Shown here: in pieces, positions 1 through 64,000 of the stretch
Position numbering within the stretch: position 1 is the stretch's first letter
How the letters are laid out: each line of letters opens with the position of its first letter
NCBI GenBank assembly: GCA_958295935.1
Contig: OY282385.1
Span: 2,335,545-2,399,544, forward strand
Reading direction: 5' to 3'
Source: an uncultured Dehalococcoidia bacterium
Lineage (GTDB): Bacteria > Chloroflexota > Dehalococcoidia > Lucifugimonadales > Lucifugimonadaceae
Length of the DNA stretch: 64,000 bases
Program-made: the position numbers and the translations under genes
Notes under the pieces: generated by a model
Told to the model about the DNA's origin: nothing
Database searches by the model: none
Seen by the model: only the letters and a program-made list of their open reading frames with translations

Positions 1-1
1 T

Positions 2-259
2 GACGCCGCGGCTGAACTCGGCTATCGCCCGACCTATTTCTTGCAAATGGTTAGGCAGTACGGTGGATTGAAAGCAGCCCGGCGATTGCTCAGCGAGTCT
101 AACCCCCAGTCCGGCTTGACCAGACTTTGGGAACTTGGCCGCCTCGACCTATCTGTGGAAGCTCTCGTCCTACAAGACCCGTGGGTAGAGCTCTTCAGCG
201 ACATCGAGCGGCAGAGCGCGCGGGACCGCTTGGAAACCTACGGATATCCAGGTTCTTAG
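2..259 (+). CDS. C-terminal end of a conserved protein of unknown function (partial)
   Basis: The frame is open from the left edge and ends in TAG, so only about 85 C-terminal residues are visible. They form a compact helical module: an Ala-rich start leading to FLQMVRQYGG, a KAARRLL helix, GLTRLWELGRLDLSVEALVL, then a segment ending in an RLETYGY-like tail. From memory this C-terminal module recurs at the ends of otherwise different bacterial proteins and has no assigned function. The upstream domain that would define the protein lies outside the window. The internal ATG at 41 should not be taken as the start, because the conserved module begins upstream of it. No operon partner is visible; the next gene is convergent. 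Confidence 0.6.
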   Translation, partial: DAAAELGYRPTYFLQMVRQYGGLKAARRLLSESNPQSGLTRLWELGRLDLSVEALVLQDPWVELFSDIERQSARDRLETYGYPGS

Positions 260-462
260 CAACCGAGATAGTCGAGCAGAGGGCGAGGTGCAAGGAGCGT
301 CGTCCTGAGTATCTGGAGTTGATTGGATTAGCTGGTCTGGCGCTGTGATATTCGCGTTGTCGCGTCGACGAGAAGTCGCGCTCTACCCCGCCGGATGGGG
401 GCGCTAGCAGCCGTGAACGCCGCTTCGCGTCGAATTAGCTTGAGCAGTCAGATAGAGGCGGA

Positions 463-1545
463 TCAGGGTATTAGTACGGTGCGCGCCACTCTGCCTGCTG
501 CGAGGTCTTCGAAGGCTTCGTTGACCTCGTCGAGAGGTCTTTGCCGGGTTACCAGTTCGTCGAGTTTGAGCCTGCCGCCTTGGTAAAGTTCGATCAGCCA
601 GTGGAAATCGACGCGTGGGCTGGCGGATCCTGCGCTGCACCCCATGAGGGTGCGGTCCTGGAACAGGGGCTGCATCGGTACTTCGACCAGTCCTTGTTCA
701 GGCGGGGCGCCCATTGTGACGCACACCCCGCCGGGTCTTAGCGATTGGAATGCCTGTAGCACTGTCTTCGGGTTTCCTATGGCCTCGAAAGCGTAGTCTG
801 CGCCTCCGTTGGTTAGTTGGGATACTCGTTGAGCCGGGTCTTCTGCGGAGGCGTCGACTGTGTGAGTTGCGCCGAACCTGGTTGCGAAGTCGAGTTTGTT
901 TGCGGACACGTCGACGGCGATTATGGTGGAGGCGCCGGCGATGGCGCATCCCTGTACGACATTCAGGCCAACTCCGCCGCAGCCCCATATGGCGACTCTG
1001 GATCCGGCTTCGACCTTGGCGCGATTGACGACGGCCCCGACGCCTGTAACGACGGCGCAGCCGACGAGGCTCAGCTTTTCGATCGGGACGTCGTCCCGGA
1101 CTTTTACGAGAGAGTTTTCCGGGACCACGGTGTATTGGGAGAAGGTGGCGGAGCCGTGGTAAACGGGTTTGCCTTTGCTTCGGATGCGGGATGAGCGCTC
1201 AGGGTCGGGGGCACCGCCGGAGCCGATGCAAAGGTTGAATTTCCCGTTGGAGCAGTATTCGCAAACTCCGCACGCGGGACGAATGGTGAATACCACCGGG
1301 TCTCCGGGGGCAAGGGTGTGGACGCCAGGGCCGACCTGTTTGACCACGCCGGATGCTTCATGACCCATTACCTGCGGAAGGTTTGGAACGTAGCGGAAGC
1401 CGTCCACCAGGTTGTAGTCGCTGTGACACACTCCGGTTGCCGCGACGCGGACCATCACCTCACCGGTCTCCGGCGGCAGTACCTCGACCTCCTCGATCGA
1501 GGGTGGTTTTCCTTGTTCGTGAAGAATGACGGCTTTGCTGCGCAT
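463..1545 (-). CDS. Zinc-dependent alcohol dehydrogenase (MDR superfamily)
   Basis: Medium-chain NAD(P)-dependent alcohol dehydrogenase of 360 aa, the usual family length. Visible ligands are the catalytic zinc set Cys40, His62-Glu63 and Cys163, and the structural zinc set Cys92, Cys95, Cys98 and Cys106. The Rossmann glycine motif GCGGVG is at 188-193. The ATG at 1545 is preferred over the GTG at 1548 because GGGAGG at 1558-1553 is then 7 nt upstream. It would oxidise an alcohol or reduce an aldehyde in the cytoplasm; the substrate cannot be read. A second enzyme of the same subfamily lies at 40845-41942. Its promoter, RBS and start codon lie in a direct repeat found again at 4863-4952, upstream of the helicase gene. 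Confidence 0.9.
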   Translation of the reverse strand: MRSKAVILHEQGKPPSIEEVEVLPPETGEVMVRVAATGVCHSDYNLVDGFRYVPNLPQVMGHEASGVVKQVGPGVHTLAPGDPVVFTIRPACGVCEYCSNGKFNLCIGSGGAPDPERSSRIRSKGKPVYHGSATFSQYTVVPENSLVKVRDDVPIEKLSLVGCAVVTGVGAVVNRAKVEAGSRVAIWGCGGVGLNVVQGCAIAGASTIIAVDVSANKLDFATRFGATHTVDASAEDPAQRVSQLTNGGADYAFEAIGNPKTVLQAFQSLRPGGVCVTMGAPPEQGLVEVPMQPLFQDRTLMGCSAGSASPRVDFHWLIELYQGGRLKLDELVTRQRPLDEVNEAFEDLAAGRVARTVLIP

Positions 1546-1626
1546 CACGCGGCCTCCCGGTTGTAGGTGTTTGAGTTGCCCCTATTGTCTCGCGCAACGC
1601 ACGGGCGCGTGAAGTAGCGGCGAGGA
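1541..1626. repeat. Direct repeat, copy 1, over the alcohol dehydrogenase start region
   Basis: This 86-bp stretch recurs at 4863-4952 in the same orientation. The copies differ by one A/G substitution and a 4-nt GTCT duplication present only in copy 2. On the minus strand copy 1 contains the GGGAGG ribosome site, the ATG of the alcohol dehydrogenase and its upstream region, including a possible weak promoter (TTCACG, 18 nt, GACAAT). The helicase gene lies between the two copies. Confidence 0.95.
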
Positions 1627-1653
1627 GCAAGCCGCGTCGTTGGTCAAATGCGG

Positions 1654-4600
1654 TTAGGGTTTGGGTAGCAGATTGAGAACGGTCTTGACACAGTAATCGA
1701 TGTCGTCCCTGATCTGATGGTTCCAGAACCGGACTACTCGCCAGCCCAAGTTTTCAAGCAGAGCGTCCCTTTCTGCGTCGATCAGAGCATCCAGGTGGGT
1801 CGATTTTCCGTCAGCCTCTACGTCGATCCGAATTTCCTCAGAGATTATAGCCAGATCGAGTCTGTACTGGTTAACCGGATGCTGCGGCAAAGGGTTCAGC
1901 CCCTTTGCAACCAGAGCCTCATAAAGCGGCTTTTCCCATGGTCCGATGCGCTCATCCGACGCCAGATATGTTTCATAGGGGCTCGAGCCTGCCCTTTCAA
2001 TCTGCGCGCAGTATGAGGCAAACCGCTCGACGTGCGGGATTCCGGAACTGGCGCAGGCTTCCTGGCTGCCAATAACGTGCATCAGAGAGCGGGCGCGTGT
2101 AATCGCAACGTTGAAGAGGTTTTCGTTGTCTCTGAGGAAGCGGTATGCGCCACTGGGGAGATCACTCGATACGCAGGGCGAACATAGGACTATATCGCGC
2201 TCATCTCCCTGAAAACCGTGCGCTGTGTCGACGATGAACTGTGCTTGATTAATCACGTCCGGTGGCACGCGCTGGGCGATTCGCCGCCAGATCATATCTG
2301 CCTGAGGCCGGAACGGGGTCACAACTCCTACCGAGCCGTCAAATTTCTGATTCATCAGCAAGTCGGTTGCTTGTTCAACGACCGCTTCGACCTCCTGCGG
2401 TATGAAGACGCTGCCGCCTCGGAACCGCAAGGCGGTTCCTCTGATGTCTGTCCAGCGTATCCCAAAAGCGCCGTCTGGAGGAGTCTTGAGTGTGGCATAG
2501 TCAGTCCTGAGTCTCAGAGAATCTTGGTACCACTCGCGATTCGAGAAGCCGACAATGTGAGAATGCGAGCGATAGTGACCGTGAAGCAGAATGGGCTCTC
2601 CTATGGCACCTTGGCTGATGGTTAGATCGAAGAGAGAGTTCTGACTATATGTGAATATCTGGTTATCAACTCCCAAGCCATAGTCAGCTTGCAATTGCTG
2701 GTCTCTGAACTGTTCGATTTCGGCAATGTGCCGCAACTGTTGGGGGTCCCCTATGATGACTGCCCGTTTGGAACGGTATAGGAGTGGTAGGGCAGAAGCG
2801 ATGTCGCACTGGCTTGCCTCATCAATGATTAGGAGATCGAAGAGATTCGGTTCCAGCGGCAGGCTGTTTCTGGCAGAGAGATTGGTGACGCACCAGGCGG
2901 TGATGTGCCGGGAGATATCGTGGAACAAGCGAGCCATATGCCGGCGCAATGTGCCATATTCTCTGCCGCCTAGTTGGTCTCCCGCGAGCCGCTCTTGGAG
3001 GGAGCGAAAGTTTCCTATGGCCCTACGGTCCTTGGCCTCCAGTCGATCCGGAGCAAGCTGAGCGAAGAGGTTGACAAGCTTTGAGCCTGAGTCGGTCACG
3101 TTGGTTCGCACTCTTCGCAATTGCCGTGCGACCTCATCTCGCGGCCTCAATTCATTAAGTTCTTTCAGCGCATTCCGGTATTCGGAAATGGCTCCCAATG
3201 CTTCAGTAACGGACAAGGCCCGTACGAGCCAGGTTCGCCAGGCTTGGAACGATTGGCCTCCCGTTTGGTACGTGCCGAGTAAAGGACATTCTGCTATTGA
3301 CTCTTCTGCGACGTGCTGGATTCGTTTCCGGTCTCTGGATACCGAAAGCCGGCGCAGGAATTCGGCGCGGCGACTGTTTGGGCGGTCGATATGCTTGTCG
3401 GCCAATTGCAGCGCGGCGGTCAGCCGGTCACTGTCCGGGAGGTCTTTAGTAGCCCGCAAAGCCTCCCATTCTTCAGCGGTGTAGTCTCTGGAGAATATGG
3501 CTTGGGCTTCATCGAGAGAGAGTAGCCGTGAGTAAGCGTGTCGGATTGTCTCCAACTCCTTCCAGAGGCCATCCTCCTGGTTTTGGAGTTCCTCGTATCG
3601 CGCTTTTAGTTCCTCGTATTTGTGTTGACCATCCTGTGGTGGCCGAAGCGCCAACATCGCGATGAGGCGTTGGGCAAGTTCATGGCGAAGATTTCTTTTG
3701 CTTTTGCCCACGAAACTGCCTGTCCTTATCATCAGTGGATTCTCTGCCAAAGCATTAACGCGATCTTCGACGACTTCAACAGCCTTGTTATTTTTACTCG
3801 TAAACAAGACGCGTCTGCCGTGGATGTAGGCATCAGCGACCAAGGAAATTACAATCTGGGACTTGCCGGTGCCAGGCGGCCCCGTGACAGCAGTCAAAGG
3901 TGAACTGATCGCTTTTTGAACGGCCTGGCGCTGTTCATGGTTGAGCGGTACAACCTGGACGACAGTTTGCTCTTCGTCATCCGTGCCCTTGTGTGCGCCA
4001 AGCATGGTTCCTAAGGCTGTATTTTCCCATCCGGGGGATCCATGTTGAACCATTTCTTCAAGGTCGCGAATTAGACCGGCTGTATAGCGCGGTTTTTCCG
4101 AGGCGAACAGAGCGGCTTGGTTTATGAAACCCTGCTCGTTGATGACACGCGGCTGTGACAGTTCTTCAGGATCAAGCGGCTCCAATACGTCCTGTAGCAG
4201 GCCCATTTCTTCCATCCGCTCCAGGATGTCAAAAATTAGGCCGTCGGGTGGGTCATCTTTGGTATCCAGCAGGCCCAGCGTGTCAAGGACCTCCCGTTGC
4301 TTCTCCGCTGTACTTGCAAATTTCTTCAAGTGCTCTGGATTCATCTGCGGCCACTCCGGGGTGACGTGCAGACGCAATTCCCTGCCATACAGTTCGTACT
4401 CTATGGGACAAGTGAACAAGGGGATAGCCTGGCGCCTGCCCTGCTGTGTAACCTCAATGTACGTCGGGTATCCGTAGAGGATGGACCCGCCGCGGGGCGT
4501 CTTGATGAGTTCATCGACGAACCTGCGTTGATCTTGGCGAGCAAGATGGACTGTTGGTTCGGCAGTATTCGGGCACCACAGGTCGGATGCAAAAGGCCAC

Positions 4601-4785
4601 GGGATGAACCGCTTTCCCACATCGTCCAGAAACGCACGTACAGGCTGGACTTCATCTTGCCTGGCGCACTCAATGTAGTACTCCAGCAATTTCCTGACGT
4701 GATCAGGGATAGGTTCCCGCACAATACGTTCAGGGCGTGATCTTGCCTCGGTATGAGAATGGTTTCTTGCACTTCTCCGGTTCAT
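1654..4785 (-). CDS. Upf1-like superfamily 1 helicase fused to a DUF559/Vsr-like nuclease; candidate defence protein
   Basis: A 1043-aa protein with all main superfamily 1B helicase motifs: Q-motif-like LNHEQRQAVQ near 281, Walker A GPPGTGKSQ at 302-310, Walker B DEASQCD near 655, GDPQQL near 679, the VVTPFRPQ and DTAHGFQGDE motifs at about 821-862, and NVAITRAR near 892. A predicted coiled coil lies near 385-420 inside the insert. The last ~95 residues form a second domain: a Glu at 951, RLDLAI with Asp977, VEADGKSTH, a D-x-x-R pair, then GWRVVRFWN. That is the DUF559/Vsr-type PD-(D/E)XK pattern. Helicase-nuclease fusions of this kind are common in phage-defence loci; that role is inferred. 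The gene is flanked by direct repeats and its base use looks more AT-rich than its neighbours. The ATG at 4785 has no clear ribosome site, so the start is uncertain. Confidence 0.85.
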   Translation of the reverse strand: MNRRSARNHSHTEARSRPERIVREPIPDHVRKLLEYYIECARQDEVQPVRAFLDDVGKRFIPWPFASDLWCPNTAEPTVHLARQDQRRFVDELIKTPRGGSILYGYPTYIEVTQQGRRQAIPLFTCPIEYELYGRELRLHVTPEWPQMNPEHLKKFASTAEKQREVLDTLGLLDTKDDPPDGLIFDILERMEEMGLLQDVLEPLDPEELSQPRVINEQGFINQAALFASEKPRYTAGLIRDLEEMVQHGSPGWENTALGTMLGAHKGTDDEEQTVVQVVPLNHEQRQAVQKAISSPLTAVTGPPGTGKSQIVISLVADAYIHGRRVLFTSKNNKAVEVVEDRVNALAENPLMIRTGSFVGKSKRNLRHELAQRLIAMLALRPPQDGQHKYEELKARYEELQNQEDGLWKELETIRHAYSRLLSLDEAQAIFSRDYTAEEWEALRATKDLPDSDRLTAALQLADKHIDRPNSRRAEFLRRLSVSRDRKRIQHVAEESIAECPLLGTYQTGGQSFQAWRTWLVRALSVTEALGAISEYRNALKELNELRPRDEVARQLRRVRTNVTDSGSKLVNLFAQLAPDRLEAKDRRAIGNFRSLQERLAGDQLGGREYGTLRRHMARLFHDISRHITAWCVTNLSARNSLPLEPNLFDLLIIDEASQCDIASALPLLYRSKRAVIIGDPQQLRHIAEIEQFRDQQLQADYGLGVDNQIFTYSQNSLFDLTISQGAIGEPILLHGHYRSHSHIVGFSNREWYQDSLRLRTDYATLKTPPDGAFGIRWTDIRGTALRFRGGSVFIPQEVEAVVEQATDLLMNQKFDGSVGVVTPFRPQADMIWRRIAQRVPPDVINQAQFIVDTAHGFQGDERDIVLCSPCVSSDLPSGAYRFLRDNENLFNVAITRARSLMHVIGSQEACASSGIPHVERFASYCAQIERAGSSPYETYLASDERIGPWEKPLYEALVAKGLNPLPQHPVNQYRLDLAIISEEIRIDVEADGKSTHLDALIDAERDALLENLGWRVVRFWNHQIRDDIDYCVKTVLNLLPKP

Positions 4786-5072
4786 GAGGTTGGATGATTA
4801 CCCGCAGTAGTGTTCGCCTCGTGCCTTGCGGTCCAACATACCTTGTCGCGGGTACTGCGGGCCGCATCACGCGGCCTCCCGGTTGTAGGTGTTTGAGTTG
4901 CCCCTATTGTCTGTCTCGCGCAACGCGCGGGCGCGTGAAGTAGCGGCGAGGAACCTTGCTGCATAGTATCCTGTCACCGCGCTGGAGCATCGGGAAATTG
5001 TGCCAAACGGCCCATGCCACTTTCGATGTTAGACTTTTGCCGGTTGAGCCAAGGCAGTGATGGAGGTATCGA
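4786..5072. other. Intergenic region between divergent helicase and amidohydrolase genes
   Basis: Holds direct-repeat copy 2 (4863-4952). In that copy the minus-strand ATG equivalent (4867) opens only a short frame of about 45 codons, which is out of phase with the helicase start at 4785. I regard it as a relic and not a gene. The plus-strand amidohydrolase has its own GGAGG 6 nt before its ATG at 5073. Confidence 0.6.
4863..4952. repeat. Direct repeat, copy 2, upstream of the helicase gene
   Basis: 90-bp partner of 1541-1626, same orientation, one substitution and a 4-nt GTCT tandem duplication. It places a copy of the alcohol dehydrogenase upstream region and ribosome site about 80 nt before the helicase start, pointing into the helicase. 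This may supply its promoter. In copy 2 the 4-nt duplication would lengthen the spacer of the weak promoter-like elements from 18 to 22. Confidence 0.95.
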
Positions 5073-6041
5073 ATGGTTGACCAAGGATTCAAGGTAATAG
5101 ACTTTCATTGCCACTTTCCGGTGGCGATGAATTGGGGGGGCCGAGGCCGGACGAGCAGACCAGAGTCACCGGTCACGGGCGCGGGTGAGTTCCAGCGTTC
5201 TGAGGAGTCCGAGCGGGTCGTCAGGAAGTATGCGACCGACTTGCGCGCGGAGTGGCGGCTGGCTCACTGCTTTGAAGCGCCGGAGACCGAGGAGCGGGCG
5301 GAACGCGAGCAGGCGGACCGCTGGGCCGCCGAGGTAGACAGGTACGGCCTGGAGCGCGTGGTCTTTGTGACCGGTGGGGGCAATGAGAAGCTAGCGGAGA
5401 TTGTGAGTTGGTATCCCGACAAGTTCATCGGGTTCGCCCACCACAATCCTTTTACGAAAGATGCCGCGGACGAACTGAAGCGGGCTGTGGAGGAGTTGGG
5501 CCTGAAGGGCTATAAGCTGATCGCGCCGGCGTTGGACAAACCGATTGACGACCCGTCCGGCTACCCGACCTGGGAGGCTGCCGCGGAGTTAGGCATACCG
5601 GTGCTGATTCACTTTGGCATTCTGGGCGGCGGCGGCGGTATATCCCACCACGTCAACATGAGCCCGCTGATCCTGCACAACGTGGCTCGTGACTTCGCTA
5701 CGGTGCCGTTCGTGCTTCCCCATCTTGGTTGCGGCTATGTGCGGGAGTTGCTACATCTGATGTGGTCGTGCGGTAACGTTTACGTGGACACTTCAGGTTC
5801 CAACCAGTGGATGCGCTGGATGCCGGAGGAGCTCACGACCAAGATACTGATCCGCAAGTACGTTGAGACGGTGGGCGCAGAACGGATCGTGTATGGGAGC
5901 GACTCTAGCTGGTTTCCGCGCGGGTTCTCGGTGCGCTACTACGAGGACCAGATTCGAGACTGCCGGGAACTCGGCCTCAGCCAGGAGCAAATGACGGCCA
6001 TATTCGGTGGAAACGCTCGCCGGCTGCTGGGACTGGCCTGA
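5073..6041 (+). CDS. Amidohydrolase family metal-dependent hydrolase (amidohydrolase_2 / ACMSD-like)
   Basis: 322-aa TIM-barrel hydrolase of the amidohydrolase_2 type. The metal-binding HxH is His12-Cys-His14 (FHCHFP). Further ligands are the GFAHHNPF segment, VLIHFGI, VLPHLGCGY, and the C-terminal VYGSDSSWFPRG with the catalytic Asp. Relatives include aminocarboxymuconate-semialdehyde decarboxylase and gamma-resorcylate decarboxylase, so decarboxylation or hydrolysis of an aromatic or amide compound is possible; the substrate is not determined. GGAGG 6 nt before ATG fixes the start. It is convergent with the cupin gene. Confidence 0.85.
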   Translation: MVDQGFKVIDFHCHFPVAMNWGGRGRTSRPESPVTGAGEFQRSEESERVVRKYATDLRAEWRLAHCFEAPETEERAEREQADRWAAEVDRYGLERVVFVTGGGNEKLAEIVSWYPDKFIGFAHHNPFTKDAADELKRAVEELGLKGYKLIAPALDKPIDDPSGYPTWEAAAELGIPVLIHFGILGGGGGISHHVNMSPLILHNVARDFATVPFVLPHLGCGYVRELLHLMWSCGNVYVDTSGSNQWMRWMPEELTTKILIRKYVETVGAERIVYGSDSSWFPRGFSVRYYEDQIRDCRELGLSQEQMTAIFGGNARRLLGLA

Positions 6042-6126
6042 GGAGCGGAGTATGCCCTGGTGTGGCGTACACTGATCGATGGCGCTGACGACCCTACCAA
6101 TTGCGTACTACGCTCCGCGCGCTCGA

Positions 6127-6909
6127 CTATAGGCGAGCGCCGCTTTCCCAGATCGGCGTCTTGCCGTCCAGGCTGTGCTGCCTTACGTGCAGTTGCGGCA
6201 TGCGGCTGCCTCTGTGAGTGAATACGACCATGCTGTGGATCCAGTAGCAGGGCTCATCGCCGTCGGGTTCGTGGTTGAACTGGCGGTGGTAGACGTGTGA
6301 GGGTTTGTATCCCACTCCGCGCGGCGGGACGACGACCTCTCGAGTCGTTTCGTTTTTGGGGTCGGCGATGACCATGGAGCCGGGCCCGGATACCACGTAG
6401 AAGGCCTCTACCCGGTTGTCGTGCTGGTGTATCTGGTTGCCCTTGCCGGGCTCGAAGATGGCGGGATAGTGATGCGGGTATGCGGGAAAAGGCTCGTGGC
6501 TGATGGTGACGACTGCGACCATGGGCTTGGCGCCGGTGTTCAGCCACTGGTGGCGTGTCTGCTCGGTTAAGACGACTTCGAGACCGGGTTGCAGGGGCAC
6601 TTCCATAGCCCTATTGGGCGATTGGTCCAGCCATACCCTGAGCACGCCTTCACCTTCGAGTACGTGCACGGCTTCGCTGTCGGTCAGGATAGGCTCGGTT
6701 TCAGCGCCAGGCTTGTAGATGCGCTCGCCTACGGTGAACCTCTCGTCGCCGGTGGTTTCCTCGCAGAGCATACGGATGAACTGACCGTATGGTGTCTGGT
6801 CCACTATGCCGTCCTCCCGGGGTACGACGATCCTGCCACTGTAGGCAGGTTCTCGCGGCGGCGGCGGTATGTATGGGACTCTTCCTTCTCCTGGCAGTGA
6901 CGGAATCAT
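6127..6909 (-). CDS. Bicupin domain protein
   Basis: 260 aa with two cupin barrels. The first (about residues 40-130) has a VHVLEGEGVLRVW core and RHQWLNTG. The second (about 145-240) carries the metal-ligand pattern QIHQHDNRVEAFYVVSGPGSMV and a later HRQFNHEP segment. Cupins of this kind are dioxygenases, isomerases or sugar/auxin-binding proteins; no substrate can be read. It follows the SMP-30 gene on the same strand with a gap of about 100 bp, so co-transcription is plausible. GGGAG lies 9 nt upstream of the ATG. Confidence 0.75.
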   Translation of the reverse strand: MIPSLPGEGRVPYIPPPPREPAYSGRIVVPREDGIVDQTPYGQFIRMLCEETTGDERFTVGERIYKPGAETEPILTDSEAVHVLEGEGVLRVWLDQSPNRAMEVPLQPGLEVVLTEQTRHQWLNTGAKPMVAVVTISHEPFPAYPHHYPAIFEPGKGNQIHQHDNRVEAFYVVSGPGSMVIADPKNETTREVVVPPRGVGYKPSHVYHRQFNHEPDGDEPCYWIHSMVVFTHRGSRMPQLHVRQHSLDGKTPIWESGARL

Positions 6910-7006
6910 TGTTCATTTCTCCCAGCCCGGGCTGTGGTCTGTGTGGGTCGAGTGTTTTTGGGTTGCAATATCGGACCGTTCGTTCGGCTGTAGAGGTGCG
7001 CGGGCA

Positions 7007-7894
7007 TCACCCCGACGCGTGCGGGTAAGCAAGGTGGCCGCGGTGGCCTACGTTCGGCGCCCTGTATACCTCTCCGCCGCCGAACGTTACGTAGAGCGTG
7101 GTCAGCCCAGCCTCGGCAAACGTGCAGTTGGTGGGACGGTCGGCGGGTGCGGTGTGTGTGGAAATGACCCTCCCGGAGGGATCGAACAGGTAGAGCATGG
7201 GGCCCGGCCCCCTCTCGCGGTGTCCTGCCGTGGCGATGATCAACCCTTCGTCGGTCAGGGTCATTCCGTCTATCCCTCGCCCCCATCCGAAGTCGTGCAA
7301 CACCTCGCGGTCTCCAAGGGAACCGTCATTGAGAATGGGGTAGGCTAACAACTGGCGTCGCGAGTCGAGTTCGCGCGGGCTATCGGCTACGTACAGGGTA
7401 CGTTGGTCGAGAGAAAGCAGGACTCCATTGGGGCGAACGGTGTCTGACGCGGCTCGCGTGACACTCCACGCTTCCGTTCTACCGCCCGGGTCTGCGCGAT
7501 ATACGGACTCGGTGGGCTGTTCCAGGGGCCTTCCTCCGTAGTTCGGGTCGCTGAACCAGACTCGGCCATGGTCGTCCAGGGCAAGGTCGTTGGGTTCGTT
7601 GAACGGCTTGCCGTTGAAGCGGTCTGCCACGACCTCGGCCGGGCTGCCTGCTTTGTAGATGACCACGCGCCTTCCCTTGCCCTCGCATGCGAAGAGCCTT
7701 CCGCGGCGGTCAAACGTCATGCCATTCGATCCGTTGGTATTCTCCCGCCAGACGGAGTTCTCGCCGCTTGCCGGGTCGTAGCGCCAAGTTCTGCTGGCGT
7801 CGCAGTGTGAGTAGAGCAGGGCGGATCCGTCCCACGCCGGCCCTTCGGTTAGCGAATCCTGCTTTGCAACTAGCTCCCACTTCCAGTCGTTCAT
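7007..7894 (-). CDS. SMP-30/gluconolactonase/LRE family lactonase
   Basis: 295-aa six-bladed beta-propeller of the SMP-30/gluconolactonase family. Visible signatures are EGPAWDGSALLYSHCD near the N terminus (metal-binding Glu), the GMTFDRRGRLFACEG blade, FNEPNDLALDDHGRVWFSDPNYGG (Asn and Asp metal ligands), and GIDGMTLTDEGLIIA. The family hydrolyses sugar lactones or organophosphates with a divalent metal, in the cytoplasm unless a signal is present; none is seen. AAAGGAG 5 nt before the ATG supports the start. It lies between a HAD hydrolase and a bicupin on the same strand, suggesting a small catabolic group. Confidence 0.85.
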   Translation of the reverse strand: MNDWKWELVAKQDSLTEGPAWDGSALLYSHCDASRTWRYDPASGENSVWRENTNGSNGMTFDRRGRLFACEGKGRRVVIYKAGSPAEVVADRFNGKPFNEPNDLALDDHGRVWFSDPNYGGRPLEQPTESVYRADPGGRTEAWSVTRAASDTVRPNGVLLSLDQRTLYVADSPRELDSRRQLLAYPILNDGSLGDREVLHDFGWGRGIDGMTLTDEGLIIATAGHRERGPGPMLYLFDPSGRVISTHTAPADRPTNCTFAEAGLTTLYVTFGGGEVYRAPNVGHRGHLAYPHASG

Positions 7895-7952
7895 CGCCGC
7901 TCCTTTCGGGCCTGTAGAAGTGTGCCTACATTATCACTCTCGCGCCGCAAGT

Positions 7953-8675
7953 TTAGGCGGATAAGGTGTTGGAGAGGGCGATGAAGTCTGGGGCTATAAG
8001 GTCGAATGAGTCGTCCGGGCCGGGCGCATCTGCAGTTTTTCCCCGCCCGTACTCGTCGGGCCTGGGTACGAGGATCGTCTTGAGACCGGCCTTGCCCGCG
8101 CCTCTGAGGTCGCTGGAGTGAGCGGCCACCATGGCTACTTCGCGATGCTGTAGACCGAGGAGCCTGGCCGCGCCCCTGTATACGTCGGGGTGAGGCTTGT
8201 AGATCCCGAACAGCTCGGAGGAAAGCACGCAGTCCCAGGGCAAGCCGCCGAATTTCGCCATGTTTACCAGCAGGCCCACGTTGCCGTTGGAGAGCGTGGC
8301 GATGACGTAACGAGACTTGAGCTTGGTCAGGCCTTCGACCGAGTCCGGCCACGGCCTTAGCCTGTGCCAGACTCGGTTGAGGTGGTCGGTTTCACTTTCA
8401 GAAAGGCCGGTAACGTTGAACTCCTCGATGAGGCTATCGAGCTTGCGCCTGTGTATAACGTCAACATTTACCCATTCGTCTGCGCCGTCGTTGATGCGCC
8501 GCATGCCTTCGCCATATCCCTGTCTCCACATATCGGCGAAACGCGGCCAGTCGCGCGCCAAGCCTTTGGATCGACCCACGCGTTCCAGCTCCTCGACGAC
8601 GGATGCACGCCAGTCTACGACGGTGCCGAACACATCGAAGACCAACGCGCGAACATCGGATAACCCGGTACTCAT
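7953..8675 (-). CDS. HAD-family hydrolase, haloacid dehalogenase type II-like
   Basis: 240 aa. Motif I is VFDVFGTVVDWR with the nucleophile Asp14. Motif II is in IATLSNGNVGLLV. Motif III/IV includes SSELFGIYKPHPDVY with the conserved Lys, and VAAHSSDLRGAGKAGLKTILV. This matches the (S)-2-haloacid dehalogenase type II subfamily, in which Asp attacks the C2 carbon, though many members are phosphatases. AAGGAGG 5 nt upstream of the ATG supports the start. Divergent from tenA, with a 109-bp intergenic region. Confidence 0.85.
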   Translation of the reverse strand: MSTGLSDVRALVFDVFGTVVDWRASVVEELERVGRSKGLARDWPRFADMWRQGYGEGMRRINDGADEWVNVDVIHRRKLDSLIEEFNVTGLSESETDHLNRVWHRLRPWPDSVEGLTKLKSRYVIATLSNGNVGLLVNMAKFGGLPWDCVLSSELFGIYKPHPDVYRGAARLLGLQHREVAMVAAHSSDLRGAGKAGLKTILVPRPDEYGRGKTADAPGPDDSFDLIAPDFIALSNTLSA

Positions 8676-8784
8676 TTTGTCCTCCTTCGGCGGAAACGCG
8701 GCGATTGGCGGTGCAAGCCCGGGCTCTCACCGCTATTCTGGTACTGTCCAATGATGCCCTAATGGTGGAAAGGAATGAGCGCAG

Positions 8785-9456
8785 ATGGAGCCGGTTGAAC
8801 GCCTCAAGACAAACTCTTCCGACCTGTGGCGCAGGGCGGCCTCACATCCGTTCATTGAAGAATTGGGATCGGGCGCACTGCACGGCGGGAAGTTTCGTCG
8901 CTATTTCATTCAGGACTACTTGTTCGTGACCGATCTCACCAGAGTAGCCGGGCTGGCCGTCTCCAAAGCGCCGGACCTTGTGACCGCCCGACCGTTTGGC
9001 GATTTCCTTTCCAACCTACTGGGCGCAGAGGACAGCTTGTTTCTCAGGGCGTTCGAGGCTATGGGCTTGTCTGAAGAGGAATTCCTAGGCGCTAAGGCGC
9101 TGCCTACAACCGCGGCGTTCGGAAACTACCTCGTCGGGCTTGCCCACGCCGGCAGTTTCACGGAGATTTGCTGTGCCATGTACGTTGTGGAGGGCGTTTA
9201 CCTCGATTGGGCGGAACGGCTGAAGGCTTCAAACGCGCGTCCCGCGGACAGTGGATCCCCCCTCGGAGGGCTGTATCAGGAGTGGATAGACATCCACACA
9301 GACGAGAGCTTGGGCCCTTTCGTCCGCTTCCTGGAATCCCGTACCAACCTGGCAAGTCCGGCGCAACTGCCGGCGTTGCAAAACATATTCGACCAGACGG
9401 CGCGGTACGAGTTCGCCTTCTGGGAAATGGCCTATAACGGGGAGCAATGGCTATGA
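8785..9456 (+). CDS. tenA: TenA-family thiaminase II / aminopyrimidine aminohydrolase
   Basis: 223-aa all-helical TenA protein. The family motif [21 protein letters not shown] is at about 33-53. A Cys-Cys pair (129-130) sits where TenA enzymes place the catalytic Cys, and two glutamates near the C terminus (about 209 and 214) match the conserved active-site Glu region. It salvages thiamine breakdown products by releasing the aminomethylpyrimidine to hydroxymethylpyrimidine. It overlaps thiD by 10 bp, so the two are translationally linked and make HMP then HMP-PP. I looked upstream for a TPP riboswitch and found none of its conserved blocks. Confidence 0.9.
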
Positions 9457-10259
9457 ACCCGGAGATTCCGCCGAGGGTTCTGACGGTCGCGGGCTCGGAT
9501 TCAGGGGGAGGCGCGGGAATACAGGCCGACCTGAAGACCTTCTCGGCGCTAGGGGCGTTCGGCACGTCGGCGGTCACCGCTGTAACGGCGCAGAATACGG
9601 TTGGGGTGACGGCGGTGCAGGAGGTGAACCTCGACGTGATCGGAGCGCAGATCGATGCCGTGGTGGAAGACATCGGGGTGGACGCGGTGAAGACCGGGAT
9701 GCTTTCCAGCCCTGGGATCGTGCGCCTCGTGGCTCGCAAGGCCAGGGATCACGGTTTCGACAGGTTGGTGGTCGATCCGGTGATGGTAGCTGCGACAGGC
9801 GCCCGGTTGCTGCATGACAGCGCGGTGGAGGCGGTGAAAGGCGAGTTGATCCCGGCTGCGGTGGTGGTTACCCCCAACACGTTCGAAGCGGAGGCTCTGA
9901 CCGGCCTACCCGTCACGTCGCGGGCCGAGATGGAGGATGCTGCGCGGGCGATTCACGAGTTGGGTCCTCGCTACGTGGTTGTCAAAGGGGGCCACGTAAG
10001 AGACTCGTCATACAGCGTAGATCTGCTCTTCGACGGCAGCGGCTTTACTGAGTACTCCGCGCTCCGCATCGACACGTCGAGTACGCACGGCACGGGCTGC
10101 ACCTTTGCGTCCGCCATCGCGGTCGGCCTAGCCCGAGGCCTCGGCGTCCCGGACGCGGTTGGCCAGGCTAAGGATTACGTGACCGGGGCCATTGCCGCGG
10201 CCTTCCCGGTCGGGCGGGGGAACGGACCGCTGAGCCACTTCCACGCGTGGTGGGGCTAG
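9447..10259 (+). CDS. thiD: Hydroxymethylpyrimidine/phosphomethylpyrimidine kinase
   Basis: 270-aa ribokinase-fold enzyme. The N-terminal substrate loop [19 protein letters not shown] is at about 14-32, AQNTVGV follows, the DPVM motif is near 111-114, and the ATP/anion-hole motif [14 protein letters not shown] is near 212-225. It phosphorylates HMP to HMP-P and then HMP-PP for thiamine synthesis. The start overlaps the end of tenA, in line with a salvage operon. A GC-rich hairpin at 10305-10326 follows. Confidence 0.93.
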
Positions 10260-10304
10260 GATCAGGGGGGCGTATTTCTGACCGCCGGCTGTTTTCTAGC
10301 GTGT

Positions 10305-10326
10305 CCGGGCGATGCCGCTCGCCCGG
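10305..10326 (+). terminator. Hairpin between convergent thiD and DAO genes
   Basis: A perfect 8-bp stem CCGGGCGA/TCGCCCGG with a 6-nt loop. A T5 run follows about 12 nt later on the plus strand, so it is an imperfect intrinsic terminator. It sits between two convergent genes and could serve both. Confidence 0.5.
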
Positions 10327-10342
10327 CTTGGGCAACATTTTT

Positions 10343-11506
10343 CTAGGCGAAGACGTTAGCTCCATAGGCCGATTCAACGGTTTTTCCTTCGGCGAAACGG
10401 GTAAAGCGTAGTTGGGAAATATCTATCGAGGTTGATGCGCCGTGGACGATGAGTTCGGCCAAGGCTCTTCCGATGGCGGGGGACAGCTTGAAGCCGTGTC
10501 CTGAGAAGCCGGCTGCGACGTACACGTTTTCAAAGCCGGGTACACGGTCCAGTACCGGATGCCAGTCCGGGGTGACGGTGAACAGTCCGTCCCAGCCGCC
10601 GTCCCAACCGGCTTCCTCCATTTCCGGCATACGTCTTGCGAGGCTTGTGAGGGCCTCGGCAGCGGCGTCAGCGTCCGGTGTTTGCTTCAGCGAATCCCTC
10701 TGTACGGGATCCGCCCTTGCACCTATCAGTGTTGTATCGCCGGCGTCCGGGCGGAAGGATATTCCGCCGGGCAGGTCGCCCACGCTTGGGTGGTCGGGCA
10801 CTAGGTCGAGCGGCCTGTGTACCCTTATGATCTGGTGCCTTGTCCAGGTCAAAGGCAGCGGCGCGCCTAACGACTCCAGCAGTTCCGGGTTCCACGGCCC
10901 CGCGGCTATTACCGCCGCGCCGCACTCGATCGTGTCTCCACCCACTTCGACCTCAATGGCCCGTCCTGCGCTTGCGGCGATGCCGGTAGCCTCCTGTCCG
11001 AGCCGCACCTGAGCCCCTGCGGAGCGCGCAGACTGTGCGAAACCTGAGGTGACGGCAGAGGAGTCGGCGTACCCGGACAGCGGCTCGTGAGCCACTGCGG
11101 TTACGTTATCGAACCTCATTTTCGGCCAACGTCGTTGAGCCTCTTCGGGCGTGATGTATTCCGTATTGACACCCAGACTCCGGCCCAGCGAAACGTTGTG
11201 GCGGAGGGCCTTCTCCTGTCCTTCACCCGCAAGAAAGAGGTACTCGGTCCTGACGAACCCTCCGGGGTGACCCGTTTCCTGCTGAAAATCTGCGATGACG
11301 GCCCGGCTCCACCACGCCATCCTCGTCGTAACCTCGTTCGAGTAGTGCATACGCAGGATAGCCAGCGAGCGGCCGGTGGAGCCTGACGCCAAGGTGTGCC
11401 GCTCGAGCAGTACGGTGCGGGTTACGCCGAGCTTTGCGAGGTAGTGCAGTATGGCGCAGCCCATGACCCCGCCGCCTATGACGGCAACGTCGAACGTGTT
11501 CCTCAC
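10343..11506 (-). CDS. FAD-dependent oxidoreductase, DAO family (sarcosine/glycine oxidase-like)
   Basis: 387 aa. It begins with the dinucleotide-binding fold VAVIGGGVMGCAILHYLAKLG (about 6-26), followed by the LLERHTLASGSTGRS FAD segment. The C terminus has the FSGHGFKLSPAIGRALAELI motif typical of the DAO superfamily. It would oxidise an N-substituted amino acid, probably releasing an imino acid; the electron acceptor is not clear. It starts at GTG. It is the last gene of a five-gene minus-strand run (SDR, SRPBCC, SDR, amidase, DAO), which suggests stepwise breakdown of an amide-containing compound. Confidence 0.85.
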   Translation of the reverse strand: MRNTFDVAVIGGGVMGCAILHYLAKLGVTRTVLLERHTLASGSTGRSLAILRMHYSNEVTTRMAWWSRAVIADFQQETGHPGGFVRTEYLFLAGEGQEKALRHNVSLGRSLGVNTEYITPEEAQRRWPKMRFDNVTAVAHEPLSGYADSSAVTSGFAQSARSAGAQVRLGQEATGIAASAGRAIEVEVGGDTIECGAAVIAAGPWNPELLESLGAPLPLTWTRHQIIRVHRPLDLVPDHPSVGDLPGGISFRPDAGDTTLIGARADPVQRDSLKQTPDADAAAEALTSLARRMPEMEEAGWDGGWDGLFTVTPDWHPVLDRVPGFENVYVAAGFSGHGFKLSPAIGRALAELIVHGASTSIDISQLRFTRFAEGKTVESAYGANVFA

Positions 11507-11561
11507 GTGGCGGTTCCGCGCTGGGCGTCAGGGCGATTGGGCGACGCAACAGTCGCCCGGC

Positions 11562-12998
11562 TCATGACACGGTCGGCCGCCGTTGCGCCCAGGGCCGCGC
11601 CTTCTCGAACGCGGCGCACGCCCGGAGCACAGTGGCGTCATCGTCTAGGCGGCCAACTACCTGCAGACCGATGGGCATGCCTTTGGAGTCAAAGCCGCAG
11701 GGTACGGATGCGGCTGGGTTCCAGCCGATATTGAAGGCCATGGTAAAGGGAATGGCGCCGTAACTGATGCCCGCCCACTGCCCTTCGTTTCTGGCCTTGC
11801 CGACGGTCTTTGGCGGGTTGCGGTGGGGCCATGCCGTGGCAGCGGTGGCGGGTGTCAAGAGGATGTCGAACTCGTCAAAGAATTGGGCCATCTGCAGGCG
11901 CAGCTGATCGGCCTGGCGCAGGGCCTGCGAGTACTGTGCGCCGGTCACTGTCTCGCCGTGGTCGATCATCTCCAACGTGTAGTCCATAAGGTCTTCACGA
12001 TGCTGCTCGGCGAGGTGTCCGTACATGGCTTTCTGGTTGCCCGTCCAGATTGTCCACCAGTACTTTCTGGGGGGCGGATCCAACTTCAGGGGCGTATCGA
12101 CGACCTCTGCGCCCAGTTCCTCGAACGCCCTTGCTGCAGAGCGCACCGAGTCTTCGACTTCTTCATCCACGGCTGCGAATCCCATGCTTATGCTCACGCC
12201 TATTCGCATGCCGCTCGCGCCTTTGTCGAGATCGGACAGGTAGTCGGGAACCGGCTGCCTGAGAGAAGCGGGGTCGCGCGGGTCGTGCCCGCACAGGGCT
12301 TGCATCATGATGGCAGAGTCGCGGACCGTGTTGGTCATTGGGCCTGACGTCGAGGTGGGGTTGTAGGCCGGCCTTGATACTCCGCCGTAACGGGGTATTC
12401 GTCCCTGTGTGGGCTTGTGTCCGAAGATTCCGCAGAACGCCGCTGGCAGCCGGACGGAACCTCCGCCGTCGGTGCCGGTTGCGAGGGCGCACATGCCCGC
12501 GGCTACGCTGGCGCCTGCGCCGCCGCTGGACCCTCCGGTGGTTCGGGTAACGTCCCACGGGTTGTTAGCCGCGGGGAATATGCTGGTGAAGGTCTCCTCT
12601 CGGTTGCCGAACTCCGGAGTATTGGTCTTGCCCAAGATGATGGCTCCCGCCCTGCGCACTCGCTCGGCTACTACCGAATCGAAGTCGGGTTCCCAGTCCT
12701 TGTATAGGGCGCAGCCCAAGGTTGTCTTAAGTCCGCTTGTGACCTCAAGGTCCTTCAGTGAGGTGGGTACGCCGTGCAGCGGGCCCGGTTCCCGGCCTTT
12801 GGCCAAAGCTTCGTCGGCGGCTTTGGCGGCGGCGATTGCGCCTGTTTCGTCGACAGTGATGAAGGCGTTCAGGCGGTTGTCCAACTCGGCGATGCGCCTC
12901 AGCGCGGCGCGGGTGAGTTCCAAGGACGATATCTCTTTATTCACCACCATGTCCCGCTGCTTCCAGCCGGGCAGGTAGATCAGTTCTCGGTCATTCAT
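11562..12998 (-). CDS. Amidase, amidase-signature family
   Basis: 478 aa, with the amidase-signature catalytic Ser-cisSer-Lys triad. The Lys is in PTSLKDLEV (about 82), and the Gly/Ser-rich signature TTGGSSGGAGASVAAGM with the two serines is at about 155-172, followed by GTDGGGSVRLPAAFCG. It hydrolyses amide bonds, releasing ammonia or an amine. Length and motif order match general amidases; it is not clearly GatA, because no gatB/gatC is nearby. The product acid or amine could feed the DAO oxidase downstream. Confidence 0.88.
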   Translation of the reverse strand: MNDRELIYLPGWKQRDMVVNKEISSLELTRAALRRIAELDNRLNAFITVDETGAIAAAKAADEALAKGREPGPLHGVPTSLKDLEVTSGLKTTLGCALYKDWEPDFDSVVAERVRRAGAIILGKTNTPEFGNREETFTSIFPAANNPWDVTRTTGGSSGGAGASVAAGMCALATGTDGGGSVRLPAAFCGIFGHKPTQGRIPRYGGVSRPAYNPTSTSGPMTNTVRDSAIMMQALCGHDPRDPASLRQPVPDYLSDLDKGASGMRIGVSISMGFAAVDEEVEDSVRSAARAFEELGAEVVDTPLKLDPPPRKYWWTIWTGNQKAMYGHLAEQHREDLMDYTLEMIDHGETVTGAQYSQALRQADQLRLQMAQFFDEFDILLTPATAATAWPHRNPPKTVGKARNEGQWAGISYGAIPFTMAFNIGWNPAASVPCGFDSKGMPIGLQVVGRLDDDATVLRACAAFEKARPWAQRRPTVS

Positions 12999-13041
12999 TG
13001 GCTCTGGCTTCCGTGCTGCGGTCCGCGCTCTACGCGTCCGC

Positions 13042-13881
13042 CTAGTTCATGATGGCTCCGCCGTTTACGTTGAGGGCCTGTCCGGTGATTTCCGCGGCGT
13101 CGTCCGAGGCCAGGAATGCCGCGGCTCGCCCGATGTCCTCCGGCGTTTGCGGTCTGGCAATAGGTTGTCTGGCCTCTACGGAGGCATCGAATATCTCGCG
13201 TGGGCTCTTGTCGGCAAGATCAGGGGACAATGCGCGTTGGTTGGCGGCGATCTTTTCCCACATGGGAGTCCATAACGTTCCCGGGCATACTGCATTCACC
13301 GTCACGTTGAAGCGAGCCATCTGTTGCGCCAGAAGGTGTGTCCACTGTATGGCGGCTGCCTTGGAGACCCAGTATGGCAGTATGGTTTCTCCCACGCCGA
13401 GAGACGGTCCGCGCGGGGTGCGTCCGCCGTGTGAGGCGATGTTCACGATACGGCCCTGACGCCTCTCTTGCATGTGCTGCCTGACCGCGTCCGCGGTGTT
13501 GGCCAAGCCCTTTACGTTGACCCGGTACGTAACGTCCCAGTCCTCATCTGTGTAGTAGTACTTTTCCCGTAGTCCTCCCGCGTCGATCACTCCGGCGTTT
13601 GCTACGCAGACGTCTAGTTTTCCAAATTCCGAGATCGCCCTGGAAGCGGCCTGTGCAATCGACGCGGGATCGGTTACGTCTGATGCCGCGGCGACTGCTC
13701 TGCCCCCTGAGCTGCGTATTTCAAAGGCCGTGGAGTTGGCGGTTTCGGCGTCTAGATCAGTGACGAACACCTCTGCGCCTCGCTCGGCCAGCACGAGAGC
13801 TATGCCGCGTCCTACTCCGCGACCGGCGCCGGTAACGATTGCGCTCTTTCCTGCGAGTTGTTTTGAGAGACGGTGGGCCAC
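13042..13881 (-). CDS. Short-chain dehydrogenase/reductase (SDR), paralogue of 14472-15311
   Basis: 279-aa classical SDR. The cofactor loop is VTGAGRGVGRGIAL (about 17-30) with an Asp after beta-2 (VTDLDAETA), favouring NAD(H). NAG follows (VANAGVID), then the catalytic Ser in NIASHGG and YWVSKAA with Tyr-x-x-x-Lys. Start is GTG. It is very similar in layout to the SDR at 14472-15311, down to the NASHGGR segment and the ALNVNGG C terminus, so the two are an ancient duplication around the SRPBCC gene. The mycofactocin-type SDR subfamily looks similar; I cannot confirm that. Confidence 0.88.
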   Translation of the reverse strand: MAHRLSKQLAGKSAIVTGAGRGVGRGIALVLAERGAEVFVTDLDAETANSTAFEIRSSGGRAVAAASDVTDPASIAQAASRAISEFGKLDVCVANAGVIDAGGLREKYYYTDEDWDVTYRVNVKGLANTADAVRQHMQERRQGRIVNIASHGGRTPRGPSLGVGETILPYWVSKAAAIQWTHLLAQQMARFNVTVNAVCPGTLWTPMWEKIAANQRALSPDLADKSPREIFDASVEARQPIARPQTPEDIGRAAAFLASDDAAEITGQALNVNGGAIMN

Positions 13882-13899
13882 GTGATCATCCCTTGCCTG

Positions 13900-14370
13900 C
13901 TACAGGTCGACGCGTGCAGAGCCTTCTATTGCGGCTTTCAACTTGAGAGCATCCTTGCGCAGGAGATTTCGCATAGGGAACTTGAGAAGGAATCCGAGGG
14001 TAGAAAACATCAGAGCGGTGACGGGGCTGTCGGACGTAGCTTCTTGGGTGTAGGTGTATCTGGTGCCTCCGCCGGTGGGTGCGAGGTCACAAACGCCGCT
14101 GATGGGGTACGGCCCGGCAATGGTTTTGAAAGCATATCTGGAGTACCGGGCGTAGGTGGTCGTCTGCATGGTGATGTCATTGACCTTGCCTCCGTATTCG
14201 TACTTCACGCGATATTTGGCGCCCTGGCCGGGTTTTGCTCCATCCTCATATTCCGCTTCAGTGACGTTGCTCACCCACAACGGCATATTTGCCGGGTTAG
14301 CCACAAAGGCGAACACTTCACGCACGGGTCTGTCAATGTCAAGGCTAACGTCTGCGATTACTCTCGCCAC
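13900..14370 (-). CDS. SRPBCC (START-like) family protein
   Basis: 156 aa with the helix-grip fold pattern: a beta-strand start VIADVSLDIDRPVREVFAFVANPANMP, a central YEYGGKVNDITMQ strand, and a C-terminal amphipathic helix (LLRKDALKLKAAIE). Such proteins bind hydrophobic ligands in a cavity, and some are cyclases or dehydratases. Start is GTG with GGAAG close upstream. It lies between two paralogous SDRs in the same direction, so it probably acts on the same compound. Confidence 0.75.
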   Translation of the reverse strand: MARVIADVSLDIDRPVREVFAFVANPANMPLWVSNVTEAEYEDGAKPGQGAKYRVKYEYGGKVNDITMQTTTYARYSRYAFKTIAGPYPISGVCDLAPTGGGTRYTYTQEATSDSPVTALMFSTLGFLLKFPMRNLLRKDALKLKAAIEGSARVDL

Positions 14371-14471
14371 GGCTTCCGTCCTCGTGTGCGTTGATAGGCA
14401 TTTTCGGGTTGTCGCCGTCCGACTGGCCGCAGCGTCGGATTGGACTCAGATACCGACGACCTCCCCGGGCC

Positions 14472-15311
14472 TCAGTTCATCCGCGTGCCGCCATTTACGT
14501 TAAGCGCCTGGCCGGTGATCTCCGACGCGTCGTCAGACGCGAGGAATGCTACGGCGCGCCCGATGTCCTCAGGGGTTTGCGGCCTGCCCAAGGGGACGTC
14601 CTTTTCGATCTGCAGGTCGAACACTTCTCGCGGAGTCAAGTCGGCCATGTCCGGGTCCTGGAGGTGGATTTGCATTGATATGGTTTCCCACATGGGCGTC
14701 CACAGTTTGCCTGGACATACGACGTTGACGTTTATGTCAAATTTTCCCAACTTGATCGCCAGGGCGTGGGTCCACTGTATGGCCGCGGCCTTTGAAACCG
14801 AGTAGGGCATTCCCACTGTACCTCTGCCCGTACTGACCCCGGCGGGAGCGCGTCCGCCGTGTGAGGAGATGTTGATTATGCGTCCGTACCTTCGCTCGGC
14901 CATGTGTGGAATTATGGCTTCCGCGGTGTTCACCAGACCTCGCACGTTCACCCCGTAGGTGATGTCCCAATCAGCGTCGGTGTAGTCGCGCCGCTCCGTG
15001 TAACCTGCCGCGCCTATGACCCCGGCGTTTGCTACGCAGATGTCGATTGCGTTGAATTCCGAGATGGCGCGCGCTGTGAACTCTTCTATTGACTTCTTGG
15101 AGGTGACGTCTGCCAGGCCGCTGATAGCCTTGCCTTGTGCGGCGTTGATTTCCTCCGCAACTGCCTTGGCGTTTTGCTCGTCTAGATCGCATACGGCTAC
15201 GGACGCCCCGCGGTTGCCGAGCACGAGGGCGATTCCTCGGCCTATGCCTCGGCCGGCGCCTGTGACTATTGCGGCTCTGCCCTCCAGTTGGCGGGACATT
15301 GGATCGAGCAC
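14472..15311 (-). CDS. Short-chain dehydrogenase/reductase (SDR)
   Basis: 279-aa classical SDR with VTGAGRGIGRGIALV, Asp after beta-2 (VCDLDEQ), VANAGVIG, the catalytic Ser in NISSHGG and YSVSKAA with Tyr and Lys. It starts at GTG 15311, with GAGGAA a few nt upstream, or at the ATG four codons on. First gene of the SDR-SRPBCC-SDR-amidase-DAO run. The substrate is unknown. Confidence 0.88.
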   Translation of the reverse strand: MLDPMSRQLEGRAAIVTGAGRGIGRGIALVLGNRGASVAVCDLDEQNAKAVAEEINAAQGKAISGLADVTSKKSIEEFTARAISEFNAIDICVANAGVIGAAGYTERRDYTDADWDITYGVNVRGLVNTAEAIIPHMAERRYGRIINISSHGGRAPAGVSTGRGTVGMPYSVSKAAAIQWTHALAIKLGKFDINVNVVCPGKLWTPMWETISMQIHLQDPDMADLTPREVFDLQIEKDVPLGRPQTPEDIGRAVAFLASDDASEITGQALNVNGGTRMN

Positions 15312-15484
15312 GGGGGTTCCTCTAGTTGCTTCTATTGGCGGGGACGTGGGGCAGGATAACCTACGACGCAGGCCCTTGCCGTGTTACTACGGCAGACCAA
15401 CAGGGCAAATTGGCGCCTGTAAACTGAAATATGCGTCCGGCCTTGGGCGTTTGCACCTCTTGCATCGCTGGGAGATGAGACGGT

Positions 15485-16825
15485 TTGGTCAACAGGAATC
15501 TGCATAACGTCGAAATGGAGACCCTCGCTTCGTTATCGAAGCGGAGGGGGTTCGTATTCCAGAGCAGCGAGGTGTACGGCGGGGTGGGGAGCGTGTGGGA
15601 TTACGGTCCTGTGGGGGTTGAATTGAAGCGAAACGTCAAGGAGGCGTGGTGGCGTTCTATGGTGCGTGAGCGCGAGGACATTGTGGGTATCGACGCTGCG
15701 ATACTGATGCACTCAGAGGTGTGGGCGGCCAGTGGGCACGTGGATTCCTTCTCAGATCCCCTGGTGGAGTGCAGAGTCTGCCATCGCCGCTTCAGGGCTG
15801 ACGAGTTGGATACCCCAGCCTGTGCGCAGTGCGGGGGAGAACTGACGGAGCCCCGCCAGTTCAACCTCATGTTCGAGACCAACATGGGGCCGGTAAAGAC
15901 GAGTTCTTCCGTTACGTACCTGAGGCCTGAGACGGCGCAGGGCATTTTCGTCAACTTCGTCAACGTCCAATCGACCAGTCGCAAGAAGCTTCCGTTCGGC
16001 ATTGCTCAGATAGGCAAATCGTTCCGCAACGAGATCACGCCCGGAAACTTCACCTATCGAACTCGCGAATTCGAGCAGATGGAGATGGAGTATTTCTGTC
16101 GTGAGGGCGAGGACGAGGAGCTGCATCGCTACTGGATAGAGTTCAGCATGGACTGGTACAGGGGGTTGGGGCTGCGTCCGGGGAAGCTGCGGGTTCGAGA
16201 GCATAACGCGGATGAGTTGCCCCACTACTCCAAGGCCAGCGCGGACGTCGAATTTGAGTTTCCCTGGGGCTGGGGAGAGTTGGAAACCATATCCAATCGC
16301 ACGGACTTCGATCTGAAGGCTCATGCTGCGCGCTCCGGCAAGGACCTCTCTTACTTTGACGAGGAACGCAGGGAACGCTACGTGCCTTTCGTGGTCGAGC
16401 CTGCGATGGGCGCGGACCGCTCGGTTCTCGCCTTTCTGGCCGACGCGTACGACGCCGAGGGCGAAGGGAAGGAGCGTCGTGTGGTTCTGCGGTTTCACCC
16501 GGACATAGCGCCCTATGAATTGGCGGTACTGCCGCTGTCCCGGAACGAAAAGCTGGCGCCTACCGCCCGCCGGGTGCACGACGCGGTACGGTCGCTTTTC
16601 CGCAGTCAGTATGACGAGACTCAGAGCATAGGCCGCCGTTACCGGAGACAGGACGAGATCGGCACGGCCCTCTGCGTTACGGTGGACTTTGACACGGTGG
16701 AGAAGGATGATGCGGTTACGATACGCAACCGCGATACGATGGCGCAGGTGCGGGTTCCGATTGAGCGCCTTCCGGCTGCGATCGAGGACCAGCTGGATAG
16801 AATGCGCCGGGATTGCAGAGCTTGA
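15485..16825 (+). CDS. glyQS: Glycyl-tRNA synthetase, alpha2 type
   Basis: Class II glycyl-tRNA synthetase of 446 aa, the single-chain dimeric type. The N terminus carries [23 protein letters not shown], motif 1 follows, and a zinc knuckle is formed by Cys96, Cys99, Cys113 and Cys116. Motif 2 is in [25 protein letters not shown] and motif 3 near the GADRS segment (about 319-323). The anticodon-binding domain is C-terminal. The TTG at 15485 has GGGAG 10 nt upstream, but the conserved sequence begins at the ATG at 15515, so the start is open. Monocistronic or first of a plus-strand group with MaoC and TlpA. Confidence 0.95.
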
Positions 16826-16904
16826 ACAAGGGCGAACGTGATATGGGTCGGCGGATTTCCGTAGGTACTCTGCGAGAAGGTTCCGGGGCGCCGGGGTACC
16901 AAAA

Positions 16905-17339
16905 TTGATCAGCGCGGCTTCCTACTTCACCGTCGGCCAGACGGCATCGATCACGCGAATCATCACCGACCGCGACGTGGATGCGTTCGCATGTCTCAGT
17001 GGAGACGATCAACCGCTTCACACCGACGAGGGTCACGCGTCCAAGACTCGTTTTGGCGCGAGAGTGGCGCACGGGGCCATGTTGGTCGGATTTATTTCAG
17101 CTGTCTTGGGAGTAGAGATGGCCGGGCGGGACAGCACTGTCATCTTCCTGGGCATGAACGCCAGCTTCCGCAAGCCCCTGTTCATTGGAGACTCTGTAAC
17201 AACCCGCTGCGAGGTAACGAAAATACGGGAGGACAAGCCCATCGTCACCTTGGACTGCCGGTGTTTGAATCAGCGCGGTGAGGAGGTACTCAGCGGCGAG
17301 GCGGTGGTGTATGTCGATCCGCACCCCGTGGGGCCCTGA
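16905..17339 (+). CDS. MaoC-like (R)-enoyl-CoA hydratase
   Basis: 144-aa single hot-dog domain. It has the hydratase 2 motif with DRDVDAFACLSGDDQPLHTDEGHA, which contains the catalytic Asp/His pair, then FGARVAHGAMLVGFIS with the oxyanion-hole Gly. It hydrates trans-2-enoyl-CoA to (R)-3-hydroxyacyl-CoA. The start at TTG 16905 lacks a strong ribosome site, so it is provisional. It sits 80 bp after glyQS and 96 bp before the TlpA gene. Confidence 0.85.
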   Translation: MISAASYFTVGQTASITRIITDRDVDAFACLSGDDQPLHTDEGHASKTRFGARVAHGAMLVGFISAVLGVEMAGRDSTVIFLGMNASFRKPLFIGDSVTTRCEVTKIREDKPIVTLDCRCLNQRGEEVLSGEAVVYVDPHPVGP

Positions 17340-17435
17340 GAATCTCATTGCCTCGCGGGTTCATCAAACCAATTGATCAGAACCGCAGTCCGGGCCGTCA
17401 ATACGCTGGGCTTTACCATTTGAAAGAAGGACAAG

Positions 17436-18044
17436 GTGACGGGAGAGATTCGATACAAGTTCGCGCAGACACTTGGAGTGATCCGTAGATTGCCGGGGAG
17501 CGCTGCGGTCTGGGTTGGGATAATGGTTCTGACTGCTGCGGCTGTTGCGTGCGGTGGGGCTGTGACGGAGAGGGAGCAACGGTCGTCTACTGTGGATCCC
17601 TCGCCTACGGATAAAGTGGCTTCAGTCGGCGATGCGCCTCCGATCGATGCGGACACTTACTCACACGGGCGCTTCGACCTGACGGAACTGGGAGGGCAGC
17701 CTGTGGTCATCAACTTCTGGTTTCCTTCCTGCCCGCCGTGCCGTGCTGAGATGCCGGATCTGCAGGCGGCTTACGAGGAGTTCAAAGGCCGAGGCGTCAA
17801 TTTCGTCGGAGTCCAGCAACTGGGGTTGGACTCTGAGGATGCCGGCAGGGAATTTCTGGAGGAGGTGGGAGTAAATTACCCGAACATCGGCGATCAAGGC
17901 GCCAAGCTGCAATTGGCGTACAAGGTACTCTCATATCCGACAACCGTGTTCCTCGACCGCAGCCACAACGTCGTCAAGCGCTGGGATGGGATCATTTCGG
18001 AAGAGAATCTGCGGGAACAGATACTTAACGCCCTCGGATCCTGA
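17436..18044 (+). CDS. TlpA/ResA-like thiol-disulfide oxidoreductase lipoprotein
   Basis: 202 aa. A hydrophobic signal segment (about 22-38) ends in a lipobox AVAC with Cys39, so it is probably a membrane-anchored lipoprotein outside the cytoplasm. A linker leads to a thioredoxin fold with WFPSCPPC (Cys99 and Cys102) and a cis-Pro in SYPTTVFL. It likely reduces disulfides, for instance in cytochrome c maturation. AGAAGG 5 nt before the GTG supports the start. Confidence 0.88.
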   Translation: MTGEIRYKFAQTLGVIRRLPGSAAVWVGIMVLTAAAVACGGAVTEREQRSSTVDPSPTDKVASVGDAPPIDADTYSHGRFDLTELGGQPVVINFWFPSCPPCRAEMPDLQAAYEEFKGRGVNFVGVQQLGLDSEDAGREFLEEVGVNYPNIGDQGAKLQLAYKVLSYPTTVFLDRSHNVVKRWDGIISEENLREQILNALGS

Positions 18045-18129
18045 CCCCTGTCCGCGCACCCGTTTCAACGCGCAATTCAGTCTCGCGCGGAGGTTTTCTC
18101 ACCGTTGCCCGCGGCGGCTACCTTCACTC

Positions 18130-18138
18130 TGAGATAAT
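18130..18138 (+). promoter_or_regulatory. Possible extended -10 promoter, leaderless
   Basis: TG-A-GATAAT at 18130-18138 fits an extended -10 element. A transcript starting about 7 nt later would begin at or next to the ATG at 18145, which has no ribosome site. A -35 at the correct spacing is not seen. Confidence 0.3.
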
Positions 18139-18144
18139 AGCCTT

Positions 18145-18684
18145 ATGTTTGTTGAGATGTTCGGCGAGATATTCGGCGAAACGTTCGGTGACATGTTCAG
18201 TGGGATCGGCATCACCGAGTGGATAATGTGGTTGGTCCGATGGATCCATGGGGTAGGAGCGGTGGCATGGGTGGGAGGGTCGGTATTCTTTGCGTTGGTG
18301 ATACGACCGTATTTTTCGGTACAACCCGAGGCGGGCCGCAAGTTGATGGGGCCGATTTCCAATATGTACCGGGATATTGTGGACGCCTCGGTTATGGCGT
18401 TGGTGGTTAGCGGCCTGATATTGATGTTCTACCGGCTGACGGGCGACGCGGTAAGCGTGGCCTGGTTTATCGTCCTGGGGGTGAAGGTGGCGTTGGCGCT
18501 GTGGATGTTCTACCTGGTGTGGCGGCTGCGCCGCTCCGGATTTCAGCCCCAACCCGGGCGGGGCATACTTCGGCGTGTGTCCTGGCTGCTGGGATACAAC
18601 GCGGTCATGGCCATCGGGGTGGTTATCTTCCTTATGGCGGGACTGCTGCGCACGCTGATAGAGGCTGCCCTTGCCGGCTCATAG
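18145..18684 (+). CDS. CopD-like four-helix integral membrane protein
   Basis: 179 aa with four hydrophobic helices. The first has the CopD/DUF2269-like WIHGVGAVAWVGGSVFFALVIRP motif with a conserved His, and an R-x-x-R segment lies in the loop before the last helix. Copper-resistance D and related putative haem proteins share this layout; transport or redox role is inferred. The first 18 residues are an in-frame degenerate tandem repeat of Phe-Gly-Glu units (12-nt period), which is odd. The start could lie at the third Met (18193), just before the first helix, since no ribosome site marks the upstream ATG. Confidence 0.65.
   Translation: MFVEMFGEIFGETFGDMFSGIGITEWIMWLVRWIHGVGAVAWVGGSVFFALVIRPYFSVQPEAGRKLMGPISNMYRDIVDASVMALVVSGLILMFYRLTGDAVSVAWFIVLGVKVALALWMFYLVWRLRRSGFQPQPGRGILRRVSWLLGYNAVMAIGVVIFLMAGLLRTLIEAALAGS
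18151..18198 (+). repeat. Degenerate 12-nt tandem repeat at the start of the CopD-like gene
   Basis: About four units of the form GAG-ATG-TTC-GGC occur in tandem with 1-3 changes each, encoding EMFG, EIFG, ETFG and DMFS. The period is exactly four codons, so unit gain or loss would keep the frame. Confidence 0.7.
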
Positions 18685-18776
18685 ACCGCTGCACTGACCA
18701 AGGTCCTCGTAAGTCTGCGCTGAGATTGCCGGCGCATAGGTCTATACGTTTTCCAAGACCTCTCACGCGGCTTGAT

Positions 18777-19289
18777 TCAGGGGGCTTGCGGCTGTCGGGG
18801 CTGCCACATTTCGACGCCGTGTCGATCCACGCTGGCCAACAGGCTGCGAATCGTTACGCCGGACACTGGGTGTCTTAGATCGGGCGCAACTTCGACCAAT
18901 GGAACAAGTACGAAGGCTCTTTTGGACATTCTGGGGTGTGGAACCGTAAGGCCTGATTCGTTGACGTTGTGGCAGCCGTAAAGCAATAGATCGAGGTCTA
19001 TCAGGCGCGGTTCGCCCGGTGTGCCTCGAACTCGGCCGAGGCTGCGCTCCACTTCATGCAGCGATTCAAGTAGTAGGTCCGGCGGGTGGCGCGTGTCCAG
19101 CAAGACCACCTGGTTCAGGTATTTCGGCTGCAGGGGGTCCACGCCCCATGGCTCTGTTTCGTATATGGAAGACTCGGATCGTATGCTTCCTGCCTTGAGG
19201 TTCATCTTCTCCCTGGCGCGCGCAAGGTTGGCGGATCGGTCGCCCAGGTTGCTGCCCAAGGCGATAAAGCACGTAGAACCTGAGTTCAT
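18777..19289 (-). CDS. folK: 2-amino-4-hydroxy-6-hydroxymethyldihydropteridine diphosphokinase
   Basis: 170 aa. The HPPK motifs are CFIALGSNLGDR at the N terminus, and the signature ERSLGRVRGTPGEPRLIDLDLLLYG, which supplies the conserved Asp-x-Asp and Arg residues for pyrophosphate transfer. The ATG at 19289 with GGGA 6 nt before it is preferred over the TTG at 19301. It lies 21 bp after folP, so the pair makes dihydropteroate from the pterin diphosphate. Confidence 0.93.
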   Translation of the reverse strand: MNSGSTCFIALGSNLGDRSANLARAREKMNLKAGSIRSESSIYETEPWGVDPLQPKYLNQVVLLDTRHPPDLLLESLHEVERSLGRVRGTPGEPRLIDLDLLLYGCHNVNESGLTVPHPRMSKRAFVLVPLVEVAPDLRHPVSGVTIRSLLASVDRHGVEMWQPRQPQAP

Positions 19290-19310
19290 CTTGTTTCCCA
19301 ACGGAATCGG

Positions 19311-20189
19311 CTAACCGTTTTGGATATTTGCGTCCGTAGGCTCGGAGCGGACGGGGTGCCGGACTATAGCGTCGGCCATGCGCGCCACTCGCGCCATTTC
19401 GGGTAGGTCGTGCACACGGACTACGTCTGCGCCGCGAGCTGTCGCGAGGGCGATGGCGGCGGCGGTGCCTTCCAGGCGCTCTTCAACGGGCAGTCCGAGA
19501 ACCTGGCCGATGAACGACTTGCGGGAAGGGCCCACGAGTAAGGGAAGGTTGAGAACCTGCAACTCGTCGAGGCGGCGAAGTATCTCGAGGCTGTGCGAGG
19601 GCTTCTTTCCGAAGCCTATGCCGGGATCCACCATGAGGCTGTCCTTTGCCACGCCGGCCATCTGAGCCCGCTCTATTGCTGTGCGCAGGTCTGAAATAAC
19701 CTCGCGTATCACGTCGTCGTAGGCGGCTTTGGCCCTCGTATGTCCAATCACTAGCGGGACTCCCAAGTCTGAAGCTGTGCCAGCCATGTCTGGGTCCGCC
19801 AGCATCGACACGTCGTTGATCGCGTCGGCCCCCGCGTCGACAGCCGCCCTGGCCACCGCCGCCTTGCGCGTATCGATGCTTATAGGCACGGACACAGTTC
19901 CCCGCAGCGCGTTGAGGACCGGTATTACGCGCCTGATCTCTTCGGCTTCGTAGACCGGTTTCGCCCCGGCGTATGCGGCTGGGGGACGGGTGGACTCACC
20001 TCCTACGTCGATGACGTCGGCTCCGTTGACCTCCATACGCAGCGCCTGGCTGACGGCCTTTCTGACGTAGGCATCGTTTCCGCTCTCGGTCATCAGGCCG
20101 TCTCCGGAGAAGGAGTCCGGCGTGACGTTGACCACGCCCATGACGTAGGTGCGCGATCCCCAATTGAAATGGCGTTTCCCGATTTGCAT
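19311..20189 (-). CDS. folP: Dihydropteroate synthase
   Basis: 292-aa TIM barrel. Signatures are VMGVVNVTPDSFSGDG (about 16-31), VDAGADAINDVSML, the DPGIGFGKKPSHSLEIL loop with Asp and Lys, PLLVGPSRKSFIG, and a C-terminal RVHD. It joins the pterin diphosphate to p-aminobenzoate. Upstream of folK on the same strand and divergent from the carboxylase gene. Confidence 0.95.
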   Translation of the reverse strand: MQIGKRHFNWGSRTYVMGVVNVTPDSFSGDGLMTESGNDAYVRKAVSQALRMEVNGADVIDVGGESTRPPAAYAGAKPVYEAEEIRRVIPVLNALRGTVSVPISIDTRKAAVARAAVDAGADAINDVSMLADPDMAGTASDLGVPLVIGHTRAKAAYDDVIREVISDLRTAIERAQMAGVAKDSLMVDPGIGFGKKPSHSLEILRRLDELQVLNLPLLVGPSRKSFIGQVLGLPVEERLEGTAAAIALATARGADVVRVHDLPEMARVARMADAIVRHPVRSEPTDANIQNG

Positions 20190-20258
20190 GGCGTTTCGCT
20201 GTGATTTTGCTCTGATATAGCCGGGAAGCGCGTAGAATGCGAGTGTGCTGACAAACCC

Positions 20259-21908
20259 GTGAACTCAGCGCGTATGGCAGGCGGCCTTCGCGGTTGCCGG
20301 GAGGACGGAACGATAACTTCAGACAATGAGGCTGCGTCGTCACAGACGACGCAAAGCATTTTATCCGATACTCTGCGCGCCGCCTTGAGGGAACGTCGGG
20401 CGCAAGCGCAACTTGGCGGCGGTCAACGCAGGATCGAGGCGCAGCGTAGTCGCGGCAAGCTGACGGCTCGCGAGCGGCTCGACAAACTCTTCGACCCCGG
20501 AACTTTCGTGGAGATCGACGCGTTTGTGACTCACCGGGCCGTAGACCTTGGCTTAGACCGGCAGAGATTTCCCGGGGATTCGGTGGTTACTGGGAGCGGC
20601 CTTGTGAACGGCCGTCAGGTGTTCGCTTACGCTCAGGACTTCACCGTGCTTGGCGGCTCGCTTTCTGAGGCGGCGTCTTTGAAGATATGCAAGGTGATGG
20701 ACCACGCGGTGCGCACGGGCTGCCCGATCGTGGGGATCAACGACTCAGGCGGCGCGCGCATACAGGAAGGGGTAGACTCGCTCCACGGGTACGCTGAGAT
20801 ATTCGTGAGGAACACGCTTGCCTCCGGGGTGGTTCCGCAGATCACGGTCATCGCGGGTCCGGCCGCCGGGGGCGCGGTTTACTCGCCCGCCATCACAGAC
20901 TTCATCTTCATGGTGGAGTCGATAGGGCAGATGTACATCACCGGCCCGGACGTGGTGAGAGCCGTCACGGGCGAGCAGATCTCCCACGAGGAGTTGGGAG
21001 GCGCTGCGTCTCATGCTTCCCGCAGCGGGGTCGCACACTTCACCGCGCCCGACGAGGCTGCGTGCTTCGATCAGGTGCGCCGGCTGTTGTCCTACCTCCC
21101 ATCAAACAATACGGAATCCCCTCCCGTGTCGGAGAATGACGACCCGCCTGCCGGCGGCGAAGAATCGATTGCCAGGCTAGTACCTGCGGATCCATCCCAG
21201 GGCTACGACGTTCAGGACGTTATTTCGCTGATAGTTGACGGCGGGGACTTTTTGCCGGTGCATCATGCCTTCGCGCCAAATATAGTGGTGGGATTCGCCC
21301 GAATGGGCGGCGCCCCGGTGGGCATAGTCGCCAACCAAGCCGCGCACGTGGCCGGGGTTTTGGATATCGACGCGTCGGACAAGGCTGCTCGGTTTGTACG
21401 TTTCTGCGATGCCTTCAACGTGCCCATAGTGACCCTCGTGGACGTGCCGGGGTTCATGCCGGGAAGCGCGCAGGAGTACGGCGGCATAATCCGGCACGGG
21501 GCCAAGCTGATATACGCCTACTCCGAGGCGACGGTGCCCAAGATTGCGCTGATTCTGCGCAAGGCCTACGGCGGGGCGTACATCGTGATGAGCAGCAAGG
21601 AGCTGCGCTCCGACGTCAACTTGGCGTGGCCTGGCGCGGAGATCGCCGTGATGGGGCCGGAGGGCGCCGTGAACGTCATCAGCAGAAGGGAGATAGCCGC
21701 TGCAGATGACCCTGAGGCCAAGCGTGCGGAGTTGATCGAGGAGTACCGCGGACAGTTTGCCAATCCTTACGTGGCCGCGAGCAGGGGGTACCTCGACGAC
21801 GTAATCGATCCGGCTGATACCCGCCCTGCCATAATCCGGGCCCTGCGTATGATGGAGAACAAGGTTGACTCATCTCCCCCTAGGAAACATGGCAACATAC
21901 CCCTGTAG
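20259..21908 (+). CDS. Acyl-CoA carboxylase carboxyltransferase (beta) subunit, propionyl-CoA carboxylase type
   Basis: 549 aa with two crotonase-like carboxyltransferase halves. The N half has GKLTARERLDKLFDPGTFVEID and GGSLSEAASLKICKVMD; the oxyanion-hole Gly-Gly region is GINDSGGARIQEGV. The C half has the matching GFMPGSAQEYGGIIRHGAKLIYAY. It transfers CO2 from biotin to an acyl-CoA, most likely propionyl-CoA, with a biotin-carboxylase subunit encoded elsewhere. The N terminus is variable; the GTG at 20259 or a downstream ATG could be used. It overlaps the start of the MazG-like gene by 20 bp. Confidence 0.88.
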   Translation: MNSARMAGGLRGCREDGTITSDNEAASSQTTQSILSDTLRAALRERRAQAQLGGGQRRIEAQRSRGKLTARERLDKLFDPGTFVEIDAFVTHRAVDLGLDRQRFPGDSVVTGSGLVNGRQVFAYAQDFTVLGGSLSEAASLKICKVMDHAVRTGCPIVGINDSGGARIQEGVDSLHGYAEIFVRNTLASGVVPQITVIAGPAAGGAVYSPAITDFIFMVESIGQMYITGPDVVRAVTGEQISHEELGGAASHASRSGVAHFTAPDEAACFDQVRRLLSYLPSNNTESPPVSENDDPPAGGEESIARLVPADPSQGYDVQDVISLIVDGGDFLPVHHAFAPNIVVGFARMGGAPVGIVANQAAHVAGVLDIDASDKAARFVRFCDAFNVPIVTLVDVPGFMPGSAQEYGGIIRHGAKLIYAYSEATVPKIALILRKAYGGAYIVMSSKELRSDVNLAWPGAEIAVMGPEGAVNVISRREIAAADDPEAKRAELIEEYRGQFANPYVAASRGYLDDVIDPADTRPAIIRALRMMENKVDSSPPRKHGNIPL

Positions 21909-22290
21909 CGAGCGGGAGCGGTTCGTGTCCGCAGTGGCGGGTATGGCTGCGGAGGTGTTGGACTTCCATGCCCGCTTCAGCATTGACGGCGGGGCCCGCG
22001 CCCAAAGGACGGCTCCTGAGATTGCAATCCAGCGAGCGCCTTATCTCAAAGAAGAGTACGACGAGATGCTGGAGGCTGCCCACGCGGGGGACGCGGCGGG
22101 CTCGTGTGATGAAGCTGCCGACGTGTTGTTCGTGGCCATTGGAAATATGGTCAGCATGGGGTCTCTAGGCATCGAGAGTATTCACGCAGTTACGGAAAAG
22201 AACGCTCGGAAGACACACGAAACGCACGCGGTAAGACCGGATACCGGCAAGCTGCTTCCCATCCGTGGGAAGCCGCACAAGTGGGCGTAG
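21889..22290 (+). CDS. MazG-like nucleotide pyrophosphohydrolase
   Basis: 133 aa. An EEYDEMLEAAHAGD segment followed by DEAADVLFVAIGN gives the E-x-x-E plus D-E-x-x-D metal-binding pattern of the all-alpha NTP pyrophosphohydrolases. A Lys-Asn and Lys-Thr rich tail follows. Possible roles are NTP cleansing or phosphoribosyl-ATP pyrophosphohydrolase activity; no his genes are near, so the first is favoured. AGGA 6 nt before the ATG at 21889 sets the start. Confidence 0.65.
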   Translation: MATYPCSERERFVSAVAGMAAEVLDFHARFSIDGGARAQRTAPEIAIQRAPYLKEEYDEMLEAAHAGDAAGSCDEAADVLFVAIGNMVSMGSLGIESIHAVTEKNARKTHETHAVRPDTGKLLPIRGKPHKWA

Positions 22291-22368
22291 ATGCGCCAAT
22301 CGAAGAACCGCGAGCCGCGGTGCGGAAGCGCCGTCAGCTAGAGCGACCCAAAGAACCAGGGAGACAGA

Positions 22369-23574
22369 ATGACGAACCAGGAGGCAGTAAGAAAAGCGGC
22401 AGATTATTTTGCCAAGCTCGCCGAGGGGCAGATCGAACGCGTCGAGGCTCTGAAGAGCGAAGGGGCGTTTGTCGACTATAGCTTGATCGATCCGTTGATT
22501 ATCGGCGTCATTGGAGGCGACGGCATCGGGCCGATGATATCGGACGCGGCTCGGCAGGTGGTGGAGGAGCTGCTGTCCGATGAGATTGCTTCTGGGAAAG
22601 TCAAGTTTCGCAGTATCGAGGGCCTGACGATAGAGAATCGCGCTCAGCACATGCAGTCGATTCCGGACGACGTGCTTGAGCAGATCAAGTCCTGCCACGT
22701 GACCCTCAAAGGGCCTACGACCACACCGGAGACGGGCGGCGAGTGGCCTAATCTGGAGTCTGCAAACGTAGGTATGCGCAAGGCCCTCGACCTGTTCGCC
22801 AACGTTCGGCCTGTGCGCGTTCCTTCGGAGGGTATCGACTGGACGTTCTTCAGAGAAAACACGGAGGGCCTGTACGTACTTGGCAGTCAGGGTTTCGAAC
22901 TCACGGATGACATCTCGATCGACTTCCGGGTCATCTCCACGCCCGGTTCCGACAGGATCATCCGGGCAGCCTTCGATCACGCCCGGCGCACGGGCAAGGA
23001 GCGGGTCACTGTCGTGACCAAGGCGAACATCGTGAAGTCTGGGGATGGGCGCTTCCTGCGAGTGGCGGAACGTGTTTCCAGGGATTACCCGGACATTTCA
23101 TGGGACGGCTGGTACATCGACATCATGACGGCCAAGCTGCTGGACAAGTCACGGCGTTCGGACTTCCAGGTATTCGTGCTGCCTAACTTGTACGGGGACA
23201 TACTGACCGACGAGGCCGCGGAGATACAGGGCGGTGTTGGGACGGCTGGCAGCGCAAATATCGGCAAGCGGTATGCGATGTTCGAGGCTGTACACGGATC
23301 TGCGCCGCGTATGGTGACGGAAGGCAGGGCACAGTATGCGGACCCGAGTTCAGTGCTGAAGGCGGCCGGGCTGATGCTGTCGCACATTGGCTATAGCAGC
23401 CTTGGCCAGAAGGTCGATATGGCACTGGACGTTTGCGGTCAGTACGAGCGCCGAGTCAGAGTGACCGGTCGCGACTCGGGTGCAACCGGAACTGAGTTCG
23501 GGCAATACGTGCTGGAGACGGTGCGCGATCCTCAACTTGAGGAGCGATGGAAGAACTACGTAGCGGCTCTGTAA
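22369..23574 (+). CDS. icd: Isocitrate/isopropylmalate dehydrogenase family, probable isocitrate dehydrogenase
   Basis: 401 aa. Beta-decarboxylating dehydrogenase signatures: IGVIGGDGIGPMISDAARQ near 44-62, the RPVRVPSEGIDW loop, FRENTEGLYVLGSQG, then NLYGDILTDEAAEIQGGVGTAGSANIG with the metal-binding Asp residues, and FEAVHGSAPR. The TCA context (mdh next, then sdh) favours isocitrate over isopropylmalate, though the substrate is not proven. GGGAG 5 nt before ATG supports the start. Confidence 0.85.
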   Translation: MTNQEAVRKAADYFAKLAEGQIERVEALKSEGAFVDYSLIDPLIIGVIGGDGIGPMISDAARQVVEELLSDEIASGKVKFRSIEGLTIENRAQHMQSIPDDVLEQIKSCHVTLKGPTTTPETGGEWPNLESANVGMRKALDLFANVRPVRVPSEGIDWTFFRENTEGLYVLGSQGFELTDDISIDFRVISTPGSDRIIRAAFDHARRTGKERVTVVTKANIVKSGDGRFLRVAERVSRDYPDISWDGWYIDIMTAKLLDKSRRSDFQVFVLPNLYGDILTDEAAEIQGGVGTAGSANIGKRYAMFEAVHGSAPRMVTEGRAQYADPSSVLKAAGLMLSHIGYSSLGQKVDMALDVCGQYERRVRVTGRDSGATGTEFGQYVLETVRDPQLEERWKNYVAAL

Positions 23575-23682
23575 CCGGTAAGGGCTTGAAGGGAGACGCT
23601 CCCGCAGCCCAGAGCGTGCAGGACGGAGTGCGGCGGTGTGGTGCAAGCGATTCTCATTGCTGAGTACGGGAAAGGCGATTTC

Positions 23683-24615
23683 ATGAGAAAAAAGGTGACG
23701 GTGGTTGGCGCAGGGAACGTCGGGGCGACCACGGCGCAAAGGATATTCGACCGCGGCTATGCGGACGTAGTCCTCGTGGACGTAGTACCGGACATGCCTC
23801 AGGGGAAAGCGCTCGACATGCTAGAAAGCGGCCCGGTATTGGGCTCGGACGGCGCGATCGTCGGCTCGAACAGCTACGAAGAGAGTGCCGGTTCAGACGT
23901 GGTAGTGATCACCGCTGGCATCGCCAGAAGGCCCGGTATGAGCCGGGACGACCTGCTGCTCACCAACATGAAGATCGTCGGTTCAGTAACGGCAGAGGCG
24001 GCCAGATACTCGCCGGACTGCGTACTCGTGGTGGTCTCCAACCCGCTCGACGCCATGGTGCAGCACGCTTATAAGGTGTCAGGCTTACCGAGCGAGCGCG
24101 TTGTTGGGATGGCCGGCATTCTCGACACGTCGCGCTTCCGCACCTTTTTGGCACAGGAACTGAAAGTATCGGTCACCAACGTTTCGGCATACGTGCTGGG
24201 CGGGCATGGGGATACGATGGTGCCTCTCATCGGCTCGACTACGGTGGGTGGACAGCCGGTCAGTGAGTTGGTGGGCGCAGAGCGGCTGGCCGAGATCGTG
24301 CAGCGCACCCGGGATGGCGGAGCGGAGATCGTCGGGCTGCTGAAGACGGGGAGCGCGTACTATGCGCCGTCGGCGGCCGTGGTGCAGATGGTTGAGGCCA
24401 TTCTTCTGGACCGCAAGGAAATTCTGCCGTGCGCGGCGTACCTGACTGGTCAGTACGGGATCCATGGGCTGTACGCCGGGGTGCCGGTGAAGCTGGGTGC
24501 GGGTGGTGTGGAGGAGATAATCGAGATCAGGTTGACGGATGAGGAGCGTTCCGCCCTTAGAAGGTCTGCGGATGCGGTGCAGGAACTGGTGGAGGTGATG
24601 GCGAAGGCGGGGTAG
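23683..24615 (+). CDS. mdh: Malate dehydrogenase (LDH-like type)
   Basis: 310 aa. NAD-binding [16 protein letters not shown] is at about 6-21 and an Asp after beta-2 (VDVVPD) specifies [26 protein letters not shown] is the active-site loop with Arg, and [12 protein letters not shown] holds the catalytic His. It interconverts malate and oxaloacetate. The ATG at 23683, preceded by GGGAAAGG, is chosen over the GTG 15 codons upstream. It is 108 bp after icd and convergent with sdhE. Confidence 0.93.
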
Positions 24616-24641
24616 GGGCAGTGTCAGACAGAGGCCGCCAC

Positions 24642-25559
24642 TTACGTCTGCGGCACGCGGGGCTGTGAGCCGGTTGCGTTTGTGTTGAGTTGTTGCACCA
24701 GGTCTTTGGTGGAGACGACGTGCTTTTTCATGCCCAGCTTGTCGTGGTCTATGCCCATGGCCATACCCAGTAGCTGGGGGAGGTGGATGATGGGCAGATC
24801 GGCGGCGTCTCCCCGGTTGTTCTTGCGGGCCCTGGGCTGGTAGCCGTCGAGGTTTAGATGGCAGAGCGGGCAGGGGGTGACCATGGCGTCTGCGCCGGCG
24901 TCGCTGGCCGCTCCGGTGTGGTTGGACACCATCTTCAGTGAATTTTGCTGATTGATGAGCAGTATGGGCAGACCGCAGCAGGCTGTCTTGCCCGGGAAGT
25001 CGGTCACGTTGGCGCCGGTCGCCTCGATGACGGTTTCGAGTGAGTTGCGCCGCTGTGGGTTTTCTCCAAGTCCGAGCGCATCGCTGGGGCGCACTATGTA
25101 GCAGCCGTAGAAGGGAGCGAAGTTGAAGCCTGAAAGTTCTTTGGAAAAAGTGGACTTCAGCCTGTCTATGCCCACGTCTTCAAGCAGTACCCAAAGCAGA
25201 TGCTTCACCACCGTAGAGCCTCTGTAAACCAGCCCCTCTTGTGCGAGTTCGGCGTTGATTTCGTCGAGGTAGTCTGGGTTGCGCTGTACTGCGTGGTTGG
25301 CTTGTGACATCACGCCCTGGCAGGTGGAGCAGATAGTGAGAATCGGCAGGCCCATCTGCTCTGCCATGGCCATAGTTCGTACGTTCAGTACGTCGCCGAG
25401 GCGTCGGTTCTTTTCCTGCAATACCCCTGCGCCGGTGCATGAGGCGCGCGTCAGTTCGACGGTCTCTATGCCGAGCCGCTGCATGACTGCGATGGCGGAT
25501 TCGTAGAGTTCAGGTGCGCCGCCCCTGGCGACGCAACCCGGGTAGAAGGCGTACTTCAC
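24642..25559 (-). CDS. sdhE: CCG-domain succinate dehydrogenase subunit (SdhE/HdrB-like)
   Basis: 305 aa with two CCG domains, as in heterodisulfide reductase subunit B and the SdhE of archaeal-type complex II. The first is degenerate: ASCTGAG has Cys-Thr in place of Cys-Cys, with CSTC following. The second is complete: TACCGLP with CPLC following. The family binds a [4Fe-4S] cluster at such motifs and replaces the usual membrane anchor subunits. It follows sdhB by a GTGA overlap, so it is the third gene of the operon. No hydrophobic anchor is evident. Confidence 0.85.
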   Translation of the reverse strand: MKYAFYPGCVARGGAPELYESAIAVMQRLGIETVELTRASCTGAGVLQEKNRRLGDVLNVRTMAMAEQMGLPILTICSTCQGVMSQANHAVQRNPDYLDEINAELAQEGLVYRGSTVVKHLLWVLLEDVGIDRLKSTFSKELSGFNFAPFYGCYIVRPSDALGLGENPQRRNSLETVIEATGANVTDFPGKTACCGLPILLINQQNSLKMVSNHTGAASDAGADAMVTPCPLCHLNLDGYQPRARKNNRGDAADLPIIHLPQLLGMAMGIDHDKLGMKKHVVSTKDLVQQLNTNATGSQPRVPQT

Positions 25560-26515
25560 TTGGAGCCTCCCTCCGCCTTCTCTACGATTTCCCTGATAGC
25601 GGAGTTACCCTCGGCCTTGTGGGGAAACAGGGGCGGCAGCTTGCCCTTTGTGAAGGCCTTCATGGCTACGGGGGCCTCGCGCAACAGGCCGGGGACATTG
25701 GTCCATCCAATGCTGTCAACGGCCAGGCGTGTCTCGTCCAAGCGTCCGTGCCGTCGTACCGATCGGATGAAGGATTCGGTGTGGCGGTATCCGGGGGTGT
25801 TTCGGTTTCCGGCTTCTATGGCCATGTCCCGCATTTCCATGATGCGGTCCATGGGGGCAACGTCCTTTGGGCACACCTCTACGCACTGAAAGCAGCGGGT
25901 GCAGTCCCAGATGCCGCCGTGCTCGTCGTTGAGTTTCTTCAACCGTTCAGAGGAGCGGTCGTCTCTGGGGTCGTCGACAAATCTGTATGCCTTGGCCAGC
26001 GCGGCCGGGCCTATAAACTTGTCGTCCACCTCCAGAACGGTGCAGTCCGATACGCATGCGCCGCACATTATGCAGTTCATCACGCCCAGCAGGTTGGTCA
26101 TGGACTCGCTGGAGGCTATGAACTCGCCCTGGGTTGGGGTGGAATCGGGTTGGATGAAAGGATCCACGCGGCGGATCTGGTTGAAGAAAGTATCGATATC
26201 TACTACGAGGTCCTTGATCACCGGGTGGTTGCCCATGGGCTCGATGGTCAATTGCTCTCCATTGGGAGCCAGTTCAGCAATTCGGGTCTTGCATGCGAGT
26301 TTGGCGCGTCCGTTTACGCGCATCCCGCACGAGCCGCAGATAGAGGCCCTGCACGAACAGCGCAGGGCCAGGGTGCCGTCCACCTCATCCCGGACCTGTA
26401 TGAGCGCGTCTAGCACCGTGAAGCTCTCCAAGACGTCCAGAGAGTACTCCTGATAACGAACGCGGGGTTGTGGCTCATCGGGGTTGTACCGTTTCACCTT
26501 GAGGTTTGCCTGCAT
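25556..26515 (-). CDS. sdhB: Succinate dehydrogenase iron-sulfur subunit
   Basis: 319 aa. The [2Fe-2S] ligands are in LRCSCRASICGSCGMRVNG with a fourth Cys at 75. The [4Fe-4S]/[3Fe-4S] motifs are CIMCGACVSDC and CTRCFQCVEVCPKDV. The ATG at 26515 overlaps the TGA of sdhA (TGATG), which fixes the start; an open upstream extension is out of place. It passes electrons from SdhA to the CCG subunit. Confidence 0.95.
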   Translation of the reverse strand: MQANLKVKRYNPDEPQPRVRYQEYSLDVLESFTVLDALIQVRDEVDGTLALRCSCRASICGSCGMRVNGRAKLACKTRIAELAPNGEQLTIEPMGNHPVIKDLVVDIDTFFNQIRRVDPFIQPDSTPTQGEFIASSESMTNLLGVMNCIMCGACVSDCTVLEVDDKFIGPAALAKAYRFVDDPRDDRSSERLKKLNDEHGGIWDCTRCFQCVEVCPKDVAPMDRIMEMRDMAIEAGNRNTPGYRHTESFIRSVRRHGRLDETRLAVDSIGWTNVPGLLREAPVAMKAFTKGKLPPLFPHKAEGNSAIREIVEKAEGGSK

Positions 26516-28188
26516 CAATAGACCCTCTTCACCGGCTCCCACTTGGTGATGGCGACCGGAGACGTATCCACTCTCAGCCCTTCGTCTGTCTTGTAAACGA
26601 GAGTGTGCTTCAACCAGTTTTCGTCGTCTCGCTGTGTTATGTCGGTGCGATAGTGGGCTCCCCTGCTTTCCTTGCGCGCCAGTGCGCCTGCGCATATGGC
26701 CTCTGCGCAGTCGATCACGTAGTCGAGTTCCAAGGCAAACATCAGGTCCATGTTGAAGGTCTTGCCCTTGTCTTGGACACTTACGTTTGCGAACTGATCG
26801 CGCGCGCGTCTTACTGCCGTTTCGGCGCGTTCCATAGACGCCTGGTCCCTGAAGACGCCTATCCCTTCGGTCATCGCCTCGGCCATTTCACGGCGTAAGG
26901 CTGCTGAACGGATCCCCTGCGGTCGGTCGAGCAGCGCCTGCAACCGGGCTTTGTCCGCTTCCAACTGGGATTCATCACGGGAAGTTCCATTGACCGACTT
27001 GATGTATTCCAGAGCGTGGCGCGCCGCTCTCCTGCCGAACACCACGGTGTCCAGCAGTGAGTTTGCACCCAGGCGGTTGGCTCCATGCACACTTACGTTG
27101 GCGCACTCGCCGGCAGCGTAGAGGCCTGGCGCTTCGGTCCTGCCGTTTACGTCGGTTTTTATGCCGCCCATGATGTAGTGCATACCGGGCCTTATGGGTA
27201 CGGGATCGTTTGCGAGGTCCATGCCCAAGAACTCGACGGCGACCTCCTGGAGATAGCCGAGCCGTTCCTCGATGAAGGAGCGTCCCAGGTGTCTCAGGTC
27301 GAGCAGGACGTTGCCGTCGATGCCTCTGCCCTCGTTGATCTCGGTTTGCTCGGAGCGGGATACGACGTCGCGTGAGGCCAGTTCCAGGTACTCCGGGGCG
27401 TAGGTTTCCATGAAGCGGTCGCCCTGCTTGTTCAACAGGTACGCCCCCTCGCCGCGCGCTGCCTCTGACATGAGGATGCCGGTTCTGGCTAGGGTTGTGG
27501 GGTGGTACTGCACCATCTCCATGTCCATCATGGGCGCGCCGGCGCGCCAGGCCAGGGCGAGTCCGTCCCCGGTGCAAATGATGGCGTTGGTGGATGGCTC
27601 GAAGACCCGCCCGGCGCCGCCGGCGGCGATGATTACGGCCTTGGCCCGGATCGTGTGGAGTTCGCCAGTCCTGAGGTCGAGCGCGACCGCGCCTCGCACG
27701 ACTCCGTCCTCCTCGATGAGCGAGGTGACGAACCACTCCTCGTATACCCGGAGGCCGTACTTGATCGCCTGCTCATAAAGTACGTGGAGCAGGGCGGAAC
27801 CGGTTATTGCCCCTACGAAGAAGGTGCGGGCTACTTTCTGACCTCCGAAACGCCGCGTTCCCAGCCTTCCCTCGTCGTCTCGGCTGAAGATCACGCCCAT
27901 GTGCTCCAGCTCGATCACGGCTTCTCCGGCCTCGCGGGACATGATTTCCACCGCGTCCTGATCTGCCAGGTAGTCGGAGCCTTTAATGGTGTCGAGAGCG
28001 TGGCTTTCCCAGTCGTCGCCTCGGTCTGTGAGCGGCGCGTTGATACCGCCTTGTGCGGCGTTGGAGTGGCTGCGGACGGGGTGGACCTTGGTGACTACTG
28101 CCACGTCTGCACCTCCGCGCACGCCTTCCACCGCGGCTCTCAGACCGGCCAGCCCGGCGCCGATTATCAGCAGATCGTGTTCATACAT
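26515..28188 (-). CDS. sdhA: Succinate dehydrogenase flavoprotein subunit
   Basis: 557 aa. FAD-binding GAGLAGLRAAVEG (about 10-22), RSHSNAAQGGINA with the flavin-linking His, HPTTLA, and SVHGANRLGANSLLDTVVFG near residue 360-380 are seen. It oxidises succinate to fumarate; the same fold also occurs in fumarate reductases and aspartate oxidase. The operon order A-B-E, with icd and mdh alongside, supports complex II. Confidence 0.95.
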   Translation of the reverse strand: MYEHDLLIIGAGLAGLRAAVEGVRGGADVAVVTKVHPVRSHSNAAQGGINAPLTDRGDDWESHALDTIKGSDYLADQDAVEIMSREAGEAVIELEHMGVIFSRDDEGRLGTRRFGGQKVARTFFVGAITGSALLHVLYEQAIKYGLRVYEEWFVTSLIEEDGVVRGAVALDLRTGELHTIRAKAVIIAAGGAGRVFEPSTNAIICTGDGLALAWRAGAPMMDMEMVQYHPTTLARTGILMSEAARGEGAYLLNKQGDRFMETYAPEYLELASRDVVSRSEQTEINEGRGIDGNVLLDLRHLGRSFIEERLGYLQEVAVEFLGMDLANDPVPIRPGMHYIMGGIKTDVNGRTEAPGLYAAGECANVSVHGANRLGANSLLDTVVFGRRAARHALEYIKSVNGTSRDESQLEADKARLQALLDRPQGIRSAALRREMAEAMTEGIGVFRDQASMERAETAVRRARDQFANVSVQDKGKTFNMDLMFALELDYVIDCAEAICAGALARKESRGAHYRTDITQRDDENWLKHTLVYKTDEGLRVDTSPVAITKWEPVKRVY

Positions 28189-28285
28189 TGCTTGGTTTCT
28201 CTGGTTGGAGTAAGCGTCCTCTGTGGGTTGGGACAGAGCGGTTGGCTAATAGATCCGTCACTCGCTTCAACCTCTGCTCAGCGGC

Positions 28286-28837
28286 TCACGCGCCTATTTT
28301 CGGCCCGTGAAACTTCAGGACCATCATAAGGGCCGCTATAGACTTGCCGTCCTCTATCCGGCTGTCCCGCACGAGGCCTGCCAATTTCCCCAGGGGTACT
28401 TCGATCACCTCAAGGTCTTCGTCCACATCCTGCGGCAGGGGGTCTGCCGTGAGTTCCGTGGCTAGATATGCGTGCATGAATTCGTTGCACCAGCCGGGCG
28501 CAACCCAGAAGCCTCCGATCTTTCGGATGCGGGCCGCCCTGTGCCCCGTTTCTTCCCGAAGCTCTCTTTGCACCGTTTCTTCCGGGTCCTCGCCGGGATC
28601 GAGGGTTCCGGCTGGAACTTCGAGTAGAACCTTGCCCGCGGGATGGCGCCATTGCTTGACTAGCAGTACGCCGCCCCGATTTGTGATCGGCACCACGACG
28701 ATCGATCCCGGGTGCTCTACGATCTCGCGTTCCACGGGTTCTCGTCCACCCATTTGGATGGTATCGGTGCGGAGAGACAGGATCTTTCCCTCGTATCTCC
28801 GCTGTGAGTGGAGTGTGGCTGCAGTCTGTACGCTCAA
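28286..28837 (-). CDS. NUDIX hydrolase, ADP-ribose pyrophosphatase-like
   Basis: 183 aa. The Nudix box GEDPEETVQRELREETGHR matches the G-x5-E-x7-REUxEExGU pattern, preceded by EVPAGTLDPGE. Such enzymes cleave ADP-ribose and related nucleoside diphosphates. It starts at TTG overlapping the stop of nadK by 4 bp, so the NAD kinase and the ADP-ribose hydrolase are co-expressed, suggesting nicotinamide nucleotide upkeep. Confidence 0.88.
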   Translation of the reverse strand: MSVQTAATLHSQRRYEGKILSLRTDTIQMGGREPVEREIVEHPGSIVVVPITNRGGVLLVKQWRHPAGKVLLEVPAGTLDPGEDPEETVQRELREETGHRAARIRKIGGFWVAPGWCNEFMHAYLATELTADPLPQDVDEDLEVIEVPLGKLAGLVRDSRIEDGKSIAALMMVLKFHGPKIGA

Positions 28838-29718
28838 TGCGTCTCTATCGTATCCGACTTAGGCGCGGTCTGTTCGGCTTCGGGCAGCGCGCCCTTTCTT
28901 ATGCCCAGCCGCATGGAGAGGGAGCCCCAGAAGGCGGACGGCGGTTGTCGTCGTAGGAATCGGGCTCGGTAAGGGCTGTGAGAGATGCGCACCAGTTGCC
29001 CGTTCGTCAACTCTGCATCGAGGAACCCGTCTGCGTTCAGAGTTGCGGGGGTTCTTGCAATCAGGGTGAACTCCAGAGTGGAGGCGGATTTGATCACGAC
29101 TCCTCCGAACTGGCTCATGTGGGTGGCGATGGGCTTCACTAAGTAGTCGCTGGAGGTCGGGTCGATCACCGGCCCGCCGAGGGAGAGGGTATATCCGGTG
29201 GAACCGGTGGCGGTTGCTATCACGACGCCGTCTCCCCGGAAGGTGGCGAAGTGAACGCCGTCGACCGTCATCGCGACGTCGATGACTCTCAACCTTTGTC
29301 CACGGGCGATGGTCACGTCATTCAGCGCGTAGAATGACGGCCCGCCGGAGCCAACGACATCGGCTCGGAGCATTTCTCGTTCCTCGACGCGTGCATTCCC
29401 ATCGAGGTACCAGTCCAGCCGCTCCAGTATTTCGCCGGCGTCGACGTCGCTCATGAAGCCTACTCTACCCATGTTCACGCCTAGGACGGGTACACCTCGC
29501 GGGGCGGCGGAGTGCACTCCGCGCAGTATCGTACCGTCGCCCCCTATGGTGATGATCACGTCGGCGTCTGACAGCGCGTCCGGGTCGGCGTCCAGCGCGT
29601 CCTGGTTGGCCGCGGTCACTCGGCGACTATCCGCCATGCGTTTCTCTATTGACTTGGCCAGGTTCTCGGCCTCAGGGGCAAGGCCGTGGTAGCAGATTCC
29701 GACATGTTCGTATCTCAT
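28834..29718 (-). CDS. nadK: NAD kinase
   Basis: 294 aa. GGDGTILRGVHS is the NAD/ATP-binding signature, and ATGSTGYTLSLGGPV is the second conserved block. It makes NADP from NAD. Overlaps the NUDIX gene. Confidence 0.93.
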   Translation of the reverse strand: MRYEHVGICYHGLAPEAENLAKSIEKRMADSRRVTAANQDALDADPDALSDADVIITIGGDGTILRGVHSAAPRGVPVLGVNMGRVGFMSDVDAGEILERLDWYLDGNARVEEREMLRADVVGSGGPSFYALNDVTIARGQRLRVIDVAMTVDGVHFATFRGDGVVIATATGSTGYTLSLGGPVIDPTSSDYLVKPIATHMSQFGGVVIKSASTLEFTLIARTPATLNADGFLDAELTNGQLVRISHSPYRARFLRRQPPSAFWGSLSMRLGIRKGALPEAEQTAPKSDTIETH

Positions 29719-29816
29719 TGCAAGAAGTGCGCTGTGTAGCTCAACACTGACCGGGCGGGGTCATGACCTGCGCCTGTTTAGGTTTTTGTGGGAAGGAAGT
29801 GGGGAGGAGCGCTGAT

Positions 29817-31304
29817 TTAGAGGATGGTAAGGGACTCTTCGGCCAGCTTGAGCAGGAACCACGGCCCGATGCCGAACACCGCCACTCCTGCGGCCGCGGT
29901 TCCGGTCGCGGCCAATGCGCGTAGGTCGGCTCTTATCGGCTCGTCGGACGAGGGTTCCTCAAAGTACATGGCCCGTACGATTCGCAGGTAATAGTAGGCT
30001 GATACCGCGGTATTGACCACGCCGATCACTGCGAGCCATATCAGCCCCGAATTCACGGCGGCGCTGAACACGAAGGCCTTTGACATGAAGCCAACCGTTG
30101 GGGGCACGCCTAGCAGGGAAAGCAGCCCCACGGTCAACAGCATCGCCACTACTGGAGACCTACGCCCCATGCCGTTCAGCCCGCTGATCAGCTCGTTTCC
30201 TGTTCTGTGAGTGATTGCGATGACAGACAAAAAGACGGCAAGGTTCGTGAAGGCGTATCCCATGAGGTAGTAGAGAACGCCCTGGGGCCCTGCGATGAAC
30301 CCTGCCGAGCCGGAGTTTGCTGAGACGGCAGCGACCCCCGCGAGCATGTAGCCGGCCTGCGATACGGTGCTGTATCCGAGCAGGCGCTTGATGTTCTTTT
30401 GAGAAAGCGCGAGGAGGTTGCCTACGGTCATGGTTACGGCAGCCAGAGCCGCTATCAGGCCGGACCAGTCCTGCGTCAGGGGTTCGCTGCCGAAGGCCGC
30501 GTAGAGCACTCTGATGATTACGGCAAAGGCGGCTGCTTTTGATGCCACGGAGAGAAAGGCGGCGAGAGGGGTTGGAGAACCTTCGTAAACGTCCGGGACC
30601 CACATTTGCCATGGCACAACGGCCATCTTGAAAGCGAATCCCGCTACGATGAGCACTACTCCGAGCAGCACGCCGTATGATCCGAAGGGCTGATCGGGTT
30701 GGCTGGGGATTTCATTCAGGCGTTGTAGGATTATCTCGAGGTTGGTGCTGCCCGTGAACCCGTAGATATAGACCATGCCGTACAGCAATAGGGCCGATGC
30801 GATGGCGGACAGGACGAGGAATTTCAGACCAGCCTCGACGGACCTCGCGCCCCGGTGAAAGGCAGCCAGCGCCGCGACAGGCAGGGCGGTTAACTCCAGG
30901 GAGACGTATATCGCCACGAGTTCCTTGGCCGAAACCAGCATCATCATCCCGCTCATGGAGAACAGCATCAGAGCCAAGAACTCGCCTCTCAGCCCTGGCA
31001 TACGCTCCAGGTACTTCGTCGATGCGAGTATCACGGCCGCGCTAACGCCGATAAGGAGAAAGTGGAAGAACAGCGCGAACCTGTCGGCGGTGATGGCTCC
31101 GAACAGTGCGGAAGGGTCTGTGGTATCGCCGTACCAGCCAAACCACAGGTTCAAGGAAAAGAAGAGCGGCGCGGCGAGGCCTATTACTGCCAACTCGGCG
31201 AGTATGCGCTTGTTGCGTAACGCAAGGTCTGCGATAACAAGCAAGGCTGCCAGCCCTGCTGCGGCCAGTTCGGGGGCTATGATCCACCAGTCGTGCGCGG
31301 TCAT
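29817..31304 (-). CDS. nuoN: NADH-quinone oxidoreductase subunit N
   Basis: 495-aa antiporter-like membrane subunit. The Lys and His residues of the proton channel family are seen in FAFKMAVVPWQMWVPDVYEGSPTP and KNIKRLLGYSTVSQAGYML. The ATG at 31304 overlaps the TGA of nuoM, so the longer open frame upstream is not coding. Last gene of the complex I operon. Confidence 0.93.
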   Translation of the reverse strand: MTAHDWWIIAPELAAAGLAALLVIADLALRNKRILAELAVIGLAAPLFFSLNLWFGWYGDTTDPSALFGAITADRFALFFHFLLIGVSAAVILASTKYLERMPGLRGEFLALMLFSMSGMMMLVSAKELVAIYVSLELTALPVAALAAFHRGARSVEAGLKFLVLSAIASALLLYGMVYIYGFTGSTNLEIILQRLNEIPSQPDQPFGSYGVLLGVVLIVAGFAFKMAVVPWQMWVPDVYEGSPTPLAAFLSVASKAAAFAVIIRVLYAAFGSEPLTQDWSGLIAALAAVTMTVGNLLALSQKNIKRLLGYSTVSQAGYMLAGVAAVSANSGSAGFIAGPQGVLYYLMGYAFTNLAVFLSVIAITHRTGNELISGLNGMGRRSPVVAMLLTVGLLSLLGVPPTVGFMSKAFVFSAAVNSGLIWLAVIGVVNTAVSAYYYLRIVRAMYFEEPSSDEPIRADLRALAATGTAAAGVAVFGIGPWFLLKLAEESLTIL

Positions 31305-32848
31305 CAGCGAATCGTGGCCTCGATGCCGGTTCTGAACACGTCCGTAAGCAGCCTCGGCCAAATACCCACTGCGAAGATGGCAGTGGACAGGGCCAGTACG
31401 GGCACCATGTCGAACGGGTGCGCGTCCTCTAACGCCTCGTATTGAGTTGCCGACATGCCTCCCTTGGCCGGTCCCGGGCCGAAGAAGGTGCGCTGCACCA
31501 TCCATAGAACGTAGCCGGCGGCCAGCACCACGCCAAAGGCGGCAAATCCGGCCGCGAAGGACCACACCTCGAACGCGGCGAGGAACACCATGATCTCGGA
31601 CACGAATCCGCTTGTACCTGGGAGGCCCAGCGAGGCGAAGCCGGCTATGAGGAAGAACACTCCTATGGCGGGTATCTTCCTCCAAAGACCGCCAAGGTGA
31701 GGTATGTAACGGGTGTGGGCCCGATCATAGACAAGTCCTACCATCAGAAAGGCCAGGCCGGTGATGGTGCCATGCGTGAACATTTGCATGGCTGCGCCGT
31801 TTAGTCCGCCTGACGCGGCTGCGCCGCTGCCTGCTATCGCCGATATACCTAGCATCACGAATCCCATGTGGCTCACGCTGCTGAAGGCTATGAGCCGCTT
31901 CATGTCGGTCTGGCGGATGGTGACGATGGCTCCGTACAGAGTGCTGACGGCTGCGAGCACTGCAAGAACACCTGCGGCGTCGTGCACCGTGAACCCTTTC
32001 GTTTCCTGGAAGAAGCCGACGTTTATACGGAGGAGGCCGTATCCGCCCATCTTGAGGAGCACTCCGGCAAGCATCACGCTAACGGCGGTCGGCGCGTCGG
32101 TATGAGCGTCCGGCAACCAGTTGTGCAACGGCCACAACGGGAGTTTGACGGCGAATGCGATGAGGAAGAATGAGAACAGCAGGGCGGCGGGTGCGATCAG
32201 GTCGGCGCCTGCGATACGCTGGGGGATGCCCTGAATGACGCTTCCCGCCTCAGAGGGCAAGGCGACCATCTGGAAGGTGCCTGTGGAAATAAACACCGCT
32301 AGCACGGCTACTAGGAGAAATGCGCCGCCAAATATGGTAAATAGCACGAACTTCATCGCTGAGTAGCGCGGCCGCCCGGTACCCCAGATTGAGATGAGCA
32401 TGTACATGGGTATGAGCTCGAATTCGAAGAATATGAAGAAGAGCAGTAAGTCAAGGGATGCGAACACACCCATCACGGCTGAGGTCAGGATCAGAAGCCA
32501 CAGATAGTACTCACGTACTCGGAGCCGGATCCTCCAAGAGGCAAGTGCGGCGGCCATGCCCAACAGCCCGGTGAGCAGGATGAAAGGAGCGCTCAGGCCA
32601 TCCACTCCCAGCAGGTACTGCGATTCGAGGCCGGGTATGGGTATCCAGTTCTCGAAGCGGTCTATGAATCTCACCCCGTCCGGGTCGACGTAGTAGCCGC
32701 TGAATACGATCAGGGAGAGAGCGAAAGTCACTATGGATGAGGCGATAGATGCCCAACGGACCTGCTGGTCTGACCTCGCGGCGAGCGCGATGACCGCGCC
32801 GGCCGCCGCGGGCAGGAATACGGTCGCGGTGAGAATTCCGGTGAACAT
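31304..32848 (-). CDS. nuoM: NADH-quinone oxidoreductase subunit M
   Basis: 514 aa, polytopic. Marker segments are FVKLPLWPLHNWLPDAHTDAPTAVSVMLAGVLLKMGGYG-type proton channel helices, and TDMKRLIAFSSVSHMGFVMLG. A conserved Glu in the N-terminal FFEFELIPMYM segment is present. It pumps protons in complex I. Confidence 0.95.
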   Translation of the reverse strand: MFTGILTATVFLPAAAGAVIALAARSDQQVRWASIASSIVTFALSLIVFSGYYVDPDGVRFIDRFENWIPIPGLESQYLLGVDGLSAPFILLTGLLGMAAALASWRIRLRVREYYLWLLILTSAVMGVFASLDLLLFFIFFEFELIPMYMLISIWGTGRPRYSAMKFVLFTIFGGAFLLVAVLAVFISTGTFQMVALPSEAGSVIQGIPQRIAGADLIAPAALLFSFFLIAFAVKLPLWPLHNWLPDAHTDAPTAVSVMLAGVLLKMGGYGLLRINVGFFQETKGFTVHDAAGVLAVLAAVSTLYGAIVTIRQTDMKRLIAFSSVSHMGFVMLGISAIAGSGAAASGGLNGAAMQMFTHGTITGLAFLMVGLVYDRAHTRYIPHLGGLWRKIPAIGVFFLIAGFASLGLPGTSGFVSEIMVFLAAFEVWSFAAGFAAFGVVLAAGYVLWMVQRTFFGPGPAKGGMSATQYEALEDAHPFDMVPVLALSTAIFAVGIWPRLLTDVFRTGIEATIR

Positions 32849-32927
32849 GGGTCTAGCGACCGGCTCCGCTGTGGATTGATGGCGACATTTCTGGCATGGT
32901 CGTGCTGGTCTAGATTTCCTGCGGTTT

Positions 32928-34919
32928 CTAGAACCAGATCAGAAAGGCGGCGATGGCCGTCACGGCGCCCAGGATCATGGCAAAGACGTAGGTCTGAGCC
33001 TGCCCGTTTTGCACAATGGCAAGTCCTCGACCGATTCGGCCAGTCCAGGCTGAAATTTGAACATTTACATTGTCCAGCCAGTTGCCATCGGCCCAACTGA
33101 AGGCCCCGGCGAAGAGTCGGTGGAAGCCCTTCCTGACGATCAGGTCTTCGTAGAGTTCGTCAAAGTAGTACTTTCGGTACAGCACCCTATGGGCGTGCGG
33201 GAATAATCTTCCCAAAGTTTGCGGTGAGATCGATACCCTCAGGTACATGGCGCTGGCCAAGGCAATGCCTGCTAGCGCAAGGCCGGTTGATCCGAGTGCG
33301 ATGGGCCAGTTGAAATGTGGCTTGGCTCCGGCGTGTTCTGCGGCTTCGGGGCTATGGAATACTGCGTCGTTGTGAGTCAGGAAGCGCCCGAATCCATGTT
33401 TGCCGTTGATTCCCAGGTTGGCGGGGGGGTTGGAGAAGAAACCTGCTCCAATGGCCATTACGGCGAGGATAGTTACTGGTGCGACCATGATCCACGGTGA
33501 CTCGGCAAGGTGCGTATGGCCCATGCCGGGCGGTATGGGCTGCCCGTCATTCTTCAGGTCGGCGGCTTCTGCTTCCGCGCCTCCTCGGTAAGTTCCGTGG
33601 AACGTCATGTAAATCGCCCTGAACATGTAGAAAGCCGTGAGGAACGCCGCCAACAAACCCAGACCGAGCACGGCGTAGCCCGTGACGGAACCCGGTTCCA
33701 GAGTGTGTGCGAGTATTTCGTCCTTGCTCCAGAACCCCGACAGTGGGAACAGCCCCGCGAGGCTCAACCCTCCGATGACCATGCCGGCATAGGTCCATGG
33801 CATATAACGCTTGAGGCCGCCCATGTAGCGCATGTTGAAGGTGCCAGTGGCGTGATTCACGGAGCCGGAGGCCAGGAAGAGGCCGGCCTTGAACCAGGCG
33901 TGGGTGAATAGGTGGAAAAGGGCGGGTACGTAGCCTCCAACTCCCAGCGCGAGCATCATGTAACCGAGTTGGCTTACCGTGGAGTAGGCAAGCACTCGTT
34001 TGATGTCGTTTGCGACCAGCCCCATGCTTGCGGCAAAGACCGCGGTGAATCCGCCTATGAGCGCGACGGTCATCATTGCGTTGGAGGCCTCGAACAGTGG
34101 GAAGAAGCGGGCCACCAGGAACACGCCGGCGGTGACCATAGTGGCTGAGTGAATAAGAGCGGATACCGGGGTTGGTCCCTCCATTGCGTCGGGCAGCCAG
34201 GAGTGCAGCGGGAACTGCGCCGACTTGCCGGCTGCGCCCATGAAGAAGCCTAACGATATCCAGGTTGCGACCGTGGCGGCGATAGCCCCCCCTGCAACCG
34301 CGTCGTACAGGGCGGGAATGTCCAGCCAGGCGGGGTTCTGAGAATACAAGTAGAGGATGCCAAGGAGAAATCCGAAGTCGGCGAAGCGGGTCATGATGAA
34401 GGCCTTCTTCGCCGCGGCCGCGGCCGAAGGTCGGTCCATCCAGAAGCCGATCAGCAGGTATGAGGAGATGCCTACGAGTTCCCAGAACACAAACAGCTGC
34501 ACCAGGTTGCGGGCACAGACCAGACCAAGCATCGAGGCGGTGAAAAGGGACATGTAGGCGTAGTACCGCGTGTAGCCGCGATCGCCGTGCATATAGGCTT
34601 GCGAGTAGAACTGTACGAGCAGACTCACCCCGCTCACGACCACGAGCATGATGGCGGTGAGTGGGTCGAGCAGCAGCCCGAACGACAGCGTGAAGCTGCC
34701 GGCGCTGATCCAGTCCCTCTGCGGGAAGTGCTGAACGCCCTCGGTCATAACCGATGCAAGGGCTGCCACGGAGAGGGCAAAGGATGCGCCAATGGCCGCA
34801 ATGGTTACCCACCCTGTCCACTTGGACTGGGGGCCGATTACGGGTCTGAGCAGCCCTATAATGGCAAACGCCCCGACCGGTAGCGCCAGTATCAGCCAGA
34901 TAGCCGTTTCGTTAATCAC
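32928..34919 (-). CDS. nuoL: NADH-quinone oxidoreductase subunit L
   Basis: 663 aa, with antiporter-like helices and the long C-terminal extension typical of NuoL. Motifs: FVFWELVGISSYLLIGFW, GKSAQFPLHSWLPDAMEGPTPVSALIHSATMV, and DIKRVLAYSTVSQLGYMMLA. Start is GTG. It ends 79 bp before nuoM. Confidence 0.95.
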   Translation of the reverse strand: MINETAIWLILALPVGAFAIIGLLRPVIGPQSKWTGWVTIAAIGASFALSVAALASVMTEGVQHFPQRDWISAGSFTLSFGLLLDPLTAIMLVVVSGVSLLVQFYSQAYMHGDRGYTRYYAYMSLFTASMLGLVCARNLVQLFVFWELVGISSYLLIGFWMDRPSAAAAAKKAFIMTRFADFGFLLGILYLYSQNPAWLDIPALYDAVAGGAIAATVATWISLGFFMGAAGKSAQFPLHSWLPDAMEGPTPVSALIHSATMVTAGVFLVARFFPLFEASNAMMTVALIGGFTAVFAASMGLVANDIKRVLAYSTVSQLGYMMLALGVGGYVPALFHLFTHAWFKAGLFLASGSVNHATGTFNMRYMGGLKRYMPWTYAGMVIGGLSLAGLFPLSGFWSKDEILAHTLEPGSVTGYAVLGLGLLAAFLTAFYMFRAIYMTFHGTYRGGAEAEAADLKNDGQPIPPGMGHTHLAESPWIMVAPVTILAVMAIGAGFFSNPPANLGINGKHGFGRFLTHNDAVFHSPEAAEHAGAKPHFNWPIALGSTGLALAGIALASAMYLRVSISPQTLGRLFPHAHRVLYRKYYFDELYEDLIVRKGFHRLFAGAFSWADGNWLDNVNVQISAWTGRIGRGLAIVQNGQAQTYVFAMILGAVTAIAAFLIWF

Positions 34920-34934
34920 GTTTCTTCTTGCCAG

Positions 34935-35129
34935 TCACAGTTTGCGTAGAATTTCGTCGGCGACGTGTTCCCTGCCCTTGGGCACAAGTATGCGAAAGGG
35001 GACGCGCTCGCCCCAGTCCAGAATGTCGCCCTCCGGTATGATCTTGGATGGCAAGCCCTCGCCCTCGAGCAGGTTCTTCCACATTTCGGCGACCATCAGG
35101 TTTGGCGCCTTCTTATAGTCAACCCACAT
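34935..35129 (-). CDS. Small DUF2007-like protein in the complex I operon
   Basis: 64 aa, MVAEMWKNLLEGEGLP then a VPFRILVPKGREHVADEIL strand-helix end, resembling DUF2007 (a small signal-transduction-like, PII-fold domain). It lies between nuoK and nuoL in the same direction with short gaps. The function is not known; an assembly or regulatory role for complex I is a guess from position. No clear ribosome site. Confidence 0.7.
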   Translation of the reverse strand: MWVDYKKAPNLMVAEMWKNLLEGEGLPSKIIPEGDILDWGERVPFRILVPKGREHVADEILRKL

Positions 35130-35158
35130 AGTGTTTGGCTGTTCTCCGCAACGCCTGC

Positions 35159-35512
35159 TCAGTTCTTCATCGTGGCGGCGTCGGTAATTTCAGTGGTCTC
35201 TCGCACCCGGTAGAGTGCGAAGACGATGGCCAGACCGAGGGCGACTTCGGCGGCGGCCACGGCGATGATGAACACCGCGAAGACGTGACCGGTTAGCGCT
35301 AGCCGCACTGCGGCGGCCTGCACCGGAGATTCGACGTTGGCCAGGCTGGCTGGCAGTGTGAACCGCGAGAATGCGATGGCGGCCACCACCACTGCGTTGA
35401 ACATAAGCTCGATGGACATGAGGGTCGTGATGATGCTCCTTCTGGACATCACGCCGTATATGCCGATCGAAAACAGAGCGGCGGAGAGTAGCAGGACGTT
35501 CTCGAGGGTCAT
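35159..35512 (-). CDS. nuoK: NADH-quinone oxidoreductase subunit K
   Basis: 117 aa with three transmembrane helices and conserved membrane glutamates in SIELMFNAVVVAAIAFSRF and AAAEVALGLAIVFALYR. It overlaps nuoJ by ATGA. Confidence 0.93.
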   Translation of the reverse strand: MTLENVLLLSAALFSIGIYGVMSRRSIITTLMSIELMFNAVVVAAIAFSRFTLPASLANVESPVQAAAVRLALTGHVFAVFIIAVAAAEVALGLAIVFALYRVRETTEITDAATMKN

Positions 35513-36174
35513 TTGTCCTCAGTCCTGGGGTTGAGCATCAGAGCCAGCCCTCCGATCAGCGCCGCGGCCAGAAGGAGCCCCAGGATCTCGAACGGAAGCA
35601 CGAACTCGCGAATCAGCAGAGTTCCTATCGCCCCCGTGCTGTCGATAAGTGCGCCGGAGCGGGCGTCCTTCGTAGTCTCATCAGCTGCCCGTATCGTGCC
35701 GCCCTGGGCATCGGCGTAGGGGCTGGTGGACGTGTCCTCGTAGTAGACGCCGACCAGTCCGGCGATAGCGTCCTCATCGGTGATCTGGCCGATATCCGTC
35801 CAATTGGTGTTGTACGTGGTGAAGGCCAATGCCGCCATCATCAACGCGGCCGCGGTGGCGGCCGCGATGCGTCCACGCGCCGGTCTGCTGCCTCCCGGCA
35901 CGTCCGCGATGATCATCACTGCAAAGGCTATTAGTATCGAGACGGCGCCTACGTATACGAGGATCTGTACCACACCAATGAATTCGGCCTGCAACAGGAA
36001 GTATATGGCCGCCAAGGCCAAGAACGATCCGGCAAGGAATACAGCGGCCTTGAAGACGTCCTTCACGGTGACGACCATGACGGCCCCGCCAATTGCCAGA
36101 GCTGCGAACAGCCAGAACGCGGCGTCGACGACGCGGGAAACTTCATAGAGGCCGCTCAACGCTGGTTCACCCAT
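35509..36174 (-). CDS. nuoJ: NADH-quinone oxidoreductase subunit J
   Basis: 221 aa, five membrane helices. VQILVYVGAVSILIAFAVMI is the conserved third helix. A ~50-residue extramembrane insert (about 128-170) separates helices 4 and 5. The start overlaps nuoI by 19 bp. Confidence 0.92.
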   Translation of the reverse strand: MGEPALSGLYEVSRVVDAAFWLFAALAIGGAVMVVTVKDVFKAAVFLAGSFLALAAIYFLLQAEFIGVVQILVYVGAVSILIAFAVMIIADVPGGSRPARGRIAAATAAALMMAALAFTTYNTNWTDIGQITDEDAIAGLVGVYYEDTSTSPYADAQGGTIRAADETTKDARSGALIDSTGAIGTLLIREFVLPFEILGLLLAAALIGGLALMLNPRTEDK

Positions 36175-36821
36175 CTTTGGCGCAACTCTTCCGGGGTAGG
36201 CTGTTCGTGGCGCCCTGCCTCGTGGTGGTTCTCCACCTGTTCTTCAAAGGGGTTGAAGCCGCGCTCCTCGAACTGGGGTCGGAACCAGCTCGACGGGGTC
36301 TTTGGCGCGGCCCTCAGTTCATCGACGGGTATCACGAGCCCGGCCCGGGTGTAGGTGCTGCGTTCGAACGTTGCGCCCATGTGCAGGGCGTCGTAGGGGC
36401 AGGCCTCTACGCACAGACCGCAGAACATGCATCGTCCTATGTCGATGTCGAACACGTCTATGCCGTAGCTTTCTCCTTCCTGCACGTCTATGCCGCCCGG
36501 GTGAGTCACGATTTCGATGATGCCCAGAGGGCAGTACTTGGCGCAACTGGCGCAGCCGGTACACCTCGTCTCCAGCCAGGTGAACTCATTGCCCCGAAAG
36601 CGTTTGTTCTGCGGCACTTTCTCAGGCACGGTCGCCAGCATCGCCATCGCCTTGATTGCCCGCTTGGGGTTGTTGCGAATCAGTCCCAGGGGACTCTTCC
36701 CCTCAGCTTTCGCTGCGCCGACAAGCCCCACCCGGCGGTCTGGGTATTGCACTGTAAATGGTGCTCGGACGAAGTTCTTCATCGTCACGAAAAGCGCTCT
36801 CAGCAGATTTAAGCCTGTCAT
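36156..36821 (-). CDS. nuoI: NADH-quinone oxidoreductase subunit I
   Basis: 221 aa. Two [4Fe-4S] motifs: CTGCASCAKYCP and CMFCGLCVEACP. It carries clusters N6a and N6b towards NuoB. It overlaps nuoH by ATGA. Confidence 0.95.
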   Translation of the reverse strand: MTGLNLLRALFVTMKNFVRAPFTVQYPDRRVGLVGAAKAEGKSPLGLIRNNPKRAIKAMAMLATVPEKVPQNKRFRGNEFTWLETRCTGCASCAKYCPLGIIEIVTHPGGIDVQEGESYGIDVFDIDIGRCMFCGLCVEACPYDALHMGATFERSTYTRAGLVIPVDELRAAPKTPSSWFRPQFEERGFNPFEEQVENHHEAGRHEQPTPEELRQRWVNQR

Positions 36822-38074
36822 TGTTCACTCGCTTCACTTGCCGGAGCGGGTTCGTCCGTGGCTACTGGATAGAGGGCACCCATTGCGGTGCGGTCTATCT
36901 GATGCGGTCGTACGCCCATCACCTTGCCGATTATCCATATTGACGCAAAGAACACGGGCCAGTTGATGGCCGCCATCATCCACAGCTGGGTTGTCGTAGG
37001 CTGGGGCCAGACGGCTATCAGTATGGCTGCCAGTGTGAGATTGACGAGCGTCAACTCGAACAGTCCCTTCCACGCAAAGGCCAGCATCTGGTCGATGCGC
37101 AGCCGGGGCCACGTAAAGCGTATCCATATGATGACGAACAAGACTCCACCCATTTTCAGGAAGAACCAGACTTGGGATGGAACAGGCTCCCAACCGCGCC
37201 AGCCGGAAAGGAAGAGTGTGGTGATCACTGCGGCTCCTGCCAGGGCGGCCATGAACTCCGCAAGGAAGAACAACCCGAACTTCATGCTGGAGTAGTCGTT
37301 CAGATAACCGGCTGCCAGTTCAGACTCCGCTTCGGTCAGGTCGAAGGGCGTTCGGTTCATCTCGGCGAGGGAAGCAAGGAAGAATACGAGGAAGCCCATG
37401 GGCTGGACGAGTATGAATGGGACGTTCTGAGACTCGACGATTCGCCCCAGCGCGAGAGATCCTGAGATCATCAGCACGCCCAGGATGGAAAGGGCCATTG
37501 GTATTTCGTAACTGATCAGGAGAGCCACCGCGCGCAGTCCTGAGAAGATGGAGAGTCTGTTTCCTGAGGCCCATGCGGCCATGACTATGGCGAGGCCGCT
37601 CATCGTGGTCACGGCCAGTATGAACAGGATGCCTACGTTGAGGTCTGCTACGAAAGTCCCGATGCCGAACGGGATCACCGCGAACACCACCAGCAGGGGT
37701 ACGACCATCAGAACGGGAGCGAGGTTGTAGAGAAAACGGTCAGAGTCTTCCGGTGCTACGTCTTCTTTGAACATCGTCTTGATGGCATCAGCGACGGGGG
37801 TTAGCAAGCCGAACGGCCCCCAGCGGTTTGGCCCGACCCGATTCTGGAAGCGTGCGAAGACTCTCCGCTCGAACCATATGAAGCCCAGTACCCCCATGAG
37901 GATGGCGTTGACCACCAGCCCGATGATGGCCACGCCCGTTAGCGTGAAGGCAAGCCATTGGAGGCCATCGGGAAGAAGCGCGTCTCCGTAGCCGCGTGCC
38001 GCGCAGTTCTCGCTTGCAGAGGCGAGGTTGCAGTAGATGTTCCTGAAGAGGCTGTTTTCCAGGAAAGTATCCAC
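36818..38074 (-). CDS. nuoH: NADH-quinone oxidoreductase subunit H
   Basis: 418 aa, polytopic. ERRVFARFQNRVGPNRWGPFG is the quinone-site loop, and AEMNRTPFDLTEAESELAAGY with conserved charges follows. Start is GTG, overlapping the TAG of nuoD. Confidence 0.95.
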   Translation of the reverse strand: MDTFLENSLFRNIYCNLASASENCAARGYGDALLPDGLQWLAFTLTGVAIIGLVVNAILMGVLGFIWFERRVFARFQNRVGPNRWGPFGLLTPVADAIKTMFKEDVAPEDSDRFLYNLAPVLMVVPLLVVFAVIPFGIGTFVADLNVGILFILAVTTMSGLAIVMAAWASGNRLSIFSGLRAVALLISYEIPMALSILGVLMISGSLALGRIVESQNVPFILVQPMGFLVFFLASLAEMNRTPFDLTEAESELAAGYLNDYSSMKFGLFFLAEFMAALAGAAVITTLFLSGWRGWEPVPSQVWFFLKMGGVLFVIIWIRFTWPRLRIDQMLAFAWKGLFELTLVNLTLAAILIAVWPQPTTTQLWMMAAINWPVFFASIWIIGKVMGVRPHQIDRTAMGALYPVATDEPAPASEASEQ

Positions 38075-39180
38075 TATCGGTCCACCTCACCCATGTTGAT
38101 GTCGATAGATCCGAAACTGACGAACATGTCGGCCACCATACCGCCTACCAGCATTTCCCTCAGGAGCGTCAGATTTATGAGGGACGGCGCTCGCACGTGG
38201 CACCGGTAGGGCGCGATTCCTCCGTCGCTGACCAGATAGAATCCCAATTCTCCCTTTGGCGCTTCCACGGCGGCGTATCCGTCTCCAGCCGGGGGTCTTA
38301 CGAGGAAGGGAACCTCTGGCGGGCGTACCGGTCCGGGTTCGATCCTTTCTATGCACTGCTTGACGATTTTGATCGACTCTCGCATTTCCTGCAATCGTAC
38401 CCAGTAGCGAGCGTTGTTGTCGCTGGCGGTGTGGAGCGGGCGCTCGAACTCGACTTGGTCGTAGTAGTCATATGGATCGCGATGCCTGAGGTCCCAGTCC
38501 ACCCCCCCGGCCCGCAGCATCGGCCCCGTAATGGAAGCGTTGACCATGGCCTCAGGTTCTACAACCGCCACGTTAATGGTTCTTGCGACTATGATTTCGT
38601 TGTTGGTCAGCAGCTGGTCCAGCTCGTCTATGCGCTGCGGCAAATCTGCGAGCAGGATATCGAGTGCGGGCCAGAACTCGTCCGGGGCATCCATGAACAC
38701 GCCGCCCGGCCGGAGGTAGCTGTTGGTTATACGGGCGCCGCAAAGCATCTCGAACAGGTCCAGGATCTTCTCCCGTTCCCGCATTGCGTAGATGAGGGGA
38801 GTTCCCCAGGCGCCGAGGTCCTGTATCAGGAAGCCGACGGCCACGAGATGGCTGGCGATGCGCTGGAGTTCCGCTGCGATCATTCGCAACCACACTCCGC
38901 GCGGCGACGGCTCGATCCCGGTCAGCTTCTCTACTGCAAGAATGTAGCCCTGATTGTTGGTCATGGAGGCTACGTAGTCCATGCGGTCGGTCAGAGTCAC
39001 CACCTGGGTGTAGGTTCGTTCTTCGGCCAGTTTTTCGGAGCCTCGGTGCAGGTATCCGAATATAGGCTCGAGGTCGACGACGGTCTCGCCGTCGAAGGTC
39101 ACGCGCATTCTGAACACGCCGTGGGTGCTGGGGTGCTGCGGGCCGATGTTTATGGTTATCGGCTCGGTCTTGAGGGTCAT
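38074..39180 (-). CDS. nuoD: NADH-quinone oxidoreductase subunit D
   Basis: 368 aa. NIGPQHPSTHGVFRM at the N terminus, GYLHRGSEKLAE, and a C-terminal block with FYLVSDGGIAPYRCHVRAPSL and DINMGEVDR. It forms the quinone site with NuoB and NuoH. Confidence 0.95.
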   Translation of the reverse strand: MTLKTEPITINIGPQHPSTHGVFRMRVTFDGETVVDLEPIFGYLHRGSEKLAEERTYTQVVTLTDRMDYVASMTNNQGYILAVEKLTGIEPSPRGVWLRMIAAELQRIASHLVAVGFLIQDLGAWGTPLIYAMREREKILDLFEMLCGARITNSYLRPGGVFMDAPDEFWPALDILLADLPQRIDELDQLLTNNEIIVARTINVAVVEPEAMVNASITGPMLRAGGVDWDLRHRDPYDYYDQVEFERPLHTASDNNARYWVRLQEMRESIKIVKQCIERIEPGPVRPPEVPFLVRPPAGDGYAAVEAPKGELGFYLVSDGGIAPYRCHVRAPSLINLTLLREMLVGGMVADMFVSFGSIDINMGEVDR

Positions 39181-39209
39181 GTGCTAGCCGTTTGGCCGCG
39201 CCGCGCAAC

Positions 39210-39698
39210 TCATTCCGCGGCTGCCTGCTCGGGGTCGATCACGGACTGGGAGTAGGTGACGAAGTCCTTGCGCAAAGGATGCCCCGGAAAGCCTTCCCAG
39301 AGCATGATGCGCTTGTGGTTGGGGTGTCCTTCAAAACGTATACCCATCAGGTCCCACGCCTCCCGTTCCTGAAGCTCCGCACCCCTCCAAACGCCTGTCA
39401 CGCTGGGGAGTGTTGGCTCTTCGCGCCCCTCTCCGCACCTCACCTTCAGCACGGCCTTCATGTTCCGGGGCAGGGAAGTAAGGTGGTATACCACCTCGTA
39501 ATGGTCGATGTAGTCGACCGCGCTAATGGAACTGAGCAGGTCGAACCTGAACTCAGGCCTGTCGCGCAGCCCCATCGCTACTTCCGCAAGAGACGAGGGG
39601 TATACCCACGTGTCGGAGTCGTTGTGACCGGCCACGGATCCGGGGGCAAAAGTTTCCACCGCGGCTGCGAACTGGTCACCGCGCCATGCTACCGTCAT
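39210..39698 (-). CDS. nuoC: NADH-quinone oxidoreductase subunit C
   Basis: 162 aa. The C-terminal signature [24 protein letters not shown] is typical (DLFGI-like). The ATG at 39698 overlaps the nuoB TGA by ATGA, so the longer open frame (to 39905) is not used. Confidence 0.93.
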
Positions 39699-40339
39699 TC
39701 TTGCCCTGCCGGAGTGTGAGTCAGCGTGTAGCGCTTGACCTTTTCGTGCAGCTGCATGATTCCGTACAGCAGCGCGTCGGGACGCGGGGGGCACCCGGGT
39801 ACGTACACGTCCACGGGGACGATGTGGTTTACGCCCGGCACGACCGAGTAGCTTTGATAGTAGGGCCCGCCGCTGGTGGCGCATACGCCCATGGAGATGA
39901 CCCACTTTGGTTCAGACATTTGGTCGAAGAGGCGGCGTAGGGGCACGGCCATCTTCCAAGTCACGGTGCCCGCTACGATCATCAGGTCGGCCTGCCTGGG
40001 GGTGGCGCGGAAGGCTTCCATGCCGAAGCGCGAAATGTCGAACCTGGACATGGCAGTCGCGATCATCTCGAAGACGCAGCAGGCCAAGCCGAACTGAAGT
40101 GGAAAGACCGATGACTTCCTAGCCCAATTGAGCAGCGTGTCCACGGAGGTTACCAGTGCGCTGCGCCTGAGTTCGTCGGGGATATCGACCAGCGGCTCAG
40201 GGTACTGTTCTGTGCGGGCCGCCTTCATCAAGTTGACGGCTCGCCCCTCTTCCCGGTCCATGTCCCAAGTCACGTTGAACAGGGGATTGCTTGGGTCGAT
40301 GCCGTAGGGCGCGGTCGGTTCTTGGGGATTCATATTCAT
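39695..40339 (-). CDS. nuoB: NADH-quinone oxidoreductase subunit B
   Basis: About 214 aa. Cluster N2 cysteines are in [22 protein letters not shown] and [15 protein letters not shown]. The frame is open to an ATG at 40375 inside nuoA, but the ATGs at 40339 and 40333 just after the nuoA stop are more likely starts. An N-terminal extension of about 50 residues precedes the conserved part. Confidence 0.93.
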
Positions 40340-40344
40340 TTTCT

Positions 40345-40740
40345 TCAAGTCCACTCCAGAGCCTTCTTGCGCCATGCGTATGCGTATGCCAGCGTCACCA
40401 CCGCCAGAAACAGCATGACGGCGGCCAGAGCGAATATGCCGAACTGCTTGGACAACAGCCCGTATCGCACTGCCCAGGGGTATAAGAACACCGTTTCGAC
40501 GTCGAACACCACAAACAACAGGGCGTAGTAGTAGTAACGGAAATTGAATCGTGAGGGCTTTGGGCTGAACGGTGGCATCCCCCCCTCGTAAGCGGTTCGC
40601 TTCACAGGGGTTTGCCGGGTTGGCCTGATCCTTACGAACGATGCGGCGTATGACAGGGCCAGCATTCCTACGGGCACTGTGACCGCGATCACCGCAAACA
40701 GGAAGAGGAGCCCGTACTGCCGAAAATAGTCTTCAAGCAT
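40345..40740 (-). CDS. nuoA: NADH-quinone oxidoreductase subunit A
   Basis: 131 aa with three transmembrane helices. YEGGMPPF and [24 protein letters not shown] are the family motifs. First gene of the operon. Confidence 0.94.
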
Positions 40741-40787
40741 GGACAGCGTTTCTGGCCCTTTTTGAACTGGAAAGGGGGGCGATTGCG

Positions 40788-40816
40788 ACTATAGCATTAC
40801 GTAAATAGCGTAACAA
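40788..40816 (-). promoter_or_regulatory. Predicted promoter of the nuo operon
   Basis: On the minus strand -35 TTGTTA (40816-40811), 17-nt spacer, -10 TATAGT (40793-40788), 47 nt before nuoA. Between the boxes is an inverted repeat TTACG-N7-CGTAA, a possible operator. Confidence 0.6.
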
Positions 40817-40844
40817 GTGAAGAGGAGGGCGATTCCGCTCTGGA

Positions 40845-41942
40845 CTAATTCTCGTAGACGATCACGCCGCGCCCGTCCTCTCCCCGCGCCAAGGCGTCGA
40901 ACCCCTCGTTGATTTCATCCAGCTCGTACCGGCGCACAATCAGGGAGTCCACGTCGATCTTGCCGTTCAGGTAGAAGTCCACCAGGGTTCTGAAAGTCTG
41001 GTGTGGGCTGACCGAGCCGTAGTAGCTCCCGGTCAGTGTCTTCTGGTTGCGCACCATGTCCACCATGTCGATCCCTGCGCGGTCTCCGTCCGGGGCAAGG
41101 CCTATCAGCACGGCTACGCCGCCCTTTCGTGTGGAGTCCACCATCTGCCTGGTGGTGACCTTCGATCCGAAACTGTCAAATGCATAGTCCACCCCGCCGC
41201 CGGTCAAGTCCTGGATGGCTTTTACAGCATCCTGTTCCCTGGCGTTGATGACGTCCGTGGCCCCAAATTTATAGGTGAACTCCAGTTTGTGGTTGTGGAT
41301 ATCCACGGCGATTATCCTGGAGGCGTTCAGCAGCCGGGCCCCTTGTATTGCGTTCAGCCCAACGCCTCCGGCCCCAAAGACGGCCACGGACATGCCCGCC
41401 TTCATTCCGGGCTGATTGATGACAGCGCCCACCCCGGTGGTAACCGAGCATCCGATGAGAGCGGCCACCTCTGCGGGAAGCTCATCCGGTATGGGAAAGC
41501 AAGCCTGCTGGGGAATTACCACGCTTTCACCGAATACGCCCAATTTGGCGTACTGGTGCACGCCCCGGCCTTCTTTGTCGTGAAGTCTGAGCGTACCGTC
41601 GTACTGGCGGGTACCGGTCTTGCGGTTAGTGTCGCAGAGGTTGGGCAGTCCAGCACGGCAGGAGCGGCATCGCCCGCAGTCTGGCACGAAGCAGAGGATG
41701 CAGCGCTGGCCAGGGGATACCGAGGTTACACCGTCGCCCAGTTTGGCCACTGTGCCCGCGCCCTCGTGGCCCAACACGATCGGCTTGGGGAAGATAGCGG
41801 TGCCGTTGATCACGTGATGATCGCTTGCGCACACCCCGGCAGCTTCCATTCGGACGCGCACTTCGCCCGGTTTGGGGGATTGTTGGACCAGGTCCACAAT
41901 GGGCATTCTGATCATAGGCTCGTAGAGCACCGCAGCTTTCAC
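40845..41942 (-). CDS. Zinc-dependent alcohol dehydrogenase (MDR superfamily), second paralogue
   Basis: 365 aa. Catalytic zinc ligands Cys38, His59 and Glu60, structural zinc Cys89, Cys92, Cys95 and Cys103, and the GAGGVGLNAIQG dinucleotide motif. Closest in-window relative is 463-1545; both keep CS-type catalytic Cys in VGC/IGC-SVTTGVGAVI. The GTG start has AAGGAGA upstream. About 100 bp before nuoA, same strand, but the nuo promoter lies between them. Confidence 0.9.
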   Translation of the reverse strand: MKAAVLYEPMIRMPIVDLVQQSPKPGEVRVRMEAAGVCASDHHVINGTAIFPKPIVLGHEGAGTVAKLGDGVTSVSPGQRCILCFVPDCGRCRSCRAGLPNLCDTNRKTGTRQYDGTLRLHDKEGRGVHQYAKLGVFGESVVIPQQACFPIPDELPAEVAALIGCSVTTGVGAVINQPGMKAGMSVAVFGAGGVGLNAIQGARLLNASRIIAVDIHNHKLEFTYKFGATDVINAREQDAVKAIQDLTGGGVDYAFDSFGSKVTTRQMVDSTRKGGVAVLIGLAPDGDRAGIDMVDMVRNQKTLTGSYYGSVSPHQTFRTLVDFYLNGKIDVDSLIVRRYELDEINEGFDALARGEDGRGVIVYEN

Positions 41943-42136
41943 GATTTTGTATCTCCTTTGTCTTTGTAAACGGCCCGGCTCTTATGTAATCTCCTACTGG
42001 ATCCCATGCCGATTCCGTCCTTTACAGGTACAGGCAGGGTTCCAAAGGCTGCTCCGCAGGGGGTACCTCGGGGAAGGGATGGCGCGCGCGCGTTCACCGG
42101 TTTGGTCAAAGATTTGCTCAAGAGAGTTCAGGCCAG

Positions 42137-43771
42137 ATGATCGAAAGCGATCTGCTAGCTATCGGTGTGCTTATCGTCGGCACGAAGCTTGCCGAGGGTA
42201 TCTTCCACCGTTTCGGAATCAACTCGTTCATCGCGTACACGGTAGCCGGTGTTGTGCTGGGTCCTGTCACAAATCTGGTGGAGTTGTCGAGTGGGATCCA
42301 TCTTTGGCTGGGTGTCGGCGTTTTCGTTTTCTTCTTCCTAGTGGGGCTCGATGAGATCGACATTCCGGGTTTCTTAGGCTCGATGCGCGGCCGATTTATC
42401 TTCACCGCGATGATATCGATAATCATTTCCCTGTTTTCCGCCCTGGCTGTTACTTCAAATATCTTCAGTTTCGGTCTCGGTCTCGATTTGAAAGAGGCCT
42501 TGATCGTCGCTGGAATCCTGTCGCTCTCCAGCCTGGGCATCGTAGCGAAAGTACTTGGAGACGAGGGACGCCTTAAAGACCGGATCGGCATCCAGATCTT
42601 CACTGTGGTGCTTATCTCAGAGCTTGTGGTTCTCCTCGTGATTGGGTTCGCGGTAAGCATAGGTTCCGTGGAGTTGACCGCCGGGTTCGTGCTCACTGTT
42701 ATCGGGGGGGTAATGGCCTTTGCGATCATCGCCTGGATATTATCTTCAATCGTCCTTCCGCGCTTGATCGTGCTGCTGGAACGCTTGCTGAACGTACCGC
42801 AGCTTCCTTTTGGCCTGCTTATCGGCGGGCTCTTCATAATGGTCGAACTGGCCGAGGAGTTCAATTTCCATGGTTCTCTCGGCGCCCTCCTCTTTGGGGC
42901 TGGCCTCGCAGGTCTCCCGTATCAGGTACGTCACGACATCATGCCCGGTATGAGAGGTATCGCGTCCGGGCTTTTCGTACCTCTCTTCTTCGCCTCCGCC
43001 GGGTTACACCTCGACCTCTCTTTCCTAGACTTTGCGGGATGGACCGTCGCTGCCTTAGTGGCGATTCCTCTGTTGGGGAATTTAGCCGGCGCGTTCATAT
43101 CAGCCTACGTGACCCGGGTGGAAGCCCCGGTCTTGATTTCCTTGGGGCTTACGGCTAAAGGCGTAGCGGAGATCGCCTTTCTCGTGGTCTTTCTGGAGAG
43201 CGGCATCATCGATCAGAGCCTTTTCTCCTTGCTCGTCATCATCATGTTTGGGTACATCCTTCTGACACCACAGGCGCTCAAGTTCGCCCTCAGCAAAATG
43301 AAGGTATCCGGGAGCGTCTCCGCAGACGATAACCTGCCGCCCTCGCTGGCTCATTTTACCTTGAGCCACGTAAAGGTCAGCGACGTCCTCAATAGGGAAC
43401 GCACCTATCCCGACCTGACCTTGTCGGTCAGAGGCTTTGTTGACAGATGGACCACTCCGCATCAGAACGACTACGTAATCGGCGACAAAGGCGCCCTCGC
43501 CGGGATCGTCTCTCTGAGCATGCTTAGGTATCTGCCCAAGAGCGAGTGGTCAACGACTTCCCTTAGCAACGTGTTACGCCGTCGCAAAGTGCATGCCTGG
43601 TCGGACGAATTGGTCGAGGACGTGCTGCAGCGCATGACCGAAAATTCGCTAACAACCTTACCGGTCCTGGATAGGGAGTCTGAGGAGTTCCTAGGCTCGA
43701 TCACAAGCCACGAGATACTGAGCATGATGCTGGTGGAGGCTAAGGGGGGCACGACACCGGACACCGAGTAA
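42137..43771 (+). CDS. CPA2-family cation:proton antiporter with C-terminal CBS pair
   Basis: 544 aa. About 12 hydrophobic helices occupy residues 1-385, with the CPA2-type segments FFFLVGLDEIDIPGFL and a GLTAKGVAEIAFLVVF helix. After a short linker a soluble part (about 410-535) has two CBS-like repeats, including VLRRRKVHAWSDELVEDVLQRMTENSLTTLPVLD. It would exchange K+ or Na+ for protons with nucleotide control. Upstream intergenic of ~195 bp has no clear promoter. Confidence 0.82.
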   Translation: MIESDLLAIGVLIVGTKLAEGIFHRFGINSFIAYTVAGVVLGPVTNLVELSSGIHLWLGVGVFVFFFLVGLDEIDIPGFLGSMRGRFIFTAMISIIISLFSALAVTSNIFSFGLGLDLKEALIVAGILSLSSLGIVAKVLGDEGRLKDRIGIQIFTVVLISELVVLLVIGFAVSIGSVELTAGFVLTVIGGVMAFAIIAWILSSIVLPRLIVLLERLLNVPQLPFGLLIGGLFIMVELAEEFNFHGSLGALLFGAGLAGLPYQVRHDIMPGMRGIASGLFVPLFFASAGLHLDLSFLDFAGWTVAALVAIPLLGNLAGAFISAYVTRVEAPVLISLGLTAKGVAEIAFLVVFLESGIIDQSLFSLLVIIMFGYILLTPQALKFALSKMKVSGSVSADDNLPPSLAHFTLSHVKVSDVLNRERTYPDLTLSVRGFVDRWTTPHQNDYVIGDKGALAGIVSLSMLRYLPKSEWSTTSLSNVLRRRKVHAWSDELVEDVLQRMTENSLTTLPVLDRESEEFLGSITSHEILSMMLVEAKGGTTPDTE

Positions 43772-43951
43772 GAAGCAGACGCCGTAAACCCCTTGCGTGG
43801 GTGTAGCTGGAATCTTCGACTCCCACAAAATGCGCCAAGCCTGGGAGCGGAGCCCGGTAGTCCGCCGCTTGCCTCAGGAATCGCCGCCGCGGGTCTATGC
43901 TCCACGCCGGTTTTTCGCCCGTCTAGCGTAGGGGAAACGCCTTCCGACGGG

Positions 43952-43980
43952 CAGTAACAACCTCGCGAGGTTTGTTACTG
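43952..43980. repeat. 29-nt near-perfect palindrome
   Basis: CAGTAACAACCTCG and CGAGGTTTGTTACTG are reverse complements except for one bulged base. Could be an operator, a second terminator stem or part of an uncharacterised RNA. Confidence 0.6.
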
Positions 43981-43999
43981 TCACTTCACGAGAGTATAG

Positions 44000-44031
44000 A
44001 AGGCCCCCGAGAACGCGTTCCCGGGGGCCTT
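44000..44031. terminator. Bidirectional intrinsic-type terminator
   Basis: A 10-bp stem AAGGCCCCCG/CGGGGGCCTT extended inward by GAAC/GTTC. It is 80-110 nt downstream of the selW stop on the minus strand and 230 nt after the antiporter stop on the plus strand. The U-tracts are short (TTATT; TTCTAT). Confidence 0.65.
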
Positions 44032-44110
44032 ATTCAGGCTCTACCAAATTTCAGGAGCGTACGGAACCCCTCGGTCAAGCGGGATTCCGGGATGCGTCTG
44101 CGCTCTGTGG

Positions 44111-44392
44111 TTATACCGGTACAGCCGACTTGGCCTCGATTTTGTTACGCACCGCGGCCTTGACGTCCTTAGTTTGCACCAAGTTGGGCGTCTGGCCTGT
44201 CTCGGCCTTGTCGTACACCGTCTCGCCGTCCACGGTGACCGTGAAAACGCCGTTGGCGCCGGGTACTACGGTGATACCGACGTCCCCTCCACCTGCATCA
44301 AAGATCTCGCTTACCATCCAGGCAGCCACGTTGTGGTAGCCTCAGGGCACGCAATAAGTGATCTCGGCGTGTACCTTCCATTCGTCCGCCAT
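44111..44392 (-). CDS. SelW/Rdx-family selenoprotein with in-frame UGA (Cys-Val-Pro-Sec)
   Basis: 93 codons with an in-frame TGA at 44344-44342 (residue 17). The residues read IT-Tyr-Cys14-Val-Pro-Sec17-Gly-Tyr, which is the C-x-x-U/C redox motif at the start of the SelW/SelT/SelH thioredoxin-like (Rdx) family. Downstream, TVDGETVYDKAETGQTP is the family's beta-strand/turn. GGAGG 8 nt before the ATG at 44392 and a promoter fitting consensus support this start; without recoding the frame would stop after 16 residues. A predicted SECIS hairpin follows the UGA. Role is inferred as a small thiol/selenol redox protein. Confidence 0.88.
44309..44326 (-). promoter_or_regulatory. Candidate bacterial SECIS element in the SelW gene
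   Basis: On the mRNA a stem GCUGCC/GGU-A-AGC with one bulged A and a 5-nt loop UGGAU starts 15 nt after the UGA. The loop begins 21 nt after the UGA and has a G in its first two positions, as in the bacterial SECIS model (loop 16-37 nt from UGA). The stem is short, so only moderate support. Confidence 0.55.
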
Positions 44393-44433
44393 TGAACTGA
44401 CCTCCATAGCCAAAGCTGCACTAACGTGAGGTT

Positions 44434-44463
44434 ATCATAGCGCCATCGGCGGTGTCCGACCAA
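44434..44463 (-). promoter_or_regulatory. Predicted promoter of the SelW gene
   Basis: Minus strand: -35 TTGGTC (44463-44458), 18-nt spacer, -10 TATGAT (44439-44434), about 40 nt before the ATG at 44392. Confidence 0.55.
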
Positions 44464-44580
44464 CGGGCAGTTAACGCGATAGCGCCTCTCACGCCCTTTC
44501 AATATACTCACAGGCAAACCGTTCACCGTCTATGACTGGAGGTCTCTCGTCGGAGGGCTTCTGTCACCGCCAGACCGGAA

Positions 44581-45201
44581 GTGAGAATGCCAATGCAGGT
44601 GCAGCTTACGGCTGTTGTTCGAGAGGACGTAGCCAGGATCTTATCTTGGCTCGATGATCCGGAAGTGGCGGAGTCTTGGTTCGGGCGTTACACCTACGGG
44701 GACTCCGCACACTTGGGCTATGAGCCCCGCGCTATGCTCAACGCCACTGAGGATCAGTGGAACGAGGTTTTTCATGATCCTCACCACGAGCCGCACCGGG
44801 ACATCTTTTCCATCTACACGTTATCGGGCGAGCACGTCGGCGAGGGTCAGCTGTCTATCGACGAGCCGCTAGGAGACGCTCAGATCTCCGTTCTGATCGG
44901 TCGCAAGGATCTTTGGAACCACGGCTACGGTACTGCGGCTACTCTGGCTATGCTGGAGCACGTATTCGACCACCTCGGCCTGTTCAGGGTGTGGGTAGAC
45001 GTTCCCGAATACAACGCGCCAGCCCGCGCGATGTTCGAGCACTTGGGTTTTCAGCATGAGGGGACACTGCGCAAAAGCCGCCCGCATCACGGCGCCCGGT
45101 TCGATTCCGTGATCATGGGTATGCTGGTGGACGAGTACCAGCGCTTGTACCCGGATGGCGTCCAGAGCCACGTGGTTTCCTGGGACTCTCCAAAGGTCTG
45201 A
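44581..45201 (+). CDS. GNAT family N-acetyltransferase (RimJ/RimL-like)
   Basis: 206 aa. The acetyl-CoA-binding loop is in IGRKDLWNHGYGTAATLAMLEHVFDHLGLFRVWVDVPEYNAPARAMFEHLGF (Q/R-x-x-G-x-G/A variant WNHGYGTAA), followed by EGTLRKS. It acetylates an amine; the target is unknown. Start is GTG or the ATG two codons later. Confidence 0.82.
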   Translation: MRMPMQVQLTAVVREDVARILSWLDDPEVAESWFGRYTYGDSAHLGYEPRAMLNATEDQWNEVFHDPHHEPHRDIFSIYTLSGEHVGEGQLSIDEPLGDAQISVLIGRKDLWNHGYGTAATLAMLEHVFDHLGLFRVWVDVPEYNAPARAMFEHLGFQHEGTLRKSRPHHGARFDSVIMGMLVDEYQRLYPDGVQSHVVSWDSPKV

Positions 45202-45277
45202 TCCGCGTTCCCTTGCGGGAGTATGAGCCAACTCGCGCTGTGCGCTTGGACCGAGGGATGCTCTGACGCGGAGTTGA

Positions 45278-46459
45278 CTAGAGGGAGCGCTCTGCCAGTA
45301 CGTCCAGGTACTTGAGGGCGGAGCCGGTGTTCAGCAAGATCACGCGCTCGTCGCGGCTCACTTCTCCCGCTGCCAGCAACTTCTTCAACGCTGCCAGTGT
45401 TGCCCCTCCCTCCGGGGCGGCGAACACGCCAGCACTGCTGGAGAGATGGCGCACTCCGTCGATCATTTCGTCGTCGGTCACTGTGATGGCGCATCCCCCG
45501 CTTTCCCTGATGGCTTCCAGTACGAGGTAGTCTCCTATGGCCGCGGGTACCCTGAGACCGGCGGCCATAGTCGAGGGGTTGGGAAACGGATCGGCGAAAC
45601 GCTTTCCGTCCTTGAATGCCTGCACTATCGGGGCGCATCCTTCCGCCTGTACGCAGACCATCCTGGGCCTCCGGCTCGATATCCACCCCAAGCGTTCCAT
45701 CTCTGCAAATGCCTTCCAAATGCCTACTATTCCGGTGCCCCCGCCAGTCGGGTAGATGATTACGTCGGGAACGGTCCATCCCAACTGTTCTGCAATTTCG
45801 TAGCCCATCGTCTTCTTGCCCTCGGCCCGATACGGCTCTCGGAGGGTCGAAACATCGAACAAGGCGTGCTTGTCGGCGGCTTCTGCGGACAGTTTTCCGG
45901 CGTCTGTGATAAACCCGTCAACAAGGGTCAGACGTGCGCCGTAGGCTTGACACTCACGCCGGTTGGCCTCGGGCGCATCGGCGGGCATGAAGACGTACGC
46001 TTCCAGATCGGCAGCGGCAGCGTAGGCGGCCAAAGCGCCTGCCGCGTTGCCCGCAGACGGCATCGTGAAACGGTTTGCTCCAAGCTCAGCCGCTTTCGAT
46101 ACTGCTGCGGAGAGGCCGCGGGCCTTGAAAGAGCCGGTGGGGTTCAGGCTTTCGTCTTTGATGAATAGCTCACCTGCGCCGGTCTCTCTTGCGAGGCGGT
46201 CTGCCCTGAGCAGGGGCGTGAATCCTTCTCCGAGTGAGATCACGTTTGCCGGGTCGCGTATTGGCATCACCTCGGCGTACCGCCACATAGTGGGCGGGCG
46301 GGACTTCAAGCATTCTCTTGAAAACTCCGCCTTGGCGGCCACTAGGTCGTATCGGGCGAATAGGACTTTGCCGTCGGCCGGGCAGGTGCGTATCAGTTGG
46401 TTTGCATCTTGATCGCGGCCGCAGAACGTGCATTCTAGGTGGGTGATGTAGCTCTTCAT
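45278..46459 (-). CDS. thrC: Threonine synthase
   Basis: 393-aa PLP enzyme. An N-terminal zinc-ribbon-like CTFC...C segment is followed by SLNPTGSFKARG with the PLP Lys112, the GNAAGALAAYAA phosphate loop, and YPTGGGTGIVGIWKAF. It converts phosphohomoserine to threonine; similar fold II enzymes exist, but the N-terminal ribbon fits this type. 7 bp after the preceding lipoprotein gene, so it is co-transcribed. Confidence 0.85.
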   Translation of the reverse strand: MKSYITHLECTFCGRDQDANQLIRTCPADGKVLFARYDLVAAKAEFSRECLKSRPPTMWRYAEVMPIRDPANVISLGEGFTPLLRADRLARETGAGELFIKDESLNPTGSFKARGLSAAVSKAAELGANRFTMPSAGNAAGALAAYAAAADLEAYVFMPADAPEANRRECQAYGARLTLVDGFITDAGKLSAEAADKHALFDVSTLREPYRAEGKKTMGYEIAEQLGWTVPDVIIYPTGGGTGIVGIWKAFAEMERLGWISSRRPRMVCVQAEGCAPIVQAFKDGKRFADPFPNPSTMAAGLRVPAAIGDYLVLEAIRESGGCAITVTDDEMIDGVRHLSSSAGVFAAPEGGATLAALKKLLAAGEVSRDERVILLNTGSALKYLDVLAERSL

Positions 46460-46466
46460 ATACGGC

Positions 46467-48806
46467 CTACTGGGCTGGTTCCAGGGGAACGGGTCGCCAT
46501 GCTGCGTGCCTGGGCAGGACTGCGGCGCGCATCAACTGGCGTAGTCCGGTGCCGTCGACGTCGCCCAGCCAGAGAGAGCCTTGGTCTGCGTCGATGACGG
46601 CCAACTCGGTTTGGTCCGGCGCCCAGAACGCCTCGGTTGCCGTAAATGGCAGTTCGGCAGCGGGAATCCTTGGCCCGCCGTCTAGCCTCACCATCATGAG
46701 ATCCATGCCTGAGTCTTCGGCATCTACGCCCACCAGTAGTCCGCTGCCGTCAGTGAGCCAGCCGAAAGCCAATTCTCCTGTCTCGCTTCCGGCGATAGGT
46801 CTTTCATTCCGTCCGTCGCGGTCGCTGACGTGCACCGATACGCTGCCATTCTCTTGTATTGCCGACATAGCTACGGTCTGGCCGTTCGGTGACCAGTGCG
46901 GCAGGATATACCGTAACGAGTCGTCATTCGAAACGCGGGTCGTTTCGTCTCGTGTGACCGGTTCTATGTCCTGGATTTCCATCTGCGGCATTGGCGCAAC
47001 GTACACCTGCCACTCATCTTCGGCGGTAACCACGTAGGCGAATTCCATACCTGTGGGCGAAACGTCCGGCATGACGGAGCCATCGGGACCGTCCGTCAAT
47101 CTGGCCCGGGCCCCTGTGAACGGGTCGATTACGTAGATTTGGTCTGTCCCGCTTATGTTTGACGAGTAGAGCAGTTGCGAGCCGTCCGGAGTCCAGGCTG
47201 GGGAGGTCTCACGCGCTCCGTTTTCAAGCAACTCCTCGGATAGCGGCGACAGGCTGGCTGTGAGAAGGTTCAGCAGATATATTGCTCCGCCATCTTGATC
47301 GCGCACCTCTAGTGCGAGGTAGTCACTGCTGCGCTGTCTGACGGTGATCGACATGGTTGCGGTGAGTTCTGCGTTGTTCCCTGCGGAGTCGGCGGGGAGC
47401 GTGGCTGTGATGGCATCCGGGAATCGACCGGGTTCAAGCGCTGCGACGAAGACCCCGTTTTCGGTGACCCTCCCTCCCGCTGTTGCTGCCCACTCCAGAG
47501 GCGGCTGGGAGATGCGATTGCCGTGCAGGTCTACCGCAGATGCTGATAAGGGGGAGGATGCTCCTGCGGGTACGGAGTCTCCATCAGGCCCGATTCGCAG
47601 TTCGACTGCCGGATCCGGCTCGATCAAGACTCGTACGTGTGAGGCGGCGGTAACTTTGTCCTTCGTGGCCGTGACTATCAGGCCATTGGCGAACTCGCCG
47701 GCGACTGTACCGGCTGTGAAGAGACCGTCCTCGTCTATCTCGCCTAAATTGGTGTGAAGCAAGCGCCAGTCCACGCTGTCCGGAATTACGGGATTGTCAA
47801 ATCTATCGAACGTCTTGGCCTGGAGTGTCAGCACGCCGTTCAGACCGACCACAACTTCGCTGGGGGTTACCTCTACGCGGTCTATCACGCCGTGTAGGAC
47901 TCGGCCTTCAATCTCAGTTTCGGCCGAGCGGCCATCCAAAGAGGCGGTCACCCTGACGAGCGTTTCTGATCCGTTCGTGGGCTTGAGCCCGGCCTTGAAC
48001 GAGCCGGTCGCGTCGATCTCGTCTACCTCTCTGACCGCCTCCCATTCGAGCTCTGCCTCGCTCAACGGGTTTCCTACAGCGTCTCTTGCAAAAGCCATCA
48101 ACCCGGCCCGCTGACCCGGCGCGATTTGAAACCCGTCCCCTTCTACTTCAATGGCTGCGAGGGGGCCTAGAACGACGTTTACCGACGCGCTGCCTGAGCC
48201 CGTCTTGCCCAATCGCTCGAACTCCGCCTCGATGGCCAAGGGGTATTCACCCACTCGGCCTGAGGCGGTAAGTGTGCCGCCTGCGTCGATGTTCCCGGCA
48301 GCGGGCGCGGCTTTCCAGGTGATGTTGGCATCCGGTACGGGATTGCCAAATTCGTCGAAAGCCGTAGCGGTGAACCGGTTCACTTCACCCGTGACCAGAT
48401 CCACTTCGCCTGGTTCAATTACCACCCATCCTGCGGGGCCTGGCTGCACTGAGACTTGGGAGTCGCGAGTGGAGGACTGGTCGCCCAACGTCACTGTGAG
48501 TTGCACCGTGAATTGTCCGGCGTCTAGGTAAGTGTGCTCAGGTTCCCGATCGCTGCTTACGGATCCGTCTCCGAAGTTCCACAGGAACGCAGCATCCGTT
48601 TTGGTCTCTGCGGGTGAAAACTGAACTGTCAGCGGTGCGGGGCCGTCCGACGCTGATAGAGTAAGCCCGGTCAGGGGCGGGGAAGAAGTAGAGATACAAG
48701 CCGATGCGGCCAACCAAGCGAGTATGGCCGAGGCTGTTAGCAGGGCTGTCCAAGTGGGGGATTCCCGCGCGGACTTAGGGACTATTTGCAGAGTGTGGGG
48801 GTGCAT
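46467..48806 (-). CDS. Secreted lipoprotein with PKD, Ig-like and TolB-like propeller domains
   Basis: 779 aa. A signal segment ends in AASAC with lipobox Cys37. A PKD domain (about 40-130) carries FLWNFGDGSVSSDREPEHTYLDAG. Several Ig-like (invasin/BIG2-type) repeats follow, each with a VTP/GP-type strand and F-D-x-x-G-N-P turn. The C-terminal part (about 490-770) has WD40/TolB-like blades such as TPDGSQLLYSSNISGTDQIYVID and SPTGMEFAYV. Role unknown; probably cell-surface binding. It is between lipB and thrC in the same direction. Confidence 0.75.
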   Translation of the reverse strand: MHPHTLQIVPKSARESPTWTALLTASAILAWLAASACISTSSPPLTGLTLSASDGPAPLTVQFSPAETKTDAAFLWNFGDGSVSSDREPEHTYLDAGQFTVQLTVTLGDQSSTRDSQVSVQPGPAGWVVIEPGEVDLVTGEVNRFTATAFDEFGNPVPDANITWKAAPAAGNIDAGGTLTASGRVGEYPLAIEAEFERLGKTGSGSASVNVVLGPLAAIEVEGDGFQIAPGQRAGLMAFARDAVGNPLSEAELEWEAVREVDEIDATGSFKAGLKPTNGSETLVRVTASLDGRSAETEIEGRVLHGVIDRVEVTPSEVVVGLNGVLTLQAKTFDRFDNPVIPDSVDWRLLHTNLGEIDEDGLFTAGTVAGEFANGLIVTATKDKVTAASHVRVLIEPDPAVELRIGPDGDSVPAGASSPLSASAVDLHGNRISQPPLEWAATAGGRVTENGVFVAALEPGRFPDAITATLPADSAGNNAELTATMSITVRQRSSDYLALEVRDQDGGAIYLLNLLTASLSPLSEELLENGARETSPAWTPDGSQLLYSSNISGTDQIYVIDPFTGARARLTDGPDGSVMPDVSPTGMEFAYVVTAEDEWQVYVAPMPQMEIQDIEPVTRDETTRVSNDDSLRYILPHWSPNGQTVAMSAIQENGSVSVHVSDRDGRNERPIAGSETGELAFGWLTDGSGLLVGVDAEDSGMDLMMVRLDGGPRIPAAELPFTATEAFWAPDQTELAVIDADQGSLWLGDVDGTGLRQLMRAAVLPRHAAWRPVPLEPAQ

Positions 48807-48841
48807 GTGAGATGAGACTATTCCGGGGGAATTACGTTTAC

Positions 48842-49660
48842 CTAGCCTGGTTTGGATCTATCGGCTCCGGAGTGCGGGCTCACCTTGGGGCGCGGCAGTT
48901 CACACCCCGTGGCCATGGATACCGCCATTTGGCTGCAAGCCGGAGGGTGTTCGGATTCGGCCCATTCGAGTCGTCTGTCCAAGAAGCCGGCGAGTATTCC
49001 GGCGGCCTTGCACCCGACTGCCTCGAGGCCGGGGTCCTTGCCGGAGAGGGTTTGTATGGAGGCCACGGCCAGGTCTGGCATACCACACGGCACGATGTGC
49101 GCGTAACGATTCAAGTCGGTCGAGACGTTCAGGGCGAAGCCGTGCTTTGTAACGCCGCCGGACACTCGCAGGCCAATGGCGGCGATCTTCGCTCCGGAGG
49201 GATTTTGGCCATTTCCTGGCCGGTTGCCGGGTTCCCCACCGGCCCAGACGCCGGTCTTTCCTACCACCCGGTGGCCGGATACTTTGAAATGCCTTAGCAC
49301 GTCGATCACGGTTTGCTCCAGCAGGCGAACGTAGGTCACAGGGCCGATGCGGGCGGCGCGTATGCTTACGATCGGATACGCGATCAACTGTCCGGGTCCG
49401 TGGTAGGTGACTTCTCCGCCCCGGTCGGTTTCGTGGACCTCTATGCCGAGGGAATCGAGCTTGTCGCTGGCGGCCAGCAGGTGCTCGTGCGCGCTCCGCT
49501 TGCCAAGCGTGACCACGTGCGGGTGTTCGAGTAGCAGCAGGGTGTCGGGCAGGAGGTCGTTCTTCCGAGCCTCGACGAGCCGTTCTTGCAGTTCCGACGC
49601 TTCTCGGTAAGGCACTCGACCGAGCCAAAAGGCCCGCATTGTCTGCCTGTGCGAGTTCAT
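48842..49660 (-). CDS. lipB: Octanoyltransferase (lipoyl-ACP:protein N-octanoyltransferase)
   Basis: 272 aa. HPHVVTLGKR, RGGEVTYHGPGQLIAYPI, and the catalytic Lys in SGAKIAAIGLRVSGGVTKHG with the Cys in HIVPCGMPD are all present. It attaches octanoate to E2 lipoyl domains, here encoded by the directly upstream gene with a 4-bp overlap. A ~45-residue C-terminal tail extends beyond typical length. Confidence 0.93.
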   Translation of the reverse strand: MNSHRQTMRAFWLGRVPYREASELQERLVEARKNDLLPDTLLLLEHPHVVTLGKRSAHEHLLAASDKLDSLGIEVHETDRGGEVTYHGPGQLIAYPIVSIRAARIGPVTYVRLLEQTVIDVLRHFKVSGHRVVGKTGVWAGGEPGNRPGNGQNPSGAKIAAIGLRVSGGVTKHGFALNVSTDLNRYAHIVPCGMPDLAVASIQTLSGKDPGLEAVGCKAAGILAGFLDRRLEWAESEHPPACSQMAVSMATGCELPRPKVSPHSGADRSKPG

Positions 49661-50922
49661 TCGATGGTTGAGTCGGCGTCTATGGACTCCAGCCGCCCTT
49701 TGAAGTCCTGTAGGAAGGCGGCTGCCTCTGCGCCATCTATCAAACGGTGGTCGAACGACAGGCAGGCGTTCATCATCTCTCGTACCTCTATCTTGTCCCT
49801 GCCTTCCAAACTCACCGCCACCGGGCGCTTCACGACCGTCTCCGTAGTCAAGATAGCGGTCTGGGGATGATTGATGATGGCCCCGCCCAACACCGAGCCC
49901 AAAGCTCCGGTGTTGTTGAGAGTGAACGTTCCTCCTCGCACGTCTTCGAGATCGAGTTTGCCTTCTCTGGCTTTAGAAACTATCTTCGAGACGCGTACTG
50001 CCATCTGGCTGACAGAGCCTGCGTCTGCGTCGTGCAGTACGGGGACCACCAGGCCGTCATGGGTTGCGACGGCGATCCCGAGATTTATCCTTGCCCTGAC
50101 GTAGGCTCGGTTTCCCTGCCAGGTGGAGTTGAGCAGCTTGTTTTCCGCGAGTGATCGGGCGGCCGCCCATAGCGTGAATGGCAGATAAGTGAGATTGACT
50201 CCGTGACGACCCAACGCTGATTCCCGGTTTGCCTGACGGCATGCAACCATTCCGGAGACGTCTATCTCGATGGCGGACCACGCGTGAGGTATCTCTCTCC
50301 AGCTGCGGGCCATATGCTCTGCGGTTAGTTTCTTCACGGGGTTCTGGATTAGTAGTTCATCCCCGTCGTCTCCGATGGAGTGCGCGGCGCGGTTTCTCCT
50401 AGATACAGCGGCGAGGATGTCGGACTTGGTGATCCTGCCGCTCCGCCCGGTACCCTTGACGGATGCCGGGTCGATTCCATGCTCTGCCGCGAGCCGCATG
50501 ACGACCGGGGAGAGTGCGGTGTGAGGTGATTGGGGCGGCGCCTGCAAACTGGTATCCCTGAAGACGCCGCCGGTCGGCCCGACGTTGGCCTCTTGCACGA
50601 GGGTTCCTGTGCGGTCAAAGTTCGGCGTGTAGGAGGTACCGCCCTGGCTTTCCACCGGTCCGGGGTCCGATCTTTCCGGTGCGTCGTCCGCGTCCATTTC
50701 CGCGATCACCGCTCCGATAGGCACCGTGTCACCAGCTGCGACTACGATCTTCGTTATCGTACCGCTTGCCGGGGCGGGTATCTCCATCGCTACTTTGTCG
50801 GTTACAACTTCAACGAGCGGGTCGTATTCTTCCACTCGCTGGCCGGCCTTAACCAGCCATTTGTCGATGACGGCCTCTACGACGGACTCCCCTACGCGGG
50901 GCATTTCGATTTTGTAGGCCAT
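49657..50922 (-). CDS. 2-oxoacid dehydrogenase E2 (dihydrolipoamide acyltransferase)
   Basis: 421 aa. An N-terminal lipoyl domain (about 1-75) has the target Lys in VVTDKVAMEIPAP. A peripheral subunit-binding domain (about 133-165) contains AAEHGIDPASVKGTGRSGRITKSDI. The catalytic domain ends with FDHRLIDGAEAAAFLQDF with the DHRxxDG motif. Lipoyl domain count is one. It is 1 bp after the E1 beta gene. Confidence 0.93.
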   Translation of the reverse strand: MAYKIEMPRVGESVVEAVIDKWLVKAGQRVEEYDPLVEVVTDKVAMEIPAPASGTITKIVVAAGDTVPIGAVIAEMDADDAPERSDPGPVESQGGTSYTPNFDRTGTLVQEANVGPTGGVFRDTSLQAPPQSPHTALSPVVMRLAAEHGIDPASVKGTGRSGRITKSDILAAVSRRNRAAHSIGDDGDELLIQNPVKKLTAEHMARSWREIPHAWSAIEIDVSGMVACRQANRESALGRHGVNLTYLPFTLWAAARSLAENKLLNSTWQGNRAYVRARINLGIAVATHDGLVVPVLHDADAGSVSQMAVRVSKIVSKAREGKLDLEDVRGGTFTLNNTGALGSVLGGAIINHPQTAILTTETVVKRPVAVSLEGRDKIEVREMMNACLSFDHRLIDGAEAAAFLQDFKGRLESIDADSTIE

Positions 50923-50923
50923 T

Positions 50924-51910
50924 TCAGAGGTCTATAAGCTGGCGGATTGCGTATGAGATTTTATTCGGGGACGGCATGTATTCGGCCTCCTGCAAGGGGC
51001 TGTATGGCATAGGGGGGAAGTCTGGGGGGGTCACCCGTCGCACTGGGCCGTCCAGATCGAAGAACGCTCGGTCGGCGATGACGGCTGCCACTTCGGAGCC
51101 GATGCTGGCGACGGGCGTGTCCTCTTGGACGATAAGAGCCTTGCTCGTCCTGCGTACAGATTCTATGACCGTATCGACGTCCAGCGGGCGCAGCGTCCGC
51201 AGGTCTATTACTTCGGCCTCGATTCCCTCACTCTCAGATACCTGCTCCGCGGCCTGGAGCGTGTAGTGCAGCATTAGGCCGTAGGTGATTACGGTCAGGT
51301 CTTCTCCTCGGCGCTTAATTTCGGCGCGGCCTATGGGTTCGGTGTAATAGCCTTCCGGGGCTTCGCCTCTTACGAGCCGGTAGGTGCGCTTGTGTTCGAG
51401 GAATACGACTGGGTCGTCGTCCCGAATCGCGGATATGAGAAGCCCTTTGGCGTCGTATGGCGTTGACGGAGCGACCACTTTGAGCCCGGGTGTGTGGGCA
51501 AGCAATGCCTCAACGCTTTGGGAGTGGTAGAGGCCACCCCGGACGCCGCCTCCGTGCGGCACTCGCACCACCATGCTGGCGTTTCTCTGACCGGCGGTGC
51601 CGTAGCGTGCTCTAGCGGCCTCTCCCACAAGCTGGTTTATGGCTGGCCATATGAAGTCTCCAAACTGAATTTCGGCGATAGGGCGCATACCGCTGACGGC
51701 TGCTCCGAGAGCGATTCCGACGATGGAGGACTCTGCCAGGGGGGTGTCGATAACGCGTTGCTCTCCGAACTCCGCCACGAATCCATTGGTAGCCAGGAAT
51801 ACCCCACCGCGAGCCCCGACGTCCTCTCCCAGGATGAATACGTTGGGGTCTCGACGCATCTCGAGGCGCATAGCGTCCCGAACTGCTTCTAGCACGTTCA
51901 TGGTGGCCAT
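50924..51910 (-). CDS. 2-oxoacid dehydrogenase E1 beta subunit
   Basis: 328-aa transketolase-like subunit. GEDVGARGGVFLATNGF, the DTPLAESSIVGIALGAA segment, the YHSQSVEALLAHTPGLKVVAPSTPYDAKGLL region, and LRPLDVDTVIESVRRT-type C-terminal fold. It pairs with E1 alpha upstream to decarboxylate a 2-oxoacid using TPP. Confidence 0.93.
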   Translation of the reverse strand: MATMNVLEAVRDAMRLEMRRDPNVFILGEDVGARGGVFLATNGFVAEFGEQRVIDTPLAESSIVGIALGAAVSGMRPIAEIQFGDFIWPAINQLVGEAARARYGTAGQRNASMVVRVPHGGGVRGGLYHSQSVEALLAHTPGLKVVAPSTPYDAKGLLISAIRDDDPVVFLEHKRTYRLVRGEAPEGYYTEPIGRAEIKRRGEDLTVITYGLMLHYTLQAAEQVSESEGIEAEVIDLRTLRPLDVDTVIESVRRTSKALIVQEDTPVASIGSEVAAVIADRAFFDLDGPVRRVTPPDFPPMPYSPLQEAEYMPSPNKISYAIRQLIDL

Positions 51911-51924
51911 CAGCGCGCTCGCCC

Positions 51925-52965
51925 CTATTCCGCGTAGAGATGGCGGTACATCGCCTCGGCATCCGGATAGGGCAGGGCCTCGGCCCTGTCGGTCGCCTCG
52001 ATCACCAACCGCCTGGCTTCTTGACGAATGGACTTATCGCCGTCTTCGTCCATCAGTCTGCGCTCCCTGAGTGCTCGGGAAGTCACGTCTATGGGGTCTC
52101 GGCCTCTCATTTGGCCAATGTCGTCGGGACTTCTGTAGAGAGTGTGGTCGTCGTCCGTGGTGTGCGGCAGCAGTCGGTCCACTTTAGCTTCCACCAGCAC
52201 GGGTCCGCCCTCCGCTCGTATGGAGTCTGCCGCGTCTTTGGTGGCTTGGTAGACGGCGAACATGTCCCTTCCGTCTACGGACACGCCTGGAAAACCGTAT
52301 CCGGCGGCGCGTACGGCTACGCTTTCCACGGCCATTTGCCTTTGAAGCGGCACAGAGGTGGCGTAACCGTTGTTTTCGCAGAAGAACAGCACTGGCAACC
52401 TGTGAATGCCGGCAAAGTTCATGGCTTCGTGGCAATCTCCCTGGCTTGCGGCTCCGTCTCCGAAGTAGACGATAGTCACACGGCCTTGGTCGCCTCTCAG
52501 CCTATCCGCAAGAGCGACGCCCACGGCCTGCGGCAACTGGGTTCCTACCACGTTTGAGAAAGAGAAGAGGTCCACCCGTGGGTGGGAGCCGTGCAACGGA
52601 AATTGGCGGGCCTCGCTCATGGGTTCTCCACTTTTTGCGAGGAATCCGCAGAGGAGTTCCAGGGGCGTAACGCCGAGGGCCAACATGGCCGTGAACTGTC
52701 GATAATAGATCAGGAAGTGGTCTCTTGATGGATCCAGGGCTCTTACAGAGGCCACCTGCGCGGCTTCGTGCCCCTGCGCCGAGGCCACAATTGCAGCCTT
52801 ACCCTGCCGGTTCATCAGCCAAACTCTCTCATCCAGCATTCGGCTGAGAATCATCGTGCGGTACATCTCAACCACGCCAGCGGCGTCTAGCCCGTCGGGG
52901 AGACCCGCAGGCCCGGCTGAGGAAGCTATCTGAGTCTCTCTGCCTGTGGAGTTCATCTTTCCCAT
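51925..52965 (-). CDS. 2-oxoacid dehydrogenase E1 alpha subunit
   Basis: 346 aa. TPP-binding GDGAASQGDCHEAMNFAG ending in FFCENNGYATSVP (GDG...N motif). A phosphorylation-loop-like HTTDDDHTLYRS near the C terminus fits branched-chain or pyruvate types; which substrate is used cannot be decided. First gene of the E1alpha-E1beta-E2-lipB operon. No E3 is in the window. Confidence 0.93.
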   Translation of the reverse strand: MGKMNSTGRETQIASSAGPAGLPDGLDAAGVVEMYRTMILSRMLDERVWLMNRQGKAAIVASAQGHEAAQVASVRALDPSRDHFLIYYRQFTAMLALGVTPLELLCGFLAKSGEPMSEARQFPLHGSHPRVDLFSFSNVVGTQLPQAVGVALADRLRGDQGRVTIVYFGDGAASQGDCHEAMNFAGIHRLPVLFFCENNGYATSVPLQRQMAVESVAVRAAGYGFPGVSVDGRDMFAVYQATKDAADSIRAEGGPVLVEAKVDRLLPHTTDDDHTLYRSPDDIGQMRGRDPIDVTSRALRERRLMDEDGDKSIRQEARRLVIEATDRAEALPYPDAEAMYRHLYAE

Positions 52966-53108
52966 TATAGGTTCGCAGGCGGATGCTCAACGCTTTGGAT
53001 TTGGGCCTGAATTGGGCGATGGTTCCAAGGAGCGGGGCGCGTATACTTGGCTTGAACATCCGGGTTCCGCTAAACGGGACGTTTCGACTTAGAGCGCAGG
53101 AGGATTTT

Positions 53109-53732
53109 ATGAGGCGCGTGAAGCTTCTGGCGGCGATGGCCGGCGCCGTCTTGATGGCCGCAGGATGCAGTTCCGGTGCATCTCCCACCCCCACCCCAAT
53201 TCCGCCGACACAGGCTCCGGCCACACCTCCGCCTTCAACATTCGGCCCTCCAACCGGCGATCTGGACACCTCAAAGACGTACTATGCCACTTTCAAGATT
53301 GAGAGCGGGGAGTTCAAGGTCGAACTTTATGACGACGACGCTCCCCTTACTGTGGAGAATTTTGTGAAGCTTGCTCGCGGTGGGTACTACGACGACACTA
53401 CGTTCCACCGGGTGCTGAACGACTTCATGGCGCAAGGAGGCGACCCCACTGGGACAGGTACCGGAGGACCCGGTTACACTTTCCAAGACGAGATCAGCGG
53501 CCGCGGGCATGATTCTCCTGGTGTGCTCTCGATGGCCAATGCCGGCCCGAACACTAATGGGAGCCAGTTCTTCATAACCTTTGTTCCCACCCCGCATCTG
53601 GACGGCAAACATACTGTGTTTGGCAAGGTGACGGAGGGGTTGGACGCGGCGCTGAACATCCGTCGTCGGGATCCTGGTTCCGACGTTAGGCCGGGCGAGA
53701 AGATCTTGACGATAGAGATCGAGGAGCGATAA
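53109..53732 (+). CDS. Peptidyl-prolyl cis-trans isomerase, cyclophilin type, lipoprotein
   Basis: 207 aa. The signal segment ends in the lipobox AAGC with Cys20, then a Thr/Pro-rich linker (about 24-45). The cyclophilin core has FVKLARGGYYDDTTFHRVLNDFMAQGGDPTGTG and SMANAGPNTNGSQFFITFVPTPHLDGKHTVFGKV. It folds proteins outside the membrane. AGGAGG 5-6 nt before the ATG at 53109 sets the start. Confidence 0.93.
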   Translation: MRRVKLLAAMAGAVLMAAGCSSGASPTPTPIPPTQAPATPPPSTFGPPTGDLDTSKTYYATFKIESGEFKVELYDDDAPLTVENFVKLARGGYYDDTTFHRVLNDFMAQGGDPTGTGTGGPGYTFQDEISGRGHDSPGVLSMANAGPNTNGSQFFITFVPTPHLDGKHTVFGKVTEGLDAALNIRRRDPGSDVRPGEKILTIEIEER

Positions 53733-53755
53733 AGGCCGTTTGGCGGCGGCGGCCT

Positions 53756-55321
53756 CTAGTCCCTGCTCTGGATGAACTCGGCGATTCGTTCTCCGATCAT
53801 CATCGCGGTGAGGTTGGTGTTGGCGCGTACGCAGTCGGGCATGATCGATGCGTCCGCGACTCGAAGCCCCTGTAGTCCGTGGACTGCGCCGGTGCGGGCC
53901 ACCACGGCTTCCGGATCGGATGGGGGCCCCATCTTGCACGTGCTCGATACGTGATGGCTAGTTCGTGCGTTCCTTGCCAGCCAGGCGTCGAGAGTTGCGT
54001 CCGAGGCCAGATCTGCATCCGTAGGGTCGATGAGTTCCTGGACGACGCGGGAATAGGAATCGGCTTTTCCCAGCCGGACACATAGCCTCACGGCGTCCCG
54101 TAACCGCCGTCTGTCCTCCGCCTCTGCCAGATAGTTGTAGTCGAGAATGGGCTTGTCGTGCGGGTCATTGGAGCGAAGGGTCAAGCGGCCTTTGCCCTTT
54201 GCCAGATACAGGGCGATGATCATCCCGACCCCGATGGGTTCGCTGGAGCCGGCCATGTAAATGCCCTCTTCGGTAGCGTAAGACAGGGGATGAATGAGCA
54301 TGTCGTTTCTGAGGGGGGATCCAGGAGCCGTGTATCGCAGTGTTATCTGGATGCGGGGCGCGATGGGGTCCTGTTGATAGCCAGGACGGGAACTCCAGGT
54401 CAGCGGCACTTGGGGGTGGTCTCGGAGGTTGCGGCCCACGCCTTGGAGTTCGTGTAGGACTTCCAGGCCAGCCGGTTTCAGCGCATCCGGGGGGCCTATG
54501 CCGGAAAGCATGAGGACGTGGGGGGAGCAGATCGAGCCTGCGGAGAGGATTACCTCTTGGGAACGTACTTCGAATAGCTCGCCTCCACTCTCTACGATCA
54601 CGCCGGTTGCGCGTTTGTCGTCCAGGATGACGCGGTGCACAAGGCAGTTTGGCCTTATGGTGAGGTTGAGTCGGTGTCGGGCCTGGGGCAAGTACCCGAT
54701 AGCCGTGCTCCACCGAATGCCGTTTGGATTGTTCATGGGTACAGGCCCGACGCCGGTCGAGTCAGGATGGTTTTGGTCGGAGCTGTGTGGGAACCCGGCT
54801 TCGCGGGCCGCTGTATAAAAGGCGCGCTGGTCTTCGATCCACTCATCCTCTCGCCAGCGCCTAGCGATTATGGGGCCTTCCTTGCTGTGAAAATCGTCTC
54901 CGAAATCCTGGTCCGTTTCAAGTTGGCGTAAGTAGGGCAGAACTTCTTTGAAGGACCAACCGTGATTTCCTGAGTGGGCCCATCCGTCGTAGTCTTCTGG
55001 CAGACCTCGTAGAAATATCTGTGCGTTAACTGCGGAGGACCCGCCGACCAGCCGCCCGCGAGGGACCATCATGGGCGGCGAGGAGTCTGTAGACCGGGCT
55101 TCAAACTCCCAGTTGTGCGGGCTGTTGAAACCGAACGTCCGTGACCACAGGTTGCGGTCTATTCCATAGCCGTACTTGATCTCATCCGGCATGTGCTCAA
55201 GGTCGGGGTAGTCTGGTCCCGCTTCGAGCAGAAGGACAGATCTGCCGGGATCTTCTGATAGCCGGGCGGCGAGGACCCCGCCGGCTGATCCGGCTCCCAC
55301 AATGATTGTGTCGTAGTGCAT
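53756..55321 (-). CDS. GMC family FAD-dependent oxidoreductase (choline dehydrogenase-like)
   Basis: 521 aa. FAD-binding IIVGAGSAGGVLAARLSEDP at the N terminus, the GMC signature PRGRLVGGSSAVNAQIFLRG near 85-105, and a C-terminal HHVSSTCKMG segment followed by VADASIMPDCVRANTNLTAMMIGERIAEFI. It oxidises a primary alcohol such as choline. The ATG at 55321 (MHYD) is preferred over the one 6 codons upstream. Confidence 0.9.
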   Translation of the reverse strand: MHYDTIIVGAGSAGGVLAARLSEDPGRSVLLLEAGPDYPDLEHMPDEIKYGYGIDRNLWSRTFGFNSPHNWEFEARSTDSSPPMMVPRGRLVGGSSAVNAQIFLRGLPEDYDGWAHSGNHGWSFKEVLPYLRQLETDQDFGDDFHSKEGPIIARRWREDEWIEDQRAFYTAAREAGFPHSSDQNHPDSTGVGPVPMNNPNGIRWSTAIGYLPQARHRLNLTIRPNCLVHRVILDDKRATGVIVESGGELFEVRSQEVILSAGSICSPHVLMLSGIGPPDALKPAGLEVLHELQGVGRNLRDHPQVPLTWSSRPGYQQDPIAPRIQITLRYTAPGSPLRNDMLIHPLSYATEEGIYMAGSSEPIGVGMIIALYLAKGKGRLTLRSNDPHDKPILDYNYLAEAEDRRRLRDAVRLCVRLGKADSYSRVVQELIDPTDADLASDATLDAWLARNARTSHHVSSTCKMGPPSDPEAVVARTGAVHGLQGLRVADASIMPDCVRANTNLTAMMIGERIAEFIQSRD

Positions 55322-55544
55322 CCTGATTTTCCCAGCCAAGATTCAGGGGTTAGGCAGAAGTGTGGTTTGTGCGCTGAGTATAGATGGCCGGCCGGGTTGG
55401 AGCTTTGGACAACTTCGGATAGAGGATCTCCGCATCCTTTTTCCTTCGCGGTGGATGGCGGGATCGGGATTAGGAGCGGGCGCTGGGTTCAGCTTGAACG
55501 GCAGCGTAGCCCAGCCTCTGCCGGCACGAAAAATGCCGTTCCCG

Positions 55545-57677
55545 CTAACGGGTAGGCTCTTCTTCGGAATCCTCGATCGAATCTGCGGAGGTCTCAGGTG
55601 TTGGCTGTTCGGTTACGAAGTGAAGCAGCCGTCCTCCCACGCCGAGCCAGGTGTGTTCGTCAAGTGTCACGACGCTATCGGCGGGCCGGCTGTTTACGCG
55701 CAATGATGGATCGCCGTCGGCAGGTGTGTAGCGTAACTCCACCCGGTCGGATCTGAAGTGGAATTCGCCTCCATTGAAAGGCAGACTGGGTAATTCGCTA
55801 GCCCCCACCCGGTCTTTGGCTAGCAATAGTCGTTTGGGGTCTCGTTCCACCCGGTTGAAGTCGACTATAAGGCGATTCATGTCGTCGTAGACGTACCCGT
55901 ATGGTTTGGTTCGGCTGAGGAACCAAGCCGCAGGGGTTCCGACTAACAGGGCAATGATCGCCAGCGGCAAGATCACGGTCCATATGGGAAATCCGCCTTC
56001 GGGATCTTCCTCTACTGTATCTGTATCGGGTGTGGGTGTGGCTTTCCTGATCGGCGTGGCTGTTGGTACTGGGGTGGGCTGGATGACGGTGATACTGACC
56101 GAGGGGCCTGCGAGAACCGCGTTGAACGGCCGGCCCAGGTGCTCGGAGTCCAACGACACTTGCAATTCATAATCTCCGGACTCTATGGGCGCTGCGTACA
56201 CTTCGAACTGCCATGCCAGTCCGTCGTCGAACTCTTCAACGGCTACAAATTCCACAGGCAATTCGTCGACCGGGCCGGTCAGCATCCCCCTCATTTCGTC
56301 TGCCTCCAAAAGGTGTGGGAACCCGCCGGTGGTGACCTCGACGATTGCTACTCGGGCATTGTCGCCTGGCGTCAACGTCGGTTCCTCGGAACGATTCAGG
56401 CTAAGCTTCGGGAAGTGTTCGGTGTGGTATACGCCACTTCCCCGAATGAGGGCGTCGTAATCGTCCCACGTCAGTTCTAACTGAACGTCGTTGACTCCCT
56501 GAGCTTCCGGCGCGGGTATGGCTGCGGAAAAGATGCCGTCTTGGGTTATCTCGTCGCCTGCGACGCCCCTGTCGTTCAACTCTCTGGTCTGCGTGACGCC
56601 GTCCGGCTGCTGTACGGTGGCCTTTAGGCGTGCTGCGGCAAGGGGCTGGGGCTGTCCTTCGATCATTGCGGCGACGGTGATTAGTCCGGGCTCCCCAATG
56701 GGTAGCGGAGGCTGGGGTATCAACTCCAGTTGAATGGGGTTTTTGATCTCTGCATAGGCTAGGAGTTTTAGGCCAGCCCCGACACCCCTCAGTCTCCACT
56801 CGCCCGGCGTAGGCTCGCTCACTGTGTAGGTCACAGTGTTATGCATCTCTTGAACGTCGATATTGGGGAACTCGTTGGTTGCGGGCGCTGCGTTGGGTCT
56901 GAACAAAGTGACCTGTGTGGCCGAGTTGATTCGTACGAAGACGACTCGAAGCGAGCGGGTGTGCGGGGCGATTTCTGCGGAAGCGATTGACTCTGTTCCG
57001 GGACGCAATTCAGCGTCGATGAGTACCACTCCTTCCAGGCCTATCTCTCTAGCGAGGAGTTCGCCGATTCCCTGGCCCGTGCCCAGATCGTAGTAGTCGC
57101 CTCCGGACTCTCTGGACACCTCCGACAGAAGCTCGCGGGCCGGGATTCCGGTAGTTGGCAGGGTCATGACGTCGACGCGCCAGTTCTGTGCACCGAACAG
57201 TTCGCCGGTCTTTGCCATCTGCGTCCTGGTGGCTTCGGTTTCTCCGAGGATTCGTCCGGGAGTGATGAGAACCACCCGGGTTTCGTCGGGAGCGATGCTG
57301 CTTGCCAGGTAGGCGAAAATGTCAGACAAAGCCCCGGTCTGATCGGAGCGCGCGATCACCGGGGCGTTCTGGAGGCGTTCGATTGCTTTTTCCAGCTCCT
57401 CGTCGTATGAGTCCTGCACGTCTACGGGTAGTGTGAAGTCGTAAGGCGTTATTCCGTAATCGACCAGGACTAATTTCCCGCGCTCCATAGCGCCGGCCAC
57501 TGTCCTCATCGCAGTTTCGGCCATTTCCCGGTCGAGCGAGTCGCCCGCGGCTCCAAGGTCGACTGCGATTACGGTAAGAGGGTCGTCGGTATCTTGGGCT
57601 ATGGCTGGCGGGTGGTACGACAGTGCGAGCAGTAAGGAGGCAGCCGATAGCGCTACTGACGCGATCAGACGGAGCAT
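55545..57677 (-). CDS. Secreted VWA-like protein with C-terminal membrane anchor
   Basis: 710 aa. Signal peptide (1-27). A von Willebrand A-like domain (about 34-230) runs from VIAVDLGAAG through VLVDYGITPYDFTL and VVLITPGRIL. Beta-rich repeats follow. A Thr/Pro-rich linker PTPVPTATPIRKATPTPDTDT precedes a transmembrane helix near residues 575-595, and a cytoplasmic part of about 100 residues ends with an FHA-like end (HTWLGVGGRLLHF). Function unknown. GGGGGAG 7 nt before the ATG sets the start. Confidence 0.7.
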   Translation of the reverse strand: MLRLIASVALSAASLLLALSYHPPAIAQDTDDPLTVIAVDLGAAGDSLDREMAETAMRTVAGAMERGKLVLVDYGITPYDFTLPVDVQDSYDEELEKAIERLQNAPVIARSDQTGALSDIFAYLASSIAPDETRVVLITPGRILGETEATRTQMAKTGELFGAQNWRVDVMTLPTTGIPARELLSEVSRESGGDYYDLGTGQGIGELLAREIGLEGVVLIDAELRPGTESIASAEIAPHTRSLRVVFVRINSATQVTLFRPNAAPATNEFPNIDVQEMHNTVTYTVSEPTPGEWRLRGVGAGLKLLAYAEIKNPIQLELIPQPPLPIGEPGLITVAAMIEGQPQPLAAARLKATVQQPDGVTQTRELNDRGVAGDEITQDGIFSAAIPAPEAQGVNDVQLELTWDDYDALIRGSGVYHTEHFPKLSLNRSEEPTLTPGDNARVAIVEVTTGGFPHLLEADEMRGMLTGPVDELPVEFVAVEEFDDGLAWQFEVYAAPIESGDYELQVSLDSEHLGRPFNAVLAGPSVSITVIQPTPVPTATPIRKATPTPDTDTVEEDPEGGFPIWTVILPLAIIALLVGTPAAWFLSRTKPYGYVYDDMNRLIVDFNRVERDPKRLLLAKDRVGASELPSLPFNGGEFHFRSDRVELRYTPADGDPSLRVNSRPADSVVTLDEHTWLGVGGRLLHFVTEQPTPETSADSIEDSEEEPTR

Positions 57678-57766
57678 CTATCTTCTCCCCCAAAATTCGC
57701 TGGGGTAACCTCTGCCGGGCGCGAGGTACCCGAACGCAAGGGAATTATCAGGTTATGCATGAGGAG

Positions 57767-57789
57767 GTGTTTTACTCTAGGGTAAACAC
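57767..57789. repeat. Inverted repeat, possible operator
   Basis: GTGTTT and AAACAC arms flank 11 nt, and further partly pairing bases give a 23-nt dyad. It is about 90 nt upstream of the VWA-like gene. Confidence 0.35.
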
Positions 57790-58014
57790 TGCCTAGTTTG
57801 TCGCATTGGCAAGAGAGGATCCATCTGTCAGGCGTGCGTCCTCTTTCATTCTGGCAAAAAGCCCGCCTATGCGAAAGCGCTGGCTGAGGGTGGAATTCAT
57901 GGTGTGGGTTGGGAAGGTCTTATGCCTCAATACTACCCGACGCATTGAGGCGCCTTCTGCGAGAAAAGCGGGTTACTGGTTCAGGGTTAACCGTGATCAT
58001 GGGGGGATGCAAGT

Positions 58015-58200
58015 ATGTGCAGGACGGTAGCGGCTCCTCTAGCCGTTGCTTTGGGCAGTGCGGGTACGGCTGTGGGGCTGGCTCTTGCGGTACTGCGCGC
58101 GCGGGTCGACCGCAGAGCGGATGAGCGAGCCAGAGATGAGGCGAGCGAGCGCGATGGCCGGGGGAATAGTGGAAATGGTGAGGGGGAAACGCAGCGATGA
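58015..58200 (+). CDS. Candidate small membrane protein (hypothetical)
   Basis: 61 codons, ATG with GGGGGGA about 7 nt upstream. One hydrophobic Ala/Leu/Val segment (about 5-27) is followed by a highly charged Arg/Asp/Glu tail. No family recognised; could be chance, since the region is GC-rich. A Cys-rich alternative frame overlaps it. Confidence 0.3.
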   Translation: MCRTVAAPLAVALGSAGTAVGLALAVLRARVDRRADERARDEASERDGRGNSGNGEGETQR

Positions 58201-58209
58201 GGGTTTTTT

Positions 58210-60255
58210 TCACGCTCGCCCCAACTGTCGCGTTAACTCCGCCGGATCGGTCGTAGGCGCTTGGCACGAGTAGTTCTCGCACAGGTACGCGGCGGGCTTG
58301 CCTCCTATCAGTCCCTTGCCCTCAAGCAGAGGTGTCGTCCCTACATCTACCAAGCTTGGCGCTCCTGCCAGAATGCGGTTGGGCGCGTACCCTGATCGAG
58401 CCGCGTTGAGCAGCTCCGAGTATGACGGGTCATCGGGTGGGCCTATCACTGCCAGTTCCTGGACGCGCGACAGGTAAAAGTCGAGTGCGCATAGCCACCA
58501 TGCGAGGCCGCTTGGAGCTTGGGGCATGAGTCCACTAACCGACCTGAGCGCTGATTCCGCGGTGCGGCGGTAGGCGTTTTCGCCTGTGAAGGCGCTCAAC
58601 CTCAACAGCGCGCTAGCCGCTGCGGACCCTCCGCATGGCATGGCGTTATCGAAAACGTCTCGGGGTCTGACGATTAGCTGCTCTTGATCCATGCCGGTGT
58701 CGTACAGGGCCCCATCGTCGTCATCCATGAACAGGTCCGGGATTCGGTCTGCCAGGCTTTGGGCTTCATCGAGCCATCGAATGTCGAAGGTCGCTTCGTA
58801 TAACGAGATCAAGGCGTCGGCCAGCAAGGCATAGTCTTCAAGGTACGCTTTCAGTTTTGCCTGTCCGTCTTTCCAGGTTCTGAGTAGCCTGCCGTTGACG
58901 ACCATGTTGGACAACAAGAACTCTGCGTTTGCTATTGCGGCGTCAACCCACTCTGGGCGGTTCAGATATGCGCCGCACTCGGCGAACGCCTTCATCATCA
59001 TGGCGTTCCACGCGGTGATGATCTTTTCATCGCGGCTTGGGCGCACTCGCTTGGCTCTAGCCTGGTAGAGACGTTCTTTGGCCTCGCTGACCAGGCGGAG
59101 CAACTCGTCCACCGGGACGTCGATCGCGGCCGCGGCCTCTTCGTCGGAGCGCGGGAGGTTGAGGATGCTCTTTCCCTCCCAGTTACCCTCTTTGGTCACT
59201 CCCCAGTACTCGGTGGCGATGCGTCCGAGTTCTGGCCCGAGTTCCTGTTCGATCTGCCTTGGCAGCCAGGTGAAGAACTTACCTTCTTCGCCTTCGGAGT
59301 CGGCATCCTGTGCGGAGTAAAATCCCCCTTCGGGGTGAGTCATCTCCCTTAGCACGTAGGCGAGTGTATCTTCCACTACCCTCTTGAAGAGCGGGTCTCC
59401 GGTCGCCTGCCATCCGTGCAGGTATAGGGATGCCAGTAGTGCGTTGTCGTATAGCATCTTTTCGAAGTGCGGTACCAGCCATACGGAGTCTGTGGAGTAG
59501 CGGTGGAATCCCCCTCCTATCTGGTCGCAGATGCCTCCGCGGGCCATTTTCTTCAAGGTAGTGCGGACAATGTTCAGGCAGTCTGCGGAGCCGGTCTCTT
59601 TCCAGTAGCGCAGCAGAAACTCGTACACCATGGGTTGGGGGAACTTCGGCTGAAGTCCTATGCCGCCGTTCTCGAAGTCGGCGTCTCGAGTGATGCCGAG
59701 GAAAGCTTGGACTATCAGGTCTCGATCAAGGGGTTCAGCGCCGGGCCTCGGGGCGGTCTGGGCCTGGATGGCGCCTATGACGCGGCTTGAATTGGAGAGA
59801 ATCTCGCTGCGACGGGTGTTGAAGGCCTGGGCTACGGACCTGAGCACCCTGGGAAAACTTGGCATACCGCCTCGGTCTTCCGGGGGGAAGTAGGTTCCTC
59901 CAAAGAAGGGCCGCCCTTCCGGTGTCAGGAATACCGTGGTGGGCCATCCGCCATGGCCGGTCATCGCCTGTACCGCGGTCATGTATATCGAGTCCACGTC
60001 TGGGCGTTCTTCGCGGTCTACCTTGACGTTGACGAACGACTGATTCATCAGGCTTGCGATCTGCGGATCTTCGAAGGACTCTTTCTCCATGACGTGGCAC
60101 CAATGGCAGGATGAGTAGCCTATGCTCAGGAGTATCGGCTTGTCCTGCAACTTGGCCGCGGCCATGGCGTCGGGGCTCCACGGATACCAATCTACGGGGT
60201 TGTCCTTATGCTGCAGGAGGTAGGGGCTGGTTTCGTTTGCCAGTCTGTTCGGCAT
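58210..60255 (-). CDS. DUF255 thioredoxin-domain protein (YyaL/SPATA20 family)
   Basis: 681 aa. An N-terminal thioredoxin fold (about 1-165) carries [16 protein letters not shown], with Cys50 and Cys53, and [16 protein letters not shown]. An (alpha/alpha)6 glycosidase-like barrel follows with [19 protein letters not shown] and [15 protein letters not shown]. The cellular role of this family is not established; a redox function is inferred. It lies 3 bp after the thioredoxin-NHL selenoprotein, so they are co-transcribed. Confidence 0.88.
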
Positions 60256-60258
60256 GTT

Positions 60259-61752
60259 TCAAAGGCCCTTCAGTTTGAGGGTCGAGACTTCATAGTCGGT
60301 ACTTTGCAGATCGATCACCCTGATGGCGTGATTGTTGGTGTCTGCCAGGTAAAGAGCGCCGTTGCGCCAAGCGACCCCGGCGGGTTCGTTGAATCGGGCT
60401 CTCTTTCCCCGACCGTCATACGCCCCGCGCTGTCCATCTCCGGCAAGTGAACTGACCTCCGCAGTCTTTTGGTCGATGCGCTTTACTCTGTGGTTGTAGG
60501 TATCGGCTATGTAAAGCGCATCCGGCCCAATGGCGATGCCCTGTACGTGCTGCAACAGAGCCCGCTTGCCTGTAGCGTCCCGGTCTCCAAAATCGAAGAG
60601 TCCTGTACCTACGATGGTGACGACTTCGCCATTTTCGCCGATGCGAGCGTATCGTACCGCGCTGGTCTCGGAATCTACGAAGTACACGAGGTCCCCGCGG
60701 GCTGCTACACCGTATGGCTGGGCCAGCTGAGCCGTCAGTCTTGGGCCGTCAACGATGTTCTCTCTGCCATTTCCGGCGAATGGAGCGATCTGACCGCTCG
60801 AAAGGTCCAGCTGCCACAATTGGTGGAACCCTGCCATAGCGACGTACAACGCGCCGTTATGCAGAGCGAGGTCATACGGAGATTTAAGAGGGTTGTCGAG
60901 TGCATTGCCCCCGGAGTGCCGGTATAGGGACTGCTCACCCGTCCCTGCCACGGTGGACACACATCCGGCGCGCAGGTCGATCTTGCGGATGTTGTGGTTT
61001 CCGGCGTCTGCTACGTATACGGAGTCGCCTTCGACCGCGATGCCTTGGGGGTTGTTGAATTCGGCGCTTTTCAGAGGCCCATCGGCGTTGCCTGGGTCGC
61101 CGCTGCCGATCACGTGGAGGACCGTGCCTCGGAAATTGGTTACCAGCACGCGATTGTGGCCGGAATCTGCGATGAATAGCCTGTCGCGGGCAACTTCCAG
61201 TTTGCCGGGGAACGAAAGAGGCCGCTCCCTAGCCTGCAGGGCTTCAAGCTGGTGATCGAGGACTTGGTGGTCAAGCAGCCCGCGATGATCGAACTCGTCG
61301 ATCATTTCTCCGATGACTCGCTCCATGGCTGCCGGTTCAAACTCGCCTTCGTGCCGTCCGATAACTTTGCCATCCGGGTCGATGAACATGAGGGTTGGCC
61401 ATGCCCTCACTGCGTATGACTGCCAGACCTGAAAATCGCGGTCGTTTACGACGGGGTGCTGGATCCCGTAACGAAGGACGGCATCCCGTAGGTTGGCTGT
61501 GTCCTTCTCGGTCGTGAATTTGGCTGAGTGGACGCCGACCACGGCCAAAACGTCTTGATGTTTCTGTTCCAGCTTCCGCAACTGCGGAAGTACGTGCATG
61601 CAGTTGATTCAGCAGTAGGTCCAGAAGTCCAGGATGACAAGCTTGCCCCGGAGGTCTGCCATCTTGAGGGGCCGGTCGATGTTCAGCCAGTCGAGGCCGG
61701 ATGGGAAGTCCGGGGCGTTGACCTTGCCGGCGTATTTGCTTGGAGTTGTCAT
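60259..61752 (-). CDS. Thioredoxin-like NHL-repeat selenoprotein with in-frame UGA (Cys-Sec-Ile-Asn-Cys)
   Basis: 497 codons with an in-frame TGA at 61611-61609 (residue 48). The sequence before it ([10 protein letters not shown], Cys47) and after it ([10 protein letters not shown], Cys51) is the thioredoxin-like motif of NHL-repeat proteins related to NHLRC2, where the family has Tyr-Cys-Cys-Ile-Asn-Cys. The UGA replaces the second Cys, giving a Sec-x-x-Cys active site. Residues 52-150 complete the thioredoxin fold ([11 protein letters not shown]), and about 170-490 is an NHL beta-propeller with [30 protein letters not shown]. The ATG at 61752 overlaps the small upstream gene by ATGA. A hairpin follows the UGA. 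Without recoding the gene splits in two. Confidence 0.88.
61573..61590 (-). promoter_or_regulatory. Candidate bacterial SECIS element in the thioredoxin-NHL gene
   Basis: A perfect 7-bp stem CUUCCGC/GCGGAAG with loop AGUU begins 18 nt after the UGA; the loop begins 25 nt after it and has G at position 2 followed by U. This fits the bacterial SECIS model. A CAACUGC/GCAGUUG pairing is an alternative fold. Confidence 0.65.
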
Positions 61753-61928
61753 GTACTTCGTTCGAGGGTTCCGTGATGGGGTTGGACTGTTTCCGGCGGC
61801 TTGCGCGTCGTGTGTTGTTTCCCAGCCGGTCGAGAAGGGCCTTCGGTCGGCGGCGCTTGAGCCCAATAGGCGATGACTGTGGCGAGGGCGGCGAGGAGTC
61901 CCTGCCAGAGACCCGCCTTGAAAATCAT
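61749..61928 (-). CDS. Small single-span membrane protein (hypothetical)
   Basis: 59 aa from the ATG at 61928, or 91 aa from a TTG at 62024. A hydrophobic segment [19 protein letters not shown] spans the membrane and a polar Pro-rich tail follows. The stop overlaps the ATG of the selenoprotein gene by ATGA, which supports it as a real translated gene. No family is recognised. It may anchor or couple the redox proteins downstream; that is a guess. Confidence 0.4.
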
Positions 61929-62052
61929 GATGATGCTCGCTATGGGTCCGGCCAGGGTAGAGGGGCCTACAGGGTCTTCATTCCATGCATGAGCCGCGAC
62001 AGCGAGCACCTGAAGGCTTTCCAAGCGTGTTGTCGGCCATTTTCAATTTTGT

Positions 62053-62373
62053 CTACTCCGGCCCTGGGAAGAAGTCCGCTCCCTGCATGATCATGTCCTG
62101 CTGCGCCACGATGATTCCCTGAACGCGTGGTATGTAGTCGCGCTGCCACCTGGGGTCAGTTCTAACCGCGTCTCTGGCCTCTTCAAAGTGTGCAAAATCC
62201 CGGTACGCCCAGATGTGCACGACTCTGTTGAGCTTGCCGACGTCAGCGTAGTACCAGCCGGCCAATTTGACGCCGTGGTCGTCCCGAATCTTCAGGGCCA
62301 CCTCTCGGACGGCCGCCATGTACTGGGGGACGGTACCTACCTTGAGGTCGTATATCCTCATGTTATAGATCAT
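62053..62373 (-). CDS. NIPSNAP family protein
   Basis: 106-aa ferredoxin-like fold protein. MIYNMRIYDLKVGTVPQYM at the start, then LAGWYYADVGKLNRVVHIWAYRDFAHFEEARDAV and a WQRDYIPRV end are typical NIPSNAP features. The function in bacteria is unknown. First in the run leading to the thioredoxin-NHL and DUF255 genes. Confidence 0.85.
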   Translation of the reverse strand: MIYNMRIYDLKVGTVPQYMAAVREVALKIRDDHGVKLAGWYYADVGKLNRVVHIWAYRDFAHFEEARDAVRTDPRWQRDYIPRVQGIIVAQQDMIMQGADFFPGPE

Positions 62374-62692
62374 CGTTTGGTCTCTTCCCTGGTCACCTGC
62401 CCGAACTGAGGGGCAGTCGGGTCCAAGCTTGTGTTCCTTTTGACGAATGGGCCGTCGTGTGTGCGTTCGTTGAAGCGGCGGCGGTTGTTAGACGGCTTGG
62501 GTATGTACGGAATCCTACACGTTCTCCGTTGGCGTTGCGTCAAGTGCGGGTTTGACTTGCTCGGCAGTTCTGGCGGAGTTTAATTATTGACACTGGCTTG
62601 CGCTGACCCGACACTCCGGGGGCTGAAGCGGCGGGCGTCTTACCGCGACCTGGCTGATGGTTCGTCGGTCACCTTGCCGGATGAGGGTCTAA
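62374..62692. other. 319-bp divergent intergenic region
   Basis: No gene seen. On the plus strand TTGACA at 62587-62592, a 17-nt spacer and a weak GACACT at 62610-62615 could drive the DinB-like gene, about 70 nt upstream of its ATG. No terminator or repeat is clear. Confidence 0.35.
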
Positions 62693-63361
62693 ATGCCGAT
62701 GAACGCGGAATATGCAGACAGCGCTCCCGCTAGGGCAGCGTTTCCTGAGTACTGGTCGCTGGAAAGCCAGGCCAGGGCGGAGGTGGAAGGGCTGAGCGAC
62801 GCGCAGCTCGACTGGACTTCAGATCGGTGGGAATGGAGCAGGTGGAGCATCCGTCAGAACCTCTCTCACATGGGTTCGGTGTTCTACCGCTGGATGCTTG
62901 AACGCTGGGGCGAAGAGCTGTATCCCAGGGGTCTGCCGGTGTCAGCGGCTGAGACCGCCCGAATGTCGTCTCCGTCTCATGACCGCCGCATGGACGACAG
63001 AGTGGTATGGGAGGTCGTTGACATTCTTGCTTCTCTTGCAGGCGGCGTGGATCTGGTACGGCGGGTCTTGTCGAGCGAGACGATGGGGTCTATGCGCTCA
63101 AAGGAGGTAGTCCGCAGTCCTTCGCCGCAGTGGCCGATGATGGCGGCGGCGCACCCTATCGGCGTTGTTCTGGATGAAGACGGCAACGGCGGCTCGATCA
63201 CTCTGGAGGCGACTGTCCGGCACATGTACTTCGAGTTCGTCACTCACTTGTACAACATCCAGCGTCTGAAGCGTGCCCAAGGTCTTGTCGCCGTTGTCAA
63301 ACTGCCCAAGGTGGGCTATTGGATGCTGCCGGGCTGGGACCGCAGCGAGCCGCCGGTTTGA
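62693..63361 (+). CDS. DinB-like superfamily protein
   Basis: 222 aa. SLESQARAEVEGLSDAQLDWTSDRWEWSRWSIRQNLSHMGSVFYRWML is the N-terminal part of the four-helix DinB/YfiT fold with a His, and EATVRHMYFEFVTHLYNIQRLKR supplies the second His ligand pair. These are likely metal-dependent thiol or detoxification enzymes; substrate unknown. GAGGG 5 nt before ATG supports the start. Confidence 0.7.
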   Translation: MPMNAEYADSAPARAAFPEYWSLESQARAEVEGLSDAQLDWTSDRWEWSRWSIRQNLSHMGSVFYRWMLERWGEELYPRGLPVSAAETARMSSPSHDRRMDDRVVWEVVDILASLAGGVDLVRRVLSSETMGSMRSKEVVRSPSPQWPMMAAAHPIGVVLDEDGNGGSITLEATVRHMYFEFVTHLYNIQRLKRAQGLVAVVKLPKVGYWMLPGWDRSEPPV

Positions 63362-63521
63362 ACCTTCAGACTTGATACCCTACCCGGGCGTGACGGTACT
63401 TCGTCCTATCAGGCTGTTCCTGTTTATCGACTGAACGGCGATATCGGTAGGGCGTCTGATTGGGCAGGATCGAACCGATCCTGGAATTTCTCAAGGGGCC
63501 ATTCGTCAGGAGCGTAAGAGG

Positions 63522-64000
63522 ATGACCAATAAACGGCGAGTCTTGATAACCGGTGCGAGCGGCTACGTAGCGTCGCAGATGCTCCCCGAATTCCGAGATC
63601 TTTACGACCTCGTGCTGGTCGACGTGACCAGGGAGAATAGGGACGGCGAAACGGTTCCGGGGGTTATCGTCGCGGACTTAGCTGATCCCGACCGTACAAA
63701 GTATCAGCACCTTTTCGAGAACGTGGACGCGGTCATACACCTGGGCTACATGAGGTCTGCCCCGGGAGGCGTCTTCGGAACTGAGACTCCGCAGATCGAC
63801 CGCTTCGACATGGAGCTCAACAACGTGCGGATGGCCAACAACGTGTATCGGGCGTCGTTCGACGCGGGGGTTAGGCGAGTGGTGTCGGCAAGTTCCAACC
63901 ACGCAGCCGATTGGTACGAGGACTATCAGATTCACGTCAGGCAAAAGGAGTTCGTGGCGCCTGGCGAATTGCCTCTGTCCAGCAATTTCTACGGCTGGGC
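63522..64000 (+). CDS. NAD(P)-dependent sugar epimerase/dehydratase-like protein (partial)
   Basis: Runs off the right edge; 159 codons visible with no stop. The Rossmann motif VLITGASGYVASQML is at about 7-21, VDVTREN follows beta-2, VDAVIHLGYMRSA is present, and SASSNHAADWYED places the catalytic Ser region. This fits the extended SDR family, uronate dehydrogenase or epimerase type; the Tyr-x-x-x-Lys lies beyond the edge. AGAGG precedes the ATG. Confidence 0.82.
   Translation, partial: MTNKRRVLITGASGYVASQMLPEFRDLYDLVLVDVTRENRDGETVPGVIVADLADPDRTKYQHLFENVDAVIHLGYMRSAPGGVFGTETPQIDRFDMELNNVRMANNVYRASFDAGVRRVVSASSNHAADWYEDYQIHVRQKEFVAPGELPLSSNFYGW

Follow-up and report, generated by a model that had tools for sequence, protein, structure and literature searches.

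A predicted SelW-like selenoprotein gene with an in-frame UGA codon in a SAR202-type Chloroflexota genome

An ORF on the minus strand (44392 to 44111) of the 64,000-nt stretch of DNA analysed here (the window) almost certainly is a true selenoprotein gene of a SAR202-type Chloroflexota host, with its product belonging, within the Rdx (SelT/SelW/SelH) family, to the SelW-like branch, as judged from sequence comparison. Its UGA codon occupies the second active-site position of a CxxU redox motif, is replaced in relatives by cysteine codons and by nothing else, and is followed by a hairpin which covaries in the UGA-containing relatives. The genes for selenocysteine (Sec) insertion are present in the same genome.

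Reading frame and family of the gene

The ORF runs from the ATG at 44392 to a TAA ending at 44111 and contains a single in-frame TGA at 44344–44342, in the context ITYCVP-U-GYHNV. With UGA read as Sec, it encodes 93 aa (TAA stop included in the coordinates) and its translation reads MADEWKVHAEITYCVP-U-GYHNVAAWMVSEIF..., in which Sec is residue 17 and the resolving cysteine of the CVPU motif is Cys14 (TGC, 44353–44351). The ATG lies 16 codons upstream of the TGA and is preceded, by sequence, at a distance of 8 nt by a Shine-Dalgarno GGAGG (44405–44401). Frame, translation and Shine-Dalgarno sequence all agree with an earlier note on this DNA, in which every coordinate was correct. As that note had also anticipated, mechanical ORF calling starts at the internal GTG (Val22, 44329–44327) and yields a 72-aa ORF which loses the CxxU active site. 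A further scan of the window detected 42 other frames with a Cys-adjacent UGA that could be read through, most of them expected by chance.

The earlier note had proposed a promoter with 18-nt spacing, but a consensus scan of the locus gave no promoter-like site and nothing above chance; the best reading with that spacing found by eye, TTGGTC...TATGAT, is weak. About 80 nt after the stop codon, between the convergent genes for the SelW-like protein and a Na/H exchanger, lies a G+C-rich hairpin of 12–13 bp (43999–44031, given for the minus strand; fold z -2.63), which is probably the terminator of the SelW-like gene and possibly serves both genes. We infer this role because the tail is too poor in T for the terminator consensus scan, which gave no match at this hairpin. 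An Rfam search of the locus returned just two sub-threshold His_leader matches, which were treated as chance.

The readthrough product scores 61.7 bits against Pfam Rdx (PF10262; E 7.6e-17; curated cut-off 22.6 bits) and 44.3 bits against TIGR02174 (SelT/SelW/SelH; cut-off 34.2). The fragment starting at the GTG reaches 37.2 and 23.6 bits, respectively, the second value lying below the TIGR02174 cut-off. With 46.2 bits against a curated cut-off of 88, the readthrough product is not a member of the equivalog NF041051 (SelTWH_Campy). An AlphaFold2 model, built from an alignment of 29 rows with C replacing U, had a mean pLDDT of 89.9, and places the motif Cys14-Val-Pro-Sec17 directly after the strand formed by residues 7–14, as in Rdx proteins. 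The top Foldseek matches of the model were all SelW-related structures, with TM values of 0.66–0.75 for the bacterial crystal structures and 0.76 for the NMR structure of mouse SelW (2npb); by sequence, too, the protein is closest to bacterial SelW-related proteins among those with solved structures.

Codon at the active site and the downstream hairpin

A homologue search covered 149 genomes and gave matches in 115. For 100 homologue copies, all within the GTDB order of the host, the position of Sec17 holds TGA in 68, TGT in 19 and TGC in 13, with no other codon observed, while the codon for Cys14 is TGC or TGT in all 100. A collection of named genomes, which overlaps with this set, gave TGA in 36 copies and TGC or TGT in 44 (20 and 24, respectively). 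This alternation between TGA and the two cysteine codons is more than chance. In the 68 copies with TGA (Sec copies), the mismatch rates upstream of the TGA are 0.24, 0.19 and 0.57 at the first, second and third codon positions, respectively; since variation falls mainly on third positions, the stretch upstream of the TGA is coding. Coding conservation is seen on either side of the TGA. A start preceded by a Shine-Dalgarno sequence was found 13–18 codons upstream of the TGA in 64 of these copies. At one homologous locus (L171, 2501–2761), the Sec-containing SelW frame itself terminates at a TGA, with a second stop directly after it, in the same gene that carries the recoded TGA.

These data bear on one alternative, namely that the UGA acts as an ordinary stop codon and that translation starts at GTG 44329 to give a 72-aa Rdx-like fragment devoid of the active site. 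Such an ORF does exist mechanically, and it retains a match to Rdx (see above). However, its start is not conserved, with ATG or GTG found at that codon in just 34 of the 68 Sec copies, and protein-level selection acts on the codons before the TGA. The Cys copies continue through the site with TGC or TGT at the same codon, and no homologue has TAA or TAG there. The comparative data thus refute a plain stop, to which we assign a very low probability. The start downstream of the UGA, which the earlier note had named as grounds for giving up its reading, is accordingly not shared by the homologues.

The selenoprotein reading calls attention to the sequence following the TGA, for which +1 denotes the first base after that codon. 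The earlier note had placed a stem-loop 15–33 nt after the UGA, and the element is upheld by covariation across relatives and not by the fold of the single sequence. It spans +15 to +33 (44327–44309, minus strand), with +18 to +21 pairing with +27 to +30 around a UGGAU loop (44320–44316). Among 91 pairs of third codon positions tested in the Sec copies, +18/+30 is the strongest, with UA, CG, GC and AU all occurring; because both bases are third positions, their pairing is not dictated by the protein. A standard pair is present here in 63 of the 68 Sec copies, with 29.6 expected from shuffles (z 9.3), and the mean hairpin energy in these copies is -9.0 kcal/mol versus -6.1 kcal/mol for codon shuffles preserving the protein, although such shuffle statistics overstate the significance since the homologues are related by descent. 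The Cys copies are a better control than codon shuffles: +18/+30 is paired in 11 of 32 of them, with 11.2 expected, and the loop UGG, which is a Trp codon, is found in 8 of the 32 versus all 68 Sec copies.

In an additional set, the Sec copies breaking the +18/+30 pair have the sequence GCUGCC-UGGAU-GGUCAGC, whose stem can pair again if one base is bulged. The hairpin in the window, GCUGCC-UGGAU-GGUAAGC, is of this same class, and two of its lower pairs require a bulge or mismatch; folded on its own, the window sequence gives another hairpin at minimum energy (z -0.26). Taken across the relatives, the comparison supports the assignment of +15 to +33 as a bacterial-type SECIS element.

Selenocysteine machinery of the host

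The host, a SAR202-type member of the Dehalococcoidia (Chloroflexota), has a genome of 2.75 Mb in a single contig; the named SelW homologues likewise come overwhelmingly from the SAR202 cluster or Dehalococcoidia. The earlier note had proposed looking for Sec machinery in the same genome, and all four components are present, each with a match over the curated cut-off: selA (2504438–2505766; 516 bits), selB (57380–59224; 337 bits), selD (970798–971724; 381 bits) and tRNA-Sec with anticodon TCA (UCA; 2535117–2535210; 70 bits). With machinery present and the downstream start not shared by the homologues, the interpretation of the ORF as a SelW/Rdx selenoprotein carrying Cys-Val-Pro-UGA is supported. 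The host selD (locus L025, 1501–2427, plus strand; C1:970798–971724 in the genome) has its own in-frame TGA within the catalytic motif, ECGG-U-AGKF, and is probably a second selenoprotein gene. Across genomes, SelA is present in 80 of 84 with a TGA-containing SelW gene versus 36 of 65 without one (Fisher p 4e-9), where the 84 genomes were taken from the match table and the codon was read directly in 100 copies only. The four genomes having such a SelW gene but no SelA are incomplete (74–82%).

The machinery also bears on whether the UGA could be read as Trp or another residue, through an altered code or plain suppression. Any readthrough would give an open frame, and no specific support for this possibility was seen. 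Cysteine is the sole alternative residue at the site in both homologue sets, the tRNA with the TCA anticodon is called as tRNA-Sec and occurs alongside SelA, SelB and SelD, and the other genes of the window show the ends and open frames expected from translation table 11; we therefore consider decoding as a residue other than Sec highly improbable. Least probable of all is a pseudogene or sequencing error in which a cysteine codon was mutated or misread, since TGA, despite being one base away from TGC and TGT, recurs across many assemblies and many families of the order, in 68 of the 100 homologues, the flanking codons are intact, and the hairpin is maintained in the TGA copies only.

In bacteria, Sec is inserted when SelB decodes a UGA at a hairpin. 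By analogy with this bacterial decoding, SelB with Sec-tRNA(UCA) and GTP would bind the UGGAU loop and deliver Sec at the UGA of the SelW-like gene. Judging from the family, the CxxU motif and the fold, the selenolate of Sec17 in this thioredoxin-like protein may attack an oxidised thiol, a disulfide or a peroxide. Cys14 would then form a selenenylsulfide to resolve the intermediate, after which regeneration of the protein would fall to a thiol reductant, e.g. glutathione or thioredoxin.

Sec and Cys copies in SAR202 and relation to known families

A protein tree was computed after masking the Sec column. On this tree, midpoint-rooted and from a short alignment, 30 of the 31 Cys rows group in one well supported clade next to the Sec rows, and the label changes twice overall. 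The Cys paralogue clade seems to have dropped the SECIS together with the UGA, a direction which, given the midpoint root and the short alignment, we infer. In several genomes, Cys and Sec copies are adjacent, while the genome of the window has a Sec copy only. Such tandem Cys/Sec genes occur at loci L070, L041, L074, L060 and similar ones, in relatives of Ca. Lucifugimonas and in others, and their Cys copies do not have the covarying hairpin. A SAR202-like tandem pair was also found on a contig labelled Gammaproteobacteria (L143), which is probably mis-binned or mislabelled. It is conceivable, if rather doubtful, that SelW was duplicated in SAR202, that in one copy Cys took the place of Sec and the SECIS disappeared, that many genomes retain a tandem pair whose members divide their roles (for example, with the Sec copy serving when selenium is available), and that the organism of the window kept the Sec copy only. 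The related Sec and Cys copies offer a natural comparison for the decay of a SECIS after a Cys codon has taken the place of the UGA.

The SelW-like CxxU family was reported in 2005–2008 as the most abundant selenoprotein family of marine bacteria (PMC1088965, PMC2398784). It ranked first by abundance in the Sargasso Sea set, with 48 genes (PMC1088965), and by size in the GOS set, with 427 sequences (PMC2398784), and its motif was taken to suggest a redox role (PMC1088965). Rdx/CxxU is also a listed family of prokaryotic selenoproteins (PMC9312934). The gene in the window is therefore a further member of an established family and leaves the understanding of Rdx/SelW unchanged. As to the hosts, a census of 2006 gave three selenoproteins of three families for Chloroflexi (PMC1794560), and a sponge-microbiome paper noted that SelA and SelB co-occur in most symbiont bins from various phyla. 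No report of a SAR202 SelW gene was found in the literature searched (SAR202 with SelW or selenocysteine), a scope that leaves out most subscription journals, and "seleno" or "selenium" is absent from the main text of a 2023 paper on cultivated SAR202. In SAR202-type Chloroflexota, which are abundant in the ocean and can now be cultivated, both the Sec trait and a SelW-like selenoprotein occur widely.

The Sargasso Sea and GOS papers (PMC1088965, PMC2398784) describe marine bacterial SelW-like selenoproteins that resemble the protein in the window in having CxxU, about 90 aa and the Rdx fold, as well as a SECIS located just after the UGA with a G in the small apical loop. In contrast, the host here is a SAR202-type member of Chloroflexota, a phylum not named for SelW-like proteins in the passages searched, and the protein and its relatives share a conserved motif CVPU-G-[YH]-H which differs from the SelW-like proteins described there. 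The Cys-containing Rdx proteins of known structure (2fa8, 2oka, 2ojl, 2obk, 2p0g and 3dex) are alike in sequence and predicted fold but have no UGA, whereas the gene in the window encodes Sec as the second active-site residue. The Cys paralogues of SAR202, such as the tandem partner in Ca. Lucifugimonas marina (CP046147), are about 50% identical with a CVPC motif, and differ in having no UGA and no covarying hairpin and in having mostly lost the UGG loop. Mouse selenoprotein W (2npb) shares the CxxU motif and, as noted above, the fold at only 19% identity. It is established (PMC1088965) that the SECIS of eukaryotic SelW lies in the 3' UTR, whereas the hairpin in the window is located inside the coding sequence.
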